Below, one piece after another: positions 1 through 64,000 of a DNA stretch of 64,000 bases. How positions within the stretch are numbered: the first letter of the stretch is position 1; each line of letters starts with the position of its first letter. The position numbers were made by a program, and so were the translations under genes. This DNA comes from Phycisphaerales bacterium (GTDB taxonomy: Bacteria; Planctomycetota; Phycisphaerae; Phycisphaerales; UBA1924), in contig JAVJVK010000019.1 of assembly GCA_040221175.1 (NCBI GenBank), forward strand, positions 310,001 to 374,000, written 5' to 3'. A model generated the notes under the pieces. It ran no database searches and had not been told where the DNA came from. It saw nothing but the letters and a program-made list of their open reading frames with translations.

Positions 1-779
1 GACATCTTCGGGCCCAGGTTCACCACCTGCTTCTTGTCGCCGTCCTTGAACGCGACTCGGGCGATCAGGTTGGTCCCGTGCTCCTTGCCGGTGCCGCGGA
101 GGAACTCGATCGAGTCAACTTCGCCGCGAACCCGCCGCATGCGATCTTCATGCGCCTTGTGGCTCTTGGCGTGCTTGCTCTTGTCGTAGGCGTCCCTGGC
201 CTGCTTGCCCTGGCGGTCGCTCGGCATGGCGCGATCGCCTCGCTGCCGTTCGCCATCGCCCGCCCTCTGGCGTTCGCTGCGATCGGCATTGGCATAATCC
301 CACGTGACGACGTAGTAGTACGGGTCGTACGCGTACTGGCGATCGTTGTCGTAGAAGCCGTCGGCGTAGCCCGAGGTATACGCCTCGCCATACTCGGTGC
401 TCAGGTCGACGACCGTGTCGTAGCCGTACCGATCGTCGTAGAAGCCATCGTAATATCCGTCCCAGTAGCCGTCATACCAGTTCGAATCGACCGTGTAGCC
501 GTAGTCGTACCAGCCGTAGTCATCCTGATACGCGCCAACGTCGTCCGAGTCGTACTCATAGTCGACGAAGTCGTTGCCATCGAACCAGTCGGTGGGGTCA
601 TACCACTCTTCCTTGTGATAGCCTTCGTCGGCTTCCCATTCCCACTCGCCGGGGTTCTGCATGGCCTGACGTTCGCGCTGGTCGTTCTGGGCGTGCACGG
701 AGGCGGGCGCCCCGGCGATCATGGCCAGTGCGAGAGTCGCGGGGATGGCGGCGGTCAGTTTGCGTTGCAGGGTCAACAT
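1..779 (-). CDS. Secreted Tyr/Asp-rich protein, C-terminus cut by window edge
   Basis: I read this directly from the minus strand. A strong GGAGG lies 7 nt before the ATG, and the frame stays open to the left edge, so the gene is partial. Residues 1-30 form a signal peptide (MLTLQRKL, then a hydrophobic core ending in VHAQ). Residues about 45-165 are extremely rich in Tyr, Asp and Gly, with repeated DG-Y/F-Y and YDG units and very few hydrophobic residues. A basic Arg/Lys/Gln-rich stretch follows, then a short segment (VDSIEFLRG...NLIARV) that looks like a small beta domain. The product is probably exported and may be disordered or metal-binding. No family was recognised. The gene reads away from the YqjD-like operon to its right. 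Confidence 0.8.
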   Translation of the reverse strand, partial: MLTLQRKLTAAIPATLALAMIAGAPASVHAQNDQRERQAMQNPGEWEWEADEGYHKEEWYDPTDWFDGNDFVDYEYDSDDVGAYQDDYGWYDYGYTVDSNWYDGYWDGYYDGFYDDRYGYDTVVDLSTEYGEAYTSGYADGFYDNDRQYAYDPYYYVVTWDYANADRSERQRAGDGERQRGDRAMPSDRQGKQARDAYDKSKHAKSHKAHEDRMRRVRGEVDSIEFLRGTGKEHGTNLIARVAFKDGDKKQVVNLGPKM

Positions 780-1083
780 GGTGTTACCTCCTTTTCGGTG
801 CCGGCGAAACAGAAAGTGAAAGAGAGCGTGCGCCGGCAATGAAGCGTGGCGGACTGGACACGTGCGTCACAAGGTCCGCCCTCTCGTCATGATGCACACT
901 ACCGCCCCATCCGTAACCGGCCACTGAATGCAGCATGAATCGATGCTCATATCGAGGTTGGCGCCGCTCGGGTCCTCGCCTCCTGATGCGAATGAGTCCG
1001 GTTTCATCCCCGCTTCACTGTTCGGTCAGCGTGAGCGGGGAACATTCGGATGACTCCAAGACAGTTGAACAGGAGAAAGCCAG
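780..1083. other. Intergenic, divergent promoter region
   Basis: About 300 bases between the left-edge secreted protein and the YqjD-like operon. I see no convincing open frame with a ribosome binding site, and no clear hairpin. It presumably holds the two divergent promoters. Confidence 0.5.
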
Positions 1084-1389
1084 ATGTCCAGCAATCGATC
1101 TTCTACCGCCGACCCTAAGGCAGACGTCGACGCCATCCGCGACGACCTTGCTTCGCTCAAGGCAGACGTGGCCGCTTTGATCAATGACGTGGCCGAACGG
1201 GGTGCCAGCCGAGCGTCGGACGTCGCCAATCAGGCGAGCGCCAAGGCCCATGAGATCGGCGATGCCGCACGCGATCAGGCAACCGAAGCACATGATCGCC
1301 TGGCCCTTGAGGTATCCCAGCGGCCGTTGCTGTGGCTCGCCGGGGCCGCCGTGGCCGGGGCGCTCATCTCGCGCGGCGTGCGCCGCTGA
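1084..1389 (+). CDS. ElaB/YqjD/DUF883-like membrane-anchored helical protein
   Basis: This 101-residue protein starts at an ATG behind AGGAGA. Residues 10-75 are a long amphipathic, Ala/Asp-rich helix (DAIRDDLASLKADVAALI). The C-terminus is one hydrophobic segment with a positive end (WLAGAAVAGALISRGVRR). This is the build of the ElaB/YqjD/DUF883 family, whose E. coli members are tail-anchored in the inner membrane and bind ribosomes in stationary phase. Two further small membrane genes follow, an order like the enterobacterial yqjD-yqjE-yqjK cluster, which supports the assignment. Family membership is fairly secure; a ribosome role here is inferred. Confidence 0.75.
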   Translation: MSSNRSSTADPKADVDAIRDDLASLKADVAALINDVAERGASRASDVANQASAKAHEIGDAARDQATEAHDRLALEVSQRPLLWLAGAAVAGALISRGVRR

Positions 1390-1514
1390 CGATCGTTTGT
1401 GCTTCTCTCCTCTGCCCTCCGCCCCTTGGGGCGGGGGGCACACTTACACGTTTTAGACCGTCGCGTACCGCAACGAGGCGCACGCCACCTGAGCTGACTG
1501 GGGGGAACCAGACC

Positions 1515-1814
1515 ATGCTCGAAAAAGCAGCAGACACGTTCATCGCCGCCGTCGAGTTGCTCGAGGCCGAGGGCAGGCAGCTCCGCCGAACCGGAGCCGA
1601 CCTGACCTTCTGGGCCGTGATCATCGTCGGCGCTTCGATCCTGGCCCTCCTGGGCATCGCAACGGTACTCGTTGGCGCAACGTGGGCATTGGCCGAGGCC
1701 CTCGGGGTCGCCGCCGCCTTGGCCATCATCGGTGCGGCGGCACTCATTTCGGGCGTTGCGGTCGCAAGCGTGGCGCGAAGCCGCATGCGCGCCGCAGGAG
1801 GCAGCGTGTCATGA
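1515..1814 (+). CDS. YqjE/holin-X-like two-TM protein
   Basis: A 99-residue protein starting at the ATG preceded by a GGGGG run. The first 35 residues are an amphipathic helix (MLEKAADTFIAAVELLEAEG). Two transmembrane helices follow at about 36-58 and 65-90, with a short basic tail. The Actinobacterial holin-X/YqjE family has the same size and topology, and in Proteobacteria its member sits next to yqjD, as here. The stop overlaps the next start by four bases (ATGA), so translation of the two is probably coupled. The name rests on topology and context rather than on diagnostic residues. Confidence 0.65.
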   Translation: MLEKAADTFIAAVELLEAEGRQLRRTGADLTFWAVIIVGASILALLGIATVLVGATWALAEALGVAAALAIIGAAALISGVAVASVARSRMRAAGGSVS

Positions 1815-2182
1815 TCTCCCGACACGGGTATCCGCCCCAATCCCACCGCCGCCATCCGGCCGCCACCAGCCCGCGAGCTCGCCTTGCGGCGCGTCAGGAG
1901 TCGATTCGCTCGAGCGCGCGCGTGAAACCGCAGTCCATCGAAGAAGCGAAGGAAAATCTGCGCATCGCTGCCGCACGTCGAGCCGAATCGGACTCCTCCG
2001 CCCTGGCGGGCAACGACCTGGCCTCGGCCGCCGTCCGATTCGTCAAGGATCACCCAGCCGCGATCGCGGCCGGCGTAGGCGTTGTCGCCCTGGTCATCGG
2101 CCCCGGCACGCTCATCAAGGGAGCCGCAACGGCCGCCAGGCTTGCCACCCTGGCCGGCTTCTTGGGCAAGGCCGCCAGGTAG
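1811..2182 (+). CDS. YqjK-position small membrane protein
   Basis: This 123-residue protein begins at an ATG that overlaps the upstream stop (ATGA). The N-terminal half is basic and Ser/Arg-rich. The middle is helical (SIEEAKENLRIAAARRAES). A hydrophobic C-terminal region (about 75-120) carries FVKDHPAAIAAGVGVVALV, which resembles the C-terminal anchor of DUF883 proteins. As third gene of the set it occupies the yqjK slot. Its function is unknown; it probably acts at the inner membrane with the two preceding products. Confidence 0.65.
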   Translation: MISRHGYPPQSHRRHPAATSPRARLAARQESIRSSARVKPQSIEEAKENLRIAAARRAESDSSALAGNDLASAAVRFVKDHPAAIAAGVGVVALVIGPGTLIKGAATAARLATLAGFLGKAAR

Positions 2183-2218
2183 GACCTCCGCCCCCGCCAA
2201 CTGGATTGGAGCTCGTTA

Positions 2219-2278
2219 GAGAACCCCTGTTCCCATCATCCGCCGCAGGGCGCCTGAAAGGGCGCCCCGCGGGTTCTC
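2219..2278 (+). terminator. Nested stem-loop between YqjD-like operon and ndk
   Basis: GAGAACCC (2219-2226) pairs with GGGTTCTC (2271-2278). Inside it, GGGCGCC (2248-2254) pairs with GGCGCCC (2261-2267). There is no long T-run, so it could be a weak terminator of the operon or a structured ndk leader. Confidence 0.4.
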
Positions 2279-2406
2279 GTATGTCGTGCCGATGGCCTCC
2301 TGCGTGTCGTCCGGCAACGTCAGCAGACACCTCAGGGTGCAGCCCCTACCCTTGCGGCCAACCCCACAATACCAACCCAACCCGCCAACGCAGGAGCCAG
2401 CCACCC

Positions 2407-2877
2407 ATGGAAACCACGCTCATCATCCTCAAGCCCGACGCCGTCCAGCGGGGCCTCATGGGCCGCATCATCAGCCGCTTCGAGGACAAGGGCCTCCAGG
2501 TCGTCGGCTGCAAGCTCATGAAGATCAGCCCCGAGCTGGCCGCCGAGCATTACAAGGACCACAAGGGCAAGCCCTTCTATGACGGCCTGGTCCGCTTCAT
2601 GACCGGCGCGCCCGTCCTGGTCATGGCCGTCCGCGGCATCGGCGCCATCGCCATCAGCCGCAAGATGATGGGCGCGACGTTCGGCTCGAAGGCCGAGGGC
2701 GGGACCATCCGCGGCGACTTCGGCGTCTCCAACAGCTTCAACCTCATCCACGGCAGCGACAGCCCCGAGGCCGCCCAGCGCGAGCTCGGCCTCTTCTTCA
2801 ACGACGGCGAGGTCCTCGACTACGAGCGCGCCATGAGCCAGTGGGTGTACGACTATTCGAGCGGCTCGCCCGAGTAG
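2407..2877 (+). CDS. ndk: Nucleoside diphosphate kinase
   Basis: Transfers the gamma-phosphate from ATP to nucleoside diphosphates through a phosphohistidine in the cytoplasm, balancing NTP and dNTP pools. The product is 156 residues, near the family norm of about 140-150. Diagnostic blocks are ETTLIILKPDAVQRG at the N-terminus, GTIRGDFG near 99-106 and the active-site NLIHGSDSPEAA with the phospho-acceptor His115. An AGGAG lies about ten bases before the ATG. It stands alone, with csrA convergent downstream. The Arg usually found before the active-site Asn is Phe here, a mild deviation. Confidence 0.97.
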   Translation: METTLIILKPDAVQRGLMGRIISRFEDKGLQVVGCKLMKISPELAAEHYKDHKGKPFYDGLVRFMTGAPVLVMAVRGIGAIAISRKMMGATFGSKAEGGTIRGDFGVSNSFNLIHGSDSPEAAQRELGLFFNDGEVLDYERAMSQWVYDYSSGSPE

Positions 2878-2935
2878 CCCCCTCTCGAGACATCACCACG
2901 GCCTATACGCAATTCTTGGATGCGACGTGGAACGC

Positions 2936-3175
2936 TCACGCCGGCGCCGCCGCATCCTTCACCCGCACCTCGATCTCGGGCGCCGGCCTCTCGGCTTGGC
3001 CCTCGGCCGCGATCTGCTCGGCGACCTCGCGCCGGTGCACGTCGATCGTTCTGGGGAAGTCGAACGCAAGCCGGATTCGATCGCCCTTGATCGAGGCGAT
3101 CCGAACGACCCCGATGGGGTTCTTCGGATCGCCGACCACCACTTCCTCGCCCTCACGCCTCGTGATCACAAGCAT
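2936..3175 (-). CDS. csrA: Carbon storage regulator CsrA
   Basis: A small RNA-binding translational regulator that dimerises and binds GGA motifs in mRNA leaders. The N-terminus MLVITRREGEEVVVGD is the canonical first strand block. It is followed by VRIASIKGDRIRLAFDFPR and the helix VHRREVAEQI. At 79 residues it is slightly longer than the usual 60-70 because of a Pro/Ala/Glu tail. No flagellar genes or fliW are nearby, so its partner is not visible. The gene converges on ndk. Confidence 0.95.
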   Translation of the reverse strand: MLVITRREGEEVVVGDPKNPIGVVRIASIKGDRIRLAFDFPRTIDVHRREVAEQIAAEGQAERPAPEIEVRVKDAAAPA

Positions 3176-3513
3176 CGCAGCACCACCATGCGGCTCTCAT
3201 GCGGATGCCGGTCCGGGCCGCCCATCCGCCGCGGCCCCACCATGGGCCGCGTGTCCTCTCGATCCCACTCCCGTCCACCTCACGCCTCGCGCAAGGCCCA
3301 CCGGCAACGAGTGTAACCGACAGGCGTGAAGATCGCACGAAAATACGCACGTCGGCAAGAGAACGTCACCGATAACGCGCAAATCCATGCCCTCGGGCGA
3401 CTTGCTACCATGGTTCGACCGCTCGAATGTGAAACTGGGCAACTTTCGCGATCCCAGCCGCCCAGCCGGTTTCATGTTTGCGGCGGGTCGAATCCGTTCA
3501 CTGGGTGGCCGTC
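3176..3513. other. Gene-free interval upstream of csrA
   Basis: About 340 bases between the csrA start and the stop of the Nfu-like gene, both on the minus strand. The open frames here lack ribosome binding sites and coding character. It presumably holds the csrA promoter and leader. Confidence 0.45.
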
Positions 3514-3906
3514 TCAGTCAATTGCCTCGACCGCCTCGACCTCGGGCACGTGCTCCCGCAGATTTCGCTCCAGGCCCACCTGGAGCGTCAGGCTGCTGCT
3601 CGGACAGCCCACGCATGCCCCGTGCAGGCGGATGCGGACCACGCCCTCGTCGGTGAGTTCCAGGAACTCCACGTCCCCCCCGTCCGCCTGGATGCTGGGA
3701 CGGATCTGCTCGATCACCTGCTGGACGCGTTGCTCGGCCGAGCCACGGGGCTCGCCAGCCGCGGGGGCGGGGTCGTTCGACGCCCGGGCGGCAGCATTCT
3801 GTTGGGCTTGCGGCAGGCTGTGTTCCTTGGCCACGGCGGCATCCTTCGGGGTTGGTACGGTCGGGGGAGACCGGCCGAGTCGTCTCTGGCTTCCTTGTGG
3901 GACCAT
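3514..3906 (-). CDS. NifU C-terminal (Nfu) domain Fe-S scaffold protein
   Basis: Nfu domains bind and deliver [4Fe-4S] clusters. Residues about 58-130 are the domain: VIEQIRPSIQADGGDVEFLE, then VVRIRLHGACVGCPSSSLTL with the CxxC cluster ligands, then a C-terminal helix ending EAVEAID. The first about 55 residues are Ala/Pro/Gln-rich and look disordered. An internal GTG (VAKEHSLPQ) could be the true start; I kept the ATG because GGTAGGCG precedes it and a -10-like TACTAT lies upstream. The gene is divergent from the lipoprotein at 3936, and the two promoters overlap. Confidence 0.85.
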   Translation of the reverse strand: MVPQGSQRRLGRSPPTVPTPKDAAVAKEHSLPQAQQNAAARASNDPAPAAGEPRGSAEQRVQQVIEQIRPSIQADGGDVEFLELTDEGVVRIRLHGACVGCPSSSLTLQVGLERNLREHVPEVEAVEAID

Positions 3907-3922
3907 CGACGTTCGCCTACCG

Positions 3923-3935
3923 ATAGTATTGCACC
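3923..3935. promoter_or_regulatory. Overlapping divergent -10 elements
   Basis: On the plus strand TAGTAT (3924-3929) lies 6 nt before the ATG at 3936, predicting a leaderless mRNA. On the minus strand the same bases read TACTAT, facing the Nfu-like gene. The two promoters would share the same base pairs. Confidence 0.5.
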
Positions 3936-5459
3936 ATGCAGCGATCCGTAGCCCAACGCGTCGTCTTTCTTTGCGTTCTCCCTGTCCTTGCCGCCCTCGT
4001 GCTGGCCGGGCCGGGGTGTGCGAGCCGAACCAAGCAGGTCAGCGGCGACCCGCTGACGGACTTCCAGAACCCCGAGTTGCGGACGTCCCAGCGCGTCGCC
4101 GCCATGCGGGCTGCGTGGGAGGCCGCCGACCCCGATCGTGGGGCGATCCGCCCGCCCCTGAAGGATCTCGTCTGGAGCGACCAGACGCCCCAGGAACTCC
4201 GCCACGCCGCGGTTGATCTGCTGATGAGCGACGACTCGTGGTCGGGCCTGCGAGACTCGCGCAACTTTATCCAGGCCCGCGTCCCCACCGAGAAGGACTA
4301 CGAGGTCATCCGCCGCATGGGCCGACAGGCGGTCGCTCGCGGCTGGCAAGACCTGACGCCCGCCTTCGTGCGCTCGTACGCGATCGAGGACGCCGAAATC
4401 CCCGATCGGGCTCGCGTCGAACGCGTTATCCTCGAATCGCTTAATCCCGAGCAGCCCATGGAACTCATCGCCACCCGCGTGTTCCTGAACCCCCAGCAGG
4501 GCACGCTCGGCTCGATCGACCTCGACGCCCGGGCACGCGAAGCAGCCTGGGACCTCCTGGCCCGGCTGGACCCCAGCGGCGAAGCGCGTCGCGACGTGCT
4601 TGCCCGCGACGACCTGCCCACCGACGAGCAGGGAGCTCGTACGCTGCGGACGATCCGCCGGGGCCTGAACGAACTTGGGGTCGTACCGCGCAACGGCGAG
4701 GAACTCCGCTGGCTGCTGGCGCTCTCAAACGATGCAGACGGGCAGTGGTGGCAAGAAACAGCGGCAGCCGTTTCGCAACTGAGCCCCGAGCAGGCCGAGG
4801 GCCTGAAGCTGCGCAACCTGGAGGCGCTGCGCTGGGCGGCCACCTATCGCGAGCCCTGGATGCGCGACAGCCGAGTCCAACTGGAAGGCCGCTTGCGCGC
4901 ACGTATCGGAGATCGGGAGACTACGCCGCGCCGGGCCGACGCCCGGGATCTGCGCAATGTCCCGCAACTCCTGGACGAGAGTGCCGAACGCCTGAGCTGG
5001 GGTGATCTGCTCAGCATGCTGGCCGTAGACGTGGCGTTGCACGATCCAGACGTCATGCGGCGCGTGTTCGAACAGGTCGAGATGGATCGAGAAGATCAGA
5101 CCACCGAGTACGGTGGACTCCTGTTCGTCGATAGCTCGGGCCGGTTCGTTGCCCAGCTCTATCCGCCCAGGCCGCAGCACCGTAAGGGCGATGACCAATT
5201 CGTGGCCTCTTCGGACATGATCGAACAAAGCGTCCGTGCGCTGGCGATGTACCACTTCCACGTCATGCGGAAGCGCAACAGCCGCTTCGCTGGCCCGAGC
5301 GTCGAAGATCTGGCCCAAGCGAGGACGCACGGCCGGCTGGGCGTGGTCATCACCTCACTCAATGACGATGAGTTAAACGTCGACGCCTACACCGATGCGC
5401 CCGCCAGCGTTGACCTGGGCGCCCTGCCCCGTGTCCGGGCGTTCATGGACGGAAACTGA
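3936..5459 (+). CDS. Predicted lipoprotein of unknown function
   Basis: A 507-residue protein with an N-terminal signal peptide and a lipobox-like LAGPGC around residue 28. It is therefore probably a lipoprotein on the outside of the inner membrane or in the outer membrane. The rest is charged and mostly helical, with an acidic/Arg-rich character, and ends in a possible beta domain (TEYGGLLFVDSSGRFVAQLY; later HGRLGVVITSLNDDELNVDA). I recognise no enzymatic motif. The gene for an integral membrane M48 protease begins 13 bases downstream, so the two are probably co-transcribed and may work together at the envelope. Confidence 0.8.
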   Translation: MQRSVAQRVVFLCVLPVLAALVLAGPGCASRTKQVSGDPLTDFQNPELRTSQRVAAMRAAWEAADPDRGAIRPPLKDLVWSDQTPQELRHAAVDLLMSDDSWSGLRDSRNFIQARVPTEKDYEVIRRMGRQAVARGWQDLTPAFVRSYAIEDAEIPDRARVERVILESLNPEQPMELIATRVFLNPQQGTLGSIDLDARAREAAWDLLARLDPSGEARRDVLARDDLPTDEQGARTLRTIRRGLNELGVVPRNGEELRWLLALSNDADGQWWQETAAAVSQLSPEQAEGLKLRNLEALRWAATYREPWMRDSRVQLEGRLRARIGDRETTPRRADARDLRNVPQLLDESAERLSWGDLLSMLAVDVALHDPDVMRRVFEQVEMDREDQTTEYGGLLFVDSSGRFVAQLYPPRPQHRKGDDQFVASSDMIEQSVRALAMYHFHVMRKRNSRFAGPSVEDLAQARTHGRLGVVITSLNDDELNVDAYTDAPASVDLGALPRVRAFMDGN

Positions 5460-5472
5460 TCGACGAGATCTC

Positions 5473-6894
5473 GTGCCCAGCATCCACGTACTCATCATCC
5501 TCGTGGGCTTGCTCTTGGGCAGGGATCTGGCCAGCGCCCGCGGCACGACCGAGCATGCACCTGCCTGGCAGTTCTTCGTCGTCGTCGGCTGGACCGTGCT
5601 CGTGGCCGTCGTTGCTCTGGTCGCGTTGCCCGCGTGTGCAAAAGGCGCGGCCTATCGCGGTTCGTGGCGGCTGTTGCAGCGTGGGCTCGGCCTTGCGGAG
5701 AAGCTCCGCTGGCTCGTCGTCCTGCCCTTTGCCAGTTGGAGCATCGCCGTCGATGGCGTCGGCGCCGTCGAAGCGCTCGTCGGCTCCTGGATCGGGCTCG
5801 ACGAGATCATCGCGGCCAGCCCGCCCTTGCTCGCGCTCCTGGCCATCGCCTGGGCCGAGCACCCGCTGCATGACCGCATGCGGCAGGCCATGCTCGTCCG
5901 CGACCTGGACTCCGGAGCCGTCGTCGAACGCCCGCCCACGCGATGGGAGACCACCATCGGGCGGGCCCGAACGATGCTTGCCATGCCGCTGGTCCCCGTG
6001 CTGCTGATCGTCTGCTGGCACGAAACAGTCCAGTCACTGCTCGCAACAAGACCGGAATGGCTCTGGCGATCAATCGACATCGCCGGCACGCTGGGAATCG
6101 TCGCGTTCGCCCCGGCCATGATCGTGCGAATCCTCGGCACGCGACCGCTGGATGCGGGCCAGGCATCCCGACGCATCAACGAACTGTCGCACCGCATGGG
6201 CGCCCGGATCACCGGCGTTCGCCTCTGGGCCCACCCTTCGGCAAATGCCGCGATCCTCGGCCTGCTGCCGTGGGCCCGCTACATGCTCGTCACAGAGCCC
6301 CTGCTTCGCGGCATGCCCCAGCGCGAACTCGATGCCGTGGTCGCCCACGAACTGGCCCATGTTCGCCAGCACCACGTGCTCTGGATCGTGCTGGCCGTCC
6401 TGGCGGCGGTCCTGGCACTGGGCCTGCTGGAGCCGATGCTCACCGCGATGGCCACGAGCGTCGGCGTCACGCGCGGACTAGCCGAGTTGTCGTCACTCCT
6501 CATCGTTGCAACGTTCGCGATCCTGGCGTTCGGCTCGATCAGCCGCCTCATCGAACGGCACGCCGATGCACGCGCCGCGGTGGCGATCGACCTCGAACAG
6601 GCCGCAGCGACCGGTCATGCCCACGACGTCGTCCACGGCATCGGGCCCGATGCCATGGCCGCGGCCCTGGATCGTGTATGCGCTTTGAACGGCGTCGATC
6701 CACGAAGATGGGGCTTTCGCCATGGATCGGTCCGGCAGAGACAGCGAGCACTGTCAAAACTGGTCGGCATGGCCACCGCAGGACTGCCGATCGACCGCAG
6801 CGTGAAGCGGCTTCGGGCCGCAACGGTTCTGACCCTGGCCACCATGGGCTCGCTCACCCTGGTCGGTCTGTGGCTTGGATGGTTCGTCGTGTAA
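5473..6894 (+). CDS. M48-family integral membrane zinc metalloprotease
   Basis: A 473-residue protein from a GTG start 13 bases after the lipoprotein stop. Several transmembrane segments occupy the N-terminal half (about 5-22, 35-55, 80-130, 165-185, 205-222). The zinc-binding motif AHELAHVRQHH follows at about 291-301 (His292, Glu293, His296). After two more membrane helices comes the third-ligand motif ERHADARA. This is the M48 (HtpX/Ste24-like) layout with a cytosolic-face active site, used for membrane-protein quality control in known members. The substrate here is unknown. Confidence 0.85.
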   Translation: MPSIHVLIILVGLLLGRDLASARGTTEHAPAWQFFVVVGWTVLVAVVALVALPACAKGAAYRGSWRLLQRGLGLAEKLRWLVVLPFASWSIAVDGVGAVEALVGSWIGLDEIIAASPPLLALLAIAWAEHPLHDRMRQAMLVRDLDSGAVVERPPTRWETTIGRARTMLAMPLVPVLLIVCWHETVQSLLATRPEWLWRSIDIAGTLGIVAFAPAMIVRILGTRPLDAGQASRRINELSHRMGARITGVRLWAHPSANAAILGLLPWARYMLVTEPLLRGMPQRELDAVVAHELAHVRQHHVLWIVLAVLAAVLALGLLEPMLTAMATSVGVTRGLAELSSLLIVATFAILAFGSISRLIERHADARAAVAIDLEQAAATGHAHDVVHGIGPDAMAAALDRVCALNGVDPRRWGFRHGSVRQRQRALSKLVGMATAGLPIDRSVKRLRAATVLTLATMGSLTLVGLWLGWFVV

Positions 6895-6916
6895 TGGTCT
6901 CAGCAGGGAGCACACC

Positions 6917-7834
6917 ATGCGGTTCACGAAGATGCACGGCTTGGGTAACGACTACGTTTACATCGATGCAGTCAGCGAGCCAGCATTGGAATCACTCGAC
7001 TGGCCAAGCTTGAGTGCCTACATGAGCGATCGCTATACGGGGATCGGTGGCGACGGCGTCATCCTGATCTGCCCACCACGATCGCGCGACTGCCACGCCC
7101 GCATGCGCACGTTCAATGCCGATGGAAGCGAGTCGGGGGCCTGCGGCAATGGAACGCGCTGCGTTGCCCGCTTCGTGCGCGATCGTCTCGGATACACGGA
7201 CGCCACCTTGCGCATCGAATCGGGACGTCGTGTGCTTGAGTCCGAACCAGTCGGCAACGACGAAGTTCGAGTTGCCATGGGGGAGCCAGGGCTTGCCTTT
7301 GCGGATTGCCATCTGAATGCAACAGAGCTTGCCTCAACCGAACCAACCGCAATCGATATCGAAGGCCGCCTGCTCACCTTCACGCCGGTCTCCATGGGCA
7401 ACCCCCACGCGGTTGCGTTTGAGACCGCGAACCAATGGCTGGACCGCGACCTGGCGTCCGACGTGCGCCGACTCGGTCCACGAATCGAGCATCATCCCGC
7501 GTTTTCGCAGCGGACCAACGCCCACCTTGTTCGCATCGAATCGCGAACGCACGCCATCGTCCATACCTGGGAGCGCGGCGCCGGTCCGACCCGCGCTTGT
7601 GGCACCGGGGCATGCGCCGTGCTCGTCGCGGCCGTCCTCGCCGGAACCATGGATTACGCCGCGACGCTGACGCTCCCCGGCGGCGACTTGCAGGTTTCCT
7701 GGACGCCCCAAGAAGCCGGTGGCGATGGCATCGTTCGCCAGTGCGGCCCGGCAACGTTCGTCTTCGATGGCACGTGGATTGACAGGGACTCCGCACACCT
7801 CGCCGGTGCAGCATCTCCCGCATCCTTCGCTTAG
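6917..7834 (+). CDS. dapF: Diaminopimelate epimerase
   Basis: Interconverts LL- and meso-diaminopimelate, the step before lysine and peptidoglycan precursor synthesis. The N-terminus MRFTKMHGLGNDYVYID is canonical. The two catalytic cysteines are in ESGACGNGTRC (Cys76) and TRACGTGACA (Cys228). PVSMGNPHAV carries the substrate-binding loop. The length of 305 residues is slightly above the 270-290 norm because of a C-terminal tail. The ATG follows GGGAG. It is the third gene after the lipoprotein and M48 protease, 22 bases from the latter. Confidence 0.97.
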   Translation: MRFTKMHGLGNDYVYIDAVSEPALESLDWPSLSAYMSDRYTGIGGDGVILICPPRSRDCHARMRTFNADGSESGACGNGTRCVARFVRDRLGYTDATLRIESGRRVLESEPVGNDEVRVAMGEPGLAFADCHLNATELASTEPTAIDIEGRLLTFTPVSMGNPHAVAFETANQWLDRDLASDVRRLGPRIEHHPAFSQRTNAHLVRIESRTHAIVHTWERGAGPTRACGTGACAVLVAAVLAGTMDYAATLTLPGGDLQVSWTPQEAGGDGIVRQCGPATFVFDGTWIDRDSAHLAGAASPASFA

Positions 7835-7850
7835 TTGGCCCTCCAACGGC

Positions 7851-7862
7851 TATGCTGACGGC
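7851..7862 (+). promoter_or_regulatory. Leaderless-type -10 element
   Basis: TATGCT (7851-7856) sits 6 nt before the GTG start at 7863, with no Shine-Dalgarno sequence. Transcription would start at or next to the start codon. Confidence 0.5.
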
Positions 7863-9113
7863 GTGACCACCGAACGCAAGAAGCCGGAAATGCAGCTCAC
7901 CAGCGAAGAACGCCTTGCCTGCGACATCATCGAGTCCAAGGCAGGGTTTCTGCTCGAAGACCTGGGCCGCCACGTCGAGACGCCCACGGGGCCCGGCGGG
8001 GGCGACGGCATCAAGGCGTCTCGATTGATCTTCACCGAACGGATGAAGAAGCTCGGCGCCAGCGATTCGCTCGTCGAAGGCGACCCACGCCCCACGTGGC
8101 TGCGAGGCAGCGCAGCCGACGGCGTCCCCCCCACGGCCGTACTCGAACGCTTGCGACCGGGCATGCGCCGCGTGCTCATCGCCGGACACCTGGACACCGT
8201 GCACCCCGCCGACGGGCCATTCCGTGAGCTCTCCATCGCCGCGGATGGCAAGACCGCCGTCGGACCGGGCTGCGTCGACATGAAGGGCGGGCTGGTCATC
8301 GCGGCATGCGCGCTCGAGAGCCTCGAGGAGGCAGGCGTCAAAGCGAGTTGGACCTACATGCTCAACGCGGACGAGGAAACAGGGAGCTACCACAGCGAAG
8401 CGGCCCTGCGCGAACAGGCGCGCCGGCACGACTTCGGCATCGCACTCGAGCCGGCGCTGCCCGGCGGCGAACTGGCCATCGAGCGCATGGGCAGTGGACA
8501 GTTCATGATCGAGACCGTCGGGCGATCGTCGCACGTCGGGCGCGACTTTCGCGGGGGTGTGAGCGCGGTGACTGCCCTGGCCCGCGCGCTCGTCGCCGTC
8601 GGGGAGATGGCCGATCCAAGGCGAGAGGACTCCTACATCATGAGCGTCGGACCCATCGAAGGCGGGTCTGCGACCAATGCCGTCCCGGACCATGCCGCCG
8701 CATGGGGTAACGCGCGATATCCAAACGCGGACGTTGCCGAACAGATGGGCGCCGCTCTCGACGACCTGGCAACACCACATAAGGTCTGCGAGGGCGACGA
8801 CGCCGCCGTCATCGTTCGCCGATCATTCAATCGCCCAGCGAAGCCACGCATCCCCGGGACCGACTCGCTCGCGCTGCTTGCGCGAACGGTCGCGGAATCG
8901 CTCGCACAAAGACTGCCATTTGCAAGCACCGGTGGCGTTTGCGACGGCAATATCCTCCAGGACGCAGGATTGCCCACGATCGATACGCTGGGCGTTCGCG
9001 GCGGTGGACTCCACACGCCCAGCGAGTGGATTGAACTGGCAAGCCTGGTGGAACGATGCCAGTTGCTCGCGATCCTTGTCGCACGGCTCAGCCGCGAAGG
9101 CGACCGCAAATAG
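7863..9113 (+). CDS. M20-family metallopeptidase/deacylase
   Basis: A 416-residue cytoplasmic zinc hydrolase of the ArgE/DapE/CPG2 type. Metal and catalytic motifs are GHLDTVHPADGPF (His and Asp), GPGCVDMKGG (bridging Asp), NADEETGS (catalytic base and ligand Glu) and the late GLHTPSEW (His). It follows dapF by 28 bases, which might suggest DapE, but the closest look is to carboxypeptidase G2-like peptidases, so I leave the substrate open. I chose the GTG at 7863 because TATGCT lies 6 nt before it; an in-frame ATG at 7890 is the alternative. Confidence 0.85.
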   Translation: MTTERKKPEMQLTSEERLACDIIESKAGFLLEDLGRHVETPTGPGGGDGIKASRLIFTERMKKLGASDSLVEGDPRPTWLRGSAADGVPPTAVLERLRPGMRRVLIAGHLDTVHPADGPFRELSIAADGKTAVGPGCVDMKGGLVIAACALESLEEAGVKASWTYMLNADEETGSYHSEAALREQARRHDFGIALEPALPGGELAIERMGSGQFMIETVGRSSHVGRDFRGGVSAVTALARALVAVGEMADPRREDSYIMSVGPIEGGSATNAVPDHAAAWGNARYPNADVAEQMGAALDDLATPHKVCEGDDAAVIVRRSFNRPAKPRIPGTDSLALLARTVAESLAQRLPFASTGGVCDGNILQDAGLPTIDTLGVRGGGLHTPSEWIELASLVERCQLLAILVARLSREGDRK

Positions 9114-9115
9114 CG

Positions 9116-9143
9116 CGGGCGGGCGCCAAATGACGCCCGCCCG
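9116..9143. terminator. Bidirectional stem-loop between convergent genes
   Basis: CGGGCGGGCG (9116-9125) pairs perfectly with CGCCCGCCCG (9134-9143) around an 8-base loop. It starts three bases after the M20 peptidase stop and faces the dockerin gene end at 9213. T-runs are weak on both strands. Confidence 0.55.
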
Positions 9144-9212
9144 GCACGGCCAGCCACGGGGAGGAAGAGGGCTGGCCAAGGACTCGTGCAATCTTACTTA
9201 CCGGTCGATACC

Positions 9213-10025
9213 TTACGGACAGCCGGCGTCGAACTCGTTCTGGAACGTGAGGAAGTCGAAGATCGTCAGGCTTCCGTCGCCGTCAAAGTCGGCCGCCGGG
9301 TCGCCAGCATCGAACAGGTTTTGGAAGCTCAGGAAGTCGAAGATCGTCAAGGCGCCGTCGCCATCCAGATCGACCCGGCATCCAACGCCGCCGGTCTCGC
9401 CATTGGCGATGATGATCAGGTGGACGTCGGGAAATCCGATCGCGGAATAGGCCGTCGGGTCCGGCGTCGAGCACGACGTCGAACTGATGTAGCTGGGAGC
9501 CGTCTCGCCGAACGAATTGGCTCCGGGGAAGAACACGTCGCCCGTCAGCCCACCCGCGAGCAACTGGAAGTCGGGCACGTTGATCTCGACGATCAGCGCG
9601 TTGCCGGCGTCCACGACGCCCGTTACGTCTACGGTCACCACCTCAAGCGCACGATCCCCGAGCGTTGCAACGGTCGAGCCCACGAGATCGAGCCCGAGCG
9701 CCGGCGCCGTTCCGGCCGGCGCCTGATAGAGATTGATGGTGATGTCTGCTTCGATGAGCGTGGGCAACGTCAGGGCTTCGATCCCAAGCTCGATGTTTTC
9801 GATGGTCACGGCATCGGAGATGCCAAAGTCGCCCAGCGTGAACGACCGCCAGAACTGGTTATCGCTGCTGGTCTGCGGCGCCGCCGTCGAGACGCAGGCG
9901 ATGGCCGTGCCGCCGGTGACCAGGAATTCCTCGACGCTGTGGGAAAGTCGTACCGGATCGCCCTGGGCCGCGCCGGCCAGAACCGAGACGGTCAGTGCTG
10001 CGGGAACTGCGATGTGCTTACGCAT
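9213..10025 (-). CDS. GC-type dockerin-anchored exported protein
   Basis: A 270-residue protein from an ATG with GGAGG eight bases upstream. Residues 1-22 are a signal peptide (MRKHIAVPAALTVSVLAGAA). The middle is a beta-rich extracellular domain of unknown family with two cysteines near 180-190. The C-terminal about 55 residues are two GC-dockerin repeats (DLDGDGALTIFDFLSFQN, then DFDGDGSLTIFDFLTFQN), ending DAGCP. Such dockerin ends bind calcium in EF-hand-like loops and are thought to anchor proteins at the cell surface. No cohesin partner lies in this window. Confidence 0.9.
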   Translation of the reverse strand: MRKHIAVPAALTVSVLAGAAQGDPVRLSHSVEEFLVTGGTAIACVSTAAPQTSSDNQFWRSFTLGDFGISDAVTIENIELGIEALTLPTLIEADITINLYQAPAGTAPALGLDLVGSTVATLGDRALEVVTVDVTGVVDAGNALIVEINVPDFQLLAGGLTGDVFFPGANSFGETAPSYISSTSCSTPDPTAYSAIGFPDVHLIIIANGETGGVGCRVDLDGDGALTIFDFLSFQNLFDAGDPAADFDGDGSLTIFDFLTFQNEFDAGCP

Positions 10026-10209
10026 CTTCTGATCCTCCCTCTTGGGATGAAAAGGAAGGCCTCCCTCGTCCCTCCCCGGACGGGCTGCCGAGGCCGTGGC
10101 AGCTCGGACACAAGTGTCATTAGTGAGCGATGCGCGCGCAGTTCCTCGCCCGACACGATTCTGGCCGGGCGAGCAAGATGTCGTCATGCATAAGCCAGCC
10201 AAAATAAAA

Positions 10210-10244
10210 CGCGGCCCCGGATCGAATAGCGATCCGGGGCCGCG
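10210..10244 (-). terminator. Rho-independent terminator
   Basis: A perfect 15-bp stem (10210-10224 with 10230-10244) with an AATAG loop lies 38 bases past the stop of the dockerin gene at 10283. On the minus strand it is followed by TTTTATTTT. This is the best terminator in the window. Confidence 0.9.
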
Positions 10245-10282
10245 AAGAGTTGTTCAATCTTGCTCGAACTGGCTGACCGAGA

Positions 10283-11350
10283 TCAGCAGCCAGCGTCGAA
10301 CTCGTTCTGGAAGGCCAGGAAGTCGAACAGCGTCAGGCTGCCATCGCCGTCAAAGTCGGCGGCGAGGTCGCCCGAGTCGAACAGGTTCTGGAACTCCAGG
10401 AAGTCGAAGATGGTCAGCGAACCATCGCCGTCCAGGTCGACGCGGCATCCACCACCCGAGCAGTCGCCGGCGATCTCCCAGAAGCTGACGAAGTCGACCG
10501 GACCGCCCTGGTTCATTGCGACGGCGTACGTGCAGTCGCCATCGGTGGCGATGTCCAGACCACCGGGGATGTGGTAGGTCGTGCCGGGAGGCGCCGAGCC
10601 GACGGAATCGAACTCGCGACCGGTCAAGGCGCGGGTGTCCGGATCCCACTCGACAAGCTTGGTGTTGGGCGCGGTGGTGCCCAGCGCCGTGTCGATGTAG
10701 GCGTTCAGCCACAGCGTGCCGTTCACGGCGTCGTAACCGGCACCGTACGCGGACGGGTCAGCGGCAGCGAGATCGAGCAGGAAGCCATCGCGATCGAGGA
10801 TCTGGATGGTTCCGCCGAAGTCCTTGGTGTAGAACTGGTTGCGATCGGTGTCCCACGCCAGAGCACGCACGGTGCCCAGCGCGCCGCTGGACAGGATCTG
10901 GGAAGCGGTCAAATCAAGCCGCTGGGTGCTCGGGTCGAACACGTACTCGCACAGTTCGCCGGCCTCGGCGCCGAAGAACAGACGGTTCTCGGCCTCGATG
11001 GAAGCGCCGTCGCGCTGGCCCCAGCTGGGTGAGTTGGTCAACTGGAGGTAGCTCTCCACCAGGTTCCAGTCGGTGTCGTACTGGTTGAGCACCTGCGTGC
11101 CGGTGACGAAGTCACCGTTGTGGGTGATCCAGTAGTAGCCGAACGCGAACTCGACGCCCAGGTTGCCGGTGTCACCGGTCAGTGCGTCGATGTCCACCGG
11201 CGTGAACAGGGCGTCGCCCAGGGCGAGCCAGCCGGCCCGATCGGAAGGCGCAGCCTCCTCGGTCGTGACGCCGTCGGTCACCTGGCCCAGGGCCAGGCCG
11301 CTGGCGGCCAAGAGTGCGAGAACGGAAACGGTCGAAGCGATGCGATCCAT
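10283..11350 (-). CDS. GC-type dockerin-anchored exported protein
   Basis: A 355-residue protein from an ATG behind GGAGAGG. A signal peptide (about 1-22, ending ALGQ) precedes a roughly 250-residue beta-rich region with repeated short blade-like segments (ALAWDTDRNQFYTKDFGG, TYHIPGGLDIATDGDCTYAV). This suggests a beta-propeller, though I recognise no named family. Two GC-dockerin repeats close the protein (DLDGDGSLTIFDFLEFQN and DFDGDGSLTLFDFLAFQN, ending DAGC). It is one of six such genes between 9.2 and 18.4 kb, and has its own terminator. Confidence 0.9.
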   Translation of the reverse strand: MDRIASTVSVLALLAASGLALGQVTDGVTTEEAAPSDRAGWLALGDALFTPVDIDALTGDTGNLGVEFAFGYYWITHNGDFVTGTQVLNQYDTDWNLVESYLQLTNSPSWGQRDGASIEAENRLFFGAEAGELCEYVFDPSTQRLDLTASQILSSGALGTVRALAWDTDRNQFYTKDFGGTIQILDRDGFLLDLAAADPSAYGAGYDAVNGTLWLNAYIDTALGTTAPNTKLVEWDPDTRALTGREFDSVGSAPPGTTYHIPGGLDIATDGDCTYAVAMNQGGPVDFVSFWEIAGDCSGGGCRVDLDGDGSLTIFDFLEFQNLFDSGDLAADFDGDGSLTLFDFLAFQNEFDAGC

Positions 11351-11560
11351 ATCACCTCTCCTTAGGCTTTTGTTAAGCAGCCAAGGTGCCGGTGACCCGT
11401 TGCCCAGTGGCCCACGAGTTCCGGTCACAGGCCGTCGCCAACCCCACCCCTGGAGGTTGCGCGCGACCTCATCCGCCATAGGTATACCCGATTTGACCGC
11501 AGGATGGAAGCCTATTTCACGTCCGAGATCCAAAAATTCCTGTCAGATTCATGGCCCTTG

Positions 11561-13198
11561 TCAGGGGCAGCCCGCGTCGAAAGCGCTTTGAAATGCCAGG
11601 AAATCGAAGAGCGTGAACTCGCCGTCCCCGTCCAGGTCGGCCCGGAGTTCTCCGGCGGCGAAGCTGGTCTGGAACGCCAGGAAATCGAACAGCGTGAGCG
11701 AGCCGTCCCCGTCGAAGTCGGCGCGACAACTCGAGGCCAGTACCGCGTCAACCGCGGCGGCGACATCCGGAAATGGTCCGATATGCCCGCCAGCACCCTG
11801 CGGCCGCCCGGTATCGATCAGCAAGCGCCGCAGATCTTCGGGCGGGATCGGCCCGCCCGTCGTGGCCTTGGCGATGCCCTGGAGCGACGCCGCCACGCCG
11901 GCGATGAATGGCGAGGCCGAACTGGTACCGCTGAACAAGTCCGTGTAGCTCTGGTTGCGGTCACCGCCGACGACCGCGAAGTGGCCATAGCCCGCAGTGA
12001 ACACGTTCTCGCCCCATCCCTGGACGTTGACCCGCGAGCCGAACGTGCTGAAGCCGAGCTTGGCGTGCGCCGTCGTCGAGGTCCCAGCGCCCACGATGAT
12101 CGCCCCGCTGTCACCACGTGAGCGGTACTCGGCGTAGGCGGCCGAGTCCAGGTTCTGGGTGCCGTTGCCCGCCGCCGCCACGACGACCACCCCGCGATCG
12201 ACCCCCGCCCGCGTCACCAGCCAGATCGCCGGGTCCAGCTCCGCCGGCGCATAGTCCCCGCCGGGGCCGAACGTCTGCATCTCCAGCAGCACCACGTCGC
12301 CGGCGTCCATCGCGGCGATGGCATTGGTGACAGCCGCCACGCGACGGAATGGCTCGCTCACCGACGCCTCGGGGAAGAACCATGCCTCGGCCCCGGGCGC
12401 GATGCCGCGTACGCCGTAGGCGTTGTCGCCGCCCACCATCTCGCCCAGCACCGCCGTCCCGTGCTCGTGCCAGCCGAAGGCGATGATGTCCGGATGCGGT
12501 TGCTGGCCGGGCTCGGGGATGACGTTGCACAGGTCTTCATGGTCGGGGCGGAACCAGTATTCGCAATCGGCGATGCGCACGCCCGCGCCATCCCCGCCCG
12601 GCTCGGCCCAGGCCGCCGCCATGCCCAGGCCCGGGTCCTCGCCCAGGTAATCCTGGAACTGGACCATCTGCGGCGTGGTGGGCAGCGTGTCGGTGCAGGC
12701 GTCGGGCCCGCCGGGCGGCTGGGGCCAGAGCTGCTCGTAGTGCACGTACTCGATCAGGTCGCTCGCGTGCAGCGCCCGCGCCATCGCCGCCACGTCGGCA
12801 TCGTCGGCCTCGTCGGTGCGGACCACCAGGATGGCCCCCAGGTCGGGCTGGGCCCGGCCGCTCCGGGCCGCCGCGTCGGCCAGGAAGTGCTGCAACTGGG
12901 CCTCGGTCAGCTCGATCACCGGCTCGAAGCGCACCGGCGCGTCGCCGGCGCTCGCGGCCGCCAGCGTGTCGACGAGCGGGGCCAGATCGACCCCGCGCAC
13001 GCTCGTGAGCGTGCCATCCCCCATCGCCCGCGCGCCCACGTGGTCGTGGAACTTCACCACCAGCCGGTGCGGGTACGCCGGCCGCTGGGCCAGGTCGGCC
13101 TTGGCCAGGGGCTGGCGGGGGGCACGCTGGGGCGCCGCGCTGGCGGTCGCCGCCAGCGCACACGAGAGCAGCAGGACGAGGCAGCGCGATCGGGGCAT
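11561..13198 (-). CDS. Secreted S8 subtilase with GC-type dockerin
   Basis: A 545-residue serine protease. A signal peptide covers about 1-21. An inhibitor-like propeptide region (about 45-150) follows. The catalytic domain has the Asp in GVRIADCEYWFRPDHEDL, the His in WHEHGTAVLGEMVGG, the oxyanion Asn in VVAAAGNGT and the nucleophile in FSGTSSASPFIAGVA. Two GC-dockerin repeats end the protein (DFDGDGSLTLFDFLAFQT, DLDGDGEFTLFDFLAFQS). The residue after the catalytic Asp is Cys rather than the common Ser/Thr, as in some S8 subgroups. It is probably a surface-attached extracellular protease. Confidence 0.93.
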   Translation of the reverse strand: MPRSRCLVLLLSCALAATASAAPQRAPRQPLAKADLAQRPAYPHRLVVKFHDHVGARAMGDGTLTSVRGVDLAPLVDTLAAASAGDAPVRFEPVIELTEAQLQHFLADAAARSGRAQPDLGAILVVRTDEADDADVAAMARALHASDLIEYVHYEQLWPQPPGGPDACTDTLPTTPQMVQFQDYLGEDPGLGMAAAWAEPGGDGAGVRIADCEYWFRPDHEDLCNVIPEPGQQPHPDIIAFGWHEHGTAVLGEMVGGDNAYGVRGIAPGAEAWFFPEASVSEPFRRVAAVTNAIAAMDAGDVVLLEMQTFGPGGDYAPAELDPAIWLVTRAGVDRGVVVVAAAGNGTQNLDSAAYAEYRSRGDSGAIIVGAGTSTTAHAKLGFSTFGSRVNVQGWGENVFTAGYGHFAVVGGDRNQSYTDLFSGTSSASPFIAGVAASLQGIAKATTGGPIPPEDLRRLLIDTGRPQGAGGHIGPFPDVAAAVDAVLASSCRADFDGDGSLTLFDFLAFQTSFAAGELRADLDGDGEFTLFDFLAFQSAFDAGCP

Positions 13199-13391
13199 GG
13201 TGGCCTCCTGGGTGTTGGGGGGCGTTTAGGTGGGCCCGATGGGCCGCGGGTGTCGGGCGATGAAGCGGGGATCGCCCCAGGGGCGGCGGCGCCGGCCGAT
13301 TCCAGGCCGGATCATTCCTACCGTCTGGGTTCCCGTTACGGCCGCCCGCACCGGCCGGTTTCCCCTTCTCGCACCGGTCCGGTCGCCAGGC

Positions 13392-15041
13392 ATGAACCCG
13401 ACACGCTCCAGCACGCTCGCCCGCATCGCCGGGGCCCTCGACTGGCGCAACGCCACGGGCGTGGTGGACATCCTGCGAGCCCCGCCCGACCAGCCCCGCG
13501 GCCTGGACGACCAGGGCCGCCTGCGCTCGGGCCGGCTCAAGGGCCTGAGCATGACCATGGCCATCTGGGTCCTCTCCTGGCCCATCCTGGTCGAGAGCGC
13601 CCTGAACGCCCTGGTCGGCCTCACCGACACCGTGCTGGCCAGCCAGATCGGCGTGGGCAGCGAGGACGGCCTGGGCTCGCTGGGCGTCTCGGCCGTCGAC
13701 GCCGTCGACGCCATCAGCGCCGCAAGCTACATCATGTGGTTCATCGGCCTGACCTTCATGGCCCTGGGCATGGGCGCCACCAGCCTCATCAGCCGTTCAG
13801 TGGGCCGGGGCCGCATGGGCGTGGCGGGCGCGGCGATGGCCCAGTGCCTGCTGCTGGGCGTCATCCTGGCCACCGCCGTGGGCGGGCTGGTGGCCGTCAG
13901 CACGACCTGGATCCCCGGCTTCATGGACCTCAGCGAGGCCGGCACGAAGGCCTTCCGGTACTACATGCTCGTCATCGCCGCGGGCACGCCGCTGGCCGGG
14001 CTGCTCTTCGGCGGCATCGCGTGCCTGCGCGGCGCGGGCGACTCGGTGCGCCCCCTGTGGGCCATGATCGCGCGCAACGTCGTGAACATCCTGGTCAGCT
14101 TCGCGCTCAGCGGCATCGACCTGCCCTTCCTGGCCAATCCATTCAGCTTCGACATGGGCATCGTGGGCATCGCCATCGGCACCGTCGCGGGCGACGCCGT
14201 GGGCGCGTTGCTCATTCTTGGTTTCTGCTTCGCCGGCGCTTCGGGCGTCAAGCTCCGCGTGCGCCGGCTGCGCCCCCACTGGCACACCATCCGCCGGCTC
14301 GTGCGCCTCGGCCTGCCCAACTACTTCGAGACCCTGGGCATGTGGGTGGGCAACTTCGCCATCGTCTTCTTCGTCGCGCACCTGGCCGCCAAGGACGCGA
14401 TGCAGACCCTCGCCGCCTCGACCCCCGGACAGTCCGCCGGCCTCCTGGGCTCGCACATGTGGGCCATCCGCATCGAGTCCTTAAGCTTCCTGCCCGGCTT
14501 CGCCATGGGCATCGCCGCCGCCACGCTCGCGGGCCAGTACCTGGGCGCCGGCAGCCCGCGGCACGCCATCCGCGGCGTGCTCATCTGCGCGGGGCTCGCC
14601 TCGCTGCTCATGGGCTCGCTGGGCGTGCTCATGTTCCTCTTCCCCACGCACATCACCAACGCCCTGACGCCCGTGCCCGAGCACCGCGAGGTCGTGCCGA
14701 CGCTCCTGATGATCTGCGGCGTGGTGCAAATCCCCTTCGCGCTGGCCATCGTCTTCCGCCAGGCATTGCGCGGCGTGGGCGACGTGCGCGTGGTCATGGG
14801 CCTGACCTGGTTCACAACGTATGGCGTCCGCCTGCCCGCCGCCTACCTGGCCAGCGGCGTGCGGCTGCCCTTGCCCGATTTCCTCGGCGGCGGCGAGTTG
14901 CCCAACCCCCTGGGCGAGCTCATGGGCTGGGAGCCCAGCCTCGCGCGCATGTGGCTTGCGATGTGCGGCGAGCTGGTCATCCGCGGCATCGTCTTCGCCG
15001 TGCGCTTCGGGCAAGGCACGTGGACGAAGATCCGGGTGTGA
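13392..15041 (+). CDS. MATE-family efflux transporter
   Basis: A 549-residue integral membrane protein with about twelve hydrophobic segments in two halves, as in Na+/H+-coupled multidrug and toxin extrusion (MATE) proteins. Recognisable blocks are SWPILVESALNALVGLTDTV at the start of the first half, then ALGMGATSLISRSVGRGR. The pseudo-repeat in the second half reads LGLPNYFETLGMWVGN and MGIAAATLAGQYLGAGSP. The N-terminal 50 residues are a soluble extension. The ATG at 13392 lacks a clear Shine-Dalgarno sequence. It is the only plus-strand gene inside the dockerin island; the substrate is unknown. Confidence 0.9.
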   Translation: MNPTRSSTLARIAGALDWRNATGVVDILRAPPDQPRGLDDQGRLRSGRLKGLSMTMAIWVLSWPILVESALNALVGLTDTVLASQIGVGSEDGLGSLGVSAVDAVDAISAASYIMWFIGLTFMALGMGATSLISRSVGRGRMGVAGAAMAQCLLLGVILATAVGGLVAVSTTWIPGFMDLSEAGTKAFRYYMLVIAAGTPLAGLLFGGIACLRGAGDSVRPLWAMIARNVVNILVSFALSGIDLPFLANPFSFDMGIVGIAIGTVAGDAVGALLILGFCFAGASGVKLRVRRLRPHWHTIRRLVRLGLPNYFETLGMWVGNFAIVFFVAHLAAKDAMQTLAASTPGQSAGLLGSHMWAIRIESLSFLPGFAMGIAAATLAGQYLGAGSPRHAIRGVLICAGLASLLMGSLGVLMFLFPTHITNALTPVPEHREVVPTLLMICGVVQIPFALAIVFRQALRGVGDVRVVMGLTWFTTYGVRLPAAYLASGVRLPLPDFLGGGELPNPLGELMGWEPSLARMWLAMCGELVIRGIVFAVRFGQGTWTKIRV

Positions 15042-15060
15042 GAATCATCTCACACCCTTT
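15034..15060 (+). terminator. Hairpin overlapping the MATE gene stop
   Basis: GGGTGTGAG (15034-15042) pairs with CTCACACCC (15049-15057) around AATCAT, followed by TTT. The stop codon lies inside the first arm. Confidence 0.65.
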
Positions 15061-15151
15061 CGCGTCCACGTACATGCTCGAAGATGGGAGCCAAGCGTAT
15101 TTTCGCGCTCGCGAGTTTCACTAGCGCTCCATGGCCGGCGAGGCGTCTAAC

Positions 15152-15859
15152 TCACTCACATCCCGCGTCGAACGCGTTCTGGTAGCACAGGAAGTCGAAC
15201 AGCGTCAGGTCGCCGTCCTCGTCGCAATCCGCCGCCAGGTCACCCGCGTCGAAGGCGTTCTGGAAGGCCAGGAAGTCGAAGATCGTCAGGTCACCGTCCT
15301 CATCGAAGTCGGCGTAGCAGCTCAGGTCGCCGCCGTAGAACATGATCGGCCGGCGGCCCGGGGCGCCGCTGAACGGACCGTTCCAGCTGCTGCCGCTGTC
15401 GAAGGGCTGCCAGAAGTAGGTCATCTGCACGGCGTCGGGGTGGTCGACGGCCACGAAGTCGCGGTAGTCGGCCACCAGGCTCGAGAAGGTGACGAAGTAC
15501 TGGTCGCCGGCGGTAACGGTGTAGGGCGTGCCGAAGACGTCCCCGCCCCAGCCGGTGGACGTGCTGGAGAAGCTGACCTCGCGGAGGATGGCCCCCGGCT
15601 GGCCGCCGTCGTTCTCGCGCAGGCGGATGACCCCGTCGGCGATGGCGCTGGTGTGCCAGAGCATCTGGATCATGTCGAAGTCGTTCTGGGCGGTCCACAG
15701 GAACGCCTGCTCGTGCCCGCGCGTGGCCGTCCAGGTGGTTTCGAGCGGGATGGTGTGGTTGACGCCCTCGACGAAGTCCTGGGCGCTGGCGGCGGTGGTC
15801 AGGCCGGCGATGGGAACGAGCAGGGCGGGGGCGAGGGCGGCAGCGGTCGTGGTACGCAT
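15152..15859 (-). CDS. GC-type dockerin-anchored exported protein
   Basis: A 235-residue exported protein with a signal peptide ending TTAASAQ. A single beta-sandwich-like domain of about 150 residues follows (TTWTATRGHEQAFLWTAQND; ILREVSFSSTSTGWGGDVFG), then two GC-dockerin repeats with DEDGDLTIFDFLAFQN and DEDGDLTLFDFLCYQN, ending DAGCE. Two adjacent ATGs exist. I chose the second (15859) because GGAGAG is then six bases away; 15862 is the alternative. The dockerin loops use DEDGD instead of DFDGD, unlike its neighbours. Confidence 0.88.
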   Translation of the reverse strand: MRTTTAAALAPALLVPIAGLTTAASAQDFVEGVNHTIPLETTWTATRGHEQAFLWTAQNDFDMIQMLWHTSAIADGVIRLRENDGGQPGAILREVSFSSTSTGWGGDVFGTPYTVTAGDQYFVTFSSLVADYRDFVAVDHPDAVQMTYFWQPFDSGSSWNGPFSGAPGRRPIMFYGGDLSCYADFDEDGDLTIFDFLAFQNAFDAGDLAADCDEDGDLTLFDFLCYQNAFDAGCE

Positions 15860-15900
15860 CATGATCTCTCCTTGCGTGGGGATTCCTCGTGCAACAAGAA

Positions 15901-15924
15901 CCGCTACGGGATGGCCCGTAGCGG
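15901..15924 (-). terminator. Rho-independent terminator
   Basis: CCGCTACGGG (15901-15910) and CCCGTAGCGG (15915-15924) form a perfect 10-bp stem with a 4-base loop. On the minus strand TTCTTGTT follows. It would end transcripts from the dockerin gene at 16098. Confidence 0.75.
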
Positions 15925-15978
15925 CGTTACCTGGGAGAAGGATGATGGCAACAGACAGCGCCGGGCGCAGCCCGCGCA

Positions 15979-16097
15979 CGGCCCCGCTGGCGAAGCGACA
16001 AGACAAACCCGGCCCCGCCGGCGAGGCGTCAAGATGAACCCCGCCCGTCTTCGGGCTCAAGCCCGAAGGGCGCGGCCCCGCCGGCAAGGCGTCAAGA
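15979..16097. repeat. Three 25-bp degenerate repeats plus a hairpin
   Basis: Related 25-mers start at 15979, 16010 and 16073, each running from CGGCCCCG to CAAGA. Copies two and three differ at one position. The third ends exactly at the stop of the gene at 16098. A perfect inverted repeat (CTTCGGGCT, 16049-16057; AGCCCGAAG, 16060-16068) lies between copies two and three. Confidence 0.7.
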
Positions 16098-16805
16098 CTA
16101 CTCGCAGCCGGCGTCGAACTCGTTCTGGAAGGCGAGGAAGTCGAAGATCGTGAGCTGGCCATCGCCGTCGAAGTCGGCGATGGGGTCGCCCGCGTCGAAG
16201 AGGTTCTGGAACTCCAGGAAGTCGAAGATCGTGAGCTGGCCGTCGCCGTCCAGGTCGACCCGGCAGGCGGTCGAGGCTTCGATGAAGTAGGTGGTCAGGA
16301 TGCTGCTCGAGCCCACGGGCGGGTAGGCCCCGAAGGTGGCGCCCGCGTGCGTGGCCAGGCCGGTGGGCGTCTCTGCGGGCGAGCTGGCCTTCCAGTCGTA
16401 GGTGCCCACGGCCGAGGAGGCGACGATCCAGTAGGTCTCGCCGCCCGCGAGGGTGAACGAATCTGCGGGGGTAAAGGTGTAGTCGCCGATGCCGGGGCTG
16501 AATGAGGCGGGATTCTCCAGGGTGGTGAGCAGCGTGCCCGGAGCGCCGCCGCCATCGCTGTAGATCTCCACCACCGGGACGACATCGACCGAAGTGATGT
16601 CCAGGCGCATGGTCAGGGCGTCGAGCCCCAGGTCGGACCCGCCGGGCATCGTGAAGCCCATGCCCTTGGTGCGTGTGGTCGCGTTGATGCCGGCGGTCTG
16701 GGTCCCGTCGTTGCCGGGATGGTTGCTGATGATCACTTCCGCCATGGTCTGGGCGGAAACGGTGAACGCCGCCGCAGCGGCAATGAGAAGAGAAGCAGTC
16801 TTCAT
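16098..16805 (-). CDS. GC-type dockerin-anchored exported protein
   Basis: A 235-residue exported protein with a signal peptide (about 1-22). The single domain of about 150 residues begins AEVIISNHPGNDGTQTAGIN and includes DALTMRLDITSVDVVPVVEI and GGETYWIVASSAVGTYDWKA. This is the pattern of choice-of-anchor jelly-roll domains found on many surface proteins; I would compare it with choice-of-anchor R, without certainty. Two GC-dockerin repeats end the chain at DAGCE. GGAG lies eight bases before the ATG. Confidence 0.88.
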   Translation of the reverse strand: MKTASLLIAAAAAFTVSAQTMAEVIISNHPGNDGTQTAGINATTRTKGMGFTMPGGSDLGLDALTMRLDITSVDVVPVVEIYSDGGGAPGTLLTTLENPASFSPGIGDYTFTPADSFTLAGGETYWIVASSAVGTYDWKASSPAETPTGLATHAGATFGAYPPVGSSSILTTYFIEASTACRVDLDGDGQLTIFDFLEFQNLFDAGDPIADFDGDGQLTIFDFLAFQNEFDAGCE

Positions 16806-16987
16806 GTCTTGGCTCCGTTTGTACGCGAACGCAGCCCCCCCAACGAGGCCGCCCGCGGCCATGGTACCACAACATCTCGCAATCACCAAGCGTTTTTTGC
16901 CCGGTGGGTGTACACGAATCCCTCAGCGGATTGCCTGGATCCGTCACCCGGACTCGGTTCGCTCGCCTTGCTGCAGGCACGAGAACG

Positions 16988-17005
16988 CCCGCCCGTGCGG
17001 GCGGG
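16988..17005 (-). terminator. Short GC hairpin downstream of the dockerin gene at 17070
   Basis: CCCGCCCG (16988-16995) and CGGGCGGG (16998-17005) form an 8-bp stem, with a TTCTC tail a few bases later on the minus strand. The tight two-base loop makes it a modest candidate. Confidence 0.45.
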
Positions 17006-17069
17006 GTTCGTGGGCAAAGTCTCGGGGCTCCAAGCCTCGGGCCGAACCAGGCCATGGCGATCGACGGGC

Positions 17070-18413
17070 TCAGCCGCAGCCAATGGCGAACGCGTTCTGG
17101 AATTCGAGGAAGTCGAAGATCGTCAGCCGCCCGTCCCCGTCGAAGTCGGCGGCGAGGTCGCCGCTGGCGAAGAGGTTCTGGAAGCACAGGAAGTCGAAGA
17201 TGTTCAGCTCGCCGTTGCCGTCGCAGTCGGCCCGGCAGGCGCCGCCGGAGAAGCCGGCGCTCGTGATCTCGATCGAGCGCGTGCCGCGGGCGCGAACCTC
17301 GACGCGATCGAGTCCCCCGGCGGCCCCGGGCGCCTGGCTTGGGTCCAGCTCGATGGCGTCGACCATATAGCGGCGGCCGCCGAGTTCGATGTCGAACGGG
17401 TCCTCGCACTTCAACACGAGCACCATCTGATCGAACTGGTTGAGTACCCAGCACCAGGTCAACTCGAAGCACGGATTGAACAGGCTGAACGAGGCGCCCG
17501 AGCCCAGGATGGGTTCCCCGACCACGCGACCCTCGAGCAACAGTCGGGTGGGCACGCGCGGCACGCCGACGTCGCCAAAGTCGGGTGTCACCTCGATCGT
17601 GGGCGGGCCGCCCGGGATGACGGTTTTCGCCATAGTGGCCGACAAACCCTCGCGGAGCAGGCCACCCGTCTGCCACCATGGGAACCAGTCGAGTTCGACC
17701 GTCGCGCCGCCGGGCAAATCGTTGACGTCGATGGTGTGTTCGAAGGTCGAGCCGGGCGCCCACGAGGCCGCTTCGTCGGTGATCGCCGCGGCGATCTCCG
17801 GCACGGCGGTGCCCTCGGCTTCAAGGATCAGTCCATCGCCGCTCGGAACGCCGATGGTGCCATCGAAGGTCGCGGCGATCCAGTCGCCGATGACGATGGG
17901 GCCGACGAAGACGGTACGCAGGGCTTCCATCGGAGAGCAGTCTTCCGTGTCGGATGATGATTCGTCTACGTAGTACCCGAATTGATCCGTGCTCGTCAGC
18001 ACGCTGCGATACGGGAACCCGCCCTGTGCCTCGAATTCGCCGCACCAGACACGGATCGGATTGGTGGTGTCCGCGTAGATCATGGCAGGTGGGAAGTGGA
18101 TCTGGCCCATCTCGATGTCACGGACATCGTCGCCGACGATGTCGCCGATGTGGCCCAATCCAAGCAAGCAGTCGCCCACGTCGATCCAGTCGACGCCGCT
18201 GGTGAGCAGGTCGAGATGGGCGCCGGCGAACGCGTGGACGTCATCGGGAACGTGCGCCCACAGCTCGACCTCGAAGTTGTCCGACAGGATGGCCTTCCGC
18301 TTGATCTTCAGCTCCCATCGGCATGCGTCGTCTGCGCTGGTCGTTGCCGCGCCAGCGAGGATCGCCAGAGCCATGGCTGAAGTAAGAACCGCCTTGTTCG
18401 TGTTGCGTCGCAT
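17070..18413 (-). CDS. GC-type dockerin-anchored exported protein
   Basis: A 447-residue exported protein with a signal peptide ending TTSADD. About 370 residues of beta-rich sequence of unknown family follow, with several cysteines (CRWELKIKRKAILSDNFEVE, WAHVPDDVHAFAGAHLDLL, then CFELTWCWVLNQFD). The C-terminus carries two GC-dockerin repeats (DCDGNGELNIFDFLCFQN, DFDGDGRLTIFDFLEFQN), ending IGCG. The first loop has Asn in place of the third Asp, so it may bind calcium less well. It is the last gene of the 9-kb dockerin island. Confidence 0.9.
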   Translation of the reverse strand: MRRNTNKAVLTSAMALAILAGAATTSADDACRWELKIKRKAILSDNFEVELWAHVPDDVHAFAGAHLDLLTSGVDWIDVGDCLLGLGHIGDIVGDDVRDIEMGQIHFPPAMIYADTTNPIRVWCGEFEAQGGFPYRSVLTSTDQFGYYVDESSSDTEDCSPMEALRTVFVGPIVIGDWIAATFDGTIGVPSGDGLILEAEGTAVPEIAAAITDEAASWAPGSTFEHTIDVNDLPGGATVELDWFPWWQTGGLLREGLSATMAKTVIPGGPPTIEVTPDFGDVGVPRVPTRLLLEGRVVGEPILGSGASFSLFNPCFELTWCWVLNQFDQMVLVLKCEDPFDIELGGRRYMVDAIELDPSQAPGAAGGLDRVEVRARGTRSIEITSAGFSGGACRADCDGNGELNIFDFLCFQNLFASGDLAADFDGDGRLTIFDFLEFQNAFAIGCG

Positions 18414-18574
18414 GATGTGCTCCCGCTGCCATGCCTCGGAGCGCGCCGGTGGCCGACGGGCCGTCCGTCATTGAAACGCGTCGAGGACTCTTGCAGGTGG
18501 GAGCGGGCAGGACGACCGGCACTCACGATGGTTTCTCCCTGCATCGGCATCAGGATGTCGATGTGTGAGCGCTC

Positions 18575-19177
18575 CTACGCACGCACGAACTCGAGCGCCG
18601 CCCGCACGGCCGCTTCGCTCTGCGCCGCGTCCATCGTGGGTTCGCCCTCCTGGGCGCCCTTCTGGCCGGGCAGCATGGGCACGTGGATGAACCCCGCCCG
18701 CTGGCCGGGCCCGGCGCGCAGCAGCGCGTGGAACAGCACGGCGTTGCACAGGAACGCGCCCGCATCGTGGCTCGGCCGCGCCGCCACGCCCGCAGCTTCC
18801 ATCGCCCCCACCACGCCGTCGACGTCGATCGTCGAGGCCAGCGCGAGCGGCGCACCATCGACGAGCGAACCATCGCAACGCTCGACGCCATCGTTGTCGC
18901 CGATTCGGCCGCGCCCGAAGTTCAGCGCGAAGCGCTCGACGGTCACCGACGGACGCTTGCCGCTCTGGCCCAGCATCACGATGACCTCCGGCCGATGCCC
19001 CCCCATGAGCGACAGCAGCGCCGGCCAGGCGCCCGACCACGTCACCGGCAAGACGCCCGTTGCCAGTTGAACGCCCGCGGGCGGCTCTTCTTCGAGCGCG
19101 CGAACGATCCGCATCGACGGATTCTCGTCGCTGCCGCCGAAGGGTTCGAAGCCGGTCACGAGCATGCGGGTGGCCAT
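18575..19177 (-). CDS. pcp: Pyrrolidone-carboxylate (pyroglutamyl) peptidase
   Basis: Removes N-terminal pyroglutamate from peptides in the cytoplasm (peptidase family C15). The 200-residue length is typical. MLVTGFEPFGG is the family start. The catalytic triad is visible as Glu81 in VTVERFALNFGRGRI, Cys144 in GAFLCNAVLFHAL and His165 in AGFIHVPMLP. Starts at 19177 (MATRMLV) and 19165 (MLVTGF) are both possible. It is divergent from the methyltransferase gene, with about 40 bases between them if the latter starts at its GTG. Confidence 0.93.
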   Translation of the reverse strand: MATRMLVTGFEPFGGSDENPSMRIVRALEEEPPAGVQLATGVLPVTWSGAWPALLSLMGGHRPEVIVMLGQSGKRPSVTVERFALNFGRGRIGDNDGVERCDGSLVDGAPLALASTIDVDGVVGAMEAAGVAARPSHDAGAFLCNAVLFHALLRAGPGQRAGFIHVPMLPGQKGAQEGEPTMDAAQSEAAVRAALEFVRA

Positions 19178-19217
19178 GGAGCAATCGTTGGCTCCGCGCC
19201 GGGGCAATGATGGCCCC

Positions 19218-20450
19218 GTGGAGCTTCCCCTCGAAGACTGGCAGGCATACGTGGACACCGGCCCGGCCCACGAGCTGCTGTGCGTCGACCCCGACCCCGG
19301 CGTGGTCGAGCTGGCGAGCCTGCGCAAGGACTGGCCCCAGGGCCTGGTCGCCGTGGCGGTCGAGGCGGCGCGGGCCCGCATGCGGGCGATAGACAAGTTC
19401 CACCCCGAGCTGGCCGATCGCATCATCGCCGACGAAGAAGGCGTCATGGTCGCCTCCTCGGCCCTGGCCGCGTCGCACAAGGCGGCGCGGTTCGTCCAGG
19501 CGGGCGCCGCCACGGCGCTGGACCTGTGCTGCGGCATCGGCGCCGACGCGTACGAACTCGGCCGCGCCGGACTGGCCGTCACGGGCGTCGATCGCAGCCC
19601 CGTGCGCGCGTGGATGGCGTGGATGAACGCGCAATGCGAGCGGCTTGTCGCGGACGTTGAGGATCAAGCCGTGCTCGAGCGCGTGCGGGGCGCCTTTGTG
19701 CACCTGGACCCCAGCCGACGCACGGGCTCGAAGCGGACCCACGCGTACGAGGACTACCAGCCCGGCCCCGAGACCATCGAGCGCATCATCGACGCCGCCG
19801 CGGGCGCGTGCGTGAAGCTGGGGCCCGGCGTCGACTTCTCGCGCCTGCCAACCCCGCCCGGCTCCTTCGTCGAGCTGATCAGCGAGTTCGGCCGCCTCAC
19901 CCAGGCATTGCTGTGGACCGGCACGCTCGCGGCGCACCAGGGCGTCAAGCCGGGCCATCGCGTCGCGACACGCCTGCCCGGGGGCGAGCGGTTCGCGGCC
20001 GAGCCCGGGCCGCTCATTGATCTGGGCGCGTGGTACGACTCGAGCGGTCCGGAGCGCCCGGTGCTCGAACACCTCTACGAGGCTGACCCCGCGCTCGAGC
20101 GTGGTTCGCTGCTGGGTGCCTTTGCCGAATCCCACGGCCTGCGGCCCATCCATCCGGCGGTGGGCGTGCTGACGGGCGAGAAGATCATCGATTCGCCGTG
20201 GCTGACCCGTTTCGGCGTGCTCGAGGCGATGCCCTGGCGGCGCAAGGCGGTCAAGGCCAGGCTGCGCGAGCTGGGCGCCGGCATCGTGGCGGTCAAGACC
20301 CGCGCCAAGCTGGTCGACCCCGATGCGCTGCAGAAGGACCTTCGCGGCACGGGCGACGAGGAATTGACCCTGTTCGTCCTGCGCCTGGGCGACAAGCCCA
20401 CCGCCATCATCACGCGGCGGGCGACCGATGAACCGTCAGTTGGCCCCTGA
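19218..20450 (+). CDS. Class I SAM methyltransferase with THUMP-like domain
   Basis: A 410-residue protein. Residues about 80-200 form a Rossmann methyltransferase with motif I ALDLCCGIGADAYELGRAG and motif II/III around VTGVDRSPVRAWMAW. FVHLDPSRRTGSKR supplies the DP-type catalytic-loop region. The C-terminal 100 residues (IDSPWLTRFGVLEAMPWRRK onward) match the THUMP-like domain that partners these enzymes, which suggests a tRNA or rRNA substrate. I chose the GTG at 19218 because it clears the divergent pcp gene and has AATGAT six bases upstream; ATGs at 19164 and 19176 are alternatives. Confidence 0.85.
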   Translation: MELPLEDWQAYVDTGPAHELLCVDPDPGVVELASLRKDWPQGLVAVAVEAARARMRAIDKFHPELADRIIADEEGVMVASSALAASHKAARFVQAGAATALDLCCGIGADAYELGRAGLAVTGVDRSPVRAWMAWMNAQCERLVADVEDQAVLERVRGAFVHLDPSRRTGSKRTHAYEDYQPGPETIERIIDAAAGACVKLGPGVDFSRLPTPPGSFVELISEFGRLTQALLWTGTLAAHQGVKPGHRVATRLPGGERFAAEPGPLIDLGAWYDSSGPERPVLEHLYEADPALERGSLLGAFAESHGLRPIHPAVGVLTGEKIIDSPWLTRFGVLEAMPWRRKAVKARLRELGAGIVAVKTRAKLVDPDALQKDLRGTGDEELTLFVLRLGDKPTAIITRRATDEPSVGP

Positions 20451-20813
20451 CGCCTCGGCTGCCGGATGCACCTTCCACGCCGCCCCGCACTCGGGGCACA
20501 CCACGCATCCATCGGGCTCGATGGGCAGCCCGGCGATCTCGTACTCGCAGCATGCGCACGTGCCCCTGGCGATCAATCCATCGGCCGCCTGCTGCCGGCC
20601 GCTGATGAACCACCACAGCATCCAGATCACGAAGCATCCGCCGGCAACGACCAGGCCGAAGAGCCCGGTGAGCGCGAAGGCGAGCGCGATGGCGATGAGC
20701 GCCAGCCCCTTGCCCAGGGAGATGTGGTCGCGCAGCCCAAGCGGGGGCGTGTGCAGCGAACCCGCGGCCTCGCGCTTCTCGCCCCGCCCATCGGTGATGG
20801 TGGCCGCCTTCAT
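20436..20813 (-). CDS. Zinc-ribbon two-TM protein, paralogue 1
   Basis: A 125-residue protein with two hydrophobic helices at about 33-65 (KGLALIAIALAFALTGLFG and GGCFVIWMLWWFISG). A C-terminal zinc ribbon follows, CACCEYEIAGLPIEPDGC then CPECGAAWKVH. Its ATG overlaps the stop of the preceding paralogue (ATGA), so the two are coupled. The last 15 bases overlap the convergent methyltransferase gene. The ribbon with a CPECGxxWK end recurs in five genes here. The role is unknown; rubredoxin- or ribosome-type zinc knuckles are possible comparisons. Confidence 0.8.
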   Translation of the reverse strand: MKAATITDGRGEKREAAGSLHTPPLGLRDHISLGKGLALIAIALAFALTGLFGLVVAGGCFVIWMLWWFISGRQQAADGLIARGTCACCEYEIAGLPIEPDGCVVCPECGAAWKVHPAAEASGAN

Positions 20814-21304
20814 GCCCCTTCGATTCGTGCTCGCGCGAGCGAGGGTTCCGCTCCCAACACCCTCGCACGCCCGGCGGGCCGGCCATCTTCGGTTCGCCAC
20901 GCCGCATCGCACCGCCCGCACACGCGAACATCATCCTTGCCCGTCTTCGAACGCGCGAGCGGAGCGCCGCATCCCGGGCACGCGCCCCGCTCCAGCCATC
21001 GCGCACGTCGCCTGTGGTTCGTCGAGATCGAGAGCACCGCCGCCACGGCCACCATCGCCGCCACCGCGATCACGCCACCGAAGGCCCAGCCCGCCGTCCC
21101 GGCGACCTGGGTTTCGCCCCACCGCCAGAGCTTCAGGCTCACCGCGACCATCGCGAAGAACAACAGCCAGCCGAGCAGCCCCGGGCCCGCCGAACCTTCC
21201 ACCCGCGCCCGCGCGGCCTCATCCATCTCGCGCACGCGTCGACCCCGATCATCGCGCATCAAGGGCCCGAGCACGAACGCGCCCTCGCCGTGCAGCCGTG
21301 TCAT
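20810..21304 (-). CDS. Zinc-ribbon two-TM protein, paralogue 2
   Basis: A 164-residue protein. MTRLHGEGAFVLGPLMRDD at the N-terminus matches the start of the paralogue at 22478 (MTRLLGEGALFPLVTPRDD). Two transmembrane segments lie at about 43-62 and 73-92. The ribbon is ACPGCGAPLARSK...RVCGRCDAAWRTED, diverged from its sisters, and is followed by a 25-residue tail. A GGGGGA precedes the ATG in both paralogues, and the homology extends into that leader, so this is a recent duplication. Confidence 0.8.
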   Translation of the reverse strand: MTRLHGEGAFVLGPLMRDDRGRRVREMDEAARARVEGSAGPGLLGWLLFFAMVAVSLKLWRWGETQVAGTAGWAFGGVIAVAAMVAVAAVLSISTNHRRRARWLERGACPGCGAPLARSKTGKDDVRVCGRCDAAWRTEDGRPAGRARVLGAEPSLARARIEGA

Positions 21305-21547
21305 GGCGTCCCCCGCGGCATGGGGGATCTTTGGCCCGCGGCCCTGGGTCCGCGTTCAGCCGGTCTTCTCGTCCAGCTTCGATGCGCTCCCGCACGCCGC
21401 GCCCACGCGAGCATCGGCGGCCACGCGCAAACGGATCGCGCCGCGGGCGCGCAGGTGAAGATCGCCGGTCCCAACCCCGGCGGCCAGCGTTCGTTCATCG
21501 TGGCCCGAAGCACAATCCCGGCGTTTCGGGCAGTCCAGTTGGGCCCC

Positions 21548-21811
21548 TCAGGCGATGGCCAGGGCCGGTCCGTTCTCGGTCTGGTCGATGCTGAGGGACT
21601 TCTCGGCCAGCTGGGTGGCGATGGGCGTGGCGACGGCCAGGACAACCCTTCCGTCGTGCTCGAACGTGGTGTCCTGGTCGTTGGGCGTGTCGGGGGCAAG
21701 CCCGAGTCCCTCATCGCTGACGACCAGCCGGATCGTCGCCTCCTCGGGCAGGCCGTTCTGATCGATGATGTCCTTGAGGAAGACCTTGGCGTCGTCGGTG
21801 ACGGTGAGCAT
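21548..21811 (-). CDS. HesB/IscA-like small protein without cluster cysteines
   Basis: An 87-residue protein whose pattern follows the A-type Fe-S carrier/HesB fold: MLTVTDDAKVFLKDIID, IRLVVSDEGLGLAPD, TTFEHDGRVVLAVATPI and a C-terminal IDQTENGPALAIA. The conserved cysteines of IscA are absent, so it belongs with HesB-like proteins that have lost or changed cluster binding. It lies between zinc-ribbon paralogues on the same strand, with gaps of over 200 bases on each side. I am fairly sure of the fold, not of the function. Confidence 0.7.
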   Translation of the reverse strand: MLTVTDDAKVFLKDIIDQNGLPEEATIRLVVSDEGLGLAPDTPNDQDTTFEHDGRVVLAVATPIATQLAEKSLSIDQTENGPALAIA

Positions 21812-22015
21812 GCGATGCCCCTTCCGTGCGGCTTTCGCGGCCGATCGCGTCACGCGCCGGGCGCAGCATCGCGATCGCGCCGCGGTTGGGCGCATCTGCG
21901 CTCGAACACTCGCACGAACGCACACACGCGTGGGAATCACAGGCTAGACGGTTCGCACGCCCGTGTCAGCCCCCGGCGTGTGCGGGTTGCGCCTCCGCGT
22001 GCGCACGCGCACGGT

Positions 22016-22390
22016 TCACGCATCCATCTTCCACGCACTCCCGCACTCGGGGCAGATGCGACATCCATCTTCCTCGGGTTCGAGTCCGGCGATGGAATAG
22101 CCGCAGGCCGGGCATAAACCCCGGGCCCGGCCGAGCCGGTCGGACTCTCGGATCGCCTTATGCTTCGTCCACGCCGCGCTCACGTAGAAGCAGGGAGCCA
22201 TGGCGGCGAGCACGAGGGCGTAGCGCAGCCAATGGGGAACCAGGCCGTGCAGCCCGATCAGCACCGCGAACCCCATCGCGGCGGCGATGAAGGCCAGCAC
22301 GAGCGGCACGCCGCCCCTGCGCACCGCGCGGTCGCGCCATGACTGCACCGTCGACACATCGAACGCGTACGCCTTCCCCCGATCGTCCAC
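22016..22390 (-). CDS. Zinc-ribbon two-TM protein, paralogue 3
   Basis: About 124 residues with two transmembrane helices (GGVPLVLAFIAAAMGFAVLI and HWLRYALVLAAMAPCFYV). The ribbon is LCPACGYSIAGLEPEEDGC, then RICPECGSAWKMDA as the C-terminus. The EPEEDGCR loop is nearly identical in paralogue 5. The start is uncertain: a GTG at 22390 gives VDDRGKAYAF, and an in-frame TTG at 22411 adds seven residues. The family order on this strand is 5, 4, 3, HesB-like, 2, 1. Confidence 0.75.
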   Translation of the reverse strand: MDDRGKAYAFDVSTVQSWRDRAVRRGGVPLVLAFIAAAMGFAVLIGLHGLVPHWLRYALVLAAMAPCFYVSAAWTKHKAIRESDRLGRARGLCPACGYSIAGLEPEEDGCRICPECGSAWKMDA

Positions 22391-22477
22391 GCATCGCGGC
22401 CAGAGCCTCAAGATGTCCGCTCGGGCTGCGCGGGCTGGCGGTTCAATCTCGGCATCGTCTATCCTTCGCCTGCCGGT

Positions 22478-22963
22478 TCACGCATCAGCGCGGGCGGTGC
22501 CATCTTCCATCTTCCACGCGCTCCCGCACTCGGGGCAGATGCGGCAGGTGCCTTCTTGGGGTTCGATCTCGGTGATGGAACGGCCGCACACCGGACACAC
22601 GCCCAGCGCCAGCGCGGCCCGGCGTTGAACACGCATCCAGCGGCGGTTCATCAGCAAGAGCACGGGCCAGAACAGCACGAGCGCCGTGGCGATCACGAGC
22701 GCGTCGCCCGCGAGGCCGGCGATCTGGACGCGATCTTCCAGGCCGCTCATCCGCAGCAGGATGACGAAGATCAGGCCAATGCCAAACCCCGTGGTCGACT
22801 CGCTCCGCACGCGCCGCGTGATCCTCGCCCGGGCCTTCGCATCGCCCCCGGACATCCGCCCGGCGATTTCCTCGACGTCCACGCGCGTCCGCGCGGCCCG
22901 GCCGAGATCATCGCGCGGTGTGACCAGGGGAAAGAGGGCCCCCTCGCCCAGCAGCCGTGTCAT
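22478..22963 (-). CDS. Zinc-ribbon two-TM protein, paralogue 4
   Basis: A 161-residue protein starting MTRLLGEGALFPL; an in-frame ATG nine codons upstream is less likely because paralogue 2 shares the downstream start and its GGGGGA leader. Transmembrane segments lie at about 66-85 and 95-115. The ribbon is VCPVCGRSITEIEPQEGTC, then RICPECGSAWKMED, with a short acidic tail. It is followed 66 bases later by paralogue 3. Confidence 0.78.
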   Translation of the reverse strand: MTRLLGEGALFPLVTPRDDLGRAARTRVDVEEIAGRMSGGDAKARARITRRVRSESTTGFGIGLIFVILLRMSGLEDRVQIAGLAGDALVIATALVLFWPVLLLMNRRWMRVQRRAALALGVCPVCGRSITEIEPQEGTCRICPECGSAWKMEDGTARADA

Positions 22964-23002
22964 GGCATCCCCCGTGGCATCGGGAATCATTGGCGCGCCG
23001 GC

Positions 23003-23461
23003 TTACGCCTCGGCGTCGGTGGTCTTCTCATCCATCTTCCACGCGCTCCCGCACTGCGGGCACACGCGACATCCATCTTCCTCGGGTTCGACGTCGGTGA
23101 TCGTTGTGCCGCACGCCGGGCAGCGGCCCTGCGCAAGCCAGCCGGTGCGCAGGGCCTCGATCGTGCGTGGGAGCACGAACGGGCGCATGGCCAGGCCAAC
23201 CACCGCGCCGAACACGGCCGCGATGCCCAGGGATGCCAGATACGGAACGTCGGGCAGCACCAGGAAGAGCACCGGGAAGGCAACGGCGAAGATGATTCCC
23301 ATGCGCATGCCGTGGCGGCCCGCCTGGCGGTTCATGCCCCGCAGCGCGGCGCTGGCCGTCGCGTCATCCACGCCCGCGCGCCGGGCCTTGCGCTTGGAGG
23401 TCAGCCAGCCCGAGGGGGCGATGGCGTTGCGGTCGTCCGGATATCGGGTGCGCAAGAGCAT
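23003..23461 (-). CDS. Zinc-ribbon two-TM protein, paralogue 5
   Basis: A 152-residue protein with GGAGGGG before its ATG, probably the first gene of the cluster transcript. The N-terminal basic region is followed by two transmembrane helices at about 52-72 and 75-95. The ribbon is RCPACGTTITDVEPEEDGC, then RVCPQCGSAWKMDE. Gaps to paralogues 4 and 3 are short (39 and 66 bases or so), consistent with one operon. Confidence 0.8.
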   Translation of the reverse strand: MLLRTRYPDDRNAIAPSGWLTSKRKARRAGVDDATASAALRGMNRQAGRHGMRMGIIFAVAFPVLFLVLPDVPYLASLGIAAVFGAVVGLAMRPFVLPRTIEALRTGWLAQGRCPACGTTITDVEPEEDGCRVCPQCGSAWKMDEKTTDAEA

Positions 23462-23552
23462 CGGGTCCCCTCCGTTTGCCGGCGATGGCGGCCGCGGGGC
23501 CGCCCGCTCGATCATTGGCGCGCGGCGTCGAACAGCGGCGCGGCCTCTTTCC

Positions 23553-23713
23553 CCTCCCCCGCTCCCAGCGGGGGAGGTGGCCCCGGTCTTCCGGGGTCGG
23601 AGGGGGGCGTCCTCCATCGCGTAAGCGTGCGTTCGCGTATCGATGCGTCATAACGCCAACGCCCCCCTCCGCCTCGCGGACTCGGCACCTCCCCCGCCGG
23701 GGGCGGGGGAGGG
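23553..23713. repeat. Inverted pair of palindromic REP-like elements
   Basis: Element A (about 23553-23611) contains an 11-bp hairpin (CCTCCCCCGCT with AGCGGGGGAGG) and a second one (CCCCGG/CCGGGG, 23581-23596). Element B (about 23661-23713) is a diverged reverse-complement copy about 50 bases on. I recall this family from many bacterial genomes, where it is often mistranslated as a short peptide. The 23462-23756 interval holds no gene. Confidence 0.65.
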
Positions 23714-23756
23714 AGTCGGAGCGCCGATGGCCGCGCATCCCATGTTCATTTCTGGC

Positions 23757-23911
23757 GCGCGCAGCGCACGGCGTGCGTTGCGCGCCCGGGCTCTCGAAGC
23801 CCGGTCCCGGGCTTCCGATGCGCGCAGCGCAGGGCGTGCGTTGCGCGCTGTGGGCGTCGAAGATCGATCTTCGGCTCCCCGAGCGCGCAGCGCACGCCGT
23901 GCGTTGCGCGC
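23757..23911. repeat. Three 29-bp palindromic repeats at exact 63-bp spacing
   Basis: Near-identical 29-mers start at 23757, 23820 and 23883. Each runs from GCGCGCAGCGCA to TGCGTTGCGCGC and is itself an imperfect palindrome. The two intervening segments are both 34 bases, differ from each other, and each contains a further palindrome (for example CGAAGATCGATCTTCG). The period of 63 equals three turns of 21. The array lies upstream of, and in an open frame with, the gene at 24045. Confidence 0.85.
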
Positions 23912-24044
23912 TCAAGGAGCGGAACACCGGACTTTTTTGCCCCACGACCGGTATTTTGCGTCAAGACCCCCCGTCACGATGCCGAAACCCAGGAGAACAG
24001 CCCCCCGGATTCGGACCCCGGGGGGCGACGGGAGGCCGCGCGCC

Positions 24045-24680
24045 ATGCCGACGGTGCCGCGCGGGCGGAGGGGGGCCATTGCCTTCTTCGGCTCGCGGAT
24101 ATCCAGGTGGACCCAGCGGGCCGCGGACATCGGCCTGAGCGATCAGGACGCCGCGCTGCTGGCCCAGGCGCTCGACGCCGCACGCGCGGCCGAGGAAGAG
24201 AACCGGCGCTGCCAGGCGCGGGCACGCGCGGCGGCCAAAGAAGCGCGCCGGCTCGAGTACGAGTTGCGCCGAAAGGGCGGTCGCCTGATCTCGGTGATCC
24301 GCGCGAAGGCCAAGAGCGAACATGATCCGGGCGTCCTCGTGCTGGCGGAGCTTCCCAAAGAAAAAGACCCGCGCCCCACGCCCAGACCGCCGATGCCAAC
24401 CGGCGTGCGCACAACGGTCGACCACGACGGCGCCGTCGTGATCTCGTGGACGGCAACCCGCCCCCGCCCCCACGCCCGCGCGTTCACCAGGGTGGAGCGC
24501 ATGCTCGACGGCTCGGGATGGTTCGAGCACATCGGTTCGACCGGCACGAACGAGTTCAGGGACGACACGCTGCCGCAGGGCACGCGCGAGACGGCGTACC
24601 GGTTGACGCCGGTGCGCGGGGACCTCGTTGGGGCGTCGGCGGAAGCTGTTGTTGTGCGGTTTGGGACGCGCGCGGCGTGA
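24045..24680 (+). CDS. Helical plus FN3-like domain protein, paralogue A
   Basis: A 211-residue cytoplasmic-looking protein. Residues about 15-95 are charged helices, possibly a coiled coil (ALDAARAAEEENRRCQARAR). A Pro-rich linker (about 103-115) follows, then about 90 residues with a fibronectin type III-like pattern: VDHDGAVVISWTATRPRP, FTRVERMLDGSGWFEHIG and a terminal YRLTPVRGDLVG strand. The ATG at 24045 has GGAGG nine bases upstream. An upstream ATG at 23979 is in frame, and the frame stays open back through the palindromic array. Paralogues lie at 25725 and 40041. Function unknown. Confidence 0.75.
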   Translation: MPTVPRGRRGAIAFFGSRISRWTQRAADIGLSDQDAALLAQALDAARAAEEENRRCQARARAAAKEARRLEYELRRKGGRLISVIRAKAKSEHDPGVLVLAELPKEKDPRPTPRPPMPTGVRTTVDHDGAVVISWTATRPRPHARAFTRVERMLDGSGWFEHIGSTGTNEFRDDTLPQGTRETAYRLTPVRGDLVGASAEAVVVRFGTRAA

Positions 24681-24683
24681 GGC

Positions 24684-25040
24684 TCAGTCTTCGGCTTGCG
24701 GGAGCGCACGCCGACGATCGGGGATGCAGCCGACGACGAGTGAGAGGACGCCGAAGGCCGCGATCATTCCCGTCAGGAAGCGCCGGCTGCCGCGCGAGCG
24801 TTCGAGGCGTTCGCGCACGGACTGGATGACCATGCCTTCCCGCTCGATCTGCTCGTCGAAGTCGGCCGGCTCGCGGAGCGCGCCGCGGCGTTCGAGTTCT
24901 TCGAGGATCTCGTACGCGGCGCCGGATGCGGCGCGCCCTTCGAGGGCGACGCTCCGCGCGGGTTCGAAGCCCACGTATCCGCACGCGAAGGCGAGCTGCA
25001 CGAGTCCGAGGGTGATGAGGAACCTGCGGTGGCCGTTCAT
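24684..25040 (-). CDS. Small two-TM protein, paralogue a
   Basis: A 118-residue protein with GGGAG before the ATG. A hydrophobic N-terminal helix (RFLITLGLVQLAFACGYVGF), a charged helical middle of about 60 residues, and a second transmembrane helix near 90-110 (FLTGMIAAFGVLSLVVGC) give a two-pass or anchored topology. Its stop is three bases from the convergent FN3-like gene stop. The same arrangement recurs at 26465/26469, so the pair is a duplicated module. No known family. Confidence 0.7.
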   Translation of the reverse strand: MNGHRRFLITLGLVQLAFACGYVGFEPARSVALEGRAASGAAYEILEELERRGALREPADFDEQIEREGMVIQSVRERLERSRGSRRFLTGMIAAFGVLSLVVGCIPDRRRALPQAED

Positions 25041-25082
25041 GGGGTCGGCTCCCTGGATGTTCTCGAACACGCCGCGATCGGG

Positions 25083-25460
25083 TCACGGCTCGGTGGGAAA
25101 GCTCGCGTCGGCATCGCGCCGGTGTCCGAAGGGGCGAGCGGGGAAGACCGCCAGGACGAGGAAGACCGCACCCAGGATCGCCATGAAGCGGGCCGGGCGG
25201 CGATCGCGTGGGGCGAGCTCCTGGATGTCTTCTCGCACCGGCCCGAAGATGGCGCCCACGAGGGCCGCCCCCGCCTCCGGGTCCAGGTCCTTCACCTCGA
25301 CGCCCTGGGCCTCCAGGCCATCCAGGATCGCTTCGGTGGTCAGCAACGCCCGCTTGCGTTGTTCGGGTTCGGGGATGGGGGCCGAAGCGCCCCACAGGAC
25401 GCTTGCCAGGGCGAGCTGGAACAGCGCCAGGAGGAGCAGGAAGAGTCGGCGGGGGGTCAT
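25083..25460 (-). CDS. Small two-TM protein, paralogue b
   Basis: A 125-residue protein with the same plan as its neighbours: an N-terminal hydrophobic helix (RRLFLLLLALFQLALASVLW), an acidic helical middle with a GLEAQGVEVKDLDPE segment, and a C-terminal transmembrane helix (FMAILGAVFLVLAVFPARPF) before a basic/acidic tail. It lies 42 bases upstream of paralogue a on the same strand. Unlike the other two copies it has no convergent FN3-like partner at its 3' end. Confidence 0.7.
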   Translation of the reverse strand: MTPRRLFLLLLALFQLALASVLWGASAPIPEPEQRKRALLTTEAILDGLEAQGVEVKDLDPEAGAALVGAIFGPVREDIQELAPRDRRPARFMAILGAVFLVLAVFPARPFGHRRDADASFPTEP

Positions 25461-25724
25461 GGGGCTCCCTTCGTGCGGCTGCCACCGCCGGCGGCCGAGA
25501 TGCTATCGCCCGTCGGGGCGAATCGGGCCGCGATCCCCACGCCCGCCCCTTCCGCACCCGCCGCGGCCCGTGCGTTCAAGAAACCTTCCTCCAGCGTCCC
25601 AGAACGACGAAAGTCGGTCCCAAACCCGTCCGATACCCACGGCAAGGGCCCCGCCGTGGGGCCGCAAGACGCGACCTGGGCCCACCCGGACAACCGCCGG
25701 GGGCCGCACATCGGGATATCCGCC

Positions 25725-26465
25725 ATGACCGCCGAACCGACCATCGACCACCGCCGCATCGCCATCGCCCGGGACCGCCTGGCCACCTGGACGCGCCACC
25801 GATCGAAGCTGGACATCGAGCCGGGCGGGCTCGAAGCCCTGGCCGGGGCCATCGAAGAAGCCAGCACGGCCCTGGAAGACCTGGAGCGCGCTCGCACGCG
25901 CAAGGCCGCCGGGCGCCGGCGCCTGCGCTCGGCGATGGAAGACCTGCGCGTGGCCGTCGAGGCCCTGGGCCGCGGGATTGCGCGCAAGGCCATCGCCCGG
26001 GAAGAGAACATCGCCGCGTGCGACGAGGAACTCGTGTGCACCGGGGCGGACCCGCAGCTCATGGCGCGTCCCTCGCGCGGCGGGCGGGTGGTCCGTCCGG
26101 CGATCAGCCATGCGCGCGTGCTTCCCGATGGCCGCGTGCGCCTGGACATGCGCTGCGCCGGGCTCGGGCGCGATCCGGGCGTGCGCGTCATGATCCGCCG
26201 CCGCATCGGGCGGCACGGCAGCTACGAGCCCATCGCCATGGCCCGCGGGGCCACCTACATCGACCGCAACCCCAAGCGCGCCGGCCGCTACGCGGCGTAC
26301 AAGATCGAGGTGGTCTCGGGTCCGATGGCCGGCGCGACAAGCCGACGCGCCCTGGCGGACTTCTTGATCGGCAACCCCACGCGCGGGCACGCGGTGCTGC
26401 ACCTGGAAGGCGTGGCGACGCGGGTGGGAAGCGTGCGATCCGAAGCGCCCTTGCGCGCGGCGTGA
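25725..26465 (+). CDS. Helical plus FN3-like domain protein, paralogue B
   Basis: A 246-residue protein. Residues 1-105 are helical and highly charged (WTRHRSKLDIEPGGLEALAG, then STALEDLERARTRKAAGRRR). The C-terminal about 120 residues alternate in the FN3-like manner (HARVLPDGRVRLDMRCAG, GSYEPIAMARGATYIDRN, YAAYKIEVVSGPMAG). The ATG at 25725 has no strong Shine-Dalgarno sequence. It converges with the two-TM gene at 26469, leaving three bases between stops, as paralogue A does. No repeat array precedes this copy. Confidence 0.72.
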   Translation: MTAEPTIDHRRIAIARDRLATWTRHRSKLDIEPGGLEALAGAIEEASTALEDLERARTRKAAGRRRLRSAMEDLRVAVEALGRGIARKAIAREENIAACDEELVCTGADPQLMARPSRGGRVVRPAISHARVLPDGRVRLDMRCAGLGRDPGVRVMIRRRIGRHGSYEPIAMARGATYIDRNPKRAGRYAAYKIEVVSGPMAGATSRRALADFLIGNPTRGHAVLHLEGVATRVGSVRSEAPLRAA

Positions 26466-26468
26466 GCG

Positions 26469-26861
26469 TCAGTCTTGGGGCGGATTGTTCTGGTCGCCCG
26501 AGCGCCGGCGTTCGAGCCAGCGATCGGGGAGGAGTGCGAGCAGGAGAAAAAGCCCGGCGAACATAAGGAACAGCAGCGTCGCGAGCCCGACGCGATCCTC
26601 GGCCTCGTGCAACCGCGATCGGACGGGCCGAGCGATCGCCTCGAAGGCCGCCGAGCCCCCGCCGCTGTCGAGCGAGGGAACATCGACGCCCGCAGCGCGA
26701 AGCGATCCAGCGATCGTCTCGGAAGCCTGATACGTGCGGTACTCGACGCCCTTGATCGCCGTGCCGAGGTGGTCGAGATAGAGCGCGCCCGCCACGAGCA
26801 TCTGGACGATCGCGAGCAGCAACAGCAGCTTGCAGCGACCGGACATCGGGGCACGGGGCAT
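26469..26861 (-). CDS. Small two-TM protein, paralogue c
   Basis: A 130-residue protein behind GGGAG. An N-terminal helix (CKLLLLLAIVQMLVAGALYL), a middle region containing AAGVDVPSLDSGGGSA that parallels paralogue b, and a C-terminal helix (LATLLFLMFAGLFLLLALLP) give the shared topology. It starts five bases after the stop of the lipoprotein gene at 26867, so the two form an operon. It faces FN3-like paralogue B across a three-base gap. Confidence 0.72.
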   Translation of the reverse strand: MPRAPMSGRCKLLLLLAIVQMLVAGALYLDHLGTAIKGVEYRTYQASETIAGSLRAAGVDVPSLDSGGGSAAFEAIARPVRSRLHEAEDRVGLATLLFLMFAGLFLLLALLPDRWLERRRSGDQNNPPQD

Positions 26862-26866
26862 CTTCT

Positions 26867-27601
26867 TCACTCCCGCCCGATGGGCGCGTACACGTCCACG
26901 ATCTCGGTCTTCCCGGCCCTGGCCGAGAGCGCTACCGCCATCATCTCGTCGGCGTCCTCGCCCATCATCTCGGCCATCGTCTCGGCCGAAGCCGCGCCGC
27001 GGTCCATCATCGTGGCCAGGTCCACGAGCCACGCGCCATCCTGGTAGACCATGGGGAACGTGCTCGGGTTCGTGCGTCCGCCCAGGCTCACGGTGATCTC
27101 GGCCCTGTCAGGCTGGCGGGAGCCCTCGGGCAGCAACGCGACCGACTCGACCATCGCGGCGGCCATGATCTCGGTCTCGATCCAGCCCTCGTCGATGGCG
27201 AGTTCGGCGAAGGCCCTGGAGGTGATCGTTCGCAGTGTCTGTGGCTCTACCCGCACGCGCATCGCGAAGACGGCGTATCGGTCGGCGAAGGACAGGGCCG
27301 ATACCTCGTCGCGCTCGGCGTCCAGGGCCAGGTCGATGTGGCGCTGGACGGCATCGAAGTAGCTCGGGTGCACGTGATCGAGGGCGATCCGCCCGTTGCC
27401 AACCGACGCGTTGAGGCGATAGGCGTTGAAGGCCTCCACCGCCGCGAGCTCGGTGCGCGGCTGGAGGGGGGCGGTCTTGACCTCGGGGGCCGGCCCCGGG
27501 TTCCTGGGCTCGGGAGCTTCGCCGCAGGCGGGCAGCAGGATCAGGGACGCCAGGGTAGCCAGAACAAGGAAGGCAGGGCTCGGCATCGTGCGTGTGCGCA
27601 T
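26867..27601 (-). CDS. Predicted lipoprotein
   Basis: A 244-residue protein. The N-terminal signal (MPSPAFLVLATLASLILLPA) ends in a lipobox-type LPAC, followed by a Pro-rich linker. The mature part is a mixed domain with ALDHVHPSYFDAVQRHIDLA and, near the end, VSLGGRTNPSTFPMVYQDGA, plausibly a lumazine-binding/SnoaL-like cone fold used by many lipoproteins. I do not recognise a family. A start at 27586 is possible. It heads a two-gene operon with the two-TM protein at 26469. Confidence 0.75.
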   Translation of the reverse strand: MRTRTMPSPAFLVLATLASLILLPACGEAPEPRNPGPAPEVKTAPLQPRTELAAVEAFNAYRLNASVGNGRIALDHVHPSYFDAVQRHIDLALDAERDEVSALSFADRYAVFAMRVRVEPQTLRTITSRAFAELAIDEGWIETEIMAAAMVESVALLPEGSRQPDRAEITVSLGGRTNPSTFPMVYQDGAWLVDLATMMDRGAASAETMAEMMGEDADEMMAVALSARAGKTEIVDVYAPIGRE

Positions 27602-27652
27602 ACAACAGTTGTACGCCCGTGGGAAGCTCTTGGTGCCCGCAGTTCGCACCAC

Positions 27653-28525
27653 CTACGCCCCAAGCTCCCCCGCCCTTTTCGCCGCCGCCAGCACCGCCTC
27701 GCGCACGGCGTCCTTCACGCCCCGGGACTCGAGCACGTCCAGCGCGGCGGCCGTCGTGCCGCCCTTGCTCGTCACCGCCGCACGCAGGGCGGCGGGGTCG
27801 GCCAGTTCGCCGTTGCACGGCCGGGCCAGCATCTCGGCGGCGCCCTTCAACGTGTGCGCGATGATGGCGCGGGTGGTCTCTTCGTTCAGGCCATGGTCCC
27901 CGCCGGCTTCCAGGGCCCCCGCCGCCATCGCCTCGGCGAGCAGGAACGCGTACGCGGGCCCGCTGCCCGCCGCGGCGGTGAAGGCGTCGATGGCCGACTC
28001 GGGAAGGTCATAGACGACGCTGGCCGCGGCGAAGAGGCGGCGGGCACGATCGACGTCCTCGCCCGTCGCCTCCGGCCCGGCGCTCATGGCCGTGGCGCCC
28101 AGGCCGACGGAGATGGGAAGGTTGGGCATGACGCGGACGATGCGGGCCTTGAGCGTGTCCTTGAGCGTCGCGATCGGCACGCCGGCGAGGATGCTGATGG
28201 CGCACCGGTTCTCCAGCATCGCCCCGCCGAGGGACGCTTCGATCTCCCGGGCGACGGTCGCGAGCATCTGGGGCTTGACGCCCAGGAGGACGGTCGCGTC
28301 CTCGTAGGGCAACGCGTCGAAGGCGTCGGCGATGGATTCGACCGCGTGGATCGAGGGCGAGAGCGCGCCGATGGCCTTGCGGGTCTGGGCGTCGGGCTCG
28401 GCGACCACGCAGGGGCCATCGAGCAGATCGGCCCCGGCCGCGCCCGAAAGAATCGCGCTGGCCATGGACCCGCCGCCGATGACCAGCAGCGGGCAGACCG
28501 CGACGTGATTGGTGTCGTTGGGCAT
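27653..28525 (-). CDS. proC: Pyrroline-5-carboxylate reductase
   Basis: Catalyses the last step of proline synthesis, reducing P5C with NAD(P)H. The 290-residue protein shows the dinucleotide fold LLVIGGGSMASAILSGA, the strand-loop VLLGVKPQMLATV, and RVMPNLPISVGLGATAMSAG. The C-terminal helical block has DAFTAAAGSGPAYAFLLAEA and LRAAVTSKGGTTAAALDVLE. These are all diagnostic. It is divergent from accA, and its start has a -10-like TACCGT five bases upstream. Confidence 0.96.
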   Translation of the reverse strand: MPNDTNHVAVCPLLVIGGGSMASAILSGAAGADLLDGPCVVAEPDAQTRKAIGALSPSIHAVESIADAFDALPYEDATVLLGVKPQMLATVAREIEASLGGAMLENRCAISILAGVPIATLKDTLKARIVRVMPNLPISVGLGATAMSAGPEATGEDVDRARRLFAAASVVYDLPESAIDAFTAAAGSGPAYAFLLAEAMAAGALEAGGDHGLNEETTRAIIAHTLKGAAEMLARPCNGELADPAALRAAVTSKGGTTAAALDVLESRGVKDAVREAVLAAAKRAGELGA

Positions 28526-28536
28526 GGCACACGGTA
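28526..28536 (-). promoter_or_regulatory. Leaderless-type -10 element of proC
   Basis: On the minus strand TACCGT (28531-28536) lies 5 nt before the proC ATG, with no Shine-Dalgarno sequence. Confidence 0.5.
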
Positions 28537-28577
28537 CGGCCGGCCACTAGAATCGGCCCGCGGATGCTGGAGGATTC

Positions 28578-29648
28578 ATGGCCACGTACTACACCCTGGA
28601 CTTCGAGCAGCCCCTGCGGGCCCTGGACGAGGAGATCGCCCAGCTCAAGCGCCGCGTCGACGCTCTGACGAGCGAGGACGGCGCCGCCTCGGGGGCACAC
28701 CCGGCAGAGCTGGCCGAGGCCGAGCACGCCCTGGCGGACAGGCTGGCCCGCCACAGCCAGACCATGGACGAGCTGTACAAGCAGCTGAGCCCCTGGAACA
28801 CGGTCCGGGTTGCGCGGCACCCAAACCGGCCGCAGGGCCGGGACTACATCGAGGCCATGTGCCGCGACTTCACCGAGCTGTATGGGGACAGGCGCAGCGG
28901 CGAGGACCCGGCCATCGTCACCGGCTTCGGCCGCATCGGCGACTTCAAGTGCATGGTCGTGGCGCACCACAAGGGGCGGGACACGCAGGAGAAGCTGCGC
29001 TGCCACTTCGGCTGCCCGCACCCCGAGGGCTACCGCAAGGCCCTCATGAAGATGAAGCTGGCCGCCAAGTTCGGCGTGCCCATCGTCACGCTGGTCGATA
29101 CGCCCGGGGCGTTCCCCGGATTGGAGGCCGAGCAGCGGGGCCAGGCCGAGGCCATCGCGGTGAACCTCAAGGAAATGAGCGCCCTGCCCGTGCCGATCGT
29201 GAGCGTGGTCATCGGCGAGGGCGGCTCGGGCGGGGCGCTGGGGATCGCCGTGGGCGACCGCGTGGCCATGCTCCAGCACGCGTGGTACTCGGTCATCAGC
29301 CCCGAGGGCTGCGCGGCCATCCTCTGGAAGCAGGCCAACGAGCGCACCAACAGCCAGGCGGCCCGTGCCCTCAAGCTGACCGCCCGGGACAACCTGGAGC
29401 TGGGCGTGGTCGACGCCGTCATCGACGAGCCGGCCGGCGGGGCCCACCGGGACAAGGCCCAGGCCGCGCAGAACCTCGAGCGATGGATCATCGCCCAGCT
29501 CGAAACGCTGGCGGAAATGAACACCGAGGAACTGCTCGAGGCCCGCTACCAGCGCTACCGCCGCCTGGGCAGCTTCGACGTCGCCGAGCCCGAACCGGTG
29601 GCCGCCGGGGCCGAGCCCTCGGGCGGGGACGCCGGGGCGCCCGCCTGA
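28578..29648 (+). CDS. accA: Acetyl-CoA carboxylase carboxyltransferase subunit alpha
   Basis: The alpha subunit of the carboxyltransferase that makes malonyl-CoA for fatty acid synthesis. Diagnostic segments are the N-terminal FEQPLRALDEEIAQLKRRVD, the crotonase-fold block IVTLVDTPGAFPGLEAEQRG, then VVIGEGGSGGALGIAVGDRV and SVISPEGCAAILWKQ. At 356 residues it carries about 35 extra C-terminal residues rich in Ala, Glu and Pro compared with E. coli AccA. GGAGG precedes the ATG. No accD is nearby. Confidence 0.97.
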   Translation: MATYYTLDFEQPLRALDEEIAQLKRRVDALTSEDGAASGAHPAELAEAEHALADRLARHSQTMDELYKQLSPWNTVRVARHPNRPQGRDYIEAMCRDFTELYGDRRSGEDPAIVTGFGRIGDFKCMVVAHHKGRDTQEKLRCHFGCPHPEGYRKALMKMKLAAKFGVPIVTLVDTPGAFPGLEAEQRGQAEAIAVNLKEMSALPVPIVSVVIGEGGSGGALGIAVGDRVAMLQHAWYSVISPEGCAAILWKQANERTNSQAARALKLTARDNLELGVVDAVIDEPAGGAHRDKAQAAQNLERWIIAQLETLAEMNTEELLEARYQRYRRLGSFDVAEPEPVAAGAEPSGGDAGAPA

Positions 29649-29777
29649 GCCACCGGGCATTCCCTCGTTCGCCCATTTTGACGGCCCATGTCTCCCGCCC
29701 TACTGTTGGCGTCCTTCGGCCGGGGGTGGCCGCGTGGCCGACGTCTCGGGCCAACCTCCGGCGCAGCCGGAGCCGCC

Positions 29778-30827
29778 GTGGCCAAGAAGAAGACCAGCAC
29801 CGCCAGGACGTCCGGAGCCTCGAAGGCCAAGGGCGGCGCTTCCGCCGCGGGCAAGGGCGCTTCGAAGAAGAAGACCGCCTCGAAGAAGGCCCCCGCGAAG
29901 AAGGCCGCCGGCGCGGGCAAGAAGACCGCCGCCAGGACTACCAAGAAAACGGGCGGCGCCGCGTCGAAGAAGGCCGCCACGGGCACGAAGAAGAAGCCCG
30001 CGGCGACGCAGAAGAAGGCCCCCGCGGCGAAGACGACCCGGAAGTCCTCCGCGAAGAAGACGACCACCAAGAAGCCCGGCGGGAAGAAGACCTCGGCAAA
30101 GAAGCCCGCCGCGGGCAAGACCACCAAGAAGGCGCCCACGAAGAAGAACACCACCAAGAAGGCCGGCTCCAAGAAGGCGCCCGCCAAGACGCCGGCGGCT
30201 AAGCAGGCCGAGACCCCCGCGGCCCCGCCCGCGCCGCCACCGCCACCGGCAACGTCGGGCGGCAACACCAGCGGCTCGGACAACAAGCCCGCGCGCCCGA
30301 GCCGTCCCAAGCGGCCCAAGCCGCCCGCGGCGGTCATGCCCGAGGGCATCGGCGGCCTGCTCAGCCCGGGCGGCCCGGCGCGCAAGCCCCTGATCGCCTC
30401 GTCGGAGCGCGTGGCCGCCGAAGAGGCCGCCCAGGCCGAGAAGTACCCCACCAAGAGCCCGTTCAACAAGCGCGAGCTCGAGAAGTTCCGCCAGGTGCTG
30501 CTGCAGAAGCGCAACGAGGTGCTCAGCGAAGTGACCGGGCTGGAGGGCGGCGCGCTGACCAGCGGAGGCTCGGGCAACCTGAGCCACACCCCACAGCACA
30601 TGGCCGACGCCGGCAGCGACGCGGCCGACCAGACCCTCTCGCTGGACCTGGCCGCCGCCGAGCGCAACCTCATCAAGGAGATCGACGCGGCCCTCAAGCG
30701 CATCGCCGACGGCGTGTTCGGCCTGTGCGTGGCCACGGGCAAGCCCATCCGCAAGGAACGGCTCCAGGAACTGCCCTGGGCCCGCTACTCGATCGACGCC
30801 GCCCGCCAGCTCGAGGGCAAGCGCTAG
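29778..30827 (+). CDS. Histone H1-like tail fused to DksA/TraR-like domain
   Basis: A 349-residue protein from a GTG with GGAG five bases upstream. Residues 1-150 are a Lys/Ala/Thr/Pro tail made of KKAPAKK- and TTKK-type units, like histone H1 or bacterial nucleoid proteins. A Pro-rich linker (about 155-215) follows. Residues about 250-349 match DksA/TraR/YocK: the coiled-coil FNKRELEKFRQVLLQKRNEV, then ERNLIKEIDAALKRIADGVF and IRKERLQELPWARYSIDAA. The C4 zinc finger is broken: the first Cys remains (GLCVATGKPI) and the others are replaced. It probably binds DNA; a DksA-like role at RNA polymerase is uncertain. Confidence 0.88.
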   Translation: MAKKKTSTARTSGASKAKGGASAAGKGASKKKTASKKAPAKKAAGAGKKTAARTTKKTGGAASKKAATGTKKKPAATQKKAPAAKTTRKSSAKKTTTKKPGGKKTSAKKPAAGKTTKKAPTKKNTTKKAGSKKAPAKTPAAKQAETPAAPPAPPPPPATSGGNTSGSDNKPARPSRPKRPKPPAAVMPEGIGGLLSPGGPARKPLIASSERVAAEEAAQAEKYPTKSPFNKRELEKFRQVLLQKRNEVLSEVTGLEGGALTSGGSGNLSHTPQHMADAGSDAADQTLSLDLAAAERNLIKEIDAALKRIADGVFGLCVATGKPIRKERLQELPWARYSIDAARQLEGKR

Positions 30828-30830
30828 CCC

Positions 30831-31475
30831 GTGGCCAACGCATCCACGACCCAGGCCAAGACCAGGACGCCGCCCGGCCGCCGCGCCTGGGTGCTGCTGC
30901 TCGTGGTCGTCGTGCTGGGCACGGCGATCGACCTGGCCAGCAAGACCATCGCCTTCAACACGCTGGCCGATGCGCCCGTGGGCATCGATCGCCGCGCGGT
31001 CATCGAGGCCACCGAGTTGCAGGCGCTCCTGCCCAGGCACGAACCGACCGTGCTCGTGCCCCACGTGCTGGAGTTCAAGCTGGTGCTCAACCCCGGCGCC
31101 GTCTTCGGCATCGGCGCGGGCAAGCGCGTCTTCTTCATCGTCGCCACGACGCTGGCGATCGCCTTCGCCCTGTGGATGTTCGTGCGCTGGACCGGCCCGC
31201 GCGACCGGTGGGCCCACGCGGCCATCGGCCTGGTGATCGCCGGCGGGCTGGGCAACCTCTACGACCGCGTTCGCTTCGCATGCGTGCGAGACTTCCTGCA
31301 CCCGTTGCCCGGCGTCAACTACCCCTTCGGGATCGAAACGCCGTGGAGCGGCCGGGAGATCTGGCCCTACGTCAGCAACCTGGCCGACCTGTGGCTCATC
31401 ATCGGCGTGGCGGTGCTCGTGGTGTTCCTGTGGCGCGGGCCGCGGGAAGAACGCCCCTCGGCGAAGGCCGCCTGA
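30831..31475 (+). CDS. lspA: Lipoprotein signal peptidase (signal peptidase II)
   Basis: Cleaves signal peptides of prolipoproteins at the inner membrane. This 214-residue protein has four transmembrane segments. The catalytic aspartates are in GGLGNLYDRVRF and VSNLADLWLIIG, and LNPGAVFGIGAG is the family NxG block. It is longer than the usual 160-170, with an extra loop near 110-160 (FLHPLPGVNYPFGIETPWSG). The GTG start lies three bases after the stop of the DksA-like gene, a common neighbour order (dksA-lspA) in bacteria. Lipoproteins at 3936, 26867 and 56702 are likely substrates. Confidence 0.93.
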   Translation: MANASTTQAKTRTPPGRRAWVLLLVVVVLGTAIDLASKTIAFNTLADAPVGIDRRAVIEATELQALLPRHEPTVLVPHVLEFKLVLNPGAVFGIGAGKRVFFIVATTLAIAFALWMFVRWTGPRDRWAHAAIGLVIAGGLGNLYDRVRFACVRDFLHPLPGVNYPFGIETPWSGREIWPYVSNLADLWLIIGVAVLVVFLWRGPREERPSAKAA

Positions 31476-31556
31476 AACCAGCGGGCGCCCGCGTCGCGTT
31501 TCGACGCGTCCGGCGATGGTTCGACGCATTCCCGATTGCGACAAGGATGCCCGTGC

Positions 31557-32507
31557 ATGGCCCAGCCCCTTGCCAACCCACGCCCGCAGGACGAGCGGCC
31601 ACGCCTGCTGGTCACGGGCATCGCCGGCTTCCTCGGCGCCTACGTCGCGCAGGTGGCCACCGAACGAGGCTGGCGCGTCGTCGGCATAACGCGGGCGACG
31701 CCGACCCCCTTCGAGAGCGTGCAAGCCGACCTGTCGGCCGAGGGCGCTGTTCGGGACGCCGTCGAGCGCATGGCGCCCGATGCGGTCATCCACTGCGCCG
31801 CCAATGCGCGCACGGCCGAGTGCGAACGGGATCCGCAGGCGGCGCACCGCGACAACGTGACGGCGACCGTATCGCTGGCCGAGGCCTGCCGCGACGTGCC
31901 GATGGTCGTCTGCTCGACGGACCTGGTCTTCGACGGCGAGCGGCCCGGGGGCATGTACGCCGAGGGAGACGAAACCGGGCCCCTCAACGCCTACGCGCGC
32001 AGCAAGCTCGAGATGGAGCACGCACTCCGCGAGGCCGGCTCGCACGCGGTGATCGCACGCCTGCCGCTGCTCTTTGGCCCGCCCGCCACCAGCGATGGCA
32101 AGGGCTGCTTCCTGTCGGCCTGGACCGAGCACCTGCGGTCAGGCCGCGAGTTGGTGCTCTTTACCGATGAATGGCGAACGCCACTGAGCGCCCGCGATGC
32201 GGCCCTCGGCCTGCTGGCGTGCCTGGATCGCGGGGCGCCGGGCCAGATCTACCACGTCGCCGGCGACGAGCGCGTCGATCGGTACGACCTGGGCCTCCGC
32301 TTTGCCGCGCATGCCGCGGGGCCGTTGGGCTTCGACGCCTTGCTCATGAAGCCCGGCGTCCAGGCCGACGTGCCGATGCCGGCGCCGCGCGCAAGGGACG
32401 TCTCGCTCGCGATCGCACGCGCGCGAAACGACCTGGGCTTCCAACCCAGGCCGCTCGACGAAGAACTCGGATGGACCGCCGGCGTGATGGCCGGCCAATA
32501 TGCCTAG
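31557..32507 (+). CDS. RmlD-like NAD(P)-dependent sugar reductase/epimerase
   Basis: A 316-residue extended short-chain dehydrogenase. The nucleotide-binding loop is LLVTGIAGFLGAYVAQVATE. CAANARTAECERDPQAAHRD and the catalytic STDLVFDGER with YARSKLEME (Tyr-x-x-x-Lys) fit the dTDP-4-dehydrorhamnose reductase (RmlD) family. AAGGA precedes the ATG. No other rhamnose genes are adjacent, so the substrate is open. Its TAG stop shares the palindromic CTAG with the stop of the convergent gene at 32504. Confidence 0.85.
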   Translation: MAQPLANPRPQDERPRLLVTGIAGFLGAYVAQVATERGWRVVGITRATPTPFESVQADLSAEGAVRDAVERMAPDAVIHCAANARTAECERDPQAAHRDNVTATVSLAEACRDVPMVVCSTDLVFDGERPGGMYAEGDETGPLNAYARSKLEMEHALREAGSHAVIARLPLLFGPPATSDGKGCFLSAWTEHLRSGRELVLFTDEWRTPLSARDAALGLLACLDRGAPGQIYHVAGDERVDRYDLGLRFAAHAAGPLGFDALLMKPGVQADVPMPAPRARDVSLAIARARNDLGFQPRPLDEELGWTAGVMAGQYA

Positions 32508-35203
32508 CAGCCGACGCTGAATGCGTTCTGGAATGCCAGGAAGTCGAAGATCGTCAGCGAGCCGTCGCCATCAAAGTCGGCCTCCGGGCTGCCGGCATCG
32601 AAGAGGTTCTGGAACGCCAGGAAGTCAAAGAGCGTCAGCGAGCAATCGCCGTCGATGTCCGGCAGGCAGGTATTGCGCAGCTCCACGCTGTTGCCGGTGT
32701 AGAACAGCCGCCATTTCTGGTTGCCGCCCGCAAGCGGCGGCACGAGGGTGTCGAACTCGCCGGTGACCGACGATCCCTCGATGATCGTGAAGTTCTCGCA
32801 CACGTCGGGCGTGAAGCCGTCGACCAGCGATGCTTCCAGCGTGCCGTCGACGGTGATGGCCGCGTTGCCATCAATGCGGTCGAATTCGTCGGCGTCGCGA
32901 CCGCCGAGTTGGATCTCGACGATGGTGGAGTCCTCCATTGCCAGCTCGACGGAAGCGTCGATGATGCCGGTTTCGCCAAAGGCCGTGCCGGCCTTGCCCG
33001 GGGCGATGCGTCCCTGCACGACCATGGTGCCATTCGTCCGGCCGTTTCCGGTCAGCGAGAGGTCCGGGCCAAGGACCACGGTGAGCCCGCCGACGAGATG
33101 GATGAACTGAGCCCGGGCGGCGGTGCCGGTGGTCAGCGAGTCATTGAGGAAGATCTCGCCAGTACCATCAATGGTCATGTCGGTGGCCGCGAGCATCCGC
33201 GTGCCGCTGGAGCCGCCATCCCGGTTGATGATGATCGTTCCGTCGAGCGTCATGTCGCCACGGAGATTGAGATCGCGTCCGTTCTCGATCTCGACTTCGC
33301 CCTGGATACGGTCGACGTTGTCGAACGTGCCGCTACCGGTTGCGATCTCGAACGTGCCCGTCCGAGCATCGATCTGCCCGCCGGCGATGGTGCTGCGCAG
33401 GGTCACGGTGCCGCCGTCGGCGACGATCTGGCCGGTGGGCCCCTGGTTCGTGACGGTTTCGAGCAGCAACTCGCCCCCGCCGGTGGCTTCGAAGCGGTTG
33501 TTGTTGGTCTTGGCCGAGCCGAGCAGACGCAGGTCACGGCCCTCGGCGTCGGCTCTGATGACCCCGTTGTTCACCAGCGAACTATTAACCTGCCCCGACC
33601 CGCGAATCAGCACCGTGTCGGCCAGCGTCGTCGTCAGCCCGCCGACGAGGTCAATGAATTGGGCCCGGCCGATGCCGGTCGTCGAGGTGTCGTTGAGCAC
33701 GATGGTCGCGTCGCCGTCGATGGCGCCATCGGTGGCCATCAGCAGACGGCTGGCACTCGTCGAGCCATCCCGGTTGATGGTGATCGTGCCGTCAAGGGTA
33801 AGCCCACCGCGGACTTGTAAGTCACGACCATTCTCGATCTCCACGTCGCCGGTCACCAGGTCGACGTTATCCAGCGTGCCGCTGCCGACGGCTACCTCGA
33901 ACAGGCCGCCGCGGCTGTCGATACGCCCGCCCGTGATCGTGCTGTTGAGGCGAGCCGTGCCATCGGTGACGAGGATCAGGCCGCCGGAGCCCTGCATCAT
34001 CGTCGTGCCAAACCGTAGGATACCGTTGTTGTCGACTTCGATGGTGCCGTTATTCGTCTTGCCGCTGCCGATGATGTTGAGCAGGAGCCCGTCGACGTCG
34101 GCGCGGATGGTGCCGTTGTTGATGAGGTTGGCATTGATCTGGCCAGAGCCCCGCATGAGCACGGTGCTGGCCAGCGTGGTCTCCAGCCCGCCCACCAGGT
34201 CGATGACCTGGGCCCGTCCGGCCGCGGTCGTCGAGGAATCGTTCAGCACGATCTCGGCATCGCCGTCGATTGTTCCGCTCGTGGAGAACAGCAGCCGGCT
34301 GCCACTGGTGGAGCCCTCGCGGTTGATGAGGATGGTTCCGTCGAGCGTCAAGCCATCGCGGACTTGCAGGTCGCGGCCATTCTCGATCTCGACGTCGCCC
34401 TGCACGCGGTCGACGCTATTGAGGACGCCGCTCCCGCCGGCGACCTCGAACAGTCCGTTGCGGCTGTCGATCTCGCCGCCCTCGATGGTGCTGACCAGCG
34501 TGACAACACCCCCGTCAGATACGACGGTGCCGGTTGGTCCCTGGACGACGGGGATCGCGATGCGCATGACGCCACCGTCGGTGGCTTCGAAGCGACCGTT
34601 GTTGGTCTTGGAGCCGCTCTGGATGTTCAACCGCCGCCCGGCGGCGTCGGCGCGGATCACGCCATTGTTGATCAGGTTCGAGGAGACCAGACCCGAGCCG
34701 CGCACCGTCAGGTCGGGGCCGATGGTGGTGAGGCGGCCGCCGATGAGATCGATCATCTGCGCCCGGCCGATGGCCGTCGTTGAAGTGTCGTTCAGCACGA
34801 TCTCGCCGGTGCCGACGAGCATGCCCATCGGGTCGTTCATGATGAATCGGGCGGCCGAGGTGCTGCCCTGGTCGTTAATGACCAGCATCCCGTCGATGGT
34901 GGCCATCGGACCGGTGATAGTCAGGTCTCGACCGGTGCCCAGGCCGACGAAGGCGTTGGGGTTGATGATCGAGAGGCCCGCAAGATTGGGCGACACGCTG
35001 CGGATGAGCACGTCGTAGGTTCCCGGCAGAGCAATGATGGCCGCCTCGGGCGGCGCACTGGGAACCTCGACCGGATTCCAGTTGAAGTCATCGCCCCACA
35101 GTCCGCCCGCAGCGTTGTCCCACATGATGTCCTGGGCGCTCGCGGTGCAGACCGTTCCGGCCACGGCGCACAGCATCGCCGCCGTTGTCAGCGCATTCTT
35201 CAT
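32504..35203 (-). CDS. Large repeat-built exported protein with GC-type dockerin
   Basis: An 899-residue secreted protein. A signal peptide (about 1-23) is followed by at least four units of about 183-185 residues. Each unit has a GRDL motif (near 91, 276, 459 and 642), TLDGTI-x-INR-x-GS, STT-x-x-GRAQ-x-IDL and NNGVIRAD blocks. The repeating short strands suggest a beta-helix like autotransporter passengers. Then come a C-terminal beta domain (about 770-840) and two GC-dockerin repeats (DIDGDCSLTLFDFLAFQN, DFDGDGSLTIFDFLAFQN), ending SVGC. It may serve in adhesion or as an S-layer/sheath component. The first loop has Cys where Gly is usual. Confidence 0.9.
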   Translation of the reverse strand: MKNALTTAAMLCAVAGTVCTASAQDIMWDNAAGGLWGDDFNWNPVEVPSAPPEAAIIALPGTYDVLIRSVSPNLAGLSIINPNAFVGLGTGRDLTITGPMATIDGMLVINDQGSTSAARFIMNDPMGMLVGTGEIVLNDTSTTAIGRAQMIDLIGGRLTTIGPDLTVRGSGLVSSNLINNGVIRADAAGRRLNIQSGSKTNNGRFEATDGGVMRIAIPVVQGPTGTVVSDGGVVTLVSTIEGGEIDSRNGLFEVAGGSGVLNSVDRVQGDVEIENGRDLQVRDGLTLDGTILINREGSTSGSRLLFSTSGTIDGDAEIVLNDSSTTAAGRAQVIDLVGGLETTLASTVLMRGSGQINANLINNGTIRADVDGLLLNIIGSGKTNNGTIEVDNNGILRFGTTMMQGSGGLILVTDGTARLNSTITGGRIDSRGGLFEVAVGSGTLDNVDLVTGDVEIENGRDLQVRGGLTLDGTITINRDGSTSASRLLMATDGAIDGDATIVLNDTSTTGIGRAQFIDLVGGLTTTLADTVLIRGSGQVNSSLVNNGVIRADAEGRDLRLLGSAKTNNNRFEATGGGELLLETVTNQGPTGQIVADGGTVTLRSTIAGGQIDARTGTFEIATGSGTFDNVDRIQGEVEIENGRDLNLRGDMTLDGTIIINRDGGSSGTRMLAATDMTIDGTGEIFLNDSLTTGTAARAQFIHLVGGLTVVLGPDLSLTGNGRTNGTMVVQGRIAPGKAGTAFGETGIIDASVELAMEDSTIVEIQLGGRDADEFDRIDGNAAITVDGTLEASLVDGFTPDVCENFTIIEGSSVTGEFDTLVPPLAGGNQKWRLFYTGNSVELRNTCLPDIDGDCSLTLFDFLAFQNLFDAGSPEADFDGDGSLTIFDFLAFQNAFSVGC

Positions 35204-35409
35204 CGGATCTCTCCCGTCTGGTGTCTCTCAGGCTCTCTCGTCTACGCCACCGGGTCCGATGGCAATGCCGGCCCATCGCCCCGGGTAGGACATCATTAGA
35301 ACCGATGGCGGAAGGTTCCAGCACCCAATTCGCGCGCACATGACCGTTTCCGGACCAACCAGCGAGCACTGGCCCCCCTCGATTGTAAATCTGGCGAATC
35401 TGGAGCCTG

Positions 35410-37413
35410 CTACCGCGACAGACCGCGCCAGGACAGCAGCCACTCCATGCTCAGCACCAGCAGGCCGGCCAGCACGAACCAGTGCCACAGCTCCCGCTCG
35501 CCGCCGCGCGCACCGCCATCGGCCTGTTCCGCGCGCAGCCCGCCCCACGCCCCATCGAGTTGCTCGGCCGCCGCCAGCCGGCTTTCCGTCACGCTCATGA
35601 CGTTCACGGCCACGGCTCGCTGGTCGCCGGCGATGGGCTGCTCGAGCAGGTAGACGCCCGCGCGCTCGAACGGTCCGACCGAAGGCGCCGAACTGGGGGC
35701 CGACAGGCGAAGGTCGATCTCGCTGCCCGCGCCACGCAGACGCACCTGCGCGCGCGGCTGGGCGAGCCGGAGCGGCGCCACCTCGCCCGCGCGCACGCCG
35801 TCGGCCGCATCGCGCGAGCCGCGCATCGAAAGGTAATCAATCGCCTCGGCGACGAACAGCGGGAAGCTCACCAGCTTGGGCCAGTTGCTGCTGGCCGGCT
35901 CGAAGCCAACCCAGATCCGCCGGTGCCGCTCGGCCTCGAAGGCGACGATCAAGGGCCCGCGCGAGCCGCTGGCCAGCACCGTGTGGCGCACGCCCTCGGG
36001 CAGGCCGCCATCGATCAATGGCTCGGCGACGGCGAGTTGGTCGAGCGCCAGGTCGCGCATGACCGGGTGCGTGCGCCGCCAGGAGACCACGCGGGTGCCC
36101 TCGGCCTGCTCCGCATCGATCACCGCAAGCCCTGGCGTGTCGCGGCGCTCCAGCGGGGGCGGCGGTCCGAAGTGCAGGCTCGGGGCCGGCGGCGGCGTGC
36201 GCGGCGACACGCGGTCGAACACGAGGGCGTCGAACGGCAGGTCGCCCGCCGCCGCCAGTTGCTCGTATCGGCTCAGCCGGACGATGCGGATGTCGCCCAG
36301 CTCCATGGCTTCGAGCACGGCGGCGATGAGCAGCACCGGCCCGGGCCGGTCGGGGTCGACCAGCTCGGTCTCGGGAATGACCTGCATTACGCGCGGCCGG
36401 CCGGCGGTGCGCAGCCAGAGCGAGGCCACGTCGTCGGCGGCGAGCAGGTCCTGGCCGGGCAGCAGCACGCTCAGGACGCCCGCGCCCGGCGCGACGGCCG
36501 AGAGGCTCACGCTGGCCTCGGTCGGGCCATCCTCGTCGCCCCCGGGCTCCAGGCGAGCGACCGCCTCGGCGACGACCTCGCCGTCGAGCGCCAGGCGCAC
36601 GGGCAACTCGCGCCGCATCGGGCCCATCGCCAGCACGCGGGCGAAGACGCGGACGGTCGCGGGGTCCTCGTACTGCCGCTGGGCCGCGAGGGCGACGATC
36701 CCGGCGTTGCCGCCCTCGCCCGCACCGCCGACGGACTCCAGGCGCACGCGCACGTTGGCGGGCAGCGGGTCGGCCGGCGGCGGCACCGCGCCGTCGGATA
36801 CGAGCACGAGGGTCAGGACGCGCGGCTCGTCTTCGCCCGCCGCCTCGCCCTCGCCCTCTCGAGCGCTCGCCAGGCGGACCAGCTCGGCCAGCGCCTCGCC
36901 CGAAGCCTCCTCATCGGTCGGCTCGACGGCGTCGATGGCCCCCAGCAGCACGGCCCGGTCGCCGGTCCACGGCGTCAGCGGCACGGCCTCGGCGCCGAGC
37001 GCGACGACCATGACCCGGGCATCGCGCCCGGTCGCCAGCTCGCGCGCGAGCGTGCGCAGCCGCGTCCGCGCTTGCTCGAACCGCGTCGCGCCCTCCGCGC
37101 CATCGGTGGCGTTCATGGAGGCCGAGCGGTCGAGCACGAGCATGACCCGGCCGCCCAGCGTGCTGGGTATCACGGGCCGCGCGAAGGCCAGCAGCAGCAG
37201 CGCGAGCGCGAGCAACTGGAGGAGCAATTGCGTCTGCGGGCGCACCATCCGCCACGGCGCGTTGCCCTGGGCGTCTCGTACCGCGCGCTCCCAGAACAGC
37301 ACGCTGCCGACGCGCACCGGCCGGCGCCGCAGCTTGAGCAGGTAGAACGCGATCACGGGCGGCACCGTCAGCGCCGCGGCGATCAATGCAGCAACGGGCG
37401 CGAGAAAGGTCAA
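35410..37413 (-). CDS. BatA/VWA-type membrane protein
   Basis: A 667-residue protein. The start is the aerotolerance-type BatA N-terminus (LTFLAPVAALIAAALTVPPV, then YLLKLRRRPVRVGSVLFWER), with a second transmembrane helix at about 60-80. A von Willebrand A-like domain follows with VMLVLDRSASMNATDG (MIDAS DxSxS). Long periplasmic regions and a C-terminal transmembrane helix (HWFVLAGLLVLSMEWLLSWR) complete it. The TTG start overlaps the rlmE stop (TTGA), the usual sign of coupling, and no ATG suits the N-terminus. In planctomycetes such proteins usually sit with MoxR and DUF58 genes, which are absent here. Confidence 0.85.
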   Translation of the reverse strand: MTFLAPVAALIAAALTVPPVIAFYLLKLRRRPVRVGSVLFWERAVRDAQGNAPWRMVRPQTQLLLQLLALALLLLAFARPVIPSTLGGRVMLVLDRSASMNATDGAEGATRFEQARTRLRTLARELATGRDARVMVVALGAEAVPLTPWTGDRAVLLGAIDAVEPTDEEASGEALAELVRLASAREGEGEAAGEDEPRVLTLVLVSDGAVPPPADPLPANVRVRLESVGGAGEGGNAGIVALAAQRQYEDPATVRVFARVLAMGPMRRELPVRLALDGEVVAEAVARLEPGGDEDGPTEASVSLSAVAPGAGVLSVLLPGQDLLAADDVASLWLRTAGRPRVMQVIPETELVDPDRPGPVLLIAAVLEAMELGDIRIVRLSRYEQLAAAGDLPFDALVFDRVSPRTPPPAPSLHFGPPPPLERRDTPGLAVIDAEQAEGTRVVSWRRTHPVMRDLALDQLAVAEPLIDGGLPEGVRHTVLASGSRGPLIVAFEAERHRRIWVGFEPASSNWPKLVSFPLFVAEAIDYLSMRGSRDAADGVRAGEVAPLRLAQPRAQVRLRGAGSEIDLRLSAPSSAPSVGPFERAGVYLLEQPIAGDQRAVAVNVMSVTESRLAAAEQLDGAWGGLRAEQADGGARGGERELWHWFVLAGLLVLSMEWLLSWRGLSR

Positions 37414-38123
37414 GCGCCCCCACCTCCCCAGCCCTTGCCCGGCTTGGGCGGCGGCGGCGCGACGCCCTCGGGCCGCTGCAATCGCCCGAGCGCCGGTTCG
37501 TAGCCGGTGGCCATCACGAACATCTCGGTTGAGACCTCCCTGGTTGCCCTGGGCTTCAGCCCGCGGCACCACGAGAACATCGCGCCCGTGCGCTTGACCA
37601 GGTCGGGGTAGCTCTCGCCCTCGAAGACCTTATAGACCAATCCGCCCCCGGGCCGCAAGACGTCGGGCAGCCGCTCGAGGATCGCCTCGCACAGCCGCAC
37701 CGACTTGTAGTGGTCGCCCGCGCCGCTGGTGTTGGGGGCCATGTCGCTGATGACCACGTCGTACAGCGCGGGCTTGTCTGCATCCTCACCGCCGCCCTCT
37801 TGGCCGCGCCAACCCACGACCGGCTCCAGCAGCGTCGCCGCGTCCAGCGTCGTGAAGTCGCCGCGCATCGTCACGACGCACGGGGGCATCGGCTCGCGGA
37901 CATCGCTCAGGTCGATCCCGGCGACCAGCCCCTCCTCGCCCACCAGCTCCGCGGCCACCTGCAGCCAGCTCCCGGGCGCACAGCCCAGGTCGAGCACGGC
38001 CATGCCCGGCTTGATGATCCCCCGCCGCTCCTGGATCTCCAGCAGCTTGTACGCCGACCGCGCGAGATAGCCCTCGGCCTTGGCCTTCTTGAAGTACTGG
38101 TCGTGGAGGACGCGCTTGGGCAC
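37410..38123 (-). CDS. rlmE: 23S rRNA 2'-O-ribose methyltransferase RlmE (FtsJ)
   Basis: Methylates U2552 of 23S rRNA during large-subunit assembly. All four catalytic residues are visible in order: Lys in LARSAYKLLEIQ, Asp in VVISDMAPNTSG, Lys in VYKVFEGESYP and Glu in STEMFVMATGY. VLDLGCAPGSWLQVA is the SAM motif. The open frame runs further upstream, but that part is the translation of a palindromic repeat (38201-38224), so I start at the GTG giving VPKRVLHDQYFKKAKAEGYL. No good ribosome binding site is visible. A Pro/Gly-rich tail ends the protein. Confidence 0.88.
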   Translation of the reverse strand: MPKRVLHDQYFKKAKAEGYLARSAYKLLEIQERRGIIKPGMAVLDLGCAPGSWLQVAAELVGEEGLVAGIDLSDVREPMPPCVVTMRGDFTTLDAATLLEPVVGWRGQEGGGEDADKPALYDVVISDMAPNTSGAGDHYKSVRLCEAILERLPDVLRPGGGLVYKVFEGESYPDLVKRTGAMFSWCRGLKPRATREVSTEMFVMATGYEPALGRLQRPEGVAPPPPKPGKGWGGGGA

Positions 38124-38200
38124 GCGGGAGGGTATGGGGCAAGCGGCGGAGGGATGGAGCGACGAAGAAGGAGAGACGCAGAGGCGAATCTGCTCTTGCT

Positions 38201-38224
38201 CCCTCTCCCGCTCGCGGGAGAGGG
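38201..38224. repeat. Solitary palindromic REP-like element
   Basis: CCCTCTCCCGC (38201-38211) and GCGGGAGAGGG (38214-38224) form a perfect 11-bp palindrome with a TC loop. Read through, this family yields the spurious peptide LTPALSRERE that I recall from many genomes. It marks the sequence upstream of rlmE as non-coding. Confidence 0.65.
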
Positions 38225-38320
38225 CCGGGGTGAGGGGTTTTCCTTCCGGCCATCGCGTGCCCATACACTGGCTGACCGCGTCGTAACAGTCGCCGTTGAC
38301 CAGCACCAAGGGCATCAACC

Positions 38321-39256
38321 GTGAGCTACACCTTTCTTGATCTGGCCGTCGATGTACTGCAAACCGCCCAGACGCCGATGACCTACCAGGAGATCTGGCA
38401 AGCGGCTACCGATGCCCATCTGACCGAGAAATTGAACAGCAAGGGAAAGACGCCTTGGGACACGCTTGCCTCCCAGCTCTATGTGGAGGTGCGAGACAAC
38501 CCGACGTCCAGATTCATCGGAGTGGGCAAGAGGCCGGTGAGGTTCTTTTTGAAGCAGCGCGAGCGCGAGCTGGACACTGCTGTCATTCAGGGAGTGGAAA
38601 CGAGCGAGACCACAACGGCAAGCGGCAGGCCCAGTGCGCCCATGGTCGAGCGAGACCTGCATCCGCTCCTTGCGTACTACGCCTACGCCAACCCCAGCTT
38701 CAACCGTGGCCGTGCGATCCATACCAAGACCATCTACCACGAAAAGTCGAAGAAGGCCGGTTACAACGAATGGGTCCATCCCGACATGGTGGGCTTCTAT
38801 CTTCCGCTCGAAGATTGGCAGACCGACGTCATCGAGCTCAATGAGGTCTCCGACAACAACGCGCTGCGCCTCTACTCCTTCGAGCTCAAGCGGTACCTGG
38901 ACAAGTCCAACTATCGCGAAGCGTACTTCCAGGCCGTCTCCAACTCGTCCTGGGCCCATGAAGGCTACCTGGTTGCCGCGGATGTCCTCGACGACGACGA
39001 GTTCCGGGCCGAGTTGGATCGACTGGCCTCGGCATTTGGAATCGGGATCATCGAACTGGATCCTGACGACGTGGATGCCTCGCGCGTGCTCTTCCCCGCT
39101 CGACGCCGCCCCGCATTGGACTGGGAAACCATGAACAAGCTGTGCACGCAGAATCCCGACTTCGCCAAGTTCCTGCACGACGTCAAGATCGACTTCAAGG
39201 CCCGTGAGGTCCACAACAACAAGTACGACAAGGTGCGGAGCCCGAGCCCCGATTGA
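38321..39256 (+). CDS. HARE-HTH domain protein, HrgA/COG2958-like
   Basis: A 311-residue protein. Residues about 3-80 are a HARE-HTH winged helix: TFLDLAVDVLQTAQTPMTYQEI, with GKTPWDTLASQLYVEVRDNP and SRFIGVGKRPVRFFLKQRE. This domain is known from restriction-type and chromatin proteins. The C-terminal part (about 110-300) matches the HrgA/COG2958 type, with LRLYSFELKRYLDKSNYREA, whose E-x-K could be part of a PD-(D/E)xK nuclease-like core. Helicobacter HrgA replaces a restriction gene. No methyltransferase lies nearby. The GTG start lacks a clear ribosome binding site. A defence or DNA-repair role is inferred. Confidence 0.8.
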   Translation: MSYTFLDLAVDVLQTAQTPMTYQEIWQAATDAHLTEKLNSKGKTPWDTLASQLYVEVRDNPTSRFIGVGKRPVRFFLKQRERELDTAVIQGVETSETTTASGRPSAPMVERDLHPLLAYYAYANPSFNRGRAIHTKTIYHEKSKKAGYNEWVHPDMVGFYLPLEDWQTDVIELNEVSDNNALRLYSFELKRYLDKSNYREAYFQAVSNSSWAHEGYLVAADVLDDDEFRAELDRLASAFGIGIIELDPDDVDASRVLFPARRRPALDWETMNKLCTQNPDFAKFLHDVKIDFKAREVHNNKYDKVRSPSPD

Positions 39257-39427
39257 GGAGTCAGCCATCCTGACGCCCCGCAGGAAGCCGCCAACTTCTA
39301 CAAGCGTTCCGGCCGGCTCATCAAGCTCATCACCGTCCAGGAATTCCTCGACGACGAGCACGCCCAGCGGATCTGCGGCGCAGGGGAGGCTGTAGCGGGT
39401 CGGGTGGCGCGACGCCGAGCAGATGCG
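39257..39427 (+). pseudogene. In-frame coding-like remnant after the HrgA-like stop
   Basis: Past the TGA at 39254-39256 the same frame stays open and reads QEAANFYKRSGRLIKLITV, then QEFLDDEHAQRIC, to about 39389. It has good codon usage and amphipathic pattern. It could be the lost C-terminus of the HrgA-like protein cut off by a nonsense mutation, or a fragment of another gene. There is no ribosome binding site of its own. Confidence 0.35.
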
Positions 39428-39700
39428 CAGCGCGGTGGAGCCGGTTTACCGCGCTGCGAACCGGTTTCACCGCGCCGCAGATCGGTTTCGCAGCGCTGCG
39501 CACGCGTTCTACCGCGCTGCAGGACGGATCCACCGCGCCGCAAAATGGATCCACCGCGCTGCGGAGCCGTTTTGCAGCGCTGCGGAATGGGTTCGCAGCG
39601 CTGCAGAACCGTTTTACCGCGCTGCAAAATCGATTTACAGCGCTGCAAAACCGTTTTACAGCGCTGCAGAACGATTTTGCAGCACCCCGAAGGGGCTTGA
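39428..39700. repeat. 21-bp tandem satellite, 12 full units plus a truncated one
   Basis: Units begin at 39428, 39449, 39470, 39491, 39512, 39533, 39554, 39575, 39596, 39617, 39638, 39659 and (degenerate) 39680, with no insertion or deletion. Each has a near-invariant half, C-M-GCGCYGC (often the palindrome CAGCGCTG). The variable half is of the type RRAACSGWTTYA (often a palindrome around AAACCGTTT). Every frame encodes a heptad repeat; on the plus strand it is [RS]AAxx[FIV]x, with a polar or charged residue at position four in most units. Twenty-one bases equal two helical turns. Confidence 0.95.
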
Positions 39701-40040
39701 GCGAAACTTCGCGGCAATTTCTTTTTGCCCCAAGAACCGCCCCTGCGGCCTCCCAGGGCGGTTTTCGTGCGCCGAGCACGCGCGACGGCGGCGCCAGGCC
39801 CGGAAATGTTGCCGATTTTCCGGACTCGGGCTGGAGTCGCCCCCGGATCGCCCCGATGACCCGGATAACCCCGGCCGTCGTGGTCCGGGAAGTTTCGTTC
39901 ACGCGGTCGCCCGCTCGTTTGGGGGTCGCCGCCAGTTCCAGGAGCTTCGCCATGTTGATGCGCGATGTTCACACGCCGTCGGCGGCCCGGTTCGTATTGG
40001 TCGCCACCGTCCGGACACTCCGTTCGCAAGGAGCACAATC
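39701..40040 (+). other. Leader region between satellite and FN3-like gene
   Basis: About 340 bases without a convincing gene. It begins with a T-rich tract (CAATTTCTTTTTGCCCCAAG) that resembles the tract after the other palindromic array (GGACTTTTTTGCCCCACG, from about 23928). The plus frame of the downstream gene remains open throughout, back into the satellite. Confidence 0.5.
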
Positions 40041-40730
40041 ATGAGCACCATCCCACGAGAAAACGACGCCGCCGTCGCCTGGTGCGCCACGCACCTTCCC
40101 ATCTGGACCGCCAACGCCGCCGCCATCGGGCTCGATCCGCTCGAGCTTGCCGAGCTGTCGACGCTGATTTCCGAGGCCAATACCCGCCTGACCGCGCGGG
40201 ACCAGGCCAAGGATGCCGCATCGGGCGCCATCGGCTCGTTCAACGAGGCGGCCGGGCTCATGCGCGACATGGCGGCCCTGCAGGTCACCAAGATCCGCAC
40301 CTTCGCCAAGGCCAGCGACACGCCGGCCATCGTCTACGAGGATGCGCAGATCCCAGCCCCGGCCGACCCCTCGCCGCGGCCGGCGCCCGGCACGCCCGTC
40401 CTGTTCACCGTGGCCCTGGACCAGAGCGGGGCGCTCAAGGTCGAGTTCAAGTGCCCCAACCCGCCACGCGTCACGGCGCTGACCTACCGCGTGGAGCGCA
40501 GCCTGGGGGCCCAGCAGCCCTTCGTGTTCTTCAAGAACGCCAAGGAGCGGTCCTTCACCGACGACACCGTGCCCAGCGGCTCGGGCGACGTGACCTACCG
40601 CGTCACGGCGCAGTCGTCGACCAAGGACGGCGCCCCGGGCTACTTCACGGTGCGTCTGGGCGTGAACCAGCAGGCCCAGCCGCAGGTGGAGATCATCCGC
40701 CAGGGGTCCAGCGAGAGCGAGGCCTCGTAG
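40041..40730 (+). CDS. Helical plus FN3-like domain protein, paralogue C
   Basis: A 229-residue protein with AAGGAG seven bases before the ATG. Residues about 8-100 are helical (VAWCATHLPIWTANAAAIGL, ELAELSTLISEANTRLTARD, LMRDMAALQVTKIRTFAKAS). A Pro/Ala linker (DAQIPAPADPSPRPAPGTP) follows, then an FN3-like domain (FTVALDQSGALKVEFKCPN, TYRVERSLGAQQPFVFFKNA, SGDVTYRVTAQSSTKD). It is the best-formed member of the family also seen at 24045 and 25725, and I recall similar proteins in other planctomycetes. There are no signal or membrane segments; function unknown. Confidence 0.82.
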   Translation: MSTIPRENDAAVAWCATHLPIWTANAAAIGLDPLELAELSTLISEANTRLTARDQAKDAASGAIGSFNEAAGLMRDMAALQVTKIRTFAKASDTPAIVYEDAQIPAPADPSPRPAPGTPVLFTVALDQSGALKVEFKCPNPPRVTALTYRVERSLGAQQPFVFFKNAKERSFTDDTVPSGSGDVTYRVTAQSSTKDGAPGYFTVRLGVNQQAQPQVEIIRQGSSESEAS

Positions 40731-40880
40731 TTTCGCCTCGTCGGGCAAAGCCCTCCTCGGCGAGGTAGAAGTTGCCGTAGGGCTGGTAGGTTGAAGGGTT
40801 GGGAGGAGGGGAAGGTTTTGCGACCGCCCTCTCCACTGCAACGCGGGCCGATGGGCCCGCTTTCTCGTGCGCGGGGGGAC

Positions 40881-41018
40881 GGCAATCGGGACTCGGCAAT
40901 CGGCAATCGCCGGAGGAAGGAACGTGCGTTCGCGTCCGCTCTTCCCGGATGCCGATCCCCGAGTCCCGATTGCCGAATCCCGATTGCCGAATCCCGGATG
41001 CCGATCCCCGATTGCCCC
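40881..41018. repeat. 14-bp tandem repeats with an inverted copy
   Basis: Units of the type CGATTGCCGAATCC recur head to tail at about 40967-41018. The 19-mer CCCGGATGCCGATCCCCGA occurs at 40944 and again at 40993. A shorter reverse-complement set (GGCAATCGG, repeated) lies at 40881-40911, so the RNA could fold into a long hairpin. The 40731-41033 interval contains no other feature I can support. Confidence 0.7.
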
Positions 41019-41022
41019 CCTC

Positions 41023-41033
41023 TACCCTGCCCA
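41023..41033 (+). promoter_or_regulatory. Leaderless-type -10 element
   Basis: TACCCT (41023-41028) lies 5 nt before the ATG at 41034, with no Shine-Dalgarno sequence. Confidence 0.5.
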
Positions 41034-41873
41034 ATGCCAACCGGCACCGCTGGCCCAACCGTCCCCGACCGCCTGCCCTGCATCGGCTGCGGCTATGACC
41101 TCGTTGGCCTGCCCGAGGACGGGGCCTGCCCCGAGTGCGGGGTGGCGATCGGGCGGTCGATCAGCGGGGATCACCTGTTTGCCAGTTCGAGAGAGCATCG
41201 GCGGACGCTGGCCCGGGGGGCCGACTATGCGCTCGGGGGCGTCTGGGCGGCGTGGACGTCGCTGGCGTTCGTGCCGGTGTACCTGTTCGTCGACGCCGTG
41301 GTGGCCAGGCTGCCGCTCATGCTGAGCGTCTCGCTCGCGCTGCTGGGCACCGGGCAGGGCTGGCTGGGGCTGACCGCGGCCGATCCCGATCGCATCGGCG
41401 ATGCGCCCGAGCGGTGGGTCCCGCGGTTCGTGCTGCGGCTGTACGCGTGGGCGATCGGGCGCTTCGGGCCGGTGCTGGTCGTGCTGTGGTTCGCCATCGA
41501 GGCGTTCCTGCGGGTGCAGGGCCATCGCCCGACCGCACCGAACCTGCCGCTGGTGCTGACCATGCTCGCCTGCCTGCCGACGCTTGCGCTCTCGGGGCCC
41601 ATCGCCGCGGAGATGTCCGTGCTGGCCCGGCGGATGCTCGAGGGCGACCTGGCCGATCGGTGCCGCGGGCTGGCGGCCACCGGCTGGGTCGCCGTCGTCG
41701 CCGTGCTCGTCGCGGTCCAGTTCGAGTGGGCCACGCCCACCGGGCCCTGGTGGGTGCTCGAGCCGATCGCATGGACGGTCGCCCTTGTGATGGCCCTGGC
41801 CTGGGCCGTGCAGTACCACACCCTCATCCGGGCCCTGCGCATCGCCCTGGCCGCCGTTGCCGCCCGGCCCTGA
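41034..41873 (+). CDS. Zinc-ribbon multi-TM membrane protein
   Basis: A 279-residue protein that begins with a zinc ribbon (LPCIGCGYDLVGLPEDGACP, ECG) at residues about 14-36, followed by six or so transmembrane helices. The CxxCGYDL...CPECG ribbon is the type placed at the N-terminus of many planctomycete membrane proteins, and it also appears at 59205 and 59584. The 20-23 kb paralogues carry theirs at the C-terminus. The function is unknown. Its gene ends 27 bases before the PTPS-like gene, and both starts carry TACCCT. Confidence 0.78.
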   Translation: MPTGTAGPTVPDRLPCIGCGYDLVGLPEDGACPECGVAIGRSISGDHLFASSREHRRTLARGADYALGGVWAAWTSLAFVPVYLFVDAVVARLPLMLSVSLALLGTGQGWLGLTAADPDRIGDAPERWVPRFVLRLYAWAIGRFGPVLVVLWFAIEAFLRVQGHRPTAPNLPLVLTMLACLPTLALSGPIAAEMSVLARRMLEGDLADRCRGLAATGWVAVVAVLVAVQFEWATPTGPWWVLEPIAWTVALVMALAWAVQYHTLIRALRIALAAVAARP

Positions 41874-41886
41874 CGGCCACCCTCCC

Positions 41887-41900
41887 TACCCTCTCCCCGC
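41887..41900 (+). promoter_or_regulatory. Short-leader -10 element
   Basis: TACCCT (41887-41892) lies 8 nt before the ATG at 41901, with no Shine-Dalgarno sequence. It implies a leaderless or one- to two-base-leader mRNA. Confidence 0.4.
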
Positions 41901-42293
41901 ATGTTCGAGATTACCGCCGAGGCCAGCTTCAACGCCCAGCACGCCATCCTCATCCGCGGCGACCGCGAGCCCGTGCACGGGCACGACTGGGTCGTCCGGG
42001 CCACCATCGCCGGGCCAGCCTTGGATCGGGAAGGCCTGCTGTGCGACTTCCACGCCGTGGAGTCGGCCCTCAGGGGCATCACCGACCCGTGGAACCACGA
42101 CGACCTGAACCACAGCGAGGCCTTCCGCGGCCGCAAGCTCGAGCCCACCGCCGAGAACGTGGCCATGGTGGTGGCCGTCGAGCTGGCCCGGGCCCTGAAG
42201 GGCATCCTGCCCGAGGGCGCCCGCGTGGCCCGCGTGTCGGTGACCGAGGCCCCCCGCTGCGTGGCGACGTACCTTCTTCCCCGAGAAGACTGA
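41901..42293 (+). CDS. 6-pyruvoyl-tetrahydropterin synthase family, PTPS-III-like
   Basis: A 130-residue T-fold enzyme of COG0720. Zinc ligands are His14 (SFNAQHAIL), His26 and His28 (PVHGHDW). The Asp/His pair is in PWNHDDLNH and the late Glu in VSVTEAPRC. The Cys that QueD and classical PTPS use four residues before HGH is absent; instead the motif is REPVHGH, an ExxHGH signature. As I recall, that marks PTPS-III enzymes, which bypass dihydroneopterin aldolase in folate synthesis. The family is sure; the folate rather than queuosine role is inference. Confidence 0.85.
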   Translation: MFEITAEASFNAQHAILIRGDREPVHGHDWVVRATIAGPALDREGLLCDFHAVESALRGITDPWNHDDLNHSEAFRGRKLEPTAENVAMVVAVELARALKGILPEGARVARVSVTEAPRCVATYLLPRED

Positions 42294-42325
42294 CGCGGGG
42301 CCGAACCAGTGGGGACCACGGACGC

Positions 42326-44554
42326 ATGACCCAGCACGATGCACAGGCGATGGACCGCCCGCAGGCCCACGGCAGGGCCGCCGGGGCCGATGTGCCCGAG
42401 CCGGGGCCCGAAGCGCTGTTCAACCGCGACCTCTCGTGGCTGGCCTTCAACCAGCGCGTGCTCGAGCTCTCGGAGGACGAGGCGACGCCGCTGCTGGAGC
42501 GCGTGAAGTTCCTGGGGATCTTCGCGAGCAATCTTGACGAGTTCTTCATGAAGCGCGTCGGGCTCATCCGCCGCCAGGTCGACGCGGGCATCGAAGCCCC
42601 CTCGCCCGACGGGCTGACCCCCCGCCAGCAGCTCGACGCCGTGCGCGAGAAGGTCCAGGCGCTCCAGGCCCGCCAGGCCGACTGCTGGGAGCGGGCCATC
42701 CTGCCCGCGCTCGAGGCCGAGGGCGTATCGCTCGTGGGGTACGACGACCTCGAAGACGCCGAGCGGGCCCGGCTCGATCGCTGGTTCGAGGAAGAGGTCT
42801 TCCCGATCTTGACGCCGCTGTCGATCGATCCCGGCCACCGCTTCCCGTTCATCAGCAACCTGAGCGAGAACCTGGGCATCCTGCTCAGCGGCGACGGCGG
42901 CATGCCAGGCCACGCCGAGCCCGGCCTGGGGCGTTTCTGCCGGCTGAAGATTCCCGACGGGGTGACGCGGCTGGTGCGGTGCGACGATCCGATGGGCCAG
43001 GGTGAGCCCGCCGCCGCGCTGGCCGCCGCGGGCCGGCTGCGGTTCACGCCCCTCGAGCAGGTCATGCGCGCCAACCTGGGCATGCTCTTTCCCGGCGTCT
43101 CGGTGCTGGCCATCAACGCCTTCCGCGTCACGCGGTCGGCCAGCGTCGAGGTCGAGGACGAGGCCGGCGACCTGCTCGAGAGCGTGCAGGAAGAGCTCCG
43201 CCGCCGCCGCTTCGCCCGGCCCGTGCGCATGGAGATGGCCGAGCAGCCCCACGAGGAGCTGTCGGGCTTCTTCGCCACCAGCCTGGGATTGCAGGACGGG
43301 GACATCTACGTCCGCCGAGGGCCGCTGGAGTACGGCGACCTGATGGAACTGGCGGCCCTCGACCTGCCGCACCTGAAGGACAAGCCCTGGAAGCCGCTGA
43401 CCCCGCCCAGGCTGTTGGGCGTGGACGTGCGCAGCGGGCGCGGCGACATCTTCCAGGCCATCCGCGAGCGCGACATCATCGCGCACCATCCCTACGAGAG
43501 CTTCGACGATTCGGTGCGGGCCTTCGTGAGCGCGGCATCGCGCGACCCCGACGTGGTCGCCATCAAGCAGACGATCTACCGGACCAGCCGCGACTCGCCC
43601 TTCGTGCGTTCGCTCGTGCGCGCGGCCGAGAACGGCAAGCAGGTGGCGTGCATGGTGGAGCTGCGCGCCCGCTTCGACGAGCACCGCAACGTGTCCTTCG
43701 CGCGGCGGCTCGAGCACGCGGGCGTGCACGTGGCCTATGGCATCGTCGGGCTCAAGACCCACGCCAAGTGCTCGCTCGTGGTGCGTCGCGAGCGGGACGG
43801 CCTGCGCGCCTACGCCCACATGGGGACGGGCAACTACCACCCGCGAACGGCGCAGCTCTATAGCGACCTGTCATTGCTCACCTGCGATCCGCGCATTACC
43901 GGCGAGGTCCTCGAACTGTTCAACGCCATGACCGGGTATTCGCTCAAGGGCGATTACGACCACCTGCTCGTGGCGCCCACGACGATGCGACCGGCCTTCG
44001 AGGCGATGATCGACGACGAGATCGAGCATGCGCGGGCGGGCCGGCCGGCACGCATCTTCGCCAAGCTCAACTCCATGGAAGACCGCAAGATGACCGCGCG
44101 CCTGTACGAGGCCAGCCAGGCCGGTGTGCAGGTCGACCTGTGCGTCCGGGGCTTCTGCTGCCTGAAGCCGGGCGTGCCCGGCCTGAGCGAGAACATCCGC
44201 GTGGTGTCGGTCGTCGGCCGATTCCTGGAGCACTCACGCATCTTCCACTTTTCGAACGGACACAGTGATCCGCTCAAGGGCCGCTGGTACATCGGCAGCG
44301 CCGATTGGATGTATCGCAACCTCAACAACCGCCTTGAGGCGGTGTGTCCCATCTACGACCACGCGGCCAGGCACCGGCTGCACGAGGTCATGCGGGCCAA
44401 CCTGGAAGACCATGCCCAGGCGTGGGACCTTCGGTCCGACGGAACATACGTGCGCCGCGAACGTACGGGTCGCGGCACGTTCTCGACGCTCATGCGCATG
44501 ACCCAGAAGGCGCACGCCGCAGCACTTGCCGACGCGGGTGAGCGAGAGGGCTGA
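42326..44554 (+). CDS. ppk1: Polyphosphate kinase 1
   Basis: Makes inorganic polyphosphate from ATP through a phosphohistidine at the membrane. The 742-residue protein has the family blocks: NRDLSWLAFNQRVLELSED, FLGIFASNLDEFFMKRVG, HRFPFISNLSENLGILL, IKQTIYRTSRDSP, and the active-site His in GLKTHAKCSLVVRRE. The second conserved His region is RIFHFSNGHSDP. It ends SADWMYRNLNNRLEAVCPI. The first 30 residues are a variable acidic leader. It starts 32 bases after the PTPS-like gene, and the NeuB-like gene follows after two bases. Confidence 0.97.
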   Translation: MTQHDAQAMDRPQAHGRAAGADVPEPGPEALFNRDLSWLAFNQRVLELSEDEATPLLERVKFLGIFASNLDEFFMKRVGLIRRQVDAGIEAPSPDGLTPRQQLDAVREKVQALQARQADCWERAILPALEAEGVSLVGYDDLEDAERARLDRWFEEEVFPILTPLSIDPGHRFPFISNLSENLGILLSGDGGMPGHAEPGLGRFCRLKIPDGVTRLVRCDDPMGQGEPAAALAAAGRLRFTPLEQVMRANLGMLFPGVSVLAINAFRVTRSASVEVEDEAGDLLESVQEELRRRRFARPVRMEMAEQPHEELSGFFATSLGLQDGDIYVRRGPLEYGDLMELAALDLPHLKDKPWKPLTPPRLLGVDVRSGRGDIFQAIRERDIIAHHPYESFDDSVRAFVSAASRDPDVVAIKQTIYRTSRDSPFVRSLVRAAENGKQVACMVELRARFDEHRNVSFARRLEHAGVHVAYGIVGLKTHAKCSLVVRRERDGLRAYAHMGTGNYHPRTAQLYSDLSLLTCDPRITGEVLELFNAMTGYSLKGDYDHLLVAPTTMRPAFEAMIDDEIEHARAGRPARIFAKLNSMEDRKMTARLYEASQAGVQVDLCVRGFCCLKPGVPGLSENIRVVSVVGRFLEHSRIFHFSNGHSDPLKGRWYIGSADWMYRNLNNRLEAVCPIYDHAARHRLHEVMRANLEDHAQAWDLRSDGTYVRRERTGRGTFSTLMRMTQKAHAAALADAGEREG

Positions 44555-44556
44555 GC

Positions 44557-45621
44557 GTGCGTATCGGTCAACGCTCCATCGACATCGATCAGCCGCCCTA
44601 CGTGATTGCCGAACTGGGCGTGAACCACGATGGCTCGGCCGACACGCTCACGGACCTGGTACGAGCGGCGCACCGGGCAGGCGCCGAAGCGATCAAGCTC
44701 CAGCTATTTACTGCAGGTGATCTGCTCGCCGGGGCGGCAACGCTTGCCGAGTACCAGAAGGAGGCCGGCGAACGGGATCCACGCGAGATGCTGCGCCGGC
44801 TGGAATTACCCCTGGACGTCGCCCGGCGTGCGATCGACTTGGCGCACGACCTGGGCATGCACGCCATTGCCACCGTCTTCGATCTGCCGCTGCTGCCTAT
44901 CGCCAACGAGTTGCCGCTCGATGCGTACAAGACGGCCTCGCCCGACCTCGTGCACCGCCCCTTGCTCGAAGCCCTGGTGGACACGAGGCGGCCGCTGATC
45001 GTCAGCACCGGCGCCGCCTCGAGGGACGAAGTCCAACGGGCAGTCGGCTGGCTGGCGCCGGCGCGCGATCGACTCGCGGTGCTCCAGTGCGTCAGCAGCT
45101 ATCCCACGCCACCCGAGTACGCATCGGTTGCCGCGGTGGCCGATCTCGCAGACGTATTCTCGGGACCGGTTGGCTACAGCGATCACACCACGCTCGTCGA
45201 CACGGGCGCGCTCGCGGTGACGCGCGGGGCTCGCGTGCTCGAAAAGCACCTGACGCTCGACCAAAAGCTGCCCGGGCCGGACCACGCCGCCTCCATCGAG
45301 CCCGAGCAGTTCGCCGAGTACGTGCGGCTCTGCCGTGCAGCGCACGAGGGCGATTGGCAGGCCGACCCGAACGACGAGCGGCTCGGGCCACCAACCAAGT
45401 TCCTGCTGCCCATCGAGGCCGATGTTCGCCAGGTTGCGCGGCGGAGCATCGTGGCCGCCCGCGATTTGCCCGCAGGCCATGTGCTCACGATGGAAGACTT
45501 CGCGTTCAAGCGGCCCGGCGGCGGGCTCGAGCCTTGGCAGGCCGATCTACTGCTGGGGCGACCCATCGAGTTCGACGTTCCGGCCGATCGCGCGATCATG
45601 CCGGAGGACGTAATCGACTGA
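44557..45621 (+). CDS. NeuB-family sialic acid synthase-like protein
   Basis: A 354-residue protein of the N-acetylneuraminate synthase (NeuB/SpsE) type, which condenses phosphoenolpyruvate with an N-acylated hexosamine. The TIM barrel begins YVIAELGVNHDGSADTLTDL, with GAEAIKLQLFTAGDL, YKTASPDLVHRPLLEAL, VGYSDHTTLVDTGALAV and VLEKHLTLDQKLPGPDHAAS. Residues about 285-350 form an antifreeze/SAF domain (RSIVAARDLPAGHVLTMEDF). The GTG start is two bases after ppk1. Its 3' end overlaps the convergent polymerase-like gene by 75 bases, and both products point to surface glycan synthesis. Confidence 0.9.
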   Translation: MRIGQRSIDIDQPPYVIAELGVNHDGSADTLTDLVRAAHRAGAEAIKLQLFTAGDLLAGAATLAEYQKEAGERDPREMLRRLELPLDVARRAIDLAHDLGMHAIATVFDLPLLPIANELPLDAYKTASPDLVHRPLLEALVDTRRPLIVSTGAASRDEVQRAVGWLAPARDRLAVLQCVSSYPTPPEYASVAAVADLADVFSGPVGYSDHTTLVDTGALAVTRGARVLEKHLTLDQKLPGPDHAASIEPEQFAEYVRLCRAAHEGDWQADPNDERLGPPTKFLLPIEADVRQVARRSIVAARDLPAGHVLTMEDFAFKRPGGGLEPWQADLLLGRPIEFDVPADRAIMPEDVID

Positions 45622-46926
45622 CCCGGCCACCGCCAGGCCCATCAGCAACATCCACATCGCCAGCACGTGCGTGTTCATGTGCATGACCTCGAACATGCAC
45701 GCGGCAAACAGGCCCAACAACGCCCACGGCACGCCGGCGGCGTACGGATGCTCGTGCAGGCGGCAAGTCCACGCGATGCGAGTCATCAGCAGCAGCACCA
45801 TGACGTAGAGCATCAAGCCGACGATGCCGGTATTGGCCAGCGGCTGAAGAAGCGTGTTGTGCGGATGCGGACCGGTGTGCGTGCGATCGGCCGGGTCGAT
45901 GCCGCGTCGGGCGAGGTTTTCCAGCACCCAAGTCTCATAGCCCCCCTCGCCCGTGCCGCCGATGGGACTGTCGGAAAAGGCCTGGACGGCCCACCACATG
46001 AGCAAGAGTCGTGTGCCGGTGTACGACGAGAAGTCCTGTTGCTCGAACACCTGTTCGAGTTCCTGGTACGCTTCGGTCGCGCGAGGCGCCGCGACCTTCC
46101 ACCCAACTACACCGCCAGCACCAATGAGCACCAAGCCGACGACGCACGCGACGGCGACCCGACGGGCCGTCCACGGAATCTTGCGGACGCCCACGATGCA
46201 GGCCAGCGCGACGAGACCGGCCGCGGCAATCCAGGCGCCGCGCGTGCCCGTGGCCAGGAGCGCCACGAGCGTGATGACGGTGCCGACGCCCCCAAGAACA
46301 GCCCATCCCCGCCGGCCGTGCAAGAGGGCGGCCAGGTGCAAGCCCAGCGCGGCGCACAGGTTGGTCCCCCCCGCCACCGGCTCATTCCAGCCCGCGTTGC
46401 GGTTGGGCATGCGATCCCACTGGGGCAGCCAGTCCATGCCTGCGCGGCTCAGGCCGTGGCTGAGTTGAGACAGGTTGTAGACGAAGAACCCGCACACCAG
46501 CCCGACTACCAGCGTGCCCACCATCGGCGCGAGCGGCAGAAGGAATGGGATGTTCCAGATGAATCTGATCTTGTCGATGCGGTCCACGCCGGCTTCGACG
46601 TCGGGCGACCAAAGCAGCGAGATGGCTCGCCACGCGGTCCAGACAACGATGGCCAGGAACAGGGGGTGCGCCAGGCCCATCACCACCGCCCGCCATACCC
46701 AGGGCAGCCGCACCAGGGTCATGAGCCAGAGCAGCGCGCCACCCACCTCGACGTACGTCGTCCGACCGCAAACGCACACCGTCCAGGCCAAGGCTCCCAG
46801 CAGGTGCAGCCACCACAGCCAACGCGGGCCGCCCTGTGCTCGCTCGATGGCGTCGCGGGCGAACGACTTTGAGAAGAAGCCCAGCACCAGGCGATCGAGA
46901 GTCATGCGGGGAATCCCCTTTTGCAT
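45547..46926 (-). CDS. O-antigen ligase/polymerase-like membrane protein
   Basis: A 459-residue protein with about ten to twelve transmembrane helices. The long periplasmic loop typical of the Wzy_C/WaaL family is visible (AYQELEQVFEQQDFSSYTGT). Downstream of it is the family His motif GPHPHNTLLQPLANTGIVGL. Such proteins join or polymerise glycan units on the outer face of the inner membrane. Starts at 46926 (MQKGIPR) and 46905 (MTLDRLV) both have weak ribosome binding sites. The C-terminal 25 codons overlap the NeuB-like gene on the opposite strand. Confidence 0.85.
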   Translation of the reverse strand: MQKGIPRMTLDRLVLGFFSKSFARDAIERAQGGPRWLWWLHLLGALAWTVCVCGRTTYVEVGGALLWLMTLVRLPWVWRAVVMGLAHPLFLAIVVWTAWRAISLLWSPDVEAGVDRIDKIRFIWNIPFLLPLAPMVGTLVVGLVCGFFVYNLSQLSHGLSRAGMDWLPQWDRMPNRNAGWNEPVAGGTNLCAALGLHLAALLHGRRGWAVLGGVGTVITLVALLATGTRGAWIAAAGLVALACIVGVRKIPWTARRVAVACVVGLVLIGAGGVVGWKVAAPRATEAYQELEQVFEQQDFSSYTGTRLLLMWWAVQAFSDSPIGGTGEGGYETWVLENLARRGIDPADRTHTGPHPHNTLLQPLANTGIVGLMLYVMVLLLMTRIAWTCRLHEHPYAAGVPWALLGLFAACMFEVMHMNTHVLAMWMLLMGLAVAGSVDYVLRHDRAIGRNVELDGSPQQ

Positions 46927-47091
46927 TCGTCCTGCCTTCCGGCCTGCAATGCGATGCTGATCGCCAGGTGTCATAACCGAACCGGAATGCAACGAACCTG
47001 GCCGCTCTTCGTACAATAGTGCATCGGAGGGCGCCACCCGCCCGACTGTGAATTGGGGCTCTGAATCACCCCGGCAAAGGAGGCAGCGACC

Positions 47092-48831
47092 ATGCAAGCC
47101 GTTCACCGAGTCGTCCGCAAGGCCTCGTTGCGGCTGTTCATGCGTCTATTCCTCCAGAGGTTGGCCATCACGACGTTCGTCGCCATCCTGGCGGTCTTGG
47201 CCGTCAAGATCGGCCTGTGGCTGGCGGGTATCGGGCTCGACATTGCCGCGACGCTCGCCATCGCAGCGACCGCCGCCGTCGCGGGTGCCGCCCTGTGGGC
47301 GCTGGTCACCCGGCCCCGGGGCGTCGACGTCGCCCGCGCCGTGGACGAGGCCGCGGGCCTACGCGAGAGCCTGAGCACCGCGTGGCTCTGCGAGCGAGAA
47401 AGCGATCCGTGGTCGGCCGCCGTCCGTACCGACGCCGATCGCCGTGCGACGGCCGTCGATGTTCGTGCATCGCTTCCGCTTACGCTGGGCCAGTTCTGGA
47501 AGGCTCCGCCCATCGCCGCGGCGGCAGTGGCGATCATCTGGTTCGTGCTCCCCGCGACGAGCCCCGACATCTTCGGCTGGCTCGAGAAGCAGGAACAACA
47601 GGTCCAGGCCGAGCAGGAGATGGAAGAGGCCCAGGTGGCGGTCAAGGTTGCCGAAGAGATCATCCAGAAGGTGGCCGAGAAGACCGGCCAGCCCGTGGAT
47701 CAATTCAAGCCCGAGCAGAATCCCGAGATGCAGACGCCCCAGGCCCTGCGTATGGCGGCGCTCGACAAGCTGACGCAGGCCGAGCAGGCCTTGCGGGAAG
47801 AGGTCGAGAACGGCGAGGCAGCCATGAAGCTCGAAGCCATGCGCCGCGAACTCAGCCGCATGAAGCAGCCCGGGCCTGGTCCTGCGTCCGAACTGGCCCG
47901 TGAACTCGCCAAGGGCGACTTCCAGGCGGCCAAGCAGCAGCTCGACGAGCTCTCGCGCCAGATCGACAGCGGCGAGCTGGACGAAGCCACGCGGCAGCAG
48001 TTAGCCGAGCAGCTCAAGAACATGCAAGCCCAGCTCGAGCAAATCGCCAAGGACCAGAGTTCGCTAGAGCAAGCGCTCCAGCAGGCAGGCATGGATCAGC
48101 AACAGGCCCAACAGCTTGCACAGCAGATGGCCCAGAACGCCAGCAACCCGCAGCAGATGCAGCAAATGATGCAGCAGGCCATGCAGCAGATGCAGAACCT
48201 GACGCCCGCCCAGCAGCAGCAACTCATGCAGCAGGCCCAGCAGATGGCCCAGGCATGCCAGGCCTGCCAGAACATGGGCAACAAGATGGGCCAGATGGCC
48301 CAGGCCGCCATGCAGCCGGGCCAGGGCAATGCCGGACAGGCGTCTTCGGGCATGCTCAGCCAGATGGAGATGATGCAGATGGAGCAGATGGCCGCCCAGG
48401 CCATGCTCTCGCAGACGCAGCAGCAGATGCAGCAACTCAGTGGCGGCATGAGTTCGTTGCAGCCCAGCGGCGGCCGAGGAAGTGGCCCGATGGCGGGCGT
48501 GGGCACGCAACTCGCCAACGGCGAGGAGTCCGCCCCGGTCGAAGTCGAACGCCAGGCCCAGCGCACGCCAACCCAACTGGGAGCCGGGCCGATCGTGGCC
48601 GAGCGATTGGTCTACGGGGAACTCGTGCGGGGCGAATCGGTCGCTCAATTCAGCAGCGCCGTCCAGGCGGCCAGCACCGGCGTGGCCGAGGCCATCGAAG
48701 ACAACGTCGTGCCCATCGAGTGGCAGGAATCGTTGCAGGCGTACTTCGGTCGCCTCCAGAAACGGGCCGAGGTGGTCCAAGGCACGGCGCCCGCCGAGCC
48801 GGCGCAACAAGAGCCCGACGAAGGCAACTGA
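47092..48831 (+). CDS. Membrane-anchored glutamine/methionine-rich coiled-coil protein
   Basis: A 579-residue protein behind a strong GGAGG. Transmembrane segments occur at about 22-45, 50-72 and 135-155. A very long helical region follows, with KQEQQVQAEQEMEEAQVAV and extended Gln/Met repeats (QQMQQMMQQAMQQMQNL) from about 330 to 460. The C-terminal 100 residues are more globular (AERLVYGELVRGESVAQF). Related DUF4175-like proteins are common in planctomycetes next to BatA-type operons. I see no enzymatic motif. A TACAAT at about 47014 could be its -10. Confidence 0.8.
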   Translation: MQAVHRVVRKASLRLFMRLFLQRLAITTFVAILAVLAVKIGLWLAGIGLDIAATLAIAATAAVAGAALWALVTRPRGVDVARAVDEAAGLRESLSTAWLCERESDPWSAAVRTDADRRATAVDVRASLPLTLGQFWKAPPIAAAAVAIIWFVLPATSPDIFGWLEKQEQQVQAEQEMEEAQVAVKVAEEIIQKVAEKTGQPVDQFKPEQNPEMQTPQALRMAALDKLTQAEQALREEVENGEAAMKLEAMRRELSRMKQPGPGPASELARELAKGDFQAAKQQLDELSRQIDSGELDEATRQQLAEQLKNMQAQLEQIAKDQSSLEQALQQAGMDQQQAQQLAQQMAQNASNPQQMQQMMQQAMQQMQNLTPAQQQQLMQQAQQMAQACQACQNMGNKMGQMAQAAMQPGQGNAGQASSGMLSQMEMMQMEQMAAQAMLSQTQQQMQQLSGGMSSLQPSGGRGSGPMAGVGTQLANGEESAPVEVERQAQRTPTQLGAGPIVAERLVYGELVRGESVAQFSSAVQAASTGVAEAIEDNVVPIEWQESLQAYFGRLQKRAEVVQGTAPAEPAQQEPDEGN

Positions 48832-48855
48832 CGCACTCCGAGTCCAGCAATTAGC

Positions 48856-48882
48856 AAACCCCGGGCTGAACCCGGGGTTTTT
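48856..48882. terminator. Bidirectional rho-independent terminator
   Basis: AAACCCCGGG (48856-48865) pairs with CCCGGGGTTT (48871-48880) around CTGAA. It is flanked by T-runs and A-runs on the right sides to serve both the coiled-coil gene and the convergent DUF4139 gene. Confidence 0.85.
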
Positions 48883-48904
48883 CTGAATAGGCGATGGCGA
48901 CTCG

Positions 48905-50947
48905 TTACCGAACGCTCAGGCCCTCGAAGTACTTGCGACGATCGGCTTCGGCCTGCTCAATGGCATTGCGCGTCTGCTCGGCCTGGGTGCTCAGCTCGGC
49001 AAGCCGGTCTTCCTGGTTGGTCAGGGTCTCGAGGTAGCGGCGGTACAGGTCGGTTGTCTTGTCGATGGCCTGCATGTTCTGGCGAATCCGGCCCTGATCT
49101 TCTTGGATCGACCGGATCTGCTGGTTGATCCGCTCGAGCTGGCTCTCGAGGTCGGCCACCTTGCGATTCATGCTGGCGCCTTGACGAAGCGCGGCAATCA
49201 CGTCGTCGCTCGCCTCGGCGCCACGATTGATCTGCTCGATCAGGTTGGGCAGGTCGGCGTCGATGAGGCCGTAGCGGCTCGACTCGGTGCGCCGCTCGAC
49301 GACCTTGAGTTCCAGTTCCTTGCCCGCGTCGACGGTTCGCTCGAAGCGGACCATGCCATCATCGCTCCTGGCGCCGTTGGTCGGCTCGACCAGGTCCCAG
49401 CCGCCCATTGGCTGGTGTTCGATGACGACAGTGCGTTCCTTGCCCGCCTCGTTGCGCAGGGTGTAGGTGTTGGTCATGGTGCGAACATGGCTCGATTGCA
49501 GGTAGCCGTTGACGATGCGGTACGTCGCACGCGAACTGCTGGAGCTCTGGGCTTGCTGGGCCTTGAGCTCCATGTCGACGGCATAGGCGAGCATGCGCTC
49601 GGCGTTCATGGGCACGAAGCCCACCATGGCGTCGCCGGCGTAGGCGCCGTCGTAGACCGCGACGGGCCCGCTGATGAGCGGGGCGCTGGTGGTGTTGGTG
49701 AGCTCGACGCCCAGCATGGGCTGGTTGCCCTGGCTGGGCGTGTAGATGCTGATCTTGCGTGCCTCGACCTGCTCGGTGAGCACCGGAATCATCGCGCTCT
49801 GCTGGCGGTCGAGGCTGATGGGATTCTCGATGCGCAGGACGACCGACTCGCCCACCTGGACGGCAGCGGCCATGCTGGAGGCAGATGCGAAGAATGCTTC
49901 GGAATCCGAAAGTTCCAGCATCCGACTGCCGGCGCTCCGCGAAGCCGTTTCTGCTGCCGGCGCCTGTCGTGAGAGTGCGCGCATTCGCCTGTCGTCGGGC
50001 TCGCCGGCGTCCTGGAAGGGCGACTGCCCTCCCGAGTAGACCTTGGGTTGGGCGAGCATGCCCCCGGGCACCGGCACGTCGGGCCGCCGCACGAAGAGTG
50101 GCGTCTGCAAGTCCATCGTGAAGCCCACCGGCTGGCTGGCGACGAGCGAGAGGTCGATCCGCCGCCAGTCCTCTTCGGTCGTGTTCTCGACGATGGCCCA
50201 GGCCTGGAGGATCGGCTCATTGCGTTGGTTGAGCACGAGGCGGTAGGCGGGCTTCCACACGGGCATCTCGTGCACATAGCTCACGAGCATCTGACGCTCG
50301 CCCTGACCGGTGCTCGAAACCTCGACCGTGCGGATGTTCTCGTCGCGCTCCTGCGCGAGGATGTCCAGGGCTCGCTCGATGTCGTTCTTAAGCTGCTCGT
50401 CGAGGAATTCGAGGTTGATGATGTTGTCCAGGTCGATCCGCTTGATGCCCGCGCCGGTGAAGATCGTGACGGCGTAGGTCTGCACGGCCTTGTCGCCCTC
50501 GGCCCGCTGCACGGTCTCGACGCTGGTGATCGTGCCGGTGGCGGTGCTGTCCGCGGTGGCGACCTTCACCCGCGCCCCGCGGAGGCGGCTGAGTAACTCG
50601 GCCATGGAGGGGTTGTCGGCCAGGTTCACGCCGAAGCTGGCCAGCCGCCGCTCGATCGGCTCGCGCGAGCCGTAGCTGATGGCCCCTACCGTGCCGCCGC
50701 CACCGTCGAGCACGACCAGGCTCTTGAGCAGGTCGTTGAGCTGGCCCTGGTCGACGCGGAGGTAGAGGTTCGCGTCGCCGTTGATCTGGCCCACGCGTTC
50801 GAAGCTGCCCACGCCCGAGCGGTAGAGGGTGACGGCGGTGATGGGTAGTTCCTGGGCTTCGTCTTGAACGGCCAGAGCCGGAAGCGCAAGGCCGGCAACG
50901 AGGGCGAGGCTGAGACACGACGTGGGGGCGCGGCGAGCGGCTGGCAT
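48905..50947 (-). CDS. Exported DUF4139 family protein
   Basis: A 680-residue protein with AGGAGG nine bases before its ATG. A signal peptide (about 1-26, ending PALAVQ) precedes a beta-rich N-terminal domain (ITAVTLYRSGVGSFERVGQI). A central region carries VSYVHEMPVWKPAYRLVLNQ, the hallmark of DUF4139/mucoidy-inhibitor-like proteins. The C-terminal about 100 residues are a coiled coil (NRKVADLESQLERINQQIRS, DRLAELSTQAEQTRNAIEQA). It probably acts in the periplasm or at the surface; the biochemical role is unknown. It diverges from the hydroxyacid dehydrogenase gene. Confidence 0.88.
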   Translation of the reverse strand: MPAARRAPTSCLSLALVAGLALPALAVQDEAQELPITAVTLYRSGVGSFERVGQINGDANLYLRVDQGQLNDLLKSLVVLDGGGGTVGAISYGSREPIERRLASFGVNLADNPSMAELLSRLRGARVKVATADSTATGTITSVETVQRAEGDKAVQTYAVTIFTGAGIKRIDLDNIINLEFLDEQLKNDIERALDILAQERDENIRTVEVSSTGQGERQMLVSYVHEMPVWKPAYRLVLNQRNEPILQAWAIVENTTEEDWRRIDLSLVASQPVGFTMDLQTPLFVRRPDVPVPGGMLAQPKVYSGGQSPFQDAGEPDDRRMRALSRQAPAAETASRSAGSRMLELSDSEAFFASASSMAAAVQVGESVVLRIENPISLDRQQSAMIPVLTEQVEARKISIYTPSQGNQPMLGVELTNTTSAPLISGPVAVYDGAYAGDAMVGFVPMNAERMLAYAVDMELKAQQAQSSSSSRATYRIVNGYLQSSHVRTMTNTYTLRNEAGKERTVVIEHQPMGGWDLVEPTNGARSDDGMVRFERTVDAGKELELKVVERRTESSRYGLIDADLPNLIEQINRGAEASDDVIAALRQGASMNRKVADLESQLERINQQIRSIQEDQGRIRQNMQAIDKTTDLYRRYLETLTNQEDRLAELSTQAEQTRNAIEQAEADRRKYFEGLSVR

Positions 50948-51062
50948 TATGGAGATCCTCCTTGGGTGTGCTACAGGCATGTACGGACGCCGGCACACTT
51001 GGATCGACCGGTGGCGGGGTTCCCGTCCAGTGAATCGAGGCTTGTGACACGCCCGTGACCCA

Positions 51063-51074
51063 TACCCTGTACGG
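51063..51074 (+). promoter_or_regulatory. Leaderless-type -10 element
   Basis: TACCCT (51063-51068) lies 6 nt before the ATG at 51075. A TTGTGA occurs 15-16 bases further upstream, one of the few plausible -35 elements in this set. Confidence 0.55.
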
Positions 51075-54044
51075 ATGCCTTCCATCAGCCTGCCACAAGT
51101 CTCCTCCGCCAACGGCGCCCTGCCAGCGAACATCCTGGCCGACCTACACAACGCCATAGAGGGCGAGGTCCGCCATGCCTACCACGAACGGATGCTGTAC
51201 GCGACCGACGCGTCGAGCTACCAGGTCGAGCCCCTGGGCGTGGTCATCCCCGCGAACGCAGCCGATGTGGTGAAAGCGGCCCGGGTGGCCAGCGACCACG
51301 GCCTGCCCATGCTGCCCCGCGGCGGGGGCACGAGCCTGGCAGGCCAGTGCGTCAACCGGGCGTTGGTCATCGACACGAGCGCCCGGATGACGGCGATCAA
51401 GACGGTGGACGCGCAAGCCCGGCGATGCACCGTGGAGCCGGGCATCACGATCGATGATTTGAACACGGCCATTGCTGAAACGGGGCTCTTTTTCGCTCCG
51501 GACCCGTCCACGGCCCGCCAGGCCAACGTGGGCGGCAGCATCGGCAACAACGCCGCGGGCTCGCGATCGGTGCTGTATGGGCGGATGGTCGAGAACGTCG
51601 AGGCGATCGAGGCATGCCTGGCCGACGGCACGGTCGTGCGATTCGAGGCCGGCTCGCGTGACCCGGTTGCCAGGCGCATCGGCTCACGCGTGATTGATGT
51701 CGTGAGAGACCATCGCGATCTGATCCGCGATCGATATCCGAAGACCCTGCGGCGAAACGCTGGCTACGCGCTCGATGTGGTGCTCGCTGACATCGAGCGG
51801 GCCGAGCGCGAGGGCGTGGATCCGCTGGACGTGGTCAACCTCGCCAAGCTGCTCTGCGGCAGCGAGGGCACGCTGGCGATGACGCTCAGCGCCGATCTGG
51901 TGCTGCACCGGCTGCCCAAGGCCAAGGGCCTGCTGCTGCTCGGGTTCAATGACCTCGACGCTGCGATCGAGGCGGTCCAGCCATTGCTGGAGACCAAGCC
52001 ATCGGCCGTCGAATTGGTCGACGACGTCATCATCGACCTGGCCCTTGCGAACCGAACGCACCGCGCATCGGCCGAGGCGATGCCGATGCCCGACACCGGC
52101 ACGCTGCGGGGCGTGCTCTACGTCGAGTACTTCGCCCAATCAATCGATGATCTCTGCGAGCGGCTCGATGAGGGCCGGCGAGTCGCAAGCGAGAGCGATC
52201 CGAGCGTCGGCATCGAGCGCATCGAGGATCCGCGGGCCATGGCCGCTGCCTGGGCATTGCGCAAGGCGGGCGAGCCGCTCGTGCACGGCATCGTCAGCAA
52301 TCGCAAGCCCGTGACCTTCGTCGAGGACAATGCCGTGCCGGTCGAGCGGCTGGGCGAGTTCGTTCGGCGGTTCCGGGCCATCGTCGAGGAGCACGGCACG
52401 TTCGCATCGTTCTATGCTCACGCGTCGGTGGGCGTGCTGCACGTGCGGCCCATGCTCGATCCACGCGATCCGCAGGACGAAGCGAAGCTGCACTCGATCT
52501 CCGTTGCGATCGCCGACCTGGCGAAGGAACTGGGCGGCGTGATGAGCGGCGAGCACGGCGACGGGCGCGTTCGCGGGCCATTGCTGGAGCGTTTCTACGG
52601 GCCGGAATTGATGGCGGCGTTCGCAGAGGTCAAGGCGGCGTTCGACCCGAAGGGGTTGCTGAACCCGGGCAACATCGTGGGCGCCCCCACGGCCATCGAG
52701 ACGATCACGCAGCACACGCGCATCCGCCCCAACGGCCAGAACGTAGACGTCCCGCCCGTTGCGACGTACTTTGACTATGAAGATCAGCATGGTTTCCGCG
52801 GCGCGGTCGAGATGTGCAACGGCGCGGGCGTTTGCCGCAAGAAGAGCGGCGGCGTCATGTGCCCAAGCTACATGGCAACCTTGGACGAACGGCACAGCAC
52901 CCGGGGCCGAGGCAATGCCTTGCGCCTGGCAACCACGGGACAACTGCCATCGGGCGAAAACGACCCATGGAACGACCCGGGCACGATCGAGACGCTCAAT
53001 CTCTGCCTGAGCTGCAAGGCGTGCAAGAGCGAGTGCCCAAGCAACGTCGATATCGCACGGTTGAAGGCAGAGTACACGGCCCAGCGCTTTGCCAGCAAGG
53101 GCAGGCCCACGCTGCAGGCGGCGGTGTTCGGGCACGTACGGACGTTGAATCGGCTGGGATCGCTGACGCCTGGCCTTGCCAATGCGGTGAACCAGACCAG
53201 TCTCGCCAAGTGGGCGGCCGGGAAGCTGCTGAACCTGGACGAGCGGCGGAGCCTGCCCCGCTTCGCGCGATCGCTTACGGGACAGTGGAAGCGTGCGGGG
53301 CTCGGCGGGCACGACGACCGCCCGACGGTGCTCGTCTTCGGTGATTGCTTTACGATGTACAACGAGCCTGGGATCGGACTCGCGGCGGGTCGCGTGCTCG
53401 GGGCCTTCGGCTACAACCCGGTGCTGGTTGACGTGGGTTGCTGCGGACGCTCGATGATCTCGACCGGCCTGCTCGACGATGCGGTCCGCACGATCACCGC
53501 GACCTACGCGACGCTGGTGGGCATCGACGCGAGTGCGCCCATCATCGTGTTGGAGCCAAGCTGCCTCTCGGCGATCACCGACGACTGGGTGCAGCTCAAG
53601 AGCTCCATTCCGCTGGCCGAGCGCAAGGCGCTGGCCACTCGGACGCACGCACTCGAATCATTCCTCGAGGATCGATGGGACGAGCATCCGACGCGCCCGG
53701 AGATCACGGGCAGCCCCGAAGTCTACCTGCACGGCCATTGCCACGAGAAGGCCCTGCGTGGCATCGGCAACGCGACCAGCCTGCTCGAACGTTTTGCGAC
53801 CGTCCACACGGCCGACGTCACCTGCTGCGGCATGGCAGGCTCGTTCGGATTTACCAGGGACCGCTACGACCTGTCGATGAAGATCGGCGAACTGGGCGCA
53901 CTGCCCAACGCACGTGAGGCGCACGAGGCTGGCCAGGCCGTGCTCGCGTCGGGCACGAGCTGCCGACACCAGATGCACGACGGCGCCAATTTGAAAGCAA
54001 TGCACCCAGCCGAGTGGCTCGATCGGATCATCGGTTCGGAGTAG
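51075..54044 (+). CDS. FAD/4Fe-4S D-2-hydroxyacid dehydrogenase (YdiJ-type)
   Basis: A 989-residue flavoprotein fused to an iron-sulfur module. Residues about 45-280 are an FAD-binding type 4 domain (GLPMLPRGGGTSLAGQCVNR, ARQANVGGSIGNNAAGSRSV). About 290-540 is the FAD-linked oxidase C-terminal domain with HASVGVLHVRPMLD and MSGEHGDGRVRGPLLERFYG. About 575-660 carry two cluster motifs (CNGAGVCRKKSGGVMCPSYM, CLSCKACKSECPSNVD). The end has CCG domains (VDVGCCGRSMISTG, VTCCGMAGSFGF). E. coli YdiJ has this layout and oxidises D-2-hydroxyglutarate or related acids. The substrate here is not proven. Confidence 0.92.
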   Translation: MPSISLPQVSSANGALPANILADLHNAIEGEVRHAYHERMLYATDASSYQVEPLGVVIPANAADVVKAARVASDHGLPMLPRGGGTSLAGQCVNRALVIDTSARMTAIKTVDAQARRCTVEPGITIDDLNTAIAETGLFFAPDPSTARQANVGGSIGNNAAGSRSVLYGRMVENVEAIEACLADGTVVRFEAGSRDPVARRIGSRVIDVVRDHRDLIRDRYPKTLRRNAGYALDVVLADIERAEREGVDPLDVVNLAKLLCGSEGTLAMTLSADLVLHRLPKAKGLLLLGFNDLDAAIEAVQPLLETKPSAVELVDDVIIDLALANRTHRASAEAMPMPDTGTLRGVLYVEYFAQSIDDLCERLDEGRRVASESDPSVGIERIEDPRAMAAAWALRKAGEPLVHGIVSNRKPVTFVEDNAVPVERLGEFVRRFRAIVEEHGTFASFYAHASVGVLHVRPMLDPRDPQDEAKLHSISVAIADLAKELGGVMSGEHGDGRVRGPLLERFYGPELMAAFAEVKAAFDPKGLLNPGNIVGAPTAIETITQHTRIRPNGQNVDVPPVATYFDYEDQHGFRGAVEMCNGAGVCRKKSGGVMCPSYMATLDERHSTRGRGNALRLATTGQLPSGENDPWNDPGTIETLNLCLSCKACKSECPSNVDIARLKAEYTAQRFASKGRPTLQAAVFGHVRTLNRLGSLTPGLANAVNQTSLAKWAAGKLLNLDERRSLPRFARSLTGQWKRAGLGGHDDRPTVLVFGDCFTMYNEPGIGLAAGRVLGAFGYNPVLVDVGCCGRSMISTGLLDDAVRTITATYATLVGIDASAPIIVLEPSCLSAITDDWVQLKSSIPLAERKALATRTHALESFLEDRWDEHPTRPEITGSPEVYLHGHCHEKALRGIGNATSLLERFATVHTADVTCCGMAGSFGFTRDRYDLSMKIGELGALPNAREAHEAGQAVLASGTSCRHQMHDGANLKAMHPAEWLDRIIGSE

Positions 54045-54046
54045 GC

Positions 54047-54817
54047 CTATTCGGCCATCGGCGGACGCAGCAGGCGTTCGATGCTGCCGTCGTCGCGGCG
54101 GACCAGGACCTCGGTGGCCTCGGTCAGGAACAGGCCGTGCTCGATGACGCCCGGCGTGTTGTTCAGGGCGGCGGCCAGTCGCTCGTAGTTGTGCCCGTCG
54201 TCGTTGCTGCTGCCTCCGTGGAGCTGCACGTCGAGGATGAGGTTGCCGTTGTCGGTGACGTAGAGGGTACCGTCCATGCTTCGGCGGAGGACGCCCGAGA
54301 GGCCCAGGGTGCGCAGGTTGGCGCGGATCGAGGCCAGGCCGAACGCCATCACGGCGATGGCCAGCGGCGTGCGCTCGCCCAGGTGATCGACGAGCTTCTC
54401 TTCTTCGACCAGGTACACGCGTCGTGCGGCGGCGGTGGCGACCAGGCGTTCGCGGGTCATGGCCCCGCCCGCGCCCTTGAGCATGCGTAGCTGGGGGTCG
54501 ACCTCGTCGGCTCCGTCGAAGAGGTAGTCGACGTGCTCGATGGTGGCGAACTCGCGGACCTTGACGCCAAGCTCCAGCGCATACGCGCTGCTGGCCTCGC
54601 TCGTGGACACGCAGGTGATGTCCAACTGCTCGGCGATGATGCGCCCGGCCAGGGCGGCGATGGCGCGGCGTGCGGTGCGACCGGTGCCCAGGCCCACGAC
54701 CATGCCCGGCTGGATGTCGGCGACGGCGGCGCGTGCGAGCGCGTCGCTCTCGCTCTGCGTGGCGGCCAGGCGGGCGGCTTCGGTGGGCTGGTTGGTGGGC
54801 GTGGTTCCATCAGCCAA
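54047..54817 (-). CDS. rpiA: Ribose-5-phosphate isomerase A
   Basis: Interconverts ribose-5-phosphate and ribulose-5-phosphate in the pentose phosphate pathway. The 256-residue protein shows GMVVGLGTGRTARRAIAAL, CVSTSEASSAYALELGV, DYLFDGADEVDPQLRMLKGA with the catalytic Asp/Lys region, and VRRSMDGTLYVTDNGN with the C-terminal GVIEHGLFLTEATEV. The first in-frame start is a TTG (LADGTTPTNQ) overlapping the upstream dehydrogenase stop by eight bases, consistent with coupling. The two-base gap to the convergent YdiJ-type gene leaves no room for a terminator. Confidence 0.95.
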   Translation of the reverse strand: MADGTTPTNQPTEAARLAATQSESDALARAAVADIQPGMVVGLGTGRTARRAIAALAGRIIAEQLDITCVSTSEASSAYALELGVKVREFATIEHVDYLFDGADEVDPQLRMLKGAGGAMTRERLVATAAARRVYLVEEEKLVDHLGERTPLAIAVMAFGLASIRANLRTLGLSGVLRRSMDGTLYVTDNGNLILDVQLHGGSSNDDGHNYERLAAALNNTPGVIEHGLFLTEATEVLVRRDDGSIERLLRPPMAE

Positions 54818-56345
54818 AGCGCACCCCCTGGGCCAGGCGCAGCGAAGCGCCGTAGTTGATCGTGCAGGTCTGTCGTCGCATGTAGGCCTTCCAGCTGTCG
54901 CTGCCGGCTTCGCGTCCGCCGCCGGTGTCCTTCTCTCCGCCGAATGCGCCACCGATCTCGGCACCGCTCGTGCCGATGTTGACGTTGGCGATGCCGCAGT
55001 CGCTGCCGGCCGGCGAGAGGAACCGTTCGCTGGATCGCACGCTGCTGGTCATGATGGCGCTGCTCAGGCCGTGGGCGGTCGAGTTGTGCAGGGCGATGGC
55101 GTGGTCCAGGTCGCGATACGTGAACACGTAGAGGATGGGCCCGAAGGTCTCCCGCTGGGCGACGGCGAGTTGGTTATTCGCGGGGGCCCGGATAATCGTG
55201 GGCCTGACGAAGCAGCCGCCCAGCGAGACGTCGGCACGTTCGCCGCCGACGAGCACCGTGCCGCCCTGGCTCTTCGCCTCGTCGATCGCCGCGTCGAAGG
55301 CCTCGCCCGCCTGCTCGGTGATCAACGGACCGACCAACGTCTTGTCGTCCATCGGGTCGCCGATCGGCGCGCGTTCGTAGGCGTCGACGAGCTTCTCGAG
55401 CAAGGGTTCGACGATTGCTTCGTGGGCAATGAGCCGACGCGTGGTGGTGCAGCGCTGCCCCGCGGTCCCAACAGCGGCAAAGAGCAGCGCGGGGACGGCC
55501 AGGTCAAGGTCGGCGTCGGGCTCGACGATGACCGCGTTGTTGCCGCCAAGCTCGAGCAGGCACTTGCCCAGCCGGGCGGCGACGACCTGGCCGACCTTCC
55601 GGCCCATCTCGGTCGACCCCGTGGCGCTGATGAGCGGCAGGCGGGCGTCGGCGGTCATGGGCTTGGCCACGGTCTCGTCGCTGCCGATGACCAGGTTGAA
55701 CACGCCCTCGTGGCCCAACTCCGTCGCGACCTTGTCGGCGATGGCGTTGGTCGCCATCGCGGTCAAGGGGGCCATGAGGCTTGGCTTCCAGATCACCGTG
55801 TCCCCGCAGACGGCCGCGATCATGGCGTTCCAGCCCCACACGGCGTTGGGGAAGTTAAAGGCGGTGATGACGCCGATGGGCCCGAGCGGCTGCCATTGCT
55901 CGAAGAGCCGGTGGTCGGCACGCTCGCTGGGCATGGTTCGGCCACCCAGCATGCGCGACAGGCCCGTGGCATAGTCGGCGATGTCGATGGTCTCTTGGAC
56001 TTCGCCCAGGCCCTCGCTCCGGATCTTGCCGACCTCCATGGAGACCAGGGCGCCCAGGGCGTCCTTGTGCTCTCGCAGGGCGTGGCCGATGCGGCGGACG
56101 ACCTCGCCCCGCTCGGGGGCGGGCACCATGCGCCACCTCAGGAACGCCGCCCTCGCACGCTCGATGGATTCTTCGAGCTGGGCCGCGCCGTCGAGGCGAA
56201 CGCCCGCCAGCGGCTGGCCCGTGGCGGGGTTGAGGCTGACGACCTGCGAGGCGTCGCCGGCCTCGCAGCGCTGGGCTGGAACGAAGCGCGGGTCGCTGTC
56301 GAGGGGCAGGCTCTCGAGCGGATTGGCGGCCGTCGTCTGGGACAT
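54810..56345 (-). CDS. ALDH7-type aldehyde dehydrogenase
   Basis: A 511-residue NAD(P)-dependent aldehyde dehydrogenase. The cofactor and active-site motifs are PIGVITAFNFPNAVWGWNA, ISATGSTEMGRKVGQ, the general-base Glu in CLLELGGNNAVIV and the nucleophile in AGQRCTTTRRLIAHEA. The C-terminus MRRQTCTINYGASLRLAQGV closely follows the end of antiquitin/ALDH7, the alpha-aminoadipate semialdehyde dehydrogenases of lysine breakdown, so I place it there. No other lysine-degradation gene is visible; it shares an operon with rpiA. Confidence 0.9.
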   Translation of the reverse strand: MSQTTAANPLESLPLDSDPRFVPAQRCEAGDASQVVSLNPATGQPLAGVRLDGAAQLEESIERARAAFLRWRMVPAPERGEVVRRIGHALREHKDALGALVSMEVGKIRSEGLGEVQETIDIADYATGLSRMLGGRTMPSERADHRLFEQWQPLGPIGVITAFNFPNAVWGWNAMIAAVCGDTVIWKPSLMAPLTAMATNAIADKVATELGHEGVFNLVIGSDETVAKPMTADARLPLISATGSTEMGRKVGQVVAARLGKCLLELGGNNAVIVEPDADLDLAVPALLFAAVGTAGQRCTTTRRLIAHEAIVEPLLEKLVDAYERAPIGDPMDDKTLVGPLITEQAGEAFDAAIDEAKSQGGTVLVGGERADVSLGGCFVRPTIIRAPANNQLAVAQRETFGPILYVFTYRDLDHAIALHNSTAHGLSSAIMTSSVRSSERFLSPAGSDCGIANVNIGTSGAEIGGAFGGEKDTGGGREAGSDSWKAYMRRQTCTINYGASLRLAQGVRFG

Positions 56346-56357
56346 CGGGGCACTGTA
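56346..56357 (-). promoter_or_regulatory. Leaderless-type -10 element of the ALDH7 gene
   Basis: On the minus strand TACAGT (56352-56357) lies 6 nt before the ATG at 56345, with no Shine-Dalgarno sequence. Confidence 0.5.
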
Positions 56358-56412
56358 GGCAAAGCCCGCCCCGATTCAGGCTCTTCGCAGATCCTTCGAA
56401 TGCACTGGCCCC

Positions 56413-56646
56413 TCACCCGCCCCCCACCAGCGTCACGATCTCCACCTCGTCCCCTTCGGCAAGCGTGTGGCTCTCGTGGGTCGCCCTGGGCGCCAGCTCG
56501 CGGTTGACCTCCACGGCGCAGGCCGTGCGGGCCAGGCCCAGTTGGTCGAGCAGGCCCGCGATGGTGGCGCCCTGCGGGGCTTCGCGCGGCTCGCCGTTGA
56601 CCGTCAGGGTGATCGTGTTCGTGCCGGAGGGGGTCGCCTGTGCCAT
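56413..56646 (-). CDS. thiS: ThiS/MoaD-family sulfur carrier protein
   Basis: A 77-residue beta-grasp protein. After a short leader, ITLTVNGEPREAPQGATIAG begins the ThiS fold, with LLDQLGLARTACAVEVNREL and the terminal EGDEVEIVTLVGGG. The C-terminal Gly-Gly is the site adenylated and loaded with sulfur by ThiF. ThiS is favoured over MoaD because of the VNG start and AVEVN strand. Here an extra Gly follows the usual GG end. No other thiamine gene is adjacent. The ATG has TACCAT five bases upstream. Confidence 0.85.
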   Translation of the reverse strand: MAQATPSGTNTITLTVNGEPREAPQGATIAGLLDQLGLARTACAVEVNRELAPRATHESHTLAEGDEVEIVTLVGGG

Positions 56647-56701
56647 GAGGTATGGTACTCGGTTGGCAACGATCCGGGCCGTCGCGGCGTACGGTATTGG
56701 T
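56647..56701. promoter_or_regulatory. Divergent leaderless promoters
   Basis: On the minus strand TACCAT (56652-56657) is 5 nt before the thiS ATG. On the plus strand TACGGT (56690-56695) is 6 nt before the ATG at 56702. The whole 55-bp intergenic region is thus two facing promoters whose upstream elements must overlap. Confidence 0.5.
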
Positions 56702-57535
56702 ATGAGCCAGTACCGTTTCTTCGGCGTCGTGATCCTGCTGCTGGCGGTTCTCACGCTGCTGGCCGGCTGCGAGCAGGACTACAGCCAGGAAAGCCCCGAG
56801 GCCCTGGTCGATTCGGCTCGCCAGATGGTGCTGGATGGCAACGCCCGGCGGCTGAGCGAGCTGGTCTGGACCGAGAGCGACGGCGAGAAGCTCGTCATCG
56901 ATCGCCTTGGCCGCACGATGGGCGCGCTGCAACGGCTGGGCGAGGCGGTGGCCAGCGAGTTCCCCCAGGAGGTCGAGAAGATCCGCAGGCAGGCCGACGA
57001 GGCGGCCGAGGCCGGGGAGATCAACAGCATCATCGGGCGAGCGCTGACCGCCTCGGGCGGGGTGGCCCGCGGGGCGCCGGCGGCCATGCGCGACGAGCGG
57101 CGCATGCGGCAGGGGCTCGACAGCGTCGTGCGTGAGCTCATGGCAGACCCCTATGGCTGGCTCGAGCGCCACGGCGAGAAGCTCCAGCCCATGCGCATTA
57201 CCGACGACATCGTCGCCTTGAGCTGGCAGGGCAAGCCGGTGGTCGGGCTCAGCCTGGTCGAGCACGAGGGCCAGTGGTACCTCAAGCTGCCGCTCGACCA
57301 GCCCGCGCTGCGGCGCTTCCTGCCCCAGAGCGAGGAAGAGTTCGAGATCTGGGGCGAGCTGGTCGCCAGCGTGCACAACGTGCTGCAGGACCTGGCCGAC
57401 GAGGTCGAACGCGGCGAGCACAAGAACCTCGAAAGCGTCGCCAGCACCGCGGGCGAGTACGCCCTGCCCACAGCCTTCATGGTGATGATCGCCTATGGCA
57501 AGGCGCTGGAAGAACGCGGCTCGGGCGAGGGCTGA
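56702..57535 (+). CDS. Predicted lipoprotein
   Basis: A 277-residue protein with a signal peptide and lipobox (VVILLLAVLTLLAGC, Cys23). The mature chain is mostly helical and acidic (ALVDSARQMVLDGNARRLSE; EFPQEVEKIRRQADEAAEAG), with a short beta segment (DDIVALSWQGKPVVGLSLVE, QWYLKLPLD) that resembles a nuclear-transport-factor-like cone. No family is recognised. LspA (30831) would process it. The gene is monocistronic as far as can be seen. Confidence 0.8.
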   Translation: MSQYRFFGVVILLLAVLTLLAGCEQDYSQESPEALVDSARQMVLDGNARRLSELVWTESDGEKLVIDRLGRTMGALQRLGEAVASEFPQEVEKIRRQADEAAEAGEINSIIGRALTASGGVARGAPAAMRDERRMRQGLDSVVRELMADPYGWLERHGEKLQPMRITDDIVALSWQGKPVVGLSLVEHEGQWYLKLPLDQPALRRFLPQSEEEFEIWGELVASVHNVLQDLADEVERGEHKNLESVASTAGEYALPTAFMVMIAYGKALEERGSGEG

Positions 57536-57692
57536 AGCCGCGGCGAACAAAGAAATCTTGCCCTGATCACCGCGTGCGCGCGCTATGTGGCGGCGCTGCG
57601 TCGCTTGTTTCTTGCCTTGCGCTGACGTCGCGGGAAGAGTGCGGGGCCCAAAGCCCCCGTGGACCACTCGCCTCGAACGTGAGGTATCCGCG
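57536..57692. other. Intergenic before the ATPase cassette
   Basis: About 157 bases with no supported gene; a longer frame through it lacks a start signal. GAGG precedes the start at 57693. Confidence 0.4.
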
Positions 57693-58070
57693 ATGGAGTT
57701 TCAAGTTCCTGATCAGCCCGTGCACTCGAACGTCCTGCAAGCCCAGCTCGCCGCCGCCTGCGATGCCATGCGAACCTGGGACGGCACGATCGAGATGCCC
57801 TCGAACCCGTCCCTGTGCCTGCGACGCGACGACGCCAACGTGATCGTCCTGCAACGCAACCGTGAGCTGGCCAAGGAAGTCTCCGGCCGGATCATGGACT
57901 ACCACCTGCGGAACTACCTGGTCAACGCCAGCGTGGACACCTACCGCCGCGCCATGTGGCCATGGGTGTTTGGCATCTGCGACAGCACCTTCCCGCGGGA
58001 TCCCTCGGCCATGCTGCTGCGCGAGCTGGCGGCCCGCTTCGTCGAGGCGGGGGTGGCCGCATGCGCGTGA
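57693..58070 (+). CDS. Small protein of unknown function preceding the AAA ATPase
   Basis: A 125-residue soluble protein starting MEFQVPDQPVHSNVLQAQLA, with GAGG about ten bases before the ATG. It is mixed alpha/beta with a helical C-terminus (SAMLLRELAARFVEAGVAAC). No membrane or zinc motifs and no recognised family. Its stop overlaps the ATPase start by ten bases, a close coupling that suggests the two proteins act together, for example as accessory and motor. Confidence 0.65.
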   Translation: MEFQVPDQPVHSNVLQAQLAAACDAMRTWDGTIEMPSNPSLCLRRDDANVIVLQRNRELAKEVSGRIMDYHLRNYLVNASVDTYRRAMWPWVFGICDSTFPRDPSAMLLRELAARFVEAGVAACA

Positions 58071-59110
58071 ACCTCAATGACGGCGGCGTAGCGCCTTCGA
58101 CCTCGCAGCCCGCCAGCAAGGCCGATTCGTTTCCTCTCTCGGCCACCCCACCCCCGGGCGAGAAACGAAACGAATTCACGCTCACGTCCCTGGGCGAGCT
58201 TGGCCCCGGCGAGTCGCCCGATTGGATCTGGCCGGGCTACATCGCCCGTGGCGGCGTCACGCTGCTGACCGGGCTGTGGAAGGCGGGCAAGACCACGCTG
58301 CTGGGGCACCTGCTGCGCGATCTGCCGCTGGGCACGGGCCTGGTCGACGTGCCGATGACCGATCCGGTGGCGATCGTGAGCGAAGAGCCCGCGGGCGTGT
58401 GGGCGCGGCGGCGCGATGCGCTCACGCTGGGCTCGACCAACCTGCTGCTGCAACGCGAGTCGTTCGCCAGGCCCAGCCACCAGCAGTGGATCGACCTGAT
58501 CGACAAGCTCGCCGGCGCGGTGCGAGAGCGTTCGCTGGCGCTGGTGGTGTTCGACACGCTGCCCAGCCTGTGGCCCGTGCACAACGAGAACGACGCGAGC
58601 GAGGTGGTGCACGCGCTCGCGCCGCTGCGGAACATCAACAACGCCGGGGCGGCCGTGCTGCTCATCCACCACCCGCGCAAGGGCGAGGGTGATCAGGCCC
58701 AGGCCAGCCGGGGCAGCGGCGCCCTGCCGGGCTTCGTCGACGCGATCGTCGAGCTGCGCCGCTTCAACCCCCAGGACCCCGCCGACACGCGCCGCAAGCT
58801 GACCGCGTATGGCCGCTACCCCGAAGTGCCGCCCGAGATGGTCCTGGACCTGACGCCCCAGGGCTACCGCATGCTGGGCCAGCCCGGCACGCTGCGGAGC
58901 GAGGGGATGCAGCAGATCATCGAGGGACTGCTGCCCGGCGAGCCGCCGGGGATGACGGTCGAGGGGGTGCTGGAGGCGTGGCCCGAGGCGAGCCGGCCGA
59001 GCGAGATCCACTTGCGGCGCCTTCTCGCGAAGGGTACCGATGACGAGCGATGGGAACGACACGGCAAGGGCGTACGCGGAGATCCGCACACGTTCGTGCG
59101 CATGGCGTAA
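58061..59110 (+). CDS. RepA/AAA_25-like P-loop ATPase
   Basis: A 349-residue protein. After a 45-residue linker, residues about 60-250 form a RecA-like ATPase: GGVTLLTGLWKAGKTTLLGH (Walker A), VAIVSEEPAGVWARRRDAL, RSLALVVFDTLPSLWPVHNE (Walker B) and AAVLLIHHPRKGEG (sensor-type His). This is the AAA_25/RepA class used by plasmid helicases and by mobile or defence elements. The C-terminal 75 residues are winged-helix-like (GMTVEGVLEAWPEASRPSEI). Codons 20-37 are made from a palindromic repeat that recurs after the gene. Role unknown. Confidence 0.82.
   Translation: MRVNLNDGGVAPSTSQPASKADSFPLSATPPPGEKRNEFTLTSLGELGPGESPDWIWPGYIARGGVTLLTGLWKAGKTTLLGHLLRDLPLGTGLVDVPMTDPVAIVSEEPAGVWARRRDALTLGSTNLLLQRESFARPSHQQWIDLIDKLAGAVRERSLALVVFDTLPSLWPVHNENDASEVVHALAPLRNINNAGAAVLLIHHPRKGEGDQAQASRGSGALPGFVDAIVELRRFNPQDPADTRRKLTAYGRYPEVPPEMVLDLTPQGYRMLGQPGTLRSEGMQQIIEGLLPGEPPGMTVEGVLEAWPEASRPSEIHLRRLLAKGTDDERWERHGKGVRGDPHTFVRMA
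58121..58178. repeat. Palindromic repeat copy 1, inside the ATPase gene
   Basis: GATTCGTTTC (58124-58133) pairs with GAAACGAATT (58167-58176). The whole segment aligns with 59133-59184 at nearly nine bases in ten. It encodes the N-terminal linker of the ATPase without breaking the frame. Confidence 0.75.
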
Positions 59111-59126
59111 GCCCCCGGGCTGTGGC

Positions 59127-59190
59127 GATGCGTTTCGTTTCCTATCTCGGCCACCCCTGCCTCGGGCGGGATATGAAACGAATCGGGTTC
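59127..59190. repeat. Palindromic repeat copy 2
   Basis: It contains TTCGTTTCCTATCTCGGCCA and ends GAAACGAATCGGG. It is a diverged copy of the element inside the ATPase gene, now lying directly upstream of the zinc-ribbon gene at 59205. Confidence 0.75.
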
Positions 59191-59192
59191 CC

Positions 59193-59204
59193 TAGCATGA
59201 CCAC
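59193..59204 (+). promoter_or_regulatory. Leaderless-type -10 element
   Basis: TAGCAT (59193-59198) lies 6 nt before the GTG at 59205, immediately after palindromic repeat copy 2. Confidence 0.5.
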
Positions 59205-59462
59205 GTGCGATGCCCCAAGTGCAAGTACGACCTGCGCGGCCTGGGCGATACGTTGTGCCCCGAGTGTGGTTGCCATCCGCACGTGGTCTATGCCGACCGG
59301 GCCGAGCGTCGCCATCGACGCCGCCGCATCGCGAGGGTTGTTGGCTTCTGGGGCGGCCTGGCGATGGTGGTGGCCATCATCTGGGCCATGTCGTACCTGC
59401 AGGTCAACGCGGACGAACTCAGCCATAAGAAGGGCTTCCGCCTGCTGTACGGCGGGCGGTGA
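59205..59462 (+). CDS. Small zinc-ribbon single-TM protein
   Basis: An 85-residue protein from a GTG start. The first 30 residues are a compact zinc ribbon (CPKCKYDLRGLGDTLCPECG), then a basic stretch (DRAERRHRRRRIARV), then one transmembrane helix (GFWGGLAMVVAIIWAMSYL) and a short tail. The gene at 59584 is a paralogue with the same architecture. The start has a -10-like TAGCAT six bases before and no ribosome binding site. A membrane-tethered zinc knuckle is all that can be said. Confidence 0.75.
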   Translation: MRCPKCKYDLRGLGDTLCPECGCHPHVVYADRAERRHRRRRIARVVGFWGGLAMVVAIIWAMSYLQVNADELSHKKGFRLLYGGR

Positions 59463-59511
59463 GCCCGTGCCCCTTGGCGATCAGAATATGGTGGCCAGAG
59501 GCTGCCTTCGA

Positions 59512-59571
59512 ATTCGATTCGGACACCGCCCGAAGCTGGGTCGGTCGGTGCACGAAACGAATCCTGACCCC
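59512..59571. repeat. Palindromic repeat copy 3, diverged
   Basis: It starts with ATTCGGACACCG and ends GGTGCACGAAACGAATCC, so the ends are again complementary (ATTCG/CGAAT, CACCG/CGGTG). It lies directly upstream of the second zinc-ribbon gene. Confidence 0.6.
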
Positions 59572-59583
59572 TACCCTTGACCC
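59572..59583 (+). promoter_or_regulatory. Leaderless-type -10 element
   Basis: TACCCT (59572-59577) lies 6 nt before the GTG at 59584, immediately after palindromic repeat copy 3. Confidence 0.5.
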
Positions 59584-59796
59584 GTGAAGTGCCCCAAGTG
59601 CAAGTACGATCTGCGCAAGATCGACGAGTGGCGATGCCCCGAGTGCGGCTGCCTCCCGCACTGGGTCTTTGCCGATAGGGCCGAGCGTCGCCAATGGTGC
59701 CGTCGGCATCTCGGCGCGGCCAGCTTCTGGGGGCTGCTGGCCCTGCTCGTGGTCGTGCTGGGGTTCATGATGTACCTGGCGCTCACGGGCGCGTAG
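59584..59796 (+). CDS. Small zinc-ribbon single-TM protein
   Basis: A 70-residue paralogue of the protein at 59205: CPKCKYDLRKIDEWRCPECG, then DRAERRQWCRRHLGA, then one transmembrane helix (FWGLLALLVVVLGFMMYLAL). The GTG start and its upstream element (palindrome end, six-base -10, six-base spacer) are arranged as at 59205, so gene and control region were duplicated together. Function unknown. Confidence 0.72.
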   Translation: MKCPKCKYDLRKIDEWRCPECGCLPHWVFADRAERRQWCRRHLGAASFWGLLALLVVVLGFMMYLALTGA

Positions 59797-59828
59797 GGCC
59801 AGCGCGAACGCACGCACAGGTCAACCAG

Positions 59829-59890
59829 AGTCAGATCCGATCCGACCACGTCCGACACCAGCGTGGCCCGGTGTCCGAAACGGATCGAAA
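59829..59890. repeat. Palindromic repeat copy 4, most diverged
   Basis: GATCCGATCCGACCACGTCC near the left end and GTGTCCGAAACGGATC near the right end are partly complementary. It lies between the second zinc-ribbon gene and the sat terminator. Confidence 0.5.
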
Positions 59891-59897
59891 CAAGAAA

Positions 59898-59915
59898 CCC
59901 GGGCGTGCGCCCGGG
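59898..59915 (-). terminator. Rho-independent terminator of sat
   Basis: CCCGGGCG (59898-59905) and CGCCCGGG (59908-59915) form an 8-bp stem. On the minus strand TTTCTTGTTTC follows. It lies 28 bases past the sat stop. Confidence 0.75.
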
Positions 59916-59942
59916 CCTCGGTGGGTCGGGTTGGCGTCAGTC

Positions 59943-61157
59943 CTACTTCTTCGTCGCCCACTTGATCAGCACGTCGGCAACCTCCGGCCGGCTGAACTCC
60001 TTGGGCGGACGCTCGCCATTGGCCAGCATGTCGCGGACCTTGGTACCGCTGAGGAAGACCTGGTCGCCCTCGATCTTGGGGAAGGTCTTGCCGCTGACCA
60101 TGCCCTGGGCCTTGTGGCTCCACGCGGCATGCTCGAACTTCAGCGGGGTGATCTTCAGATCGCCGACCGCGCCGGTGGTTACCTGATCGACGAGCGTCTG
60201 CGCGTCGTACGTTCCGTAGTAGTTGCCCACGCCCGCGTGGTCTCGCCCGACGATGAAGTGCGAGCAGCCGTAGTTCTGGCGGACCAGCGCGTGCAGGATG
60301 GCCTCGCGCGGGCCGGCGTACCGCATCGCGGCGGGCATCACCGTGATCATCGTGCGGTCCTTGTTGAAGTACTCGTCCACGAGCACCTCGTAGCACTCCA
60401 TCCGCACGTCGGCGGGGATGTCGCCGGGCTTGGTCTCGCCCACCAGCGGGTGGATGAGCAGGCCGTCGGTGATCTCCTGGGCGCACTTGCACAGGTACTC
60501 GTGGGCGCGGTGGATGGGGTTGCGCGTCTGGAAGGCGCTGACGGTCGTCCAGCCCTTCTTCTCGAAGGCCTCACGCGTCTGCGCGGGCGTCAGCCGCTTG
60601 TCCAGGAACGCCTCGGGGCCGTCGGGGTCGACGCACACCGTGACCACCTCGATCGGCCCGGCCAGGCACGTGTCGCCCTCCTTCTTCACCGCCTCGGCGC
60701 CGGGGTGCTGCCCGTCGTCGTCGCCCGGCTTGTTGAAGAAGATCGTCGCCTCAGCCTCGCGATCGTGCGCGAAGACCTCATCGACGGTCATGACGGCCTG
60801 GAGCGTGCCGTTGGGGGCGTACAGCGCGACGCGCTCGCCCTCCTTGGGGGCCTTGGCCTTGTCAACGCTCAAGGTAATCGGGATCGGCCAGCGAACGCCG
60901 CTCTCCAGCTTCATGTCCTCGATGACGCCCTTGACGTCGGCCGAGCCCATGAACCCCGTCAGCGGGCTGAACGCCCCGGTGCCGATCATCTCCACGTCGC
61001 ACGACTGCTTCATCGAGAGGTCGATTCGGGTGAGGCCCTCGGCCTCCTTGACCAGCTCATCGCGGCGGGCGCCGGTGGCCACCTGGTCCACCAGGGTGCC
61101 GCCGTGGGGCTCGATCAGGGACTTCTTCGTGGTCTGGGGGGCCATCGTCGCCGGCAT
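59943..61157 (-). CDS. sat: Sulfate adenylyltransferase (ATP sulfurylase)
   Basis: Makes adenosine 5'-phosphosulfate from ATP and sulfate. This is the single-chain Sat type, 404 residues. Active-site motifs are VSAFQTRNPIHRAHEYLCK (RNPxHxxH), AAMRYAGPREAILHALVRQN and FIVGRDHAGVGNYYG. GKTFPKIEGDQVFLSGTKVRDML is the C-terminal signature. AGGAGG lies five bases before the ATG. With the APS kinase cysC at 62581 it completes PAPS synthesis. No reductase gene is visible, so PAPS could feed either sulfotransfer or assimilation. Confidence 0.96.
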   Translation of the reverse strand: MPATMAPQTTKKSLIEPHGGTLVDQVATGARRDELVKEAEGLTRIDLSMKQSCDVEMIGTGAFSPLTGFMGSADVKGVIEDMKLESGVRWPIPITLSVDKAKAPKEGERVALYAPNGTLQAVMTVDEVFAHDREAEATIFFNKPGDDDGQHPGAEAVKKEGDTCLAGPIEVVTVCVDPDGPEAFLDKRLTPAQTREAFEKKGWTTVSAFQTRNPIHRAHEYLCKCAQEITDGLLIHPLVGETKPGDIPADVRMECYEVLVDEYFNKDRTMITVMPAAMRYAGPREAILHALVRQNYGCSHFIVGRDHAGVGNYYGTYDAQTLVDQVTTGAVGDLKITPLKFEHAAWSHKAQGMVSGKTFPKIEGDQVFLSGTKVRDMLANGERPPKEFSRPEVADVLIKWATKK

Positions 61158-61295
61158 CGCATCCTCCTTGGGGGTCCGGCGTGGCCTGGGGCTGGAAGGG
61201 TTGGCCAAACCGGAAGGGGACGTTATGTCGCACGCCGGTTGGGAGCAAACCGTTCGGGTGCCCGGGGGCCGAGATCAGCGGGTTTTCACGTGTCC

Positions 61296-62477
61296 TCAAC
61301 GCCGCCGCAGCGCCCGGGCATGGGCAAAGCGGATGGCCGCCTCGTGCCCGTCGACCATGTTGGCCACGGTGCACCGCTCCAGCACCACCTGCCGCCCCGC
61401 CTCGCCCATCTGCCGGGCGGCCTCGGGGTCGTCCACCAGCCGGGCGATCGCCCCCGCCAGCGAGCCGGGCTCGCCCAGGTCGACCAGCAACCCGCTGCGG
61501 CCGTGCTCCACGGTGGCTGCCTCGGGGCCATGGCGGGACATGTCCTGGCTGGTGATCACCGGCAGGCCATACCCAAGAGCGTGCAATGCGCTCAGCCCCA
61601 TATAGTCGGGATACACGAAGGCCCGGGCCGAGAGGAACCACGGAGCCAGCGCATCCTCGCCGTAGATCGCCCCGGGCATGCGGACCCGCTCCTCGATGCC
61701 CAGCTTCCGCGACAAGTCTGCCAGGTGCTCGCGCTGATCGCCGTCGCCCACCACCACCACCACCAGATCCGGGTGCGTATCCGTCAGCGCAGCCGCGGCG
61801 TGCAGCAGCAACTCGAGACGGTTCTGGGCATACAGCCGCGAGACGAACAGCACCACCGGCCCGCGATCCAGCCCGTGCTCTCGCTGGAAGGCCGCCAGCC
61901 GATCGGGATCGCCCAGCCACTTCTCTCGTGAGACCTGGATGGCCCCCTGGTCGAGCGCATTGAGCGCCACGAACAGTCGCTTGGGATCGAAGCCTTCCTC
62001 GATCATGCGCTCCCGGGCCGGGTGGTTGTACAGCACGACGGCGTCGGCCTTGCGACCGATCCAGTTGCGAAGCCGGCGAGACCACGCCGAGTCTCGCACC
62101 GAGTAGCCGTGCCCCCACAGCACCACGCCCACGCCATGCTTCTTCGCACGCCCAATGGCCGGAAGCAGGCTGGGCGCCCCCGCGTTGTACTCCAGCACCG
62201 CCACGTCGGCGCGTGCCGGATCGACCGCTTCCATCTGAGCCGACACCCACCGAACCTTCCTGGGCCACTTCAACAGCGTCCGCTCGGCCACCTGGCGAGC
62301 CTCGAAGCCCTCGGCCGCTACGTTTGGCAGCTTGGCCTTGTCGCTGAAGAGCACCTCGACCGAGATCCCCGGGCGTTGGGCCAGCTCCGCGAACACGGGC
62401 ACGCGATAAGCCGGCAGCGCCGGCTGCTGGAAGCACACGCGGATGGGCTGGTTCTCGGGCGAAGCGGGCACGCTCAT
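61296..62477 (-). CDS. GT4-family glycosyltransferase
   Basis: A 393-residue GT-B fold enzyme. The N-terminal half begins [19 protein letters not shown]. The donor-binding half has [39 protein letters not shown] and [20 protein letters not shown]. The E-x7-E-type region is partly kept, [20 protein letters not shown], with the first Glu of the usual GLxxLEA replaced by His. It lies between sat and cysC on the sat strand and is probably involved in cell-surface glycan synthesis; donor and acceptor are unknown. Confidence 0.87.
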
Positions 62478-62490
62478 GGCGGCAACGCTA
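62478..62490 (-). promoter_or_regulatory. Leaderless-type -10 element of the glycosyltransferase gene
   Basis: On the minus strand TAGCGT (62485-62490) lies 7 nt before the ATG at 62477, with no Shine-Dalgarno sequence. Confidence 0.45.
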
Positions 62491-62580
62491 TCGGTTCGCG
62501 GCAGCCAACCCGTCTACGATCTCTCCGCTGGACCGGCCATGCGGGCCCGGCGACCATGCAGAACCCAAACAGGAGGCGGA

Positions 62581-63207
62581 ATGACCCAGACCACCGATAA
62601 GGTCAAGGCGACCAACATCCACTGGCACGAGGGCGACCTCAGCCGAGACGAACGCTGGAACGCACTCAAGGCAAAGGGCGCCACGGTCTGGTTCACCGGC
62701 CTGAGCGGCTCGGGCAAGAGCACCATCGCCAGCGCCGTCGAGCAGGTCCTGGTCAAGAAGGGCGTCAACAGCTACCGCCTGGACGGCGACAACGTCCGCC
62801 ACGGCCTCAACAAGAACCTGGGCTTCAGCGCCGAAGACCGCACCGAGAACATCCGCCGCATCGGCGAGGTCAGCAAGCTCTTCGCCGACGCTGGCGTCGT
62901 GAGCCTGACCAGCTTCATCAGCCCCTACGTGAAGGACCGCGAGTTGTGCCGTGCGATGCACGACCAGGCCAAGCTGCCCTTCCTCGAGGTCTTCGTCGAC
63001 ACGCCCCTCGAAGAGTGCGAGAAGCGCGACCCCAAGGGCCTCTACAAGAAGGCCCGCGCGGGCGAGATCAAGGGCTTCACCGGCATCGACGACCCCTACG
63101 AGGCCCCCCCCAAGGCCGAACTGGTCCTCAAGACCGCCGGCCGCTCGATCGACGACTGCGTGCAGGAAGTGCTGAGCTTCCTGGAGAGCAAGGGCATCGT
63201 CCGGTAG
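62581..63207 (+). CDS. cysC: Adenylyl-sulfate kinase (APS kinase)
   Basis: Phosphorylates APS to PAPS. The 208-residue protein has the P-loop [19 protein letters not shown] (about 39-57), [39 protein letters not shown] and [15 protein letters not shown] with Ser114 at the family's phosphoserine position. It ends [24 protein letters not shown] immediately precedes the ATG, and TACGAT at about 62515 could be its -10. It acts with Sat (59943), encoded on the opposite strand beyond the glycosyltransferase. Confidence 0.96.
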
Positions 63208-63218
63208 GACATAATCTC

Positions 63219-63701
63219 ATGCCGAAGCTTACCTGTCCCGAGTGCCATCACTCTAAGACGCTTTCGGGCAGGGAGTATCGTCGAATTGTGGTAGCCAACC
63301 CTCGCTATTTCTTTGAGGATGATGCGAGACGCTATCCAAGTTTTTGTTGTGTGGCTTGCGGATGGCGTGGCACCCCAGTTGTGCAAGACTGGGAGGTTCC
63401 CTCGAAAGTTCCGTGCACGGATTGCGGTAAGCCAATTTCAACAGATCGTATTGATGCGCTGGGCACCCCGTCACGTTGTACCGGATGCCAACTTCGAGTT
63501 GAAGCTAACCCGTTCGAGTTGGCGGGCAAGCCCTGTGCAGTCTGCGGGAGCGCACTAGTCATAGAAATCACTGAGTACTCAACAGACTGGCTCGATCCCG
63601 GCCCGAAGCGTCACCGAGTCCGCTGTGATGCATGCTCTTATGTGCAGCATCAAGACAAGACACGCGTTGAGCCAGAAACCAAGGATCGACACGCTGACTA
63701 G
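63219..63701 (+). CDS. Multi-zinc-ribbon orphan protein, AT-richer than neighbours
   Basis: A 160-residue protein starting MPKLTCPECHHSKTLSGREY, 11 bases after cysC. Cysteine pairs recur: CPEC, CCVACGWRG, CTDCGK, CTGCQ, CAVCG and CDAC, enough for about three zinc sites. The base composition is visibly lower in GC than cysC, with codons such as TTT, AGA and AAT, suggesting recent transfer. There are no membrane segments and I recognise no family. It may be a nucleic-acid-binding or scaffold protein. Confidence 0.75.
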   Translation: MPKLTCPECHHSKTLSGREYRRIVVANPRYFFEDDARRYPSFCCVACGWRGTPVVQDWEVPSKVPCTDCGKPISTDRIDALGTPSRCTGCQLRVEANPFELAGKPCAVCGSALVIEITEYSTDWLDPGPKRHRVRCDACSYVQHQDKTRVEPETKDRHAD

Positions 63702-63742
63702 TAGATGTTGTGTTCCACTGTTGCTGAGCGTGCTCCACCCGG

Positions 63743-64000
63743 TCAATTCTTCATCCGCCGAAGGCGCTGCGGCTTGGCCTTGGGCACCTGCTCGATCAGG
63801 CCGCGCGCTTCGAGGTCCTGCTTCACCGTCGTGACGTACCAGAGGACGCTGAGCCCCTTGGGGTATGCGTCTTCGTTCAAATGGTCGACGACCAGGTCGC
63901 CCAGGTCGCCGAAGAGCACGCCCTCGTCGTCCTTCGGGATGACCTTCAGCAGCGCCCGCCGCATCTCGTCGTACTTGGTCCTTTCGATGTTGACGCCCGC
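63743..64000 (-). CDS. DUF6958-like protein, 5' part beyond window edge
   Basis: The frame is open to the right edge, so only the C-terminal 85 residues are seen: NIERTKYDEMRRALLKVIPK, then DDEGVLFGDLGDLVVDHL, then a winged-helix-like VLWYVTTVKQDLEARGLIEQ and a basic tail RLRRMKN. I recall this pattern from DUF6958, small helix-turn-helix-like proteins. An internal ATG at 63964 is unlikely to be the start because coding character continues upstream of it. It converges with the zinc-ribbon gene, 41 bases apart. Confidence 0.7.
   Translation of the reverse strand, partial: AGVNIERTKYDEMRRALLKVIPKDDEGVLFGDLGDLVVDHLNEDAYPKGLSVLWYVTTVKQDLEARGLIEQVPKAKPQRLRRMKN

Follow-up and report, generated by a model that had tools for sequence, protein, structure and literature searches.

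A phased array of 29-bp dyad repeats upstream of a sigma-28-like promoter motif in a Phycisphaerales genome: a candidate operator array

The window (the whole 64-kb stretch of DNA that was analysed) belongs to the 3.44-Mb genome of a Phycisphaerales bacterium. An array of three 29-bp repeats and two spacers lies in it between the divergent genes 23003-23461 (minus strand) and 24045-24680 (plus strand), as called with a simple codon-usage caller. The features of this locus are given below, together with two that belong to a second member of the same gene family; G005, G001 and G006 are related genomes.

23003..23461, minus strand: divergently oriented gene whose small product shows, by eye, CxxC zinc-ribbon-like motifs along with hydrophobic segments
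23757..23785, plus strand: 29-bp dyad repeat, copy 1, dyad at 23771; conserved in G005, G001 and G006
23786..23819, no strand: spacer 1, 34 bp, with an inverted repeat centred about 3 bp off the midpoint, read by eye
23820..23848, plus strand: 29-bp dyad repeat, copy 2, dyad at 23834
23849..23882, no strand: spacer 2, 34 bp, with a perfect 16-bp palindrome at the exact midpoint, read by eye
23883..23911, plus strand: 29-bp dyad repeat, copy 3, dyad at 23897
23961..23988, plus strand: sigma-28-like promoter motif, TCAAGACC - 12 bp - GCCGAAAC, PWM 14.3
24045..24680, plus strand: gene for a 211-aa protein with a helical N-terminal half and an fn3-like sandwich; paralogous family with 45 genome matches
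39422..39683, plus strand: 21-bp-period array of the second family member, of the same element class as the focal array
39832..39859, plus strand: sigma-28-like promoter motif between the 39.4-kb array and the gene 40041-40730, PWM 30.8

The start-to-start spacings of the 29-bp repeats are 63 and 63 bp and both spacers measure 34 bp, so the three repeats and exact 63-bp period of the original prediction were confirmed at 23757, 23820 and 23883. The repeat had also been described as a full palindrome. Its dyad symmetry is clear but near-perfect only: 12-bp arms flank a variable 5-bp centre, and G-T pairs are frequent at positions 8/22. Likewise, the description of the spacers as palindromic holds for spacer 2, whose palindrome is 31.5 bp from the flanking dyads, but only loosely for the off-centre inverted repeat of spacer 1, and spacer symmetry is not kept in G006. 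A link to the 39.4-kb array had been proposed from the period; both arrays do fall into one class with periods of 21, 42 or 63 bp, but the focal array shows the 63-bp period alone and lacks the 21-bp one.

Searching the window with up to three mismatches returned six matches of the 29-mer (the three sites on both strands), whereas 100 shuffles gave none. At the same tolerance the genome holds six sites of the focal pattern, and a reversed control pattern yielded none. These are the focal three and C19:517090, 517174 and 517279, which form a second locus spaced at 84 and 105 bp, that is, 4x21 and 5x21. The genome-wide count thus found the 63-bp spacing at the focal array but not at the C19 locus, and all six copies lie within two arrays rather than as the many isolated copies expected of a common REP element.

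Orthologues of the focal gene were identified in G005 (81%), G001 (67%; a Phycisphaerae MAG, JAUHYE01) and G006 (66%; the Phycisphaeraceae MAG TGS_PLA1, JAHCJI01). The array accompanies them at a 63-bp period, in three copies in G005, four in G001 and three in G006. The distance from the last dyad to the -35-like T was 64 bp in all four genomes, even though G001 has four copies. In G001 the -35-to-ATG distance was 105 bp instead of 84, and the 64 bp were kept, indicating that the array is coupled to the promoter motif and not to the start codon; the promoter-like motif of G001 has a PWM score of only 3.7. Over the last three copies, pairwise identity was 0.85-0.93 in the repeats and 0.37-0.65 in the spacers. 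The 49 bp between the last repeat and the -35 element were 0.33-0.53 identical and fixed in length. For comparison, the 200 bp upstream of the last three copies gave 0.26-0.34 in an ungapped alignment (the G001 stretch includes the fourth copy), and third codon positions gave 0.56-0.73. Length is thus maintained even in stretches whose sequence has diverged.

Three other genomes of the same genus (G002, G003 and G004) contained no copy of the focal dyad, and their best homologue of the focal protein was only 26-37% identical. Four of 21 genomes, each belonging to this genus, had 3-6 sites of the dyad pattern at up to two mismatches; the other 17 had none. Exact-match scans, which may omit our own or near genomes, covered 84,980 genomes and returned the MAGs of G001 and G006 plus a lone copy in an unrelated Ectothiorhodospiraceae MAG; viral contigs gave no match of the focal dyad. 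The lone copy (L229 1955-1983) follows a gene that looks rho-like by eye and is not in an array.

The focal promoter motif is weak (14.3); 0.8% of 520 control 500-bp windows reach a PWM score of 14 (0.2% reach 17). The family motif is CTnAAGTC - CCGATG. Its PWM was seeded by eye and refined on the same 45 family upstream regions of which 42 score at least 13; the remaining three score 9.7, 4.0 and 1.4, and the largest of 225 shuffles was 11.4. Among 241 gene-upstream intergenic regions from control stretches and the window, three reached 20, one of them belonging to a window family member. The family motif matches the cores of the sigma-28 consensus, given as TAAAGTTT-n11-GCCGATAA in PMC2859248, but has one base more between the elements. 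FliA is encoded in the genome (match over the cut-off), and the motif was found before two of four flagellin-like genes (22.3 and 16.4; the other two 4.7 and -2.6).

The family of the focal gene has 45 matches in the genome, the weakest two with E>0.001 in one search. A structure model built from three window paralogues (mean pLDDT 73.5, pTM 0.42) combines a beta sandwich with three helices, two of them short and one of 60 residues, and its best Foldseek matches in the PDB were fn3 domains (best E 6.6e-5). Assignment of the focal protein to a known family was rejected: it had no Pfam match above cut-off, no PADLOC match and no PDB-sequence match, its sub-threshold Pfam and NCBIfam matches being set aside. 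No window family member exceeded the Pfam cut-off, and eight other members had no match at E<=0.01. A protein search of genome and viral contigs, from which records near our own genome were possibly omitted, gave no confirmed relatives. Among 20 relatives, 21-62 matches were found in five of the six same-genus genomes, two in the sixth (G002), and 0-1 in each of the other 14. Four family genes (G000 C4:370, C13:363, C1:605 and C19:558232) lie within about 600 bp of contig ends, where arrays or family genes may break the assembly.

Periodic arrays accompany many other family members. The best autocorrelation lag (14-63) in up to 1000 bp of upstream DNA was 21, 42 or 63 in 30 of 45 members, at least two of these calls being no better than shuffles. 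Under a strict rule (autocorrelation >=0.6 over 84 bp within 600 bp), arrays precede 23 of 45 family genes, the focal gene included. Control genes have them in 17 of 414 cases (Fisher p=4e-16), and in 15 of 88 when only those with 300 bp or more of intergenic DNA upstream are counted (p=8e-5). The remaining 22 family genes are without an array by this rule. In 584 kb with 130 intergenic regions of at least 170 bp, 14 regions carried a 21/42/63 array and two an array with lag 14. Two of the 14 are the window family arrays, and 12 precede non-family genes, one of the 12 being doubtful. One of the 14, L095 (0.62), resembles proline-rich coding DNA. Tandem regions had 10 arrays in 71, divergent ones four in 48 and convergent ones none in 11. 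Control stretches of 520 kb contained about 12 arrays. Thirty-eight arrays of the genome print in unbroken 21-bp register, with detection favouring in-phase arrays. The focal array is absent from these 38 because it repeats only at 63, and C1:605, which is one of them, may have no relation to its gene, 1 kb away.

Arrays were also found in relatives, where 24 of 30 family loci pass a similar test. Intergenic regions of relatives, sampled with a gene caller trained on our own genome, carried 21/42/63 arrays in 2 of 46 (G004), 0 of 26 (G005) and 0 of 19 (G002) cases within the genus and in none of 76 (about 366 kb) outside it; G013 had four arrays at other lags (14, 31, 58 and 64). A limited literature check, covering titles and abstract starts, found no 21-bp arrays in planctomycetes among the matches listed. 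When units were compared over 780 pairs of the genome's own arrays, two pairs stood far above the null, scoring 61 and 33 where 150 null draws reached at most 17, namely the focal array with C19:517 and two L098 arrays 6 kb apart. At least 13 further pairs scored 18-23, a little above the null maximum. Unit sequences are thus mostly private to each array, so a single regulator is unlikely to recognise every array through its sequence. The L098 arrays (4942-5275 and 11215-11724) have a 42-bp unit in common, and the first shows a self-similarity of 0.98 at lag 42. Downstream of the second family gene of the window, a 7-bp-unit array at 40942-41016 (periods 14, 21 and 28) resembles short tandemly repeated heptamers, and a similar 7-mer array is present in G002 (L199).

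Control of the divergent zinc-ribbon-like gene instead of the fn3-like gene was considered and rejected, given that no such gene was called beside the array in G006, where the array is retained. The second locus (C19:517090-517279 type) also flanks a zinc-ribbon-like gene, in G000 and G005, so this gene could be an additional target. The gene at the second locus is related to a run of small minus-strand genes in the window (20436-23461), several of which have a similar C-terminal CxxC zinc-ribbon-like end (by eye). In L174 and L175 (G001 C94 and G005 C1:299428) the second locus of the focal dyad adjoins a ruvA-like gene (by eye), and that of G005 adjoins an apparent further 21-bp array. Elsewhere in the window, 29778-30827 encodes a Lys/Ala/Pro-rich repetitive N-terminus with an apparent DksA/TraR-type end (by eye), and 31-bp and 81-bp tandem repeats occur at 15979-16257, the latter lying inside a called gene and looking dockerin-like by eye.

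We consider, with moderate confidence, that the best explanation is a helically phased operator array on double-stranded DNA, bound cooperatively by a dimeric protein and acting in cis on a FliA-type promoter, either as an operator or as an upstream activating array. In this model a dimer of a DNA-binding protein would sit on each 29-bp dyad. Six helical turns make up the 63-bp period and two make up 21 bp; with a period of whole turns, bound dimers would lie on one face of the helix, where cooperative binding would be possible. The bound dimers may form a filament, loop or wrap, with the last dyad 64 bp upstream of the promoter, and a sigma-28 (FliA)-type promoter would drive the fn3-like gene. 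Protein binding and transcriptional control, whether by activation or by repression, are inferred. Across other family arrays the phase between dyad and promoter was weak (n=13, p=0.15); a set of 15 chosen post hoc gave p=0.044, and array-to-promoter phase beyond the focal locus is suggestive only. LytTR regulators, the kind to which PlnC and PlnD belong, include binders of 21-bp-spaced sites. As binders of these arrays they were rejected, PF04397 having no match in the genome and one each in 2 of 21 genomes. Other points that count against the operator reading are the private units, the 17 of 38 arrays in which no dyad is significant, the 22 family genes lacking an array, the arrays before non-family genes and the plus-strand G-U bias of the focal array.

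The original prediction had left the choice between a structured RNA and a protein-binding array; the promoter motif, the gene family and the private arrays across the genus come in addition to it. The conservation of repeats, period and promoter distance in four genomes favours DNA, and an array that works as plus-strand RNA, whose 29-mers fold as hairpins (a leader, a processed small RNA or an RNA antitoxin-like repeat), is unlikely in our judgement. At the focal array itself some signs point to RNA. Folding energies were -143 kcal/mol for the plus strand and -122 for the minus strand, and the plus strand also gave the more stable RNA in G005, G001, G006 and the second locus, partly through base composition. 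Over 18 repeat copies, G-T exceeded A-C at the paired positions, chiefly at 8/22 and 14/16: position 8/22 was G-T in 14, G-C in three, A-T in one and A-C in none, position 14/16 had nine G-T and no A-C, and position 13/17 showed a C-G/G-C exchange (five and five copies). The copies share descent, however, so the G-T excess represents few events, which weakens the RNA reading, and the predicted promoter is downstream of the array. The 64-kb window had no Rfam match at the gathering threshold. Given the plus-strand G-U bias, an RNA role at the focal array alone is a live but weaker rival.

As a general rule, an RNA hairpin array was not supported by the strand tests. Against a column-permuted null (60 permutations per array), 21 of 38 arrays showed excess dyad symmetry at p<0.05, the other 17 being without a significant dyad; the mean z was 2.0. 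At the best dyad centres of the 33 arrays with p<0.2, G-T and A-C mismatches numbered 195 and 214 (expected 233:233). In 58 arrays (38 of our own and 20 from relatives), for which the strand is arbitrary where a non-family array has diverging genes, 26 had the plus strand as the more stable RNA; after correction for composition the strand difference was -0.46 +/- 0.94 kcal/mol. This lack of an RNA-type strand bias argues for double-stranded DNA. Intrinsically curved DNA was rejected because the 10.5-bp harmonic share in A/T vs G/C was 0.10 in the 58 arrays, equal to the flat expectation of 0.10; the purine/pyrimidine harmonic showed a slight excess (0.14). Closing hairpins acting as terminators were also rejected: in 56 arrays, strong inverted repeats were present at the gene-proximal end at 0.23, in the middles at 0.23 and at the start at 0.07, and in 15 cases that were displayed mostly no T-run followed.

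The arrays might be neutral or selfish minisatellites, produced by a mutational process of the genus that makes functionless 21-bp tandem duplications in long intergenic regions. This would account for the mostly private units and the common higher-order 42/63-bp repeats; orthologous arrays at 85-87% protein identity were either similar (L138) or largely turned over (L146, 87%), and the turnover at L146 fits it as well. Such a process would not be expected to keep sequence, period and promoter distance of the focal array in four genomes between nearly unalignable flanks, nor to concentrate arrays before one gene family or to hold 38 of them in unbroken register (which detection favours), and we regard it as improbable. 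Chromosome-organising or partition-like sites in iteron or parC style, merely near promoters, are quite improbable: known centromeres are phased repeats overlapping promoters (PMC5016525), and the arrays in the control stretches speak for this reading, but organising sites should share one sequence, which these arrays mostly do not, and the association with one promoter class is strong and the promoter distance exact. Reading the translated neighbours of the focal array by eye gave no recognisable par or rep gene.

CRISPR arrays have the repeat/spacer look, and REP elements the palindromic repeats, that are also seen at the focal array. Despite the near-identical repeats and equal-length spacers, there is very little probability that the array is a CRISPR in degenerate or cas-less form, or REP elements in a cluster. 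Cas1 (PF01867) had no match in the genome (completeness 100), while the control was positive in 9 of 14 genomes, and positions 23740-23930 of the window matched none of 50,697 phage records and none of 72,556 plasmid records at E<=0.01. The search for spacers of phage origin therefore came back empty, and the earlier view that this is not an ordinary CRISPR held. Moreover, the spacers remain 37-65% identical in register between genomes and look inherited rather than acquired. The REP reading was rejected on the absence of scattered copies, six in the genome and the dyad pattern in 4 of 21 genomes only.

Several known systems resemble the proposed operator array in part. CRP at the E. coli aer and trg promoters provides a dyad for a dimeric activator at a fixed, face-dependent distance from a sigma-28 promoter, and moving the site at aer to the other helix face abolishes activation (PMC2859248). 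Unlike the focal array, with three to four sites further upstream, aer has one site at -49.5 (PMC2859248); the sequence here is private to each gene, and many sister arrays have 8-14 units. Tandem phased repeats in several copies, overlapping or flanking the controlled promoter, are also found in parC of ParR and parS of omega (PMC5016525), but the arrays here are chromosomal, number dozens per genome and lie beside a non-partition gene family. The PlnC/PlnD sites are 9-bp repeats with a 12-bp gap, giving a 21-bp start-to-start spacing on one face directly upstream of the -35 (PMC2714321); these are two sites compared with 8-14 here, and LytTR proteins are absent from our genome. BldC filaments similarly involve a cooperative multimer on a variable number of phased promoter repeats (PMC5859096), but on 9-bp direct repeats with one AT-rich consensus, whereas the arrays here are dyads, private and mostly GC-rich.

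We tentatively extend the operator-array proposal to a genus-specific architecture, which we think possible though not probable: tens of paralogues with FliA-type promoters, each with a private, fast-evolving, 21-bp-phased array. The array would be an address. Its reader could be a matching, diversified binder, perhaps the paralogue itself acting in trans on the second locus, or a protein that recognises phase and dyad symmetry instead of sequence. The genome carries dozens of such arrays, counting the 23 family arrays of the strict rule and the approximately 12 in 520 kb of control stretches. Elsewhere, phased operator arrays are known singly; here they mostly have their own sequences and a common two-turn period, and they are concentrated before one expanded gene family with a shared flagellar-type promoter motif. 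If they are functional, they would raise the questions of how tens of promoters use one geometry with different sequences and what reads them. With length kept where sequence is not, these arrays amount to a natural experiment on helical phase.
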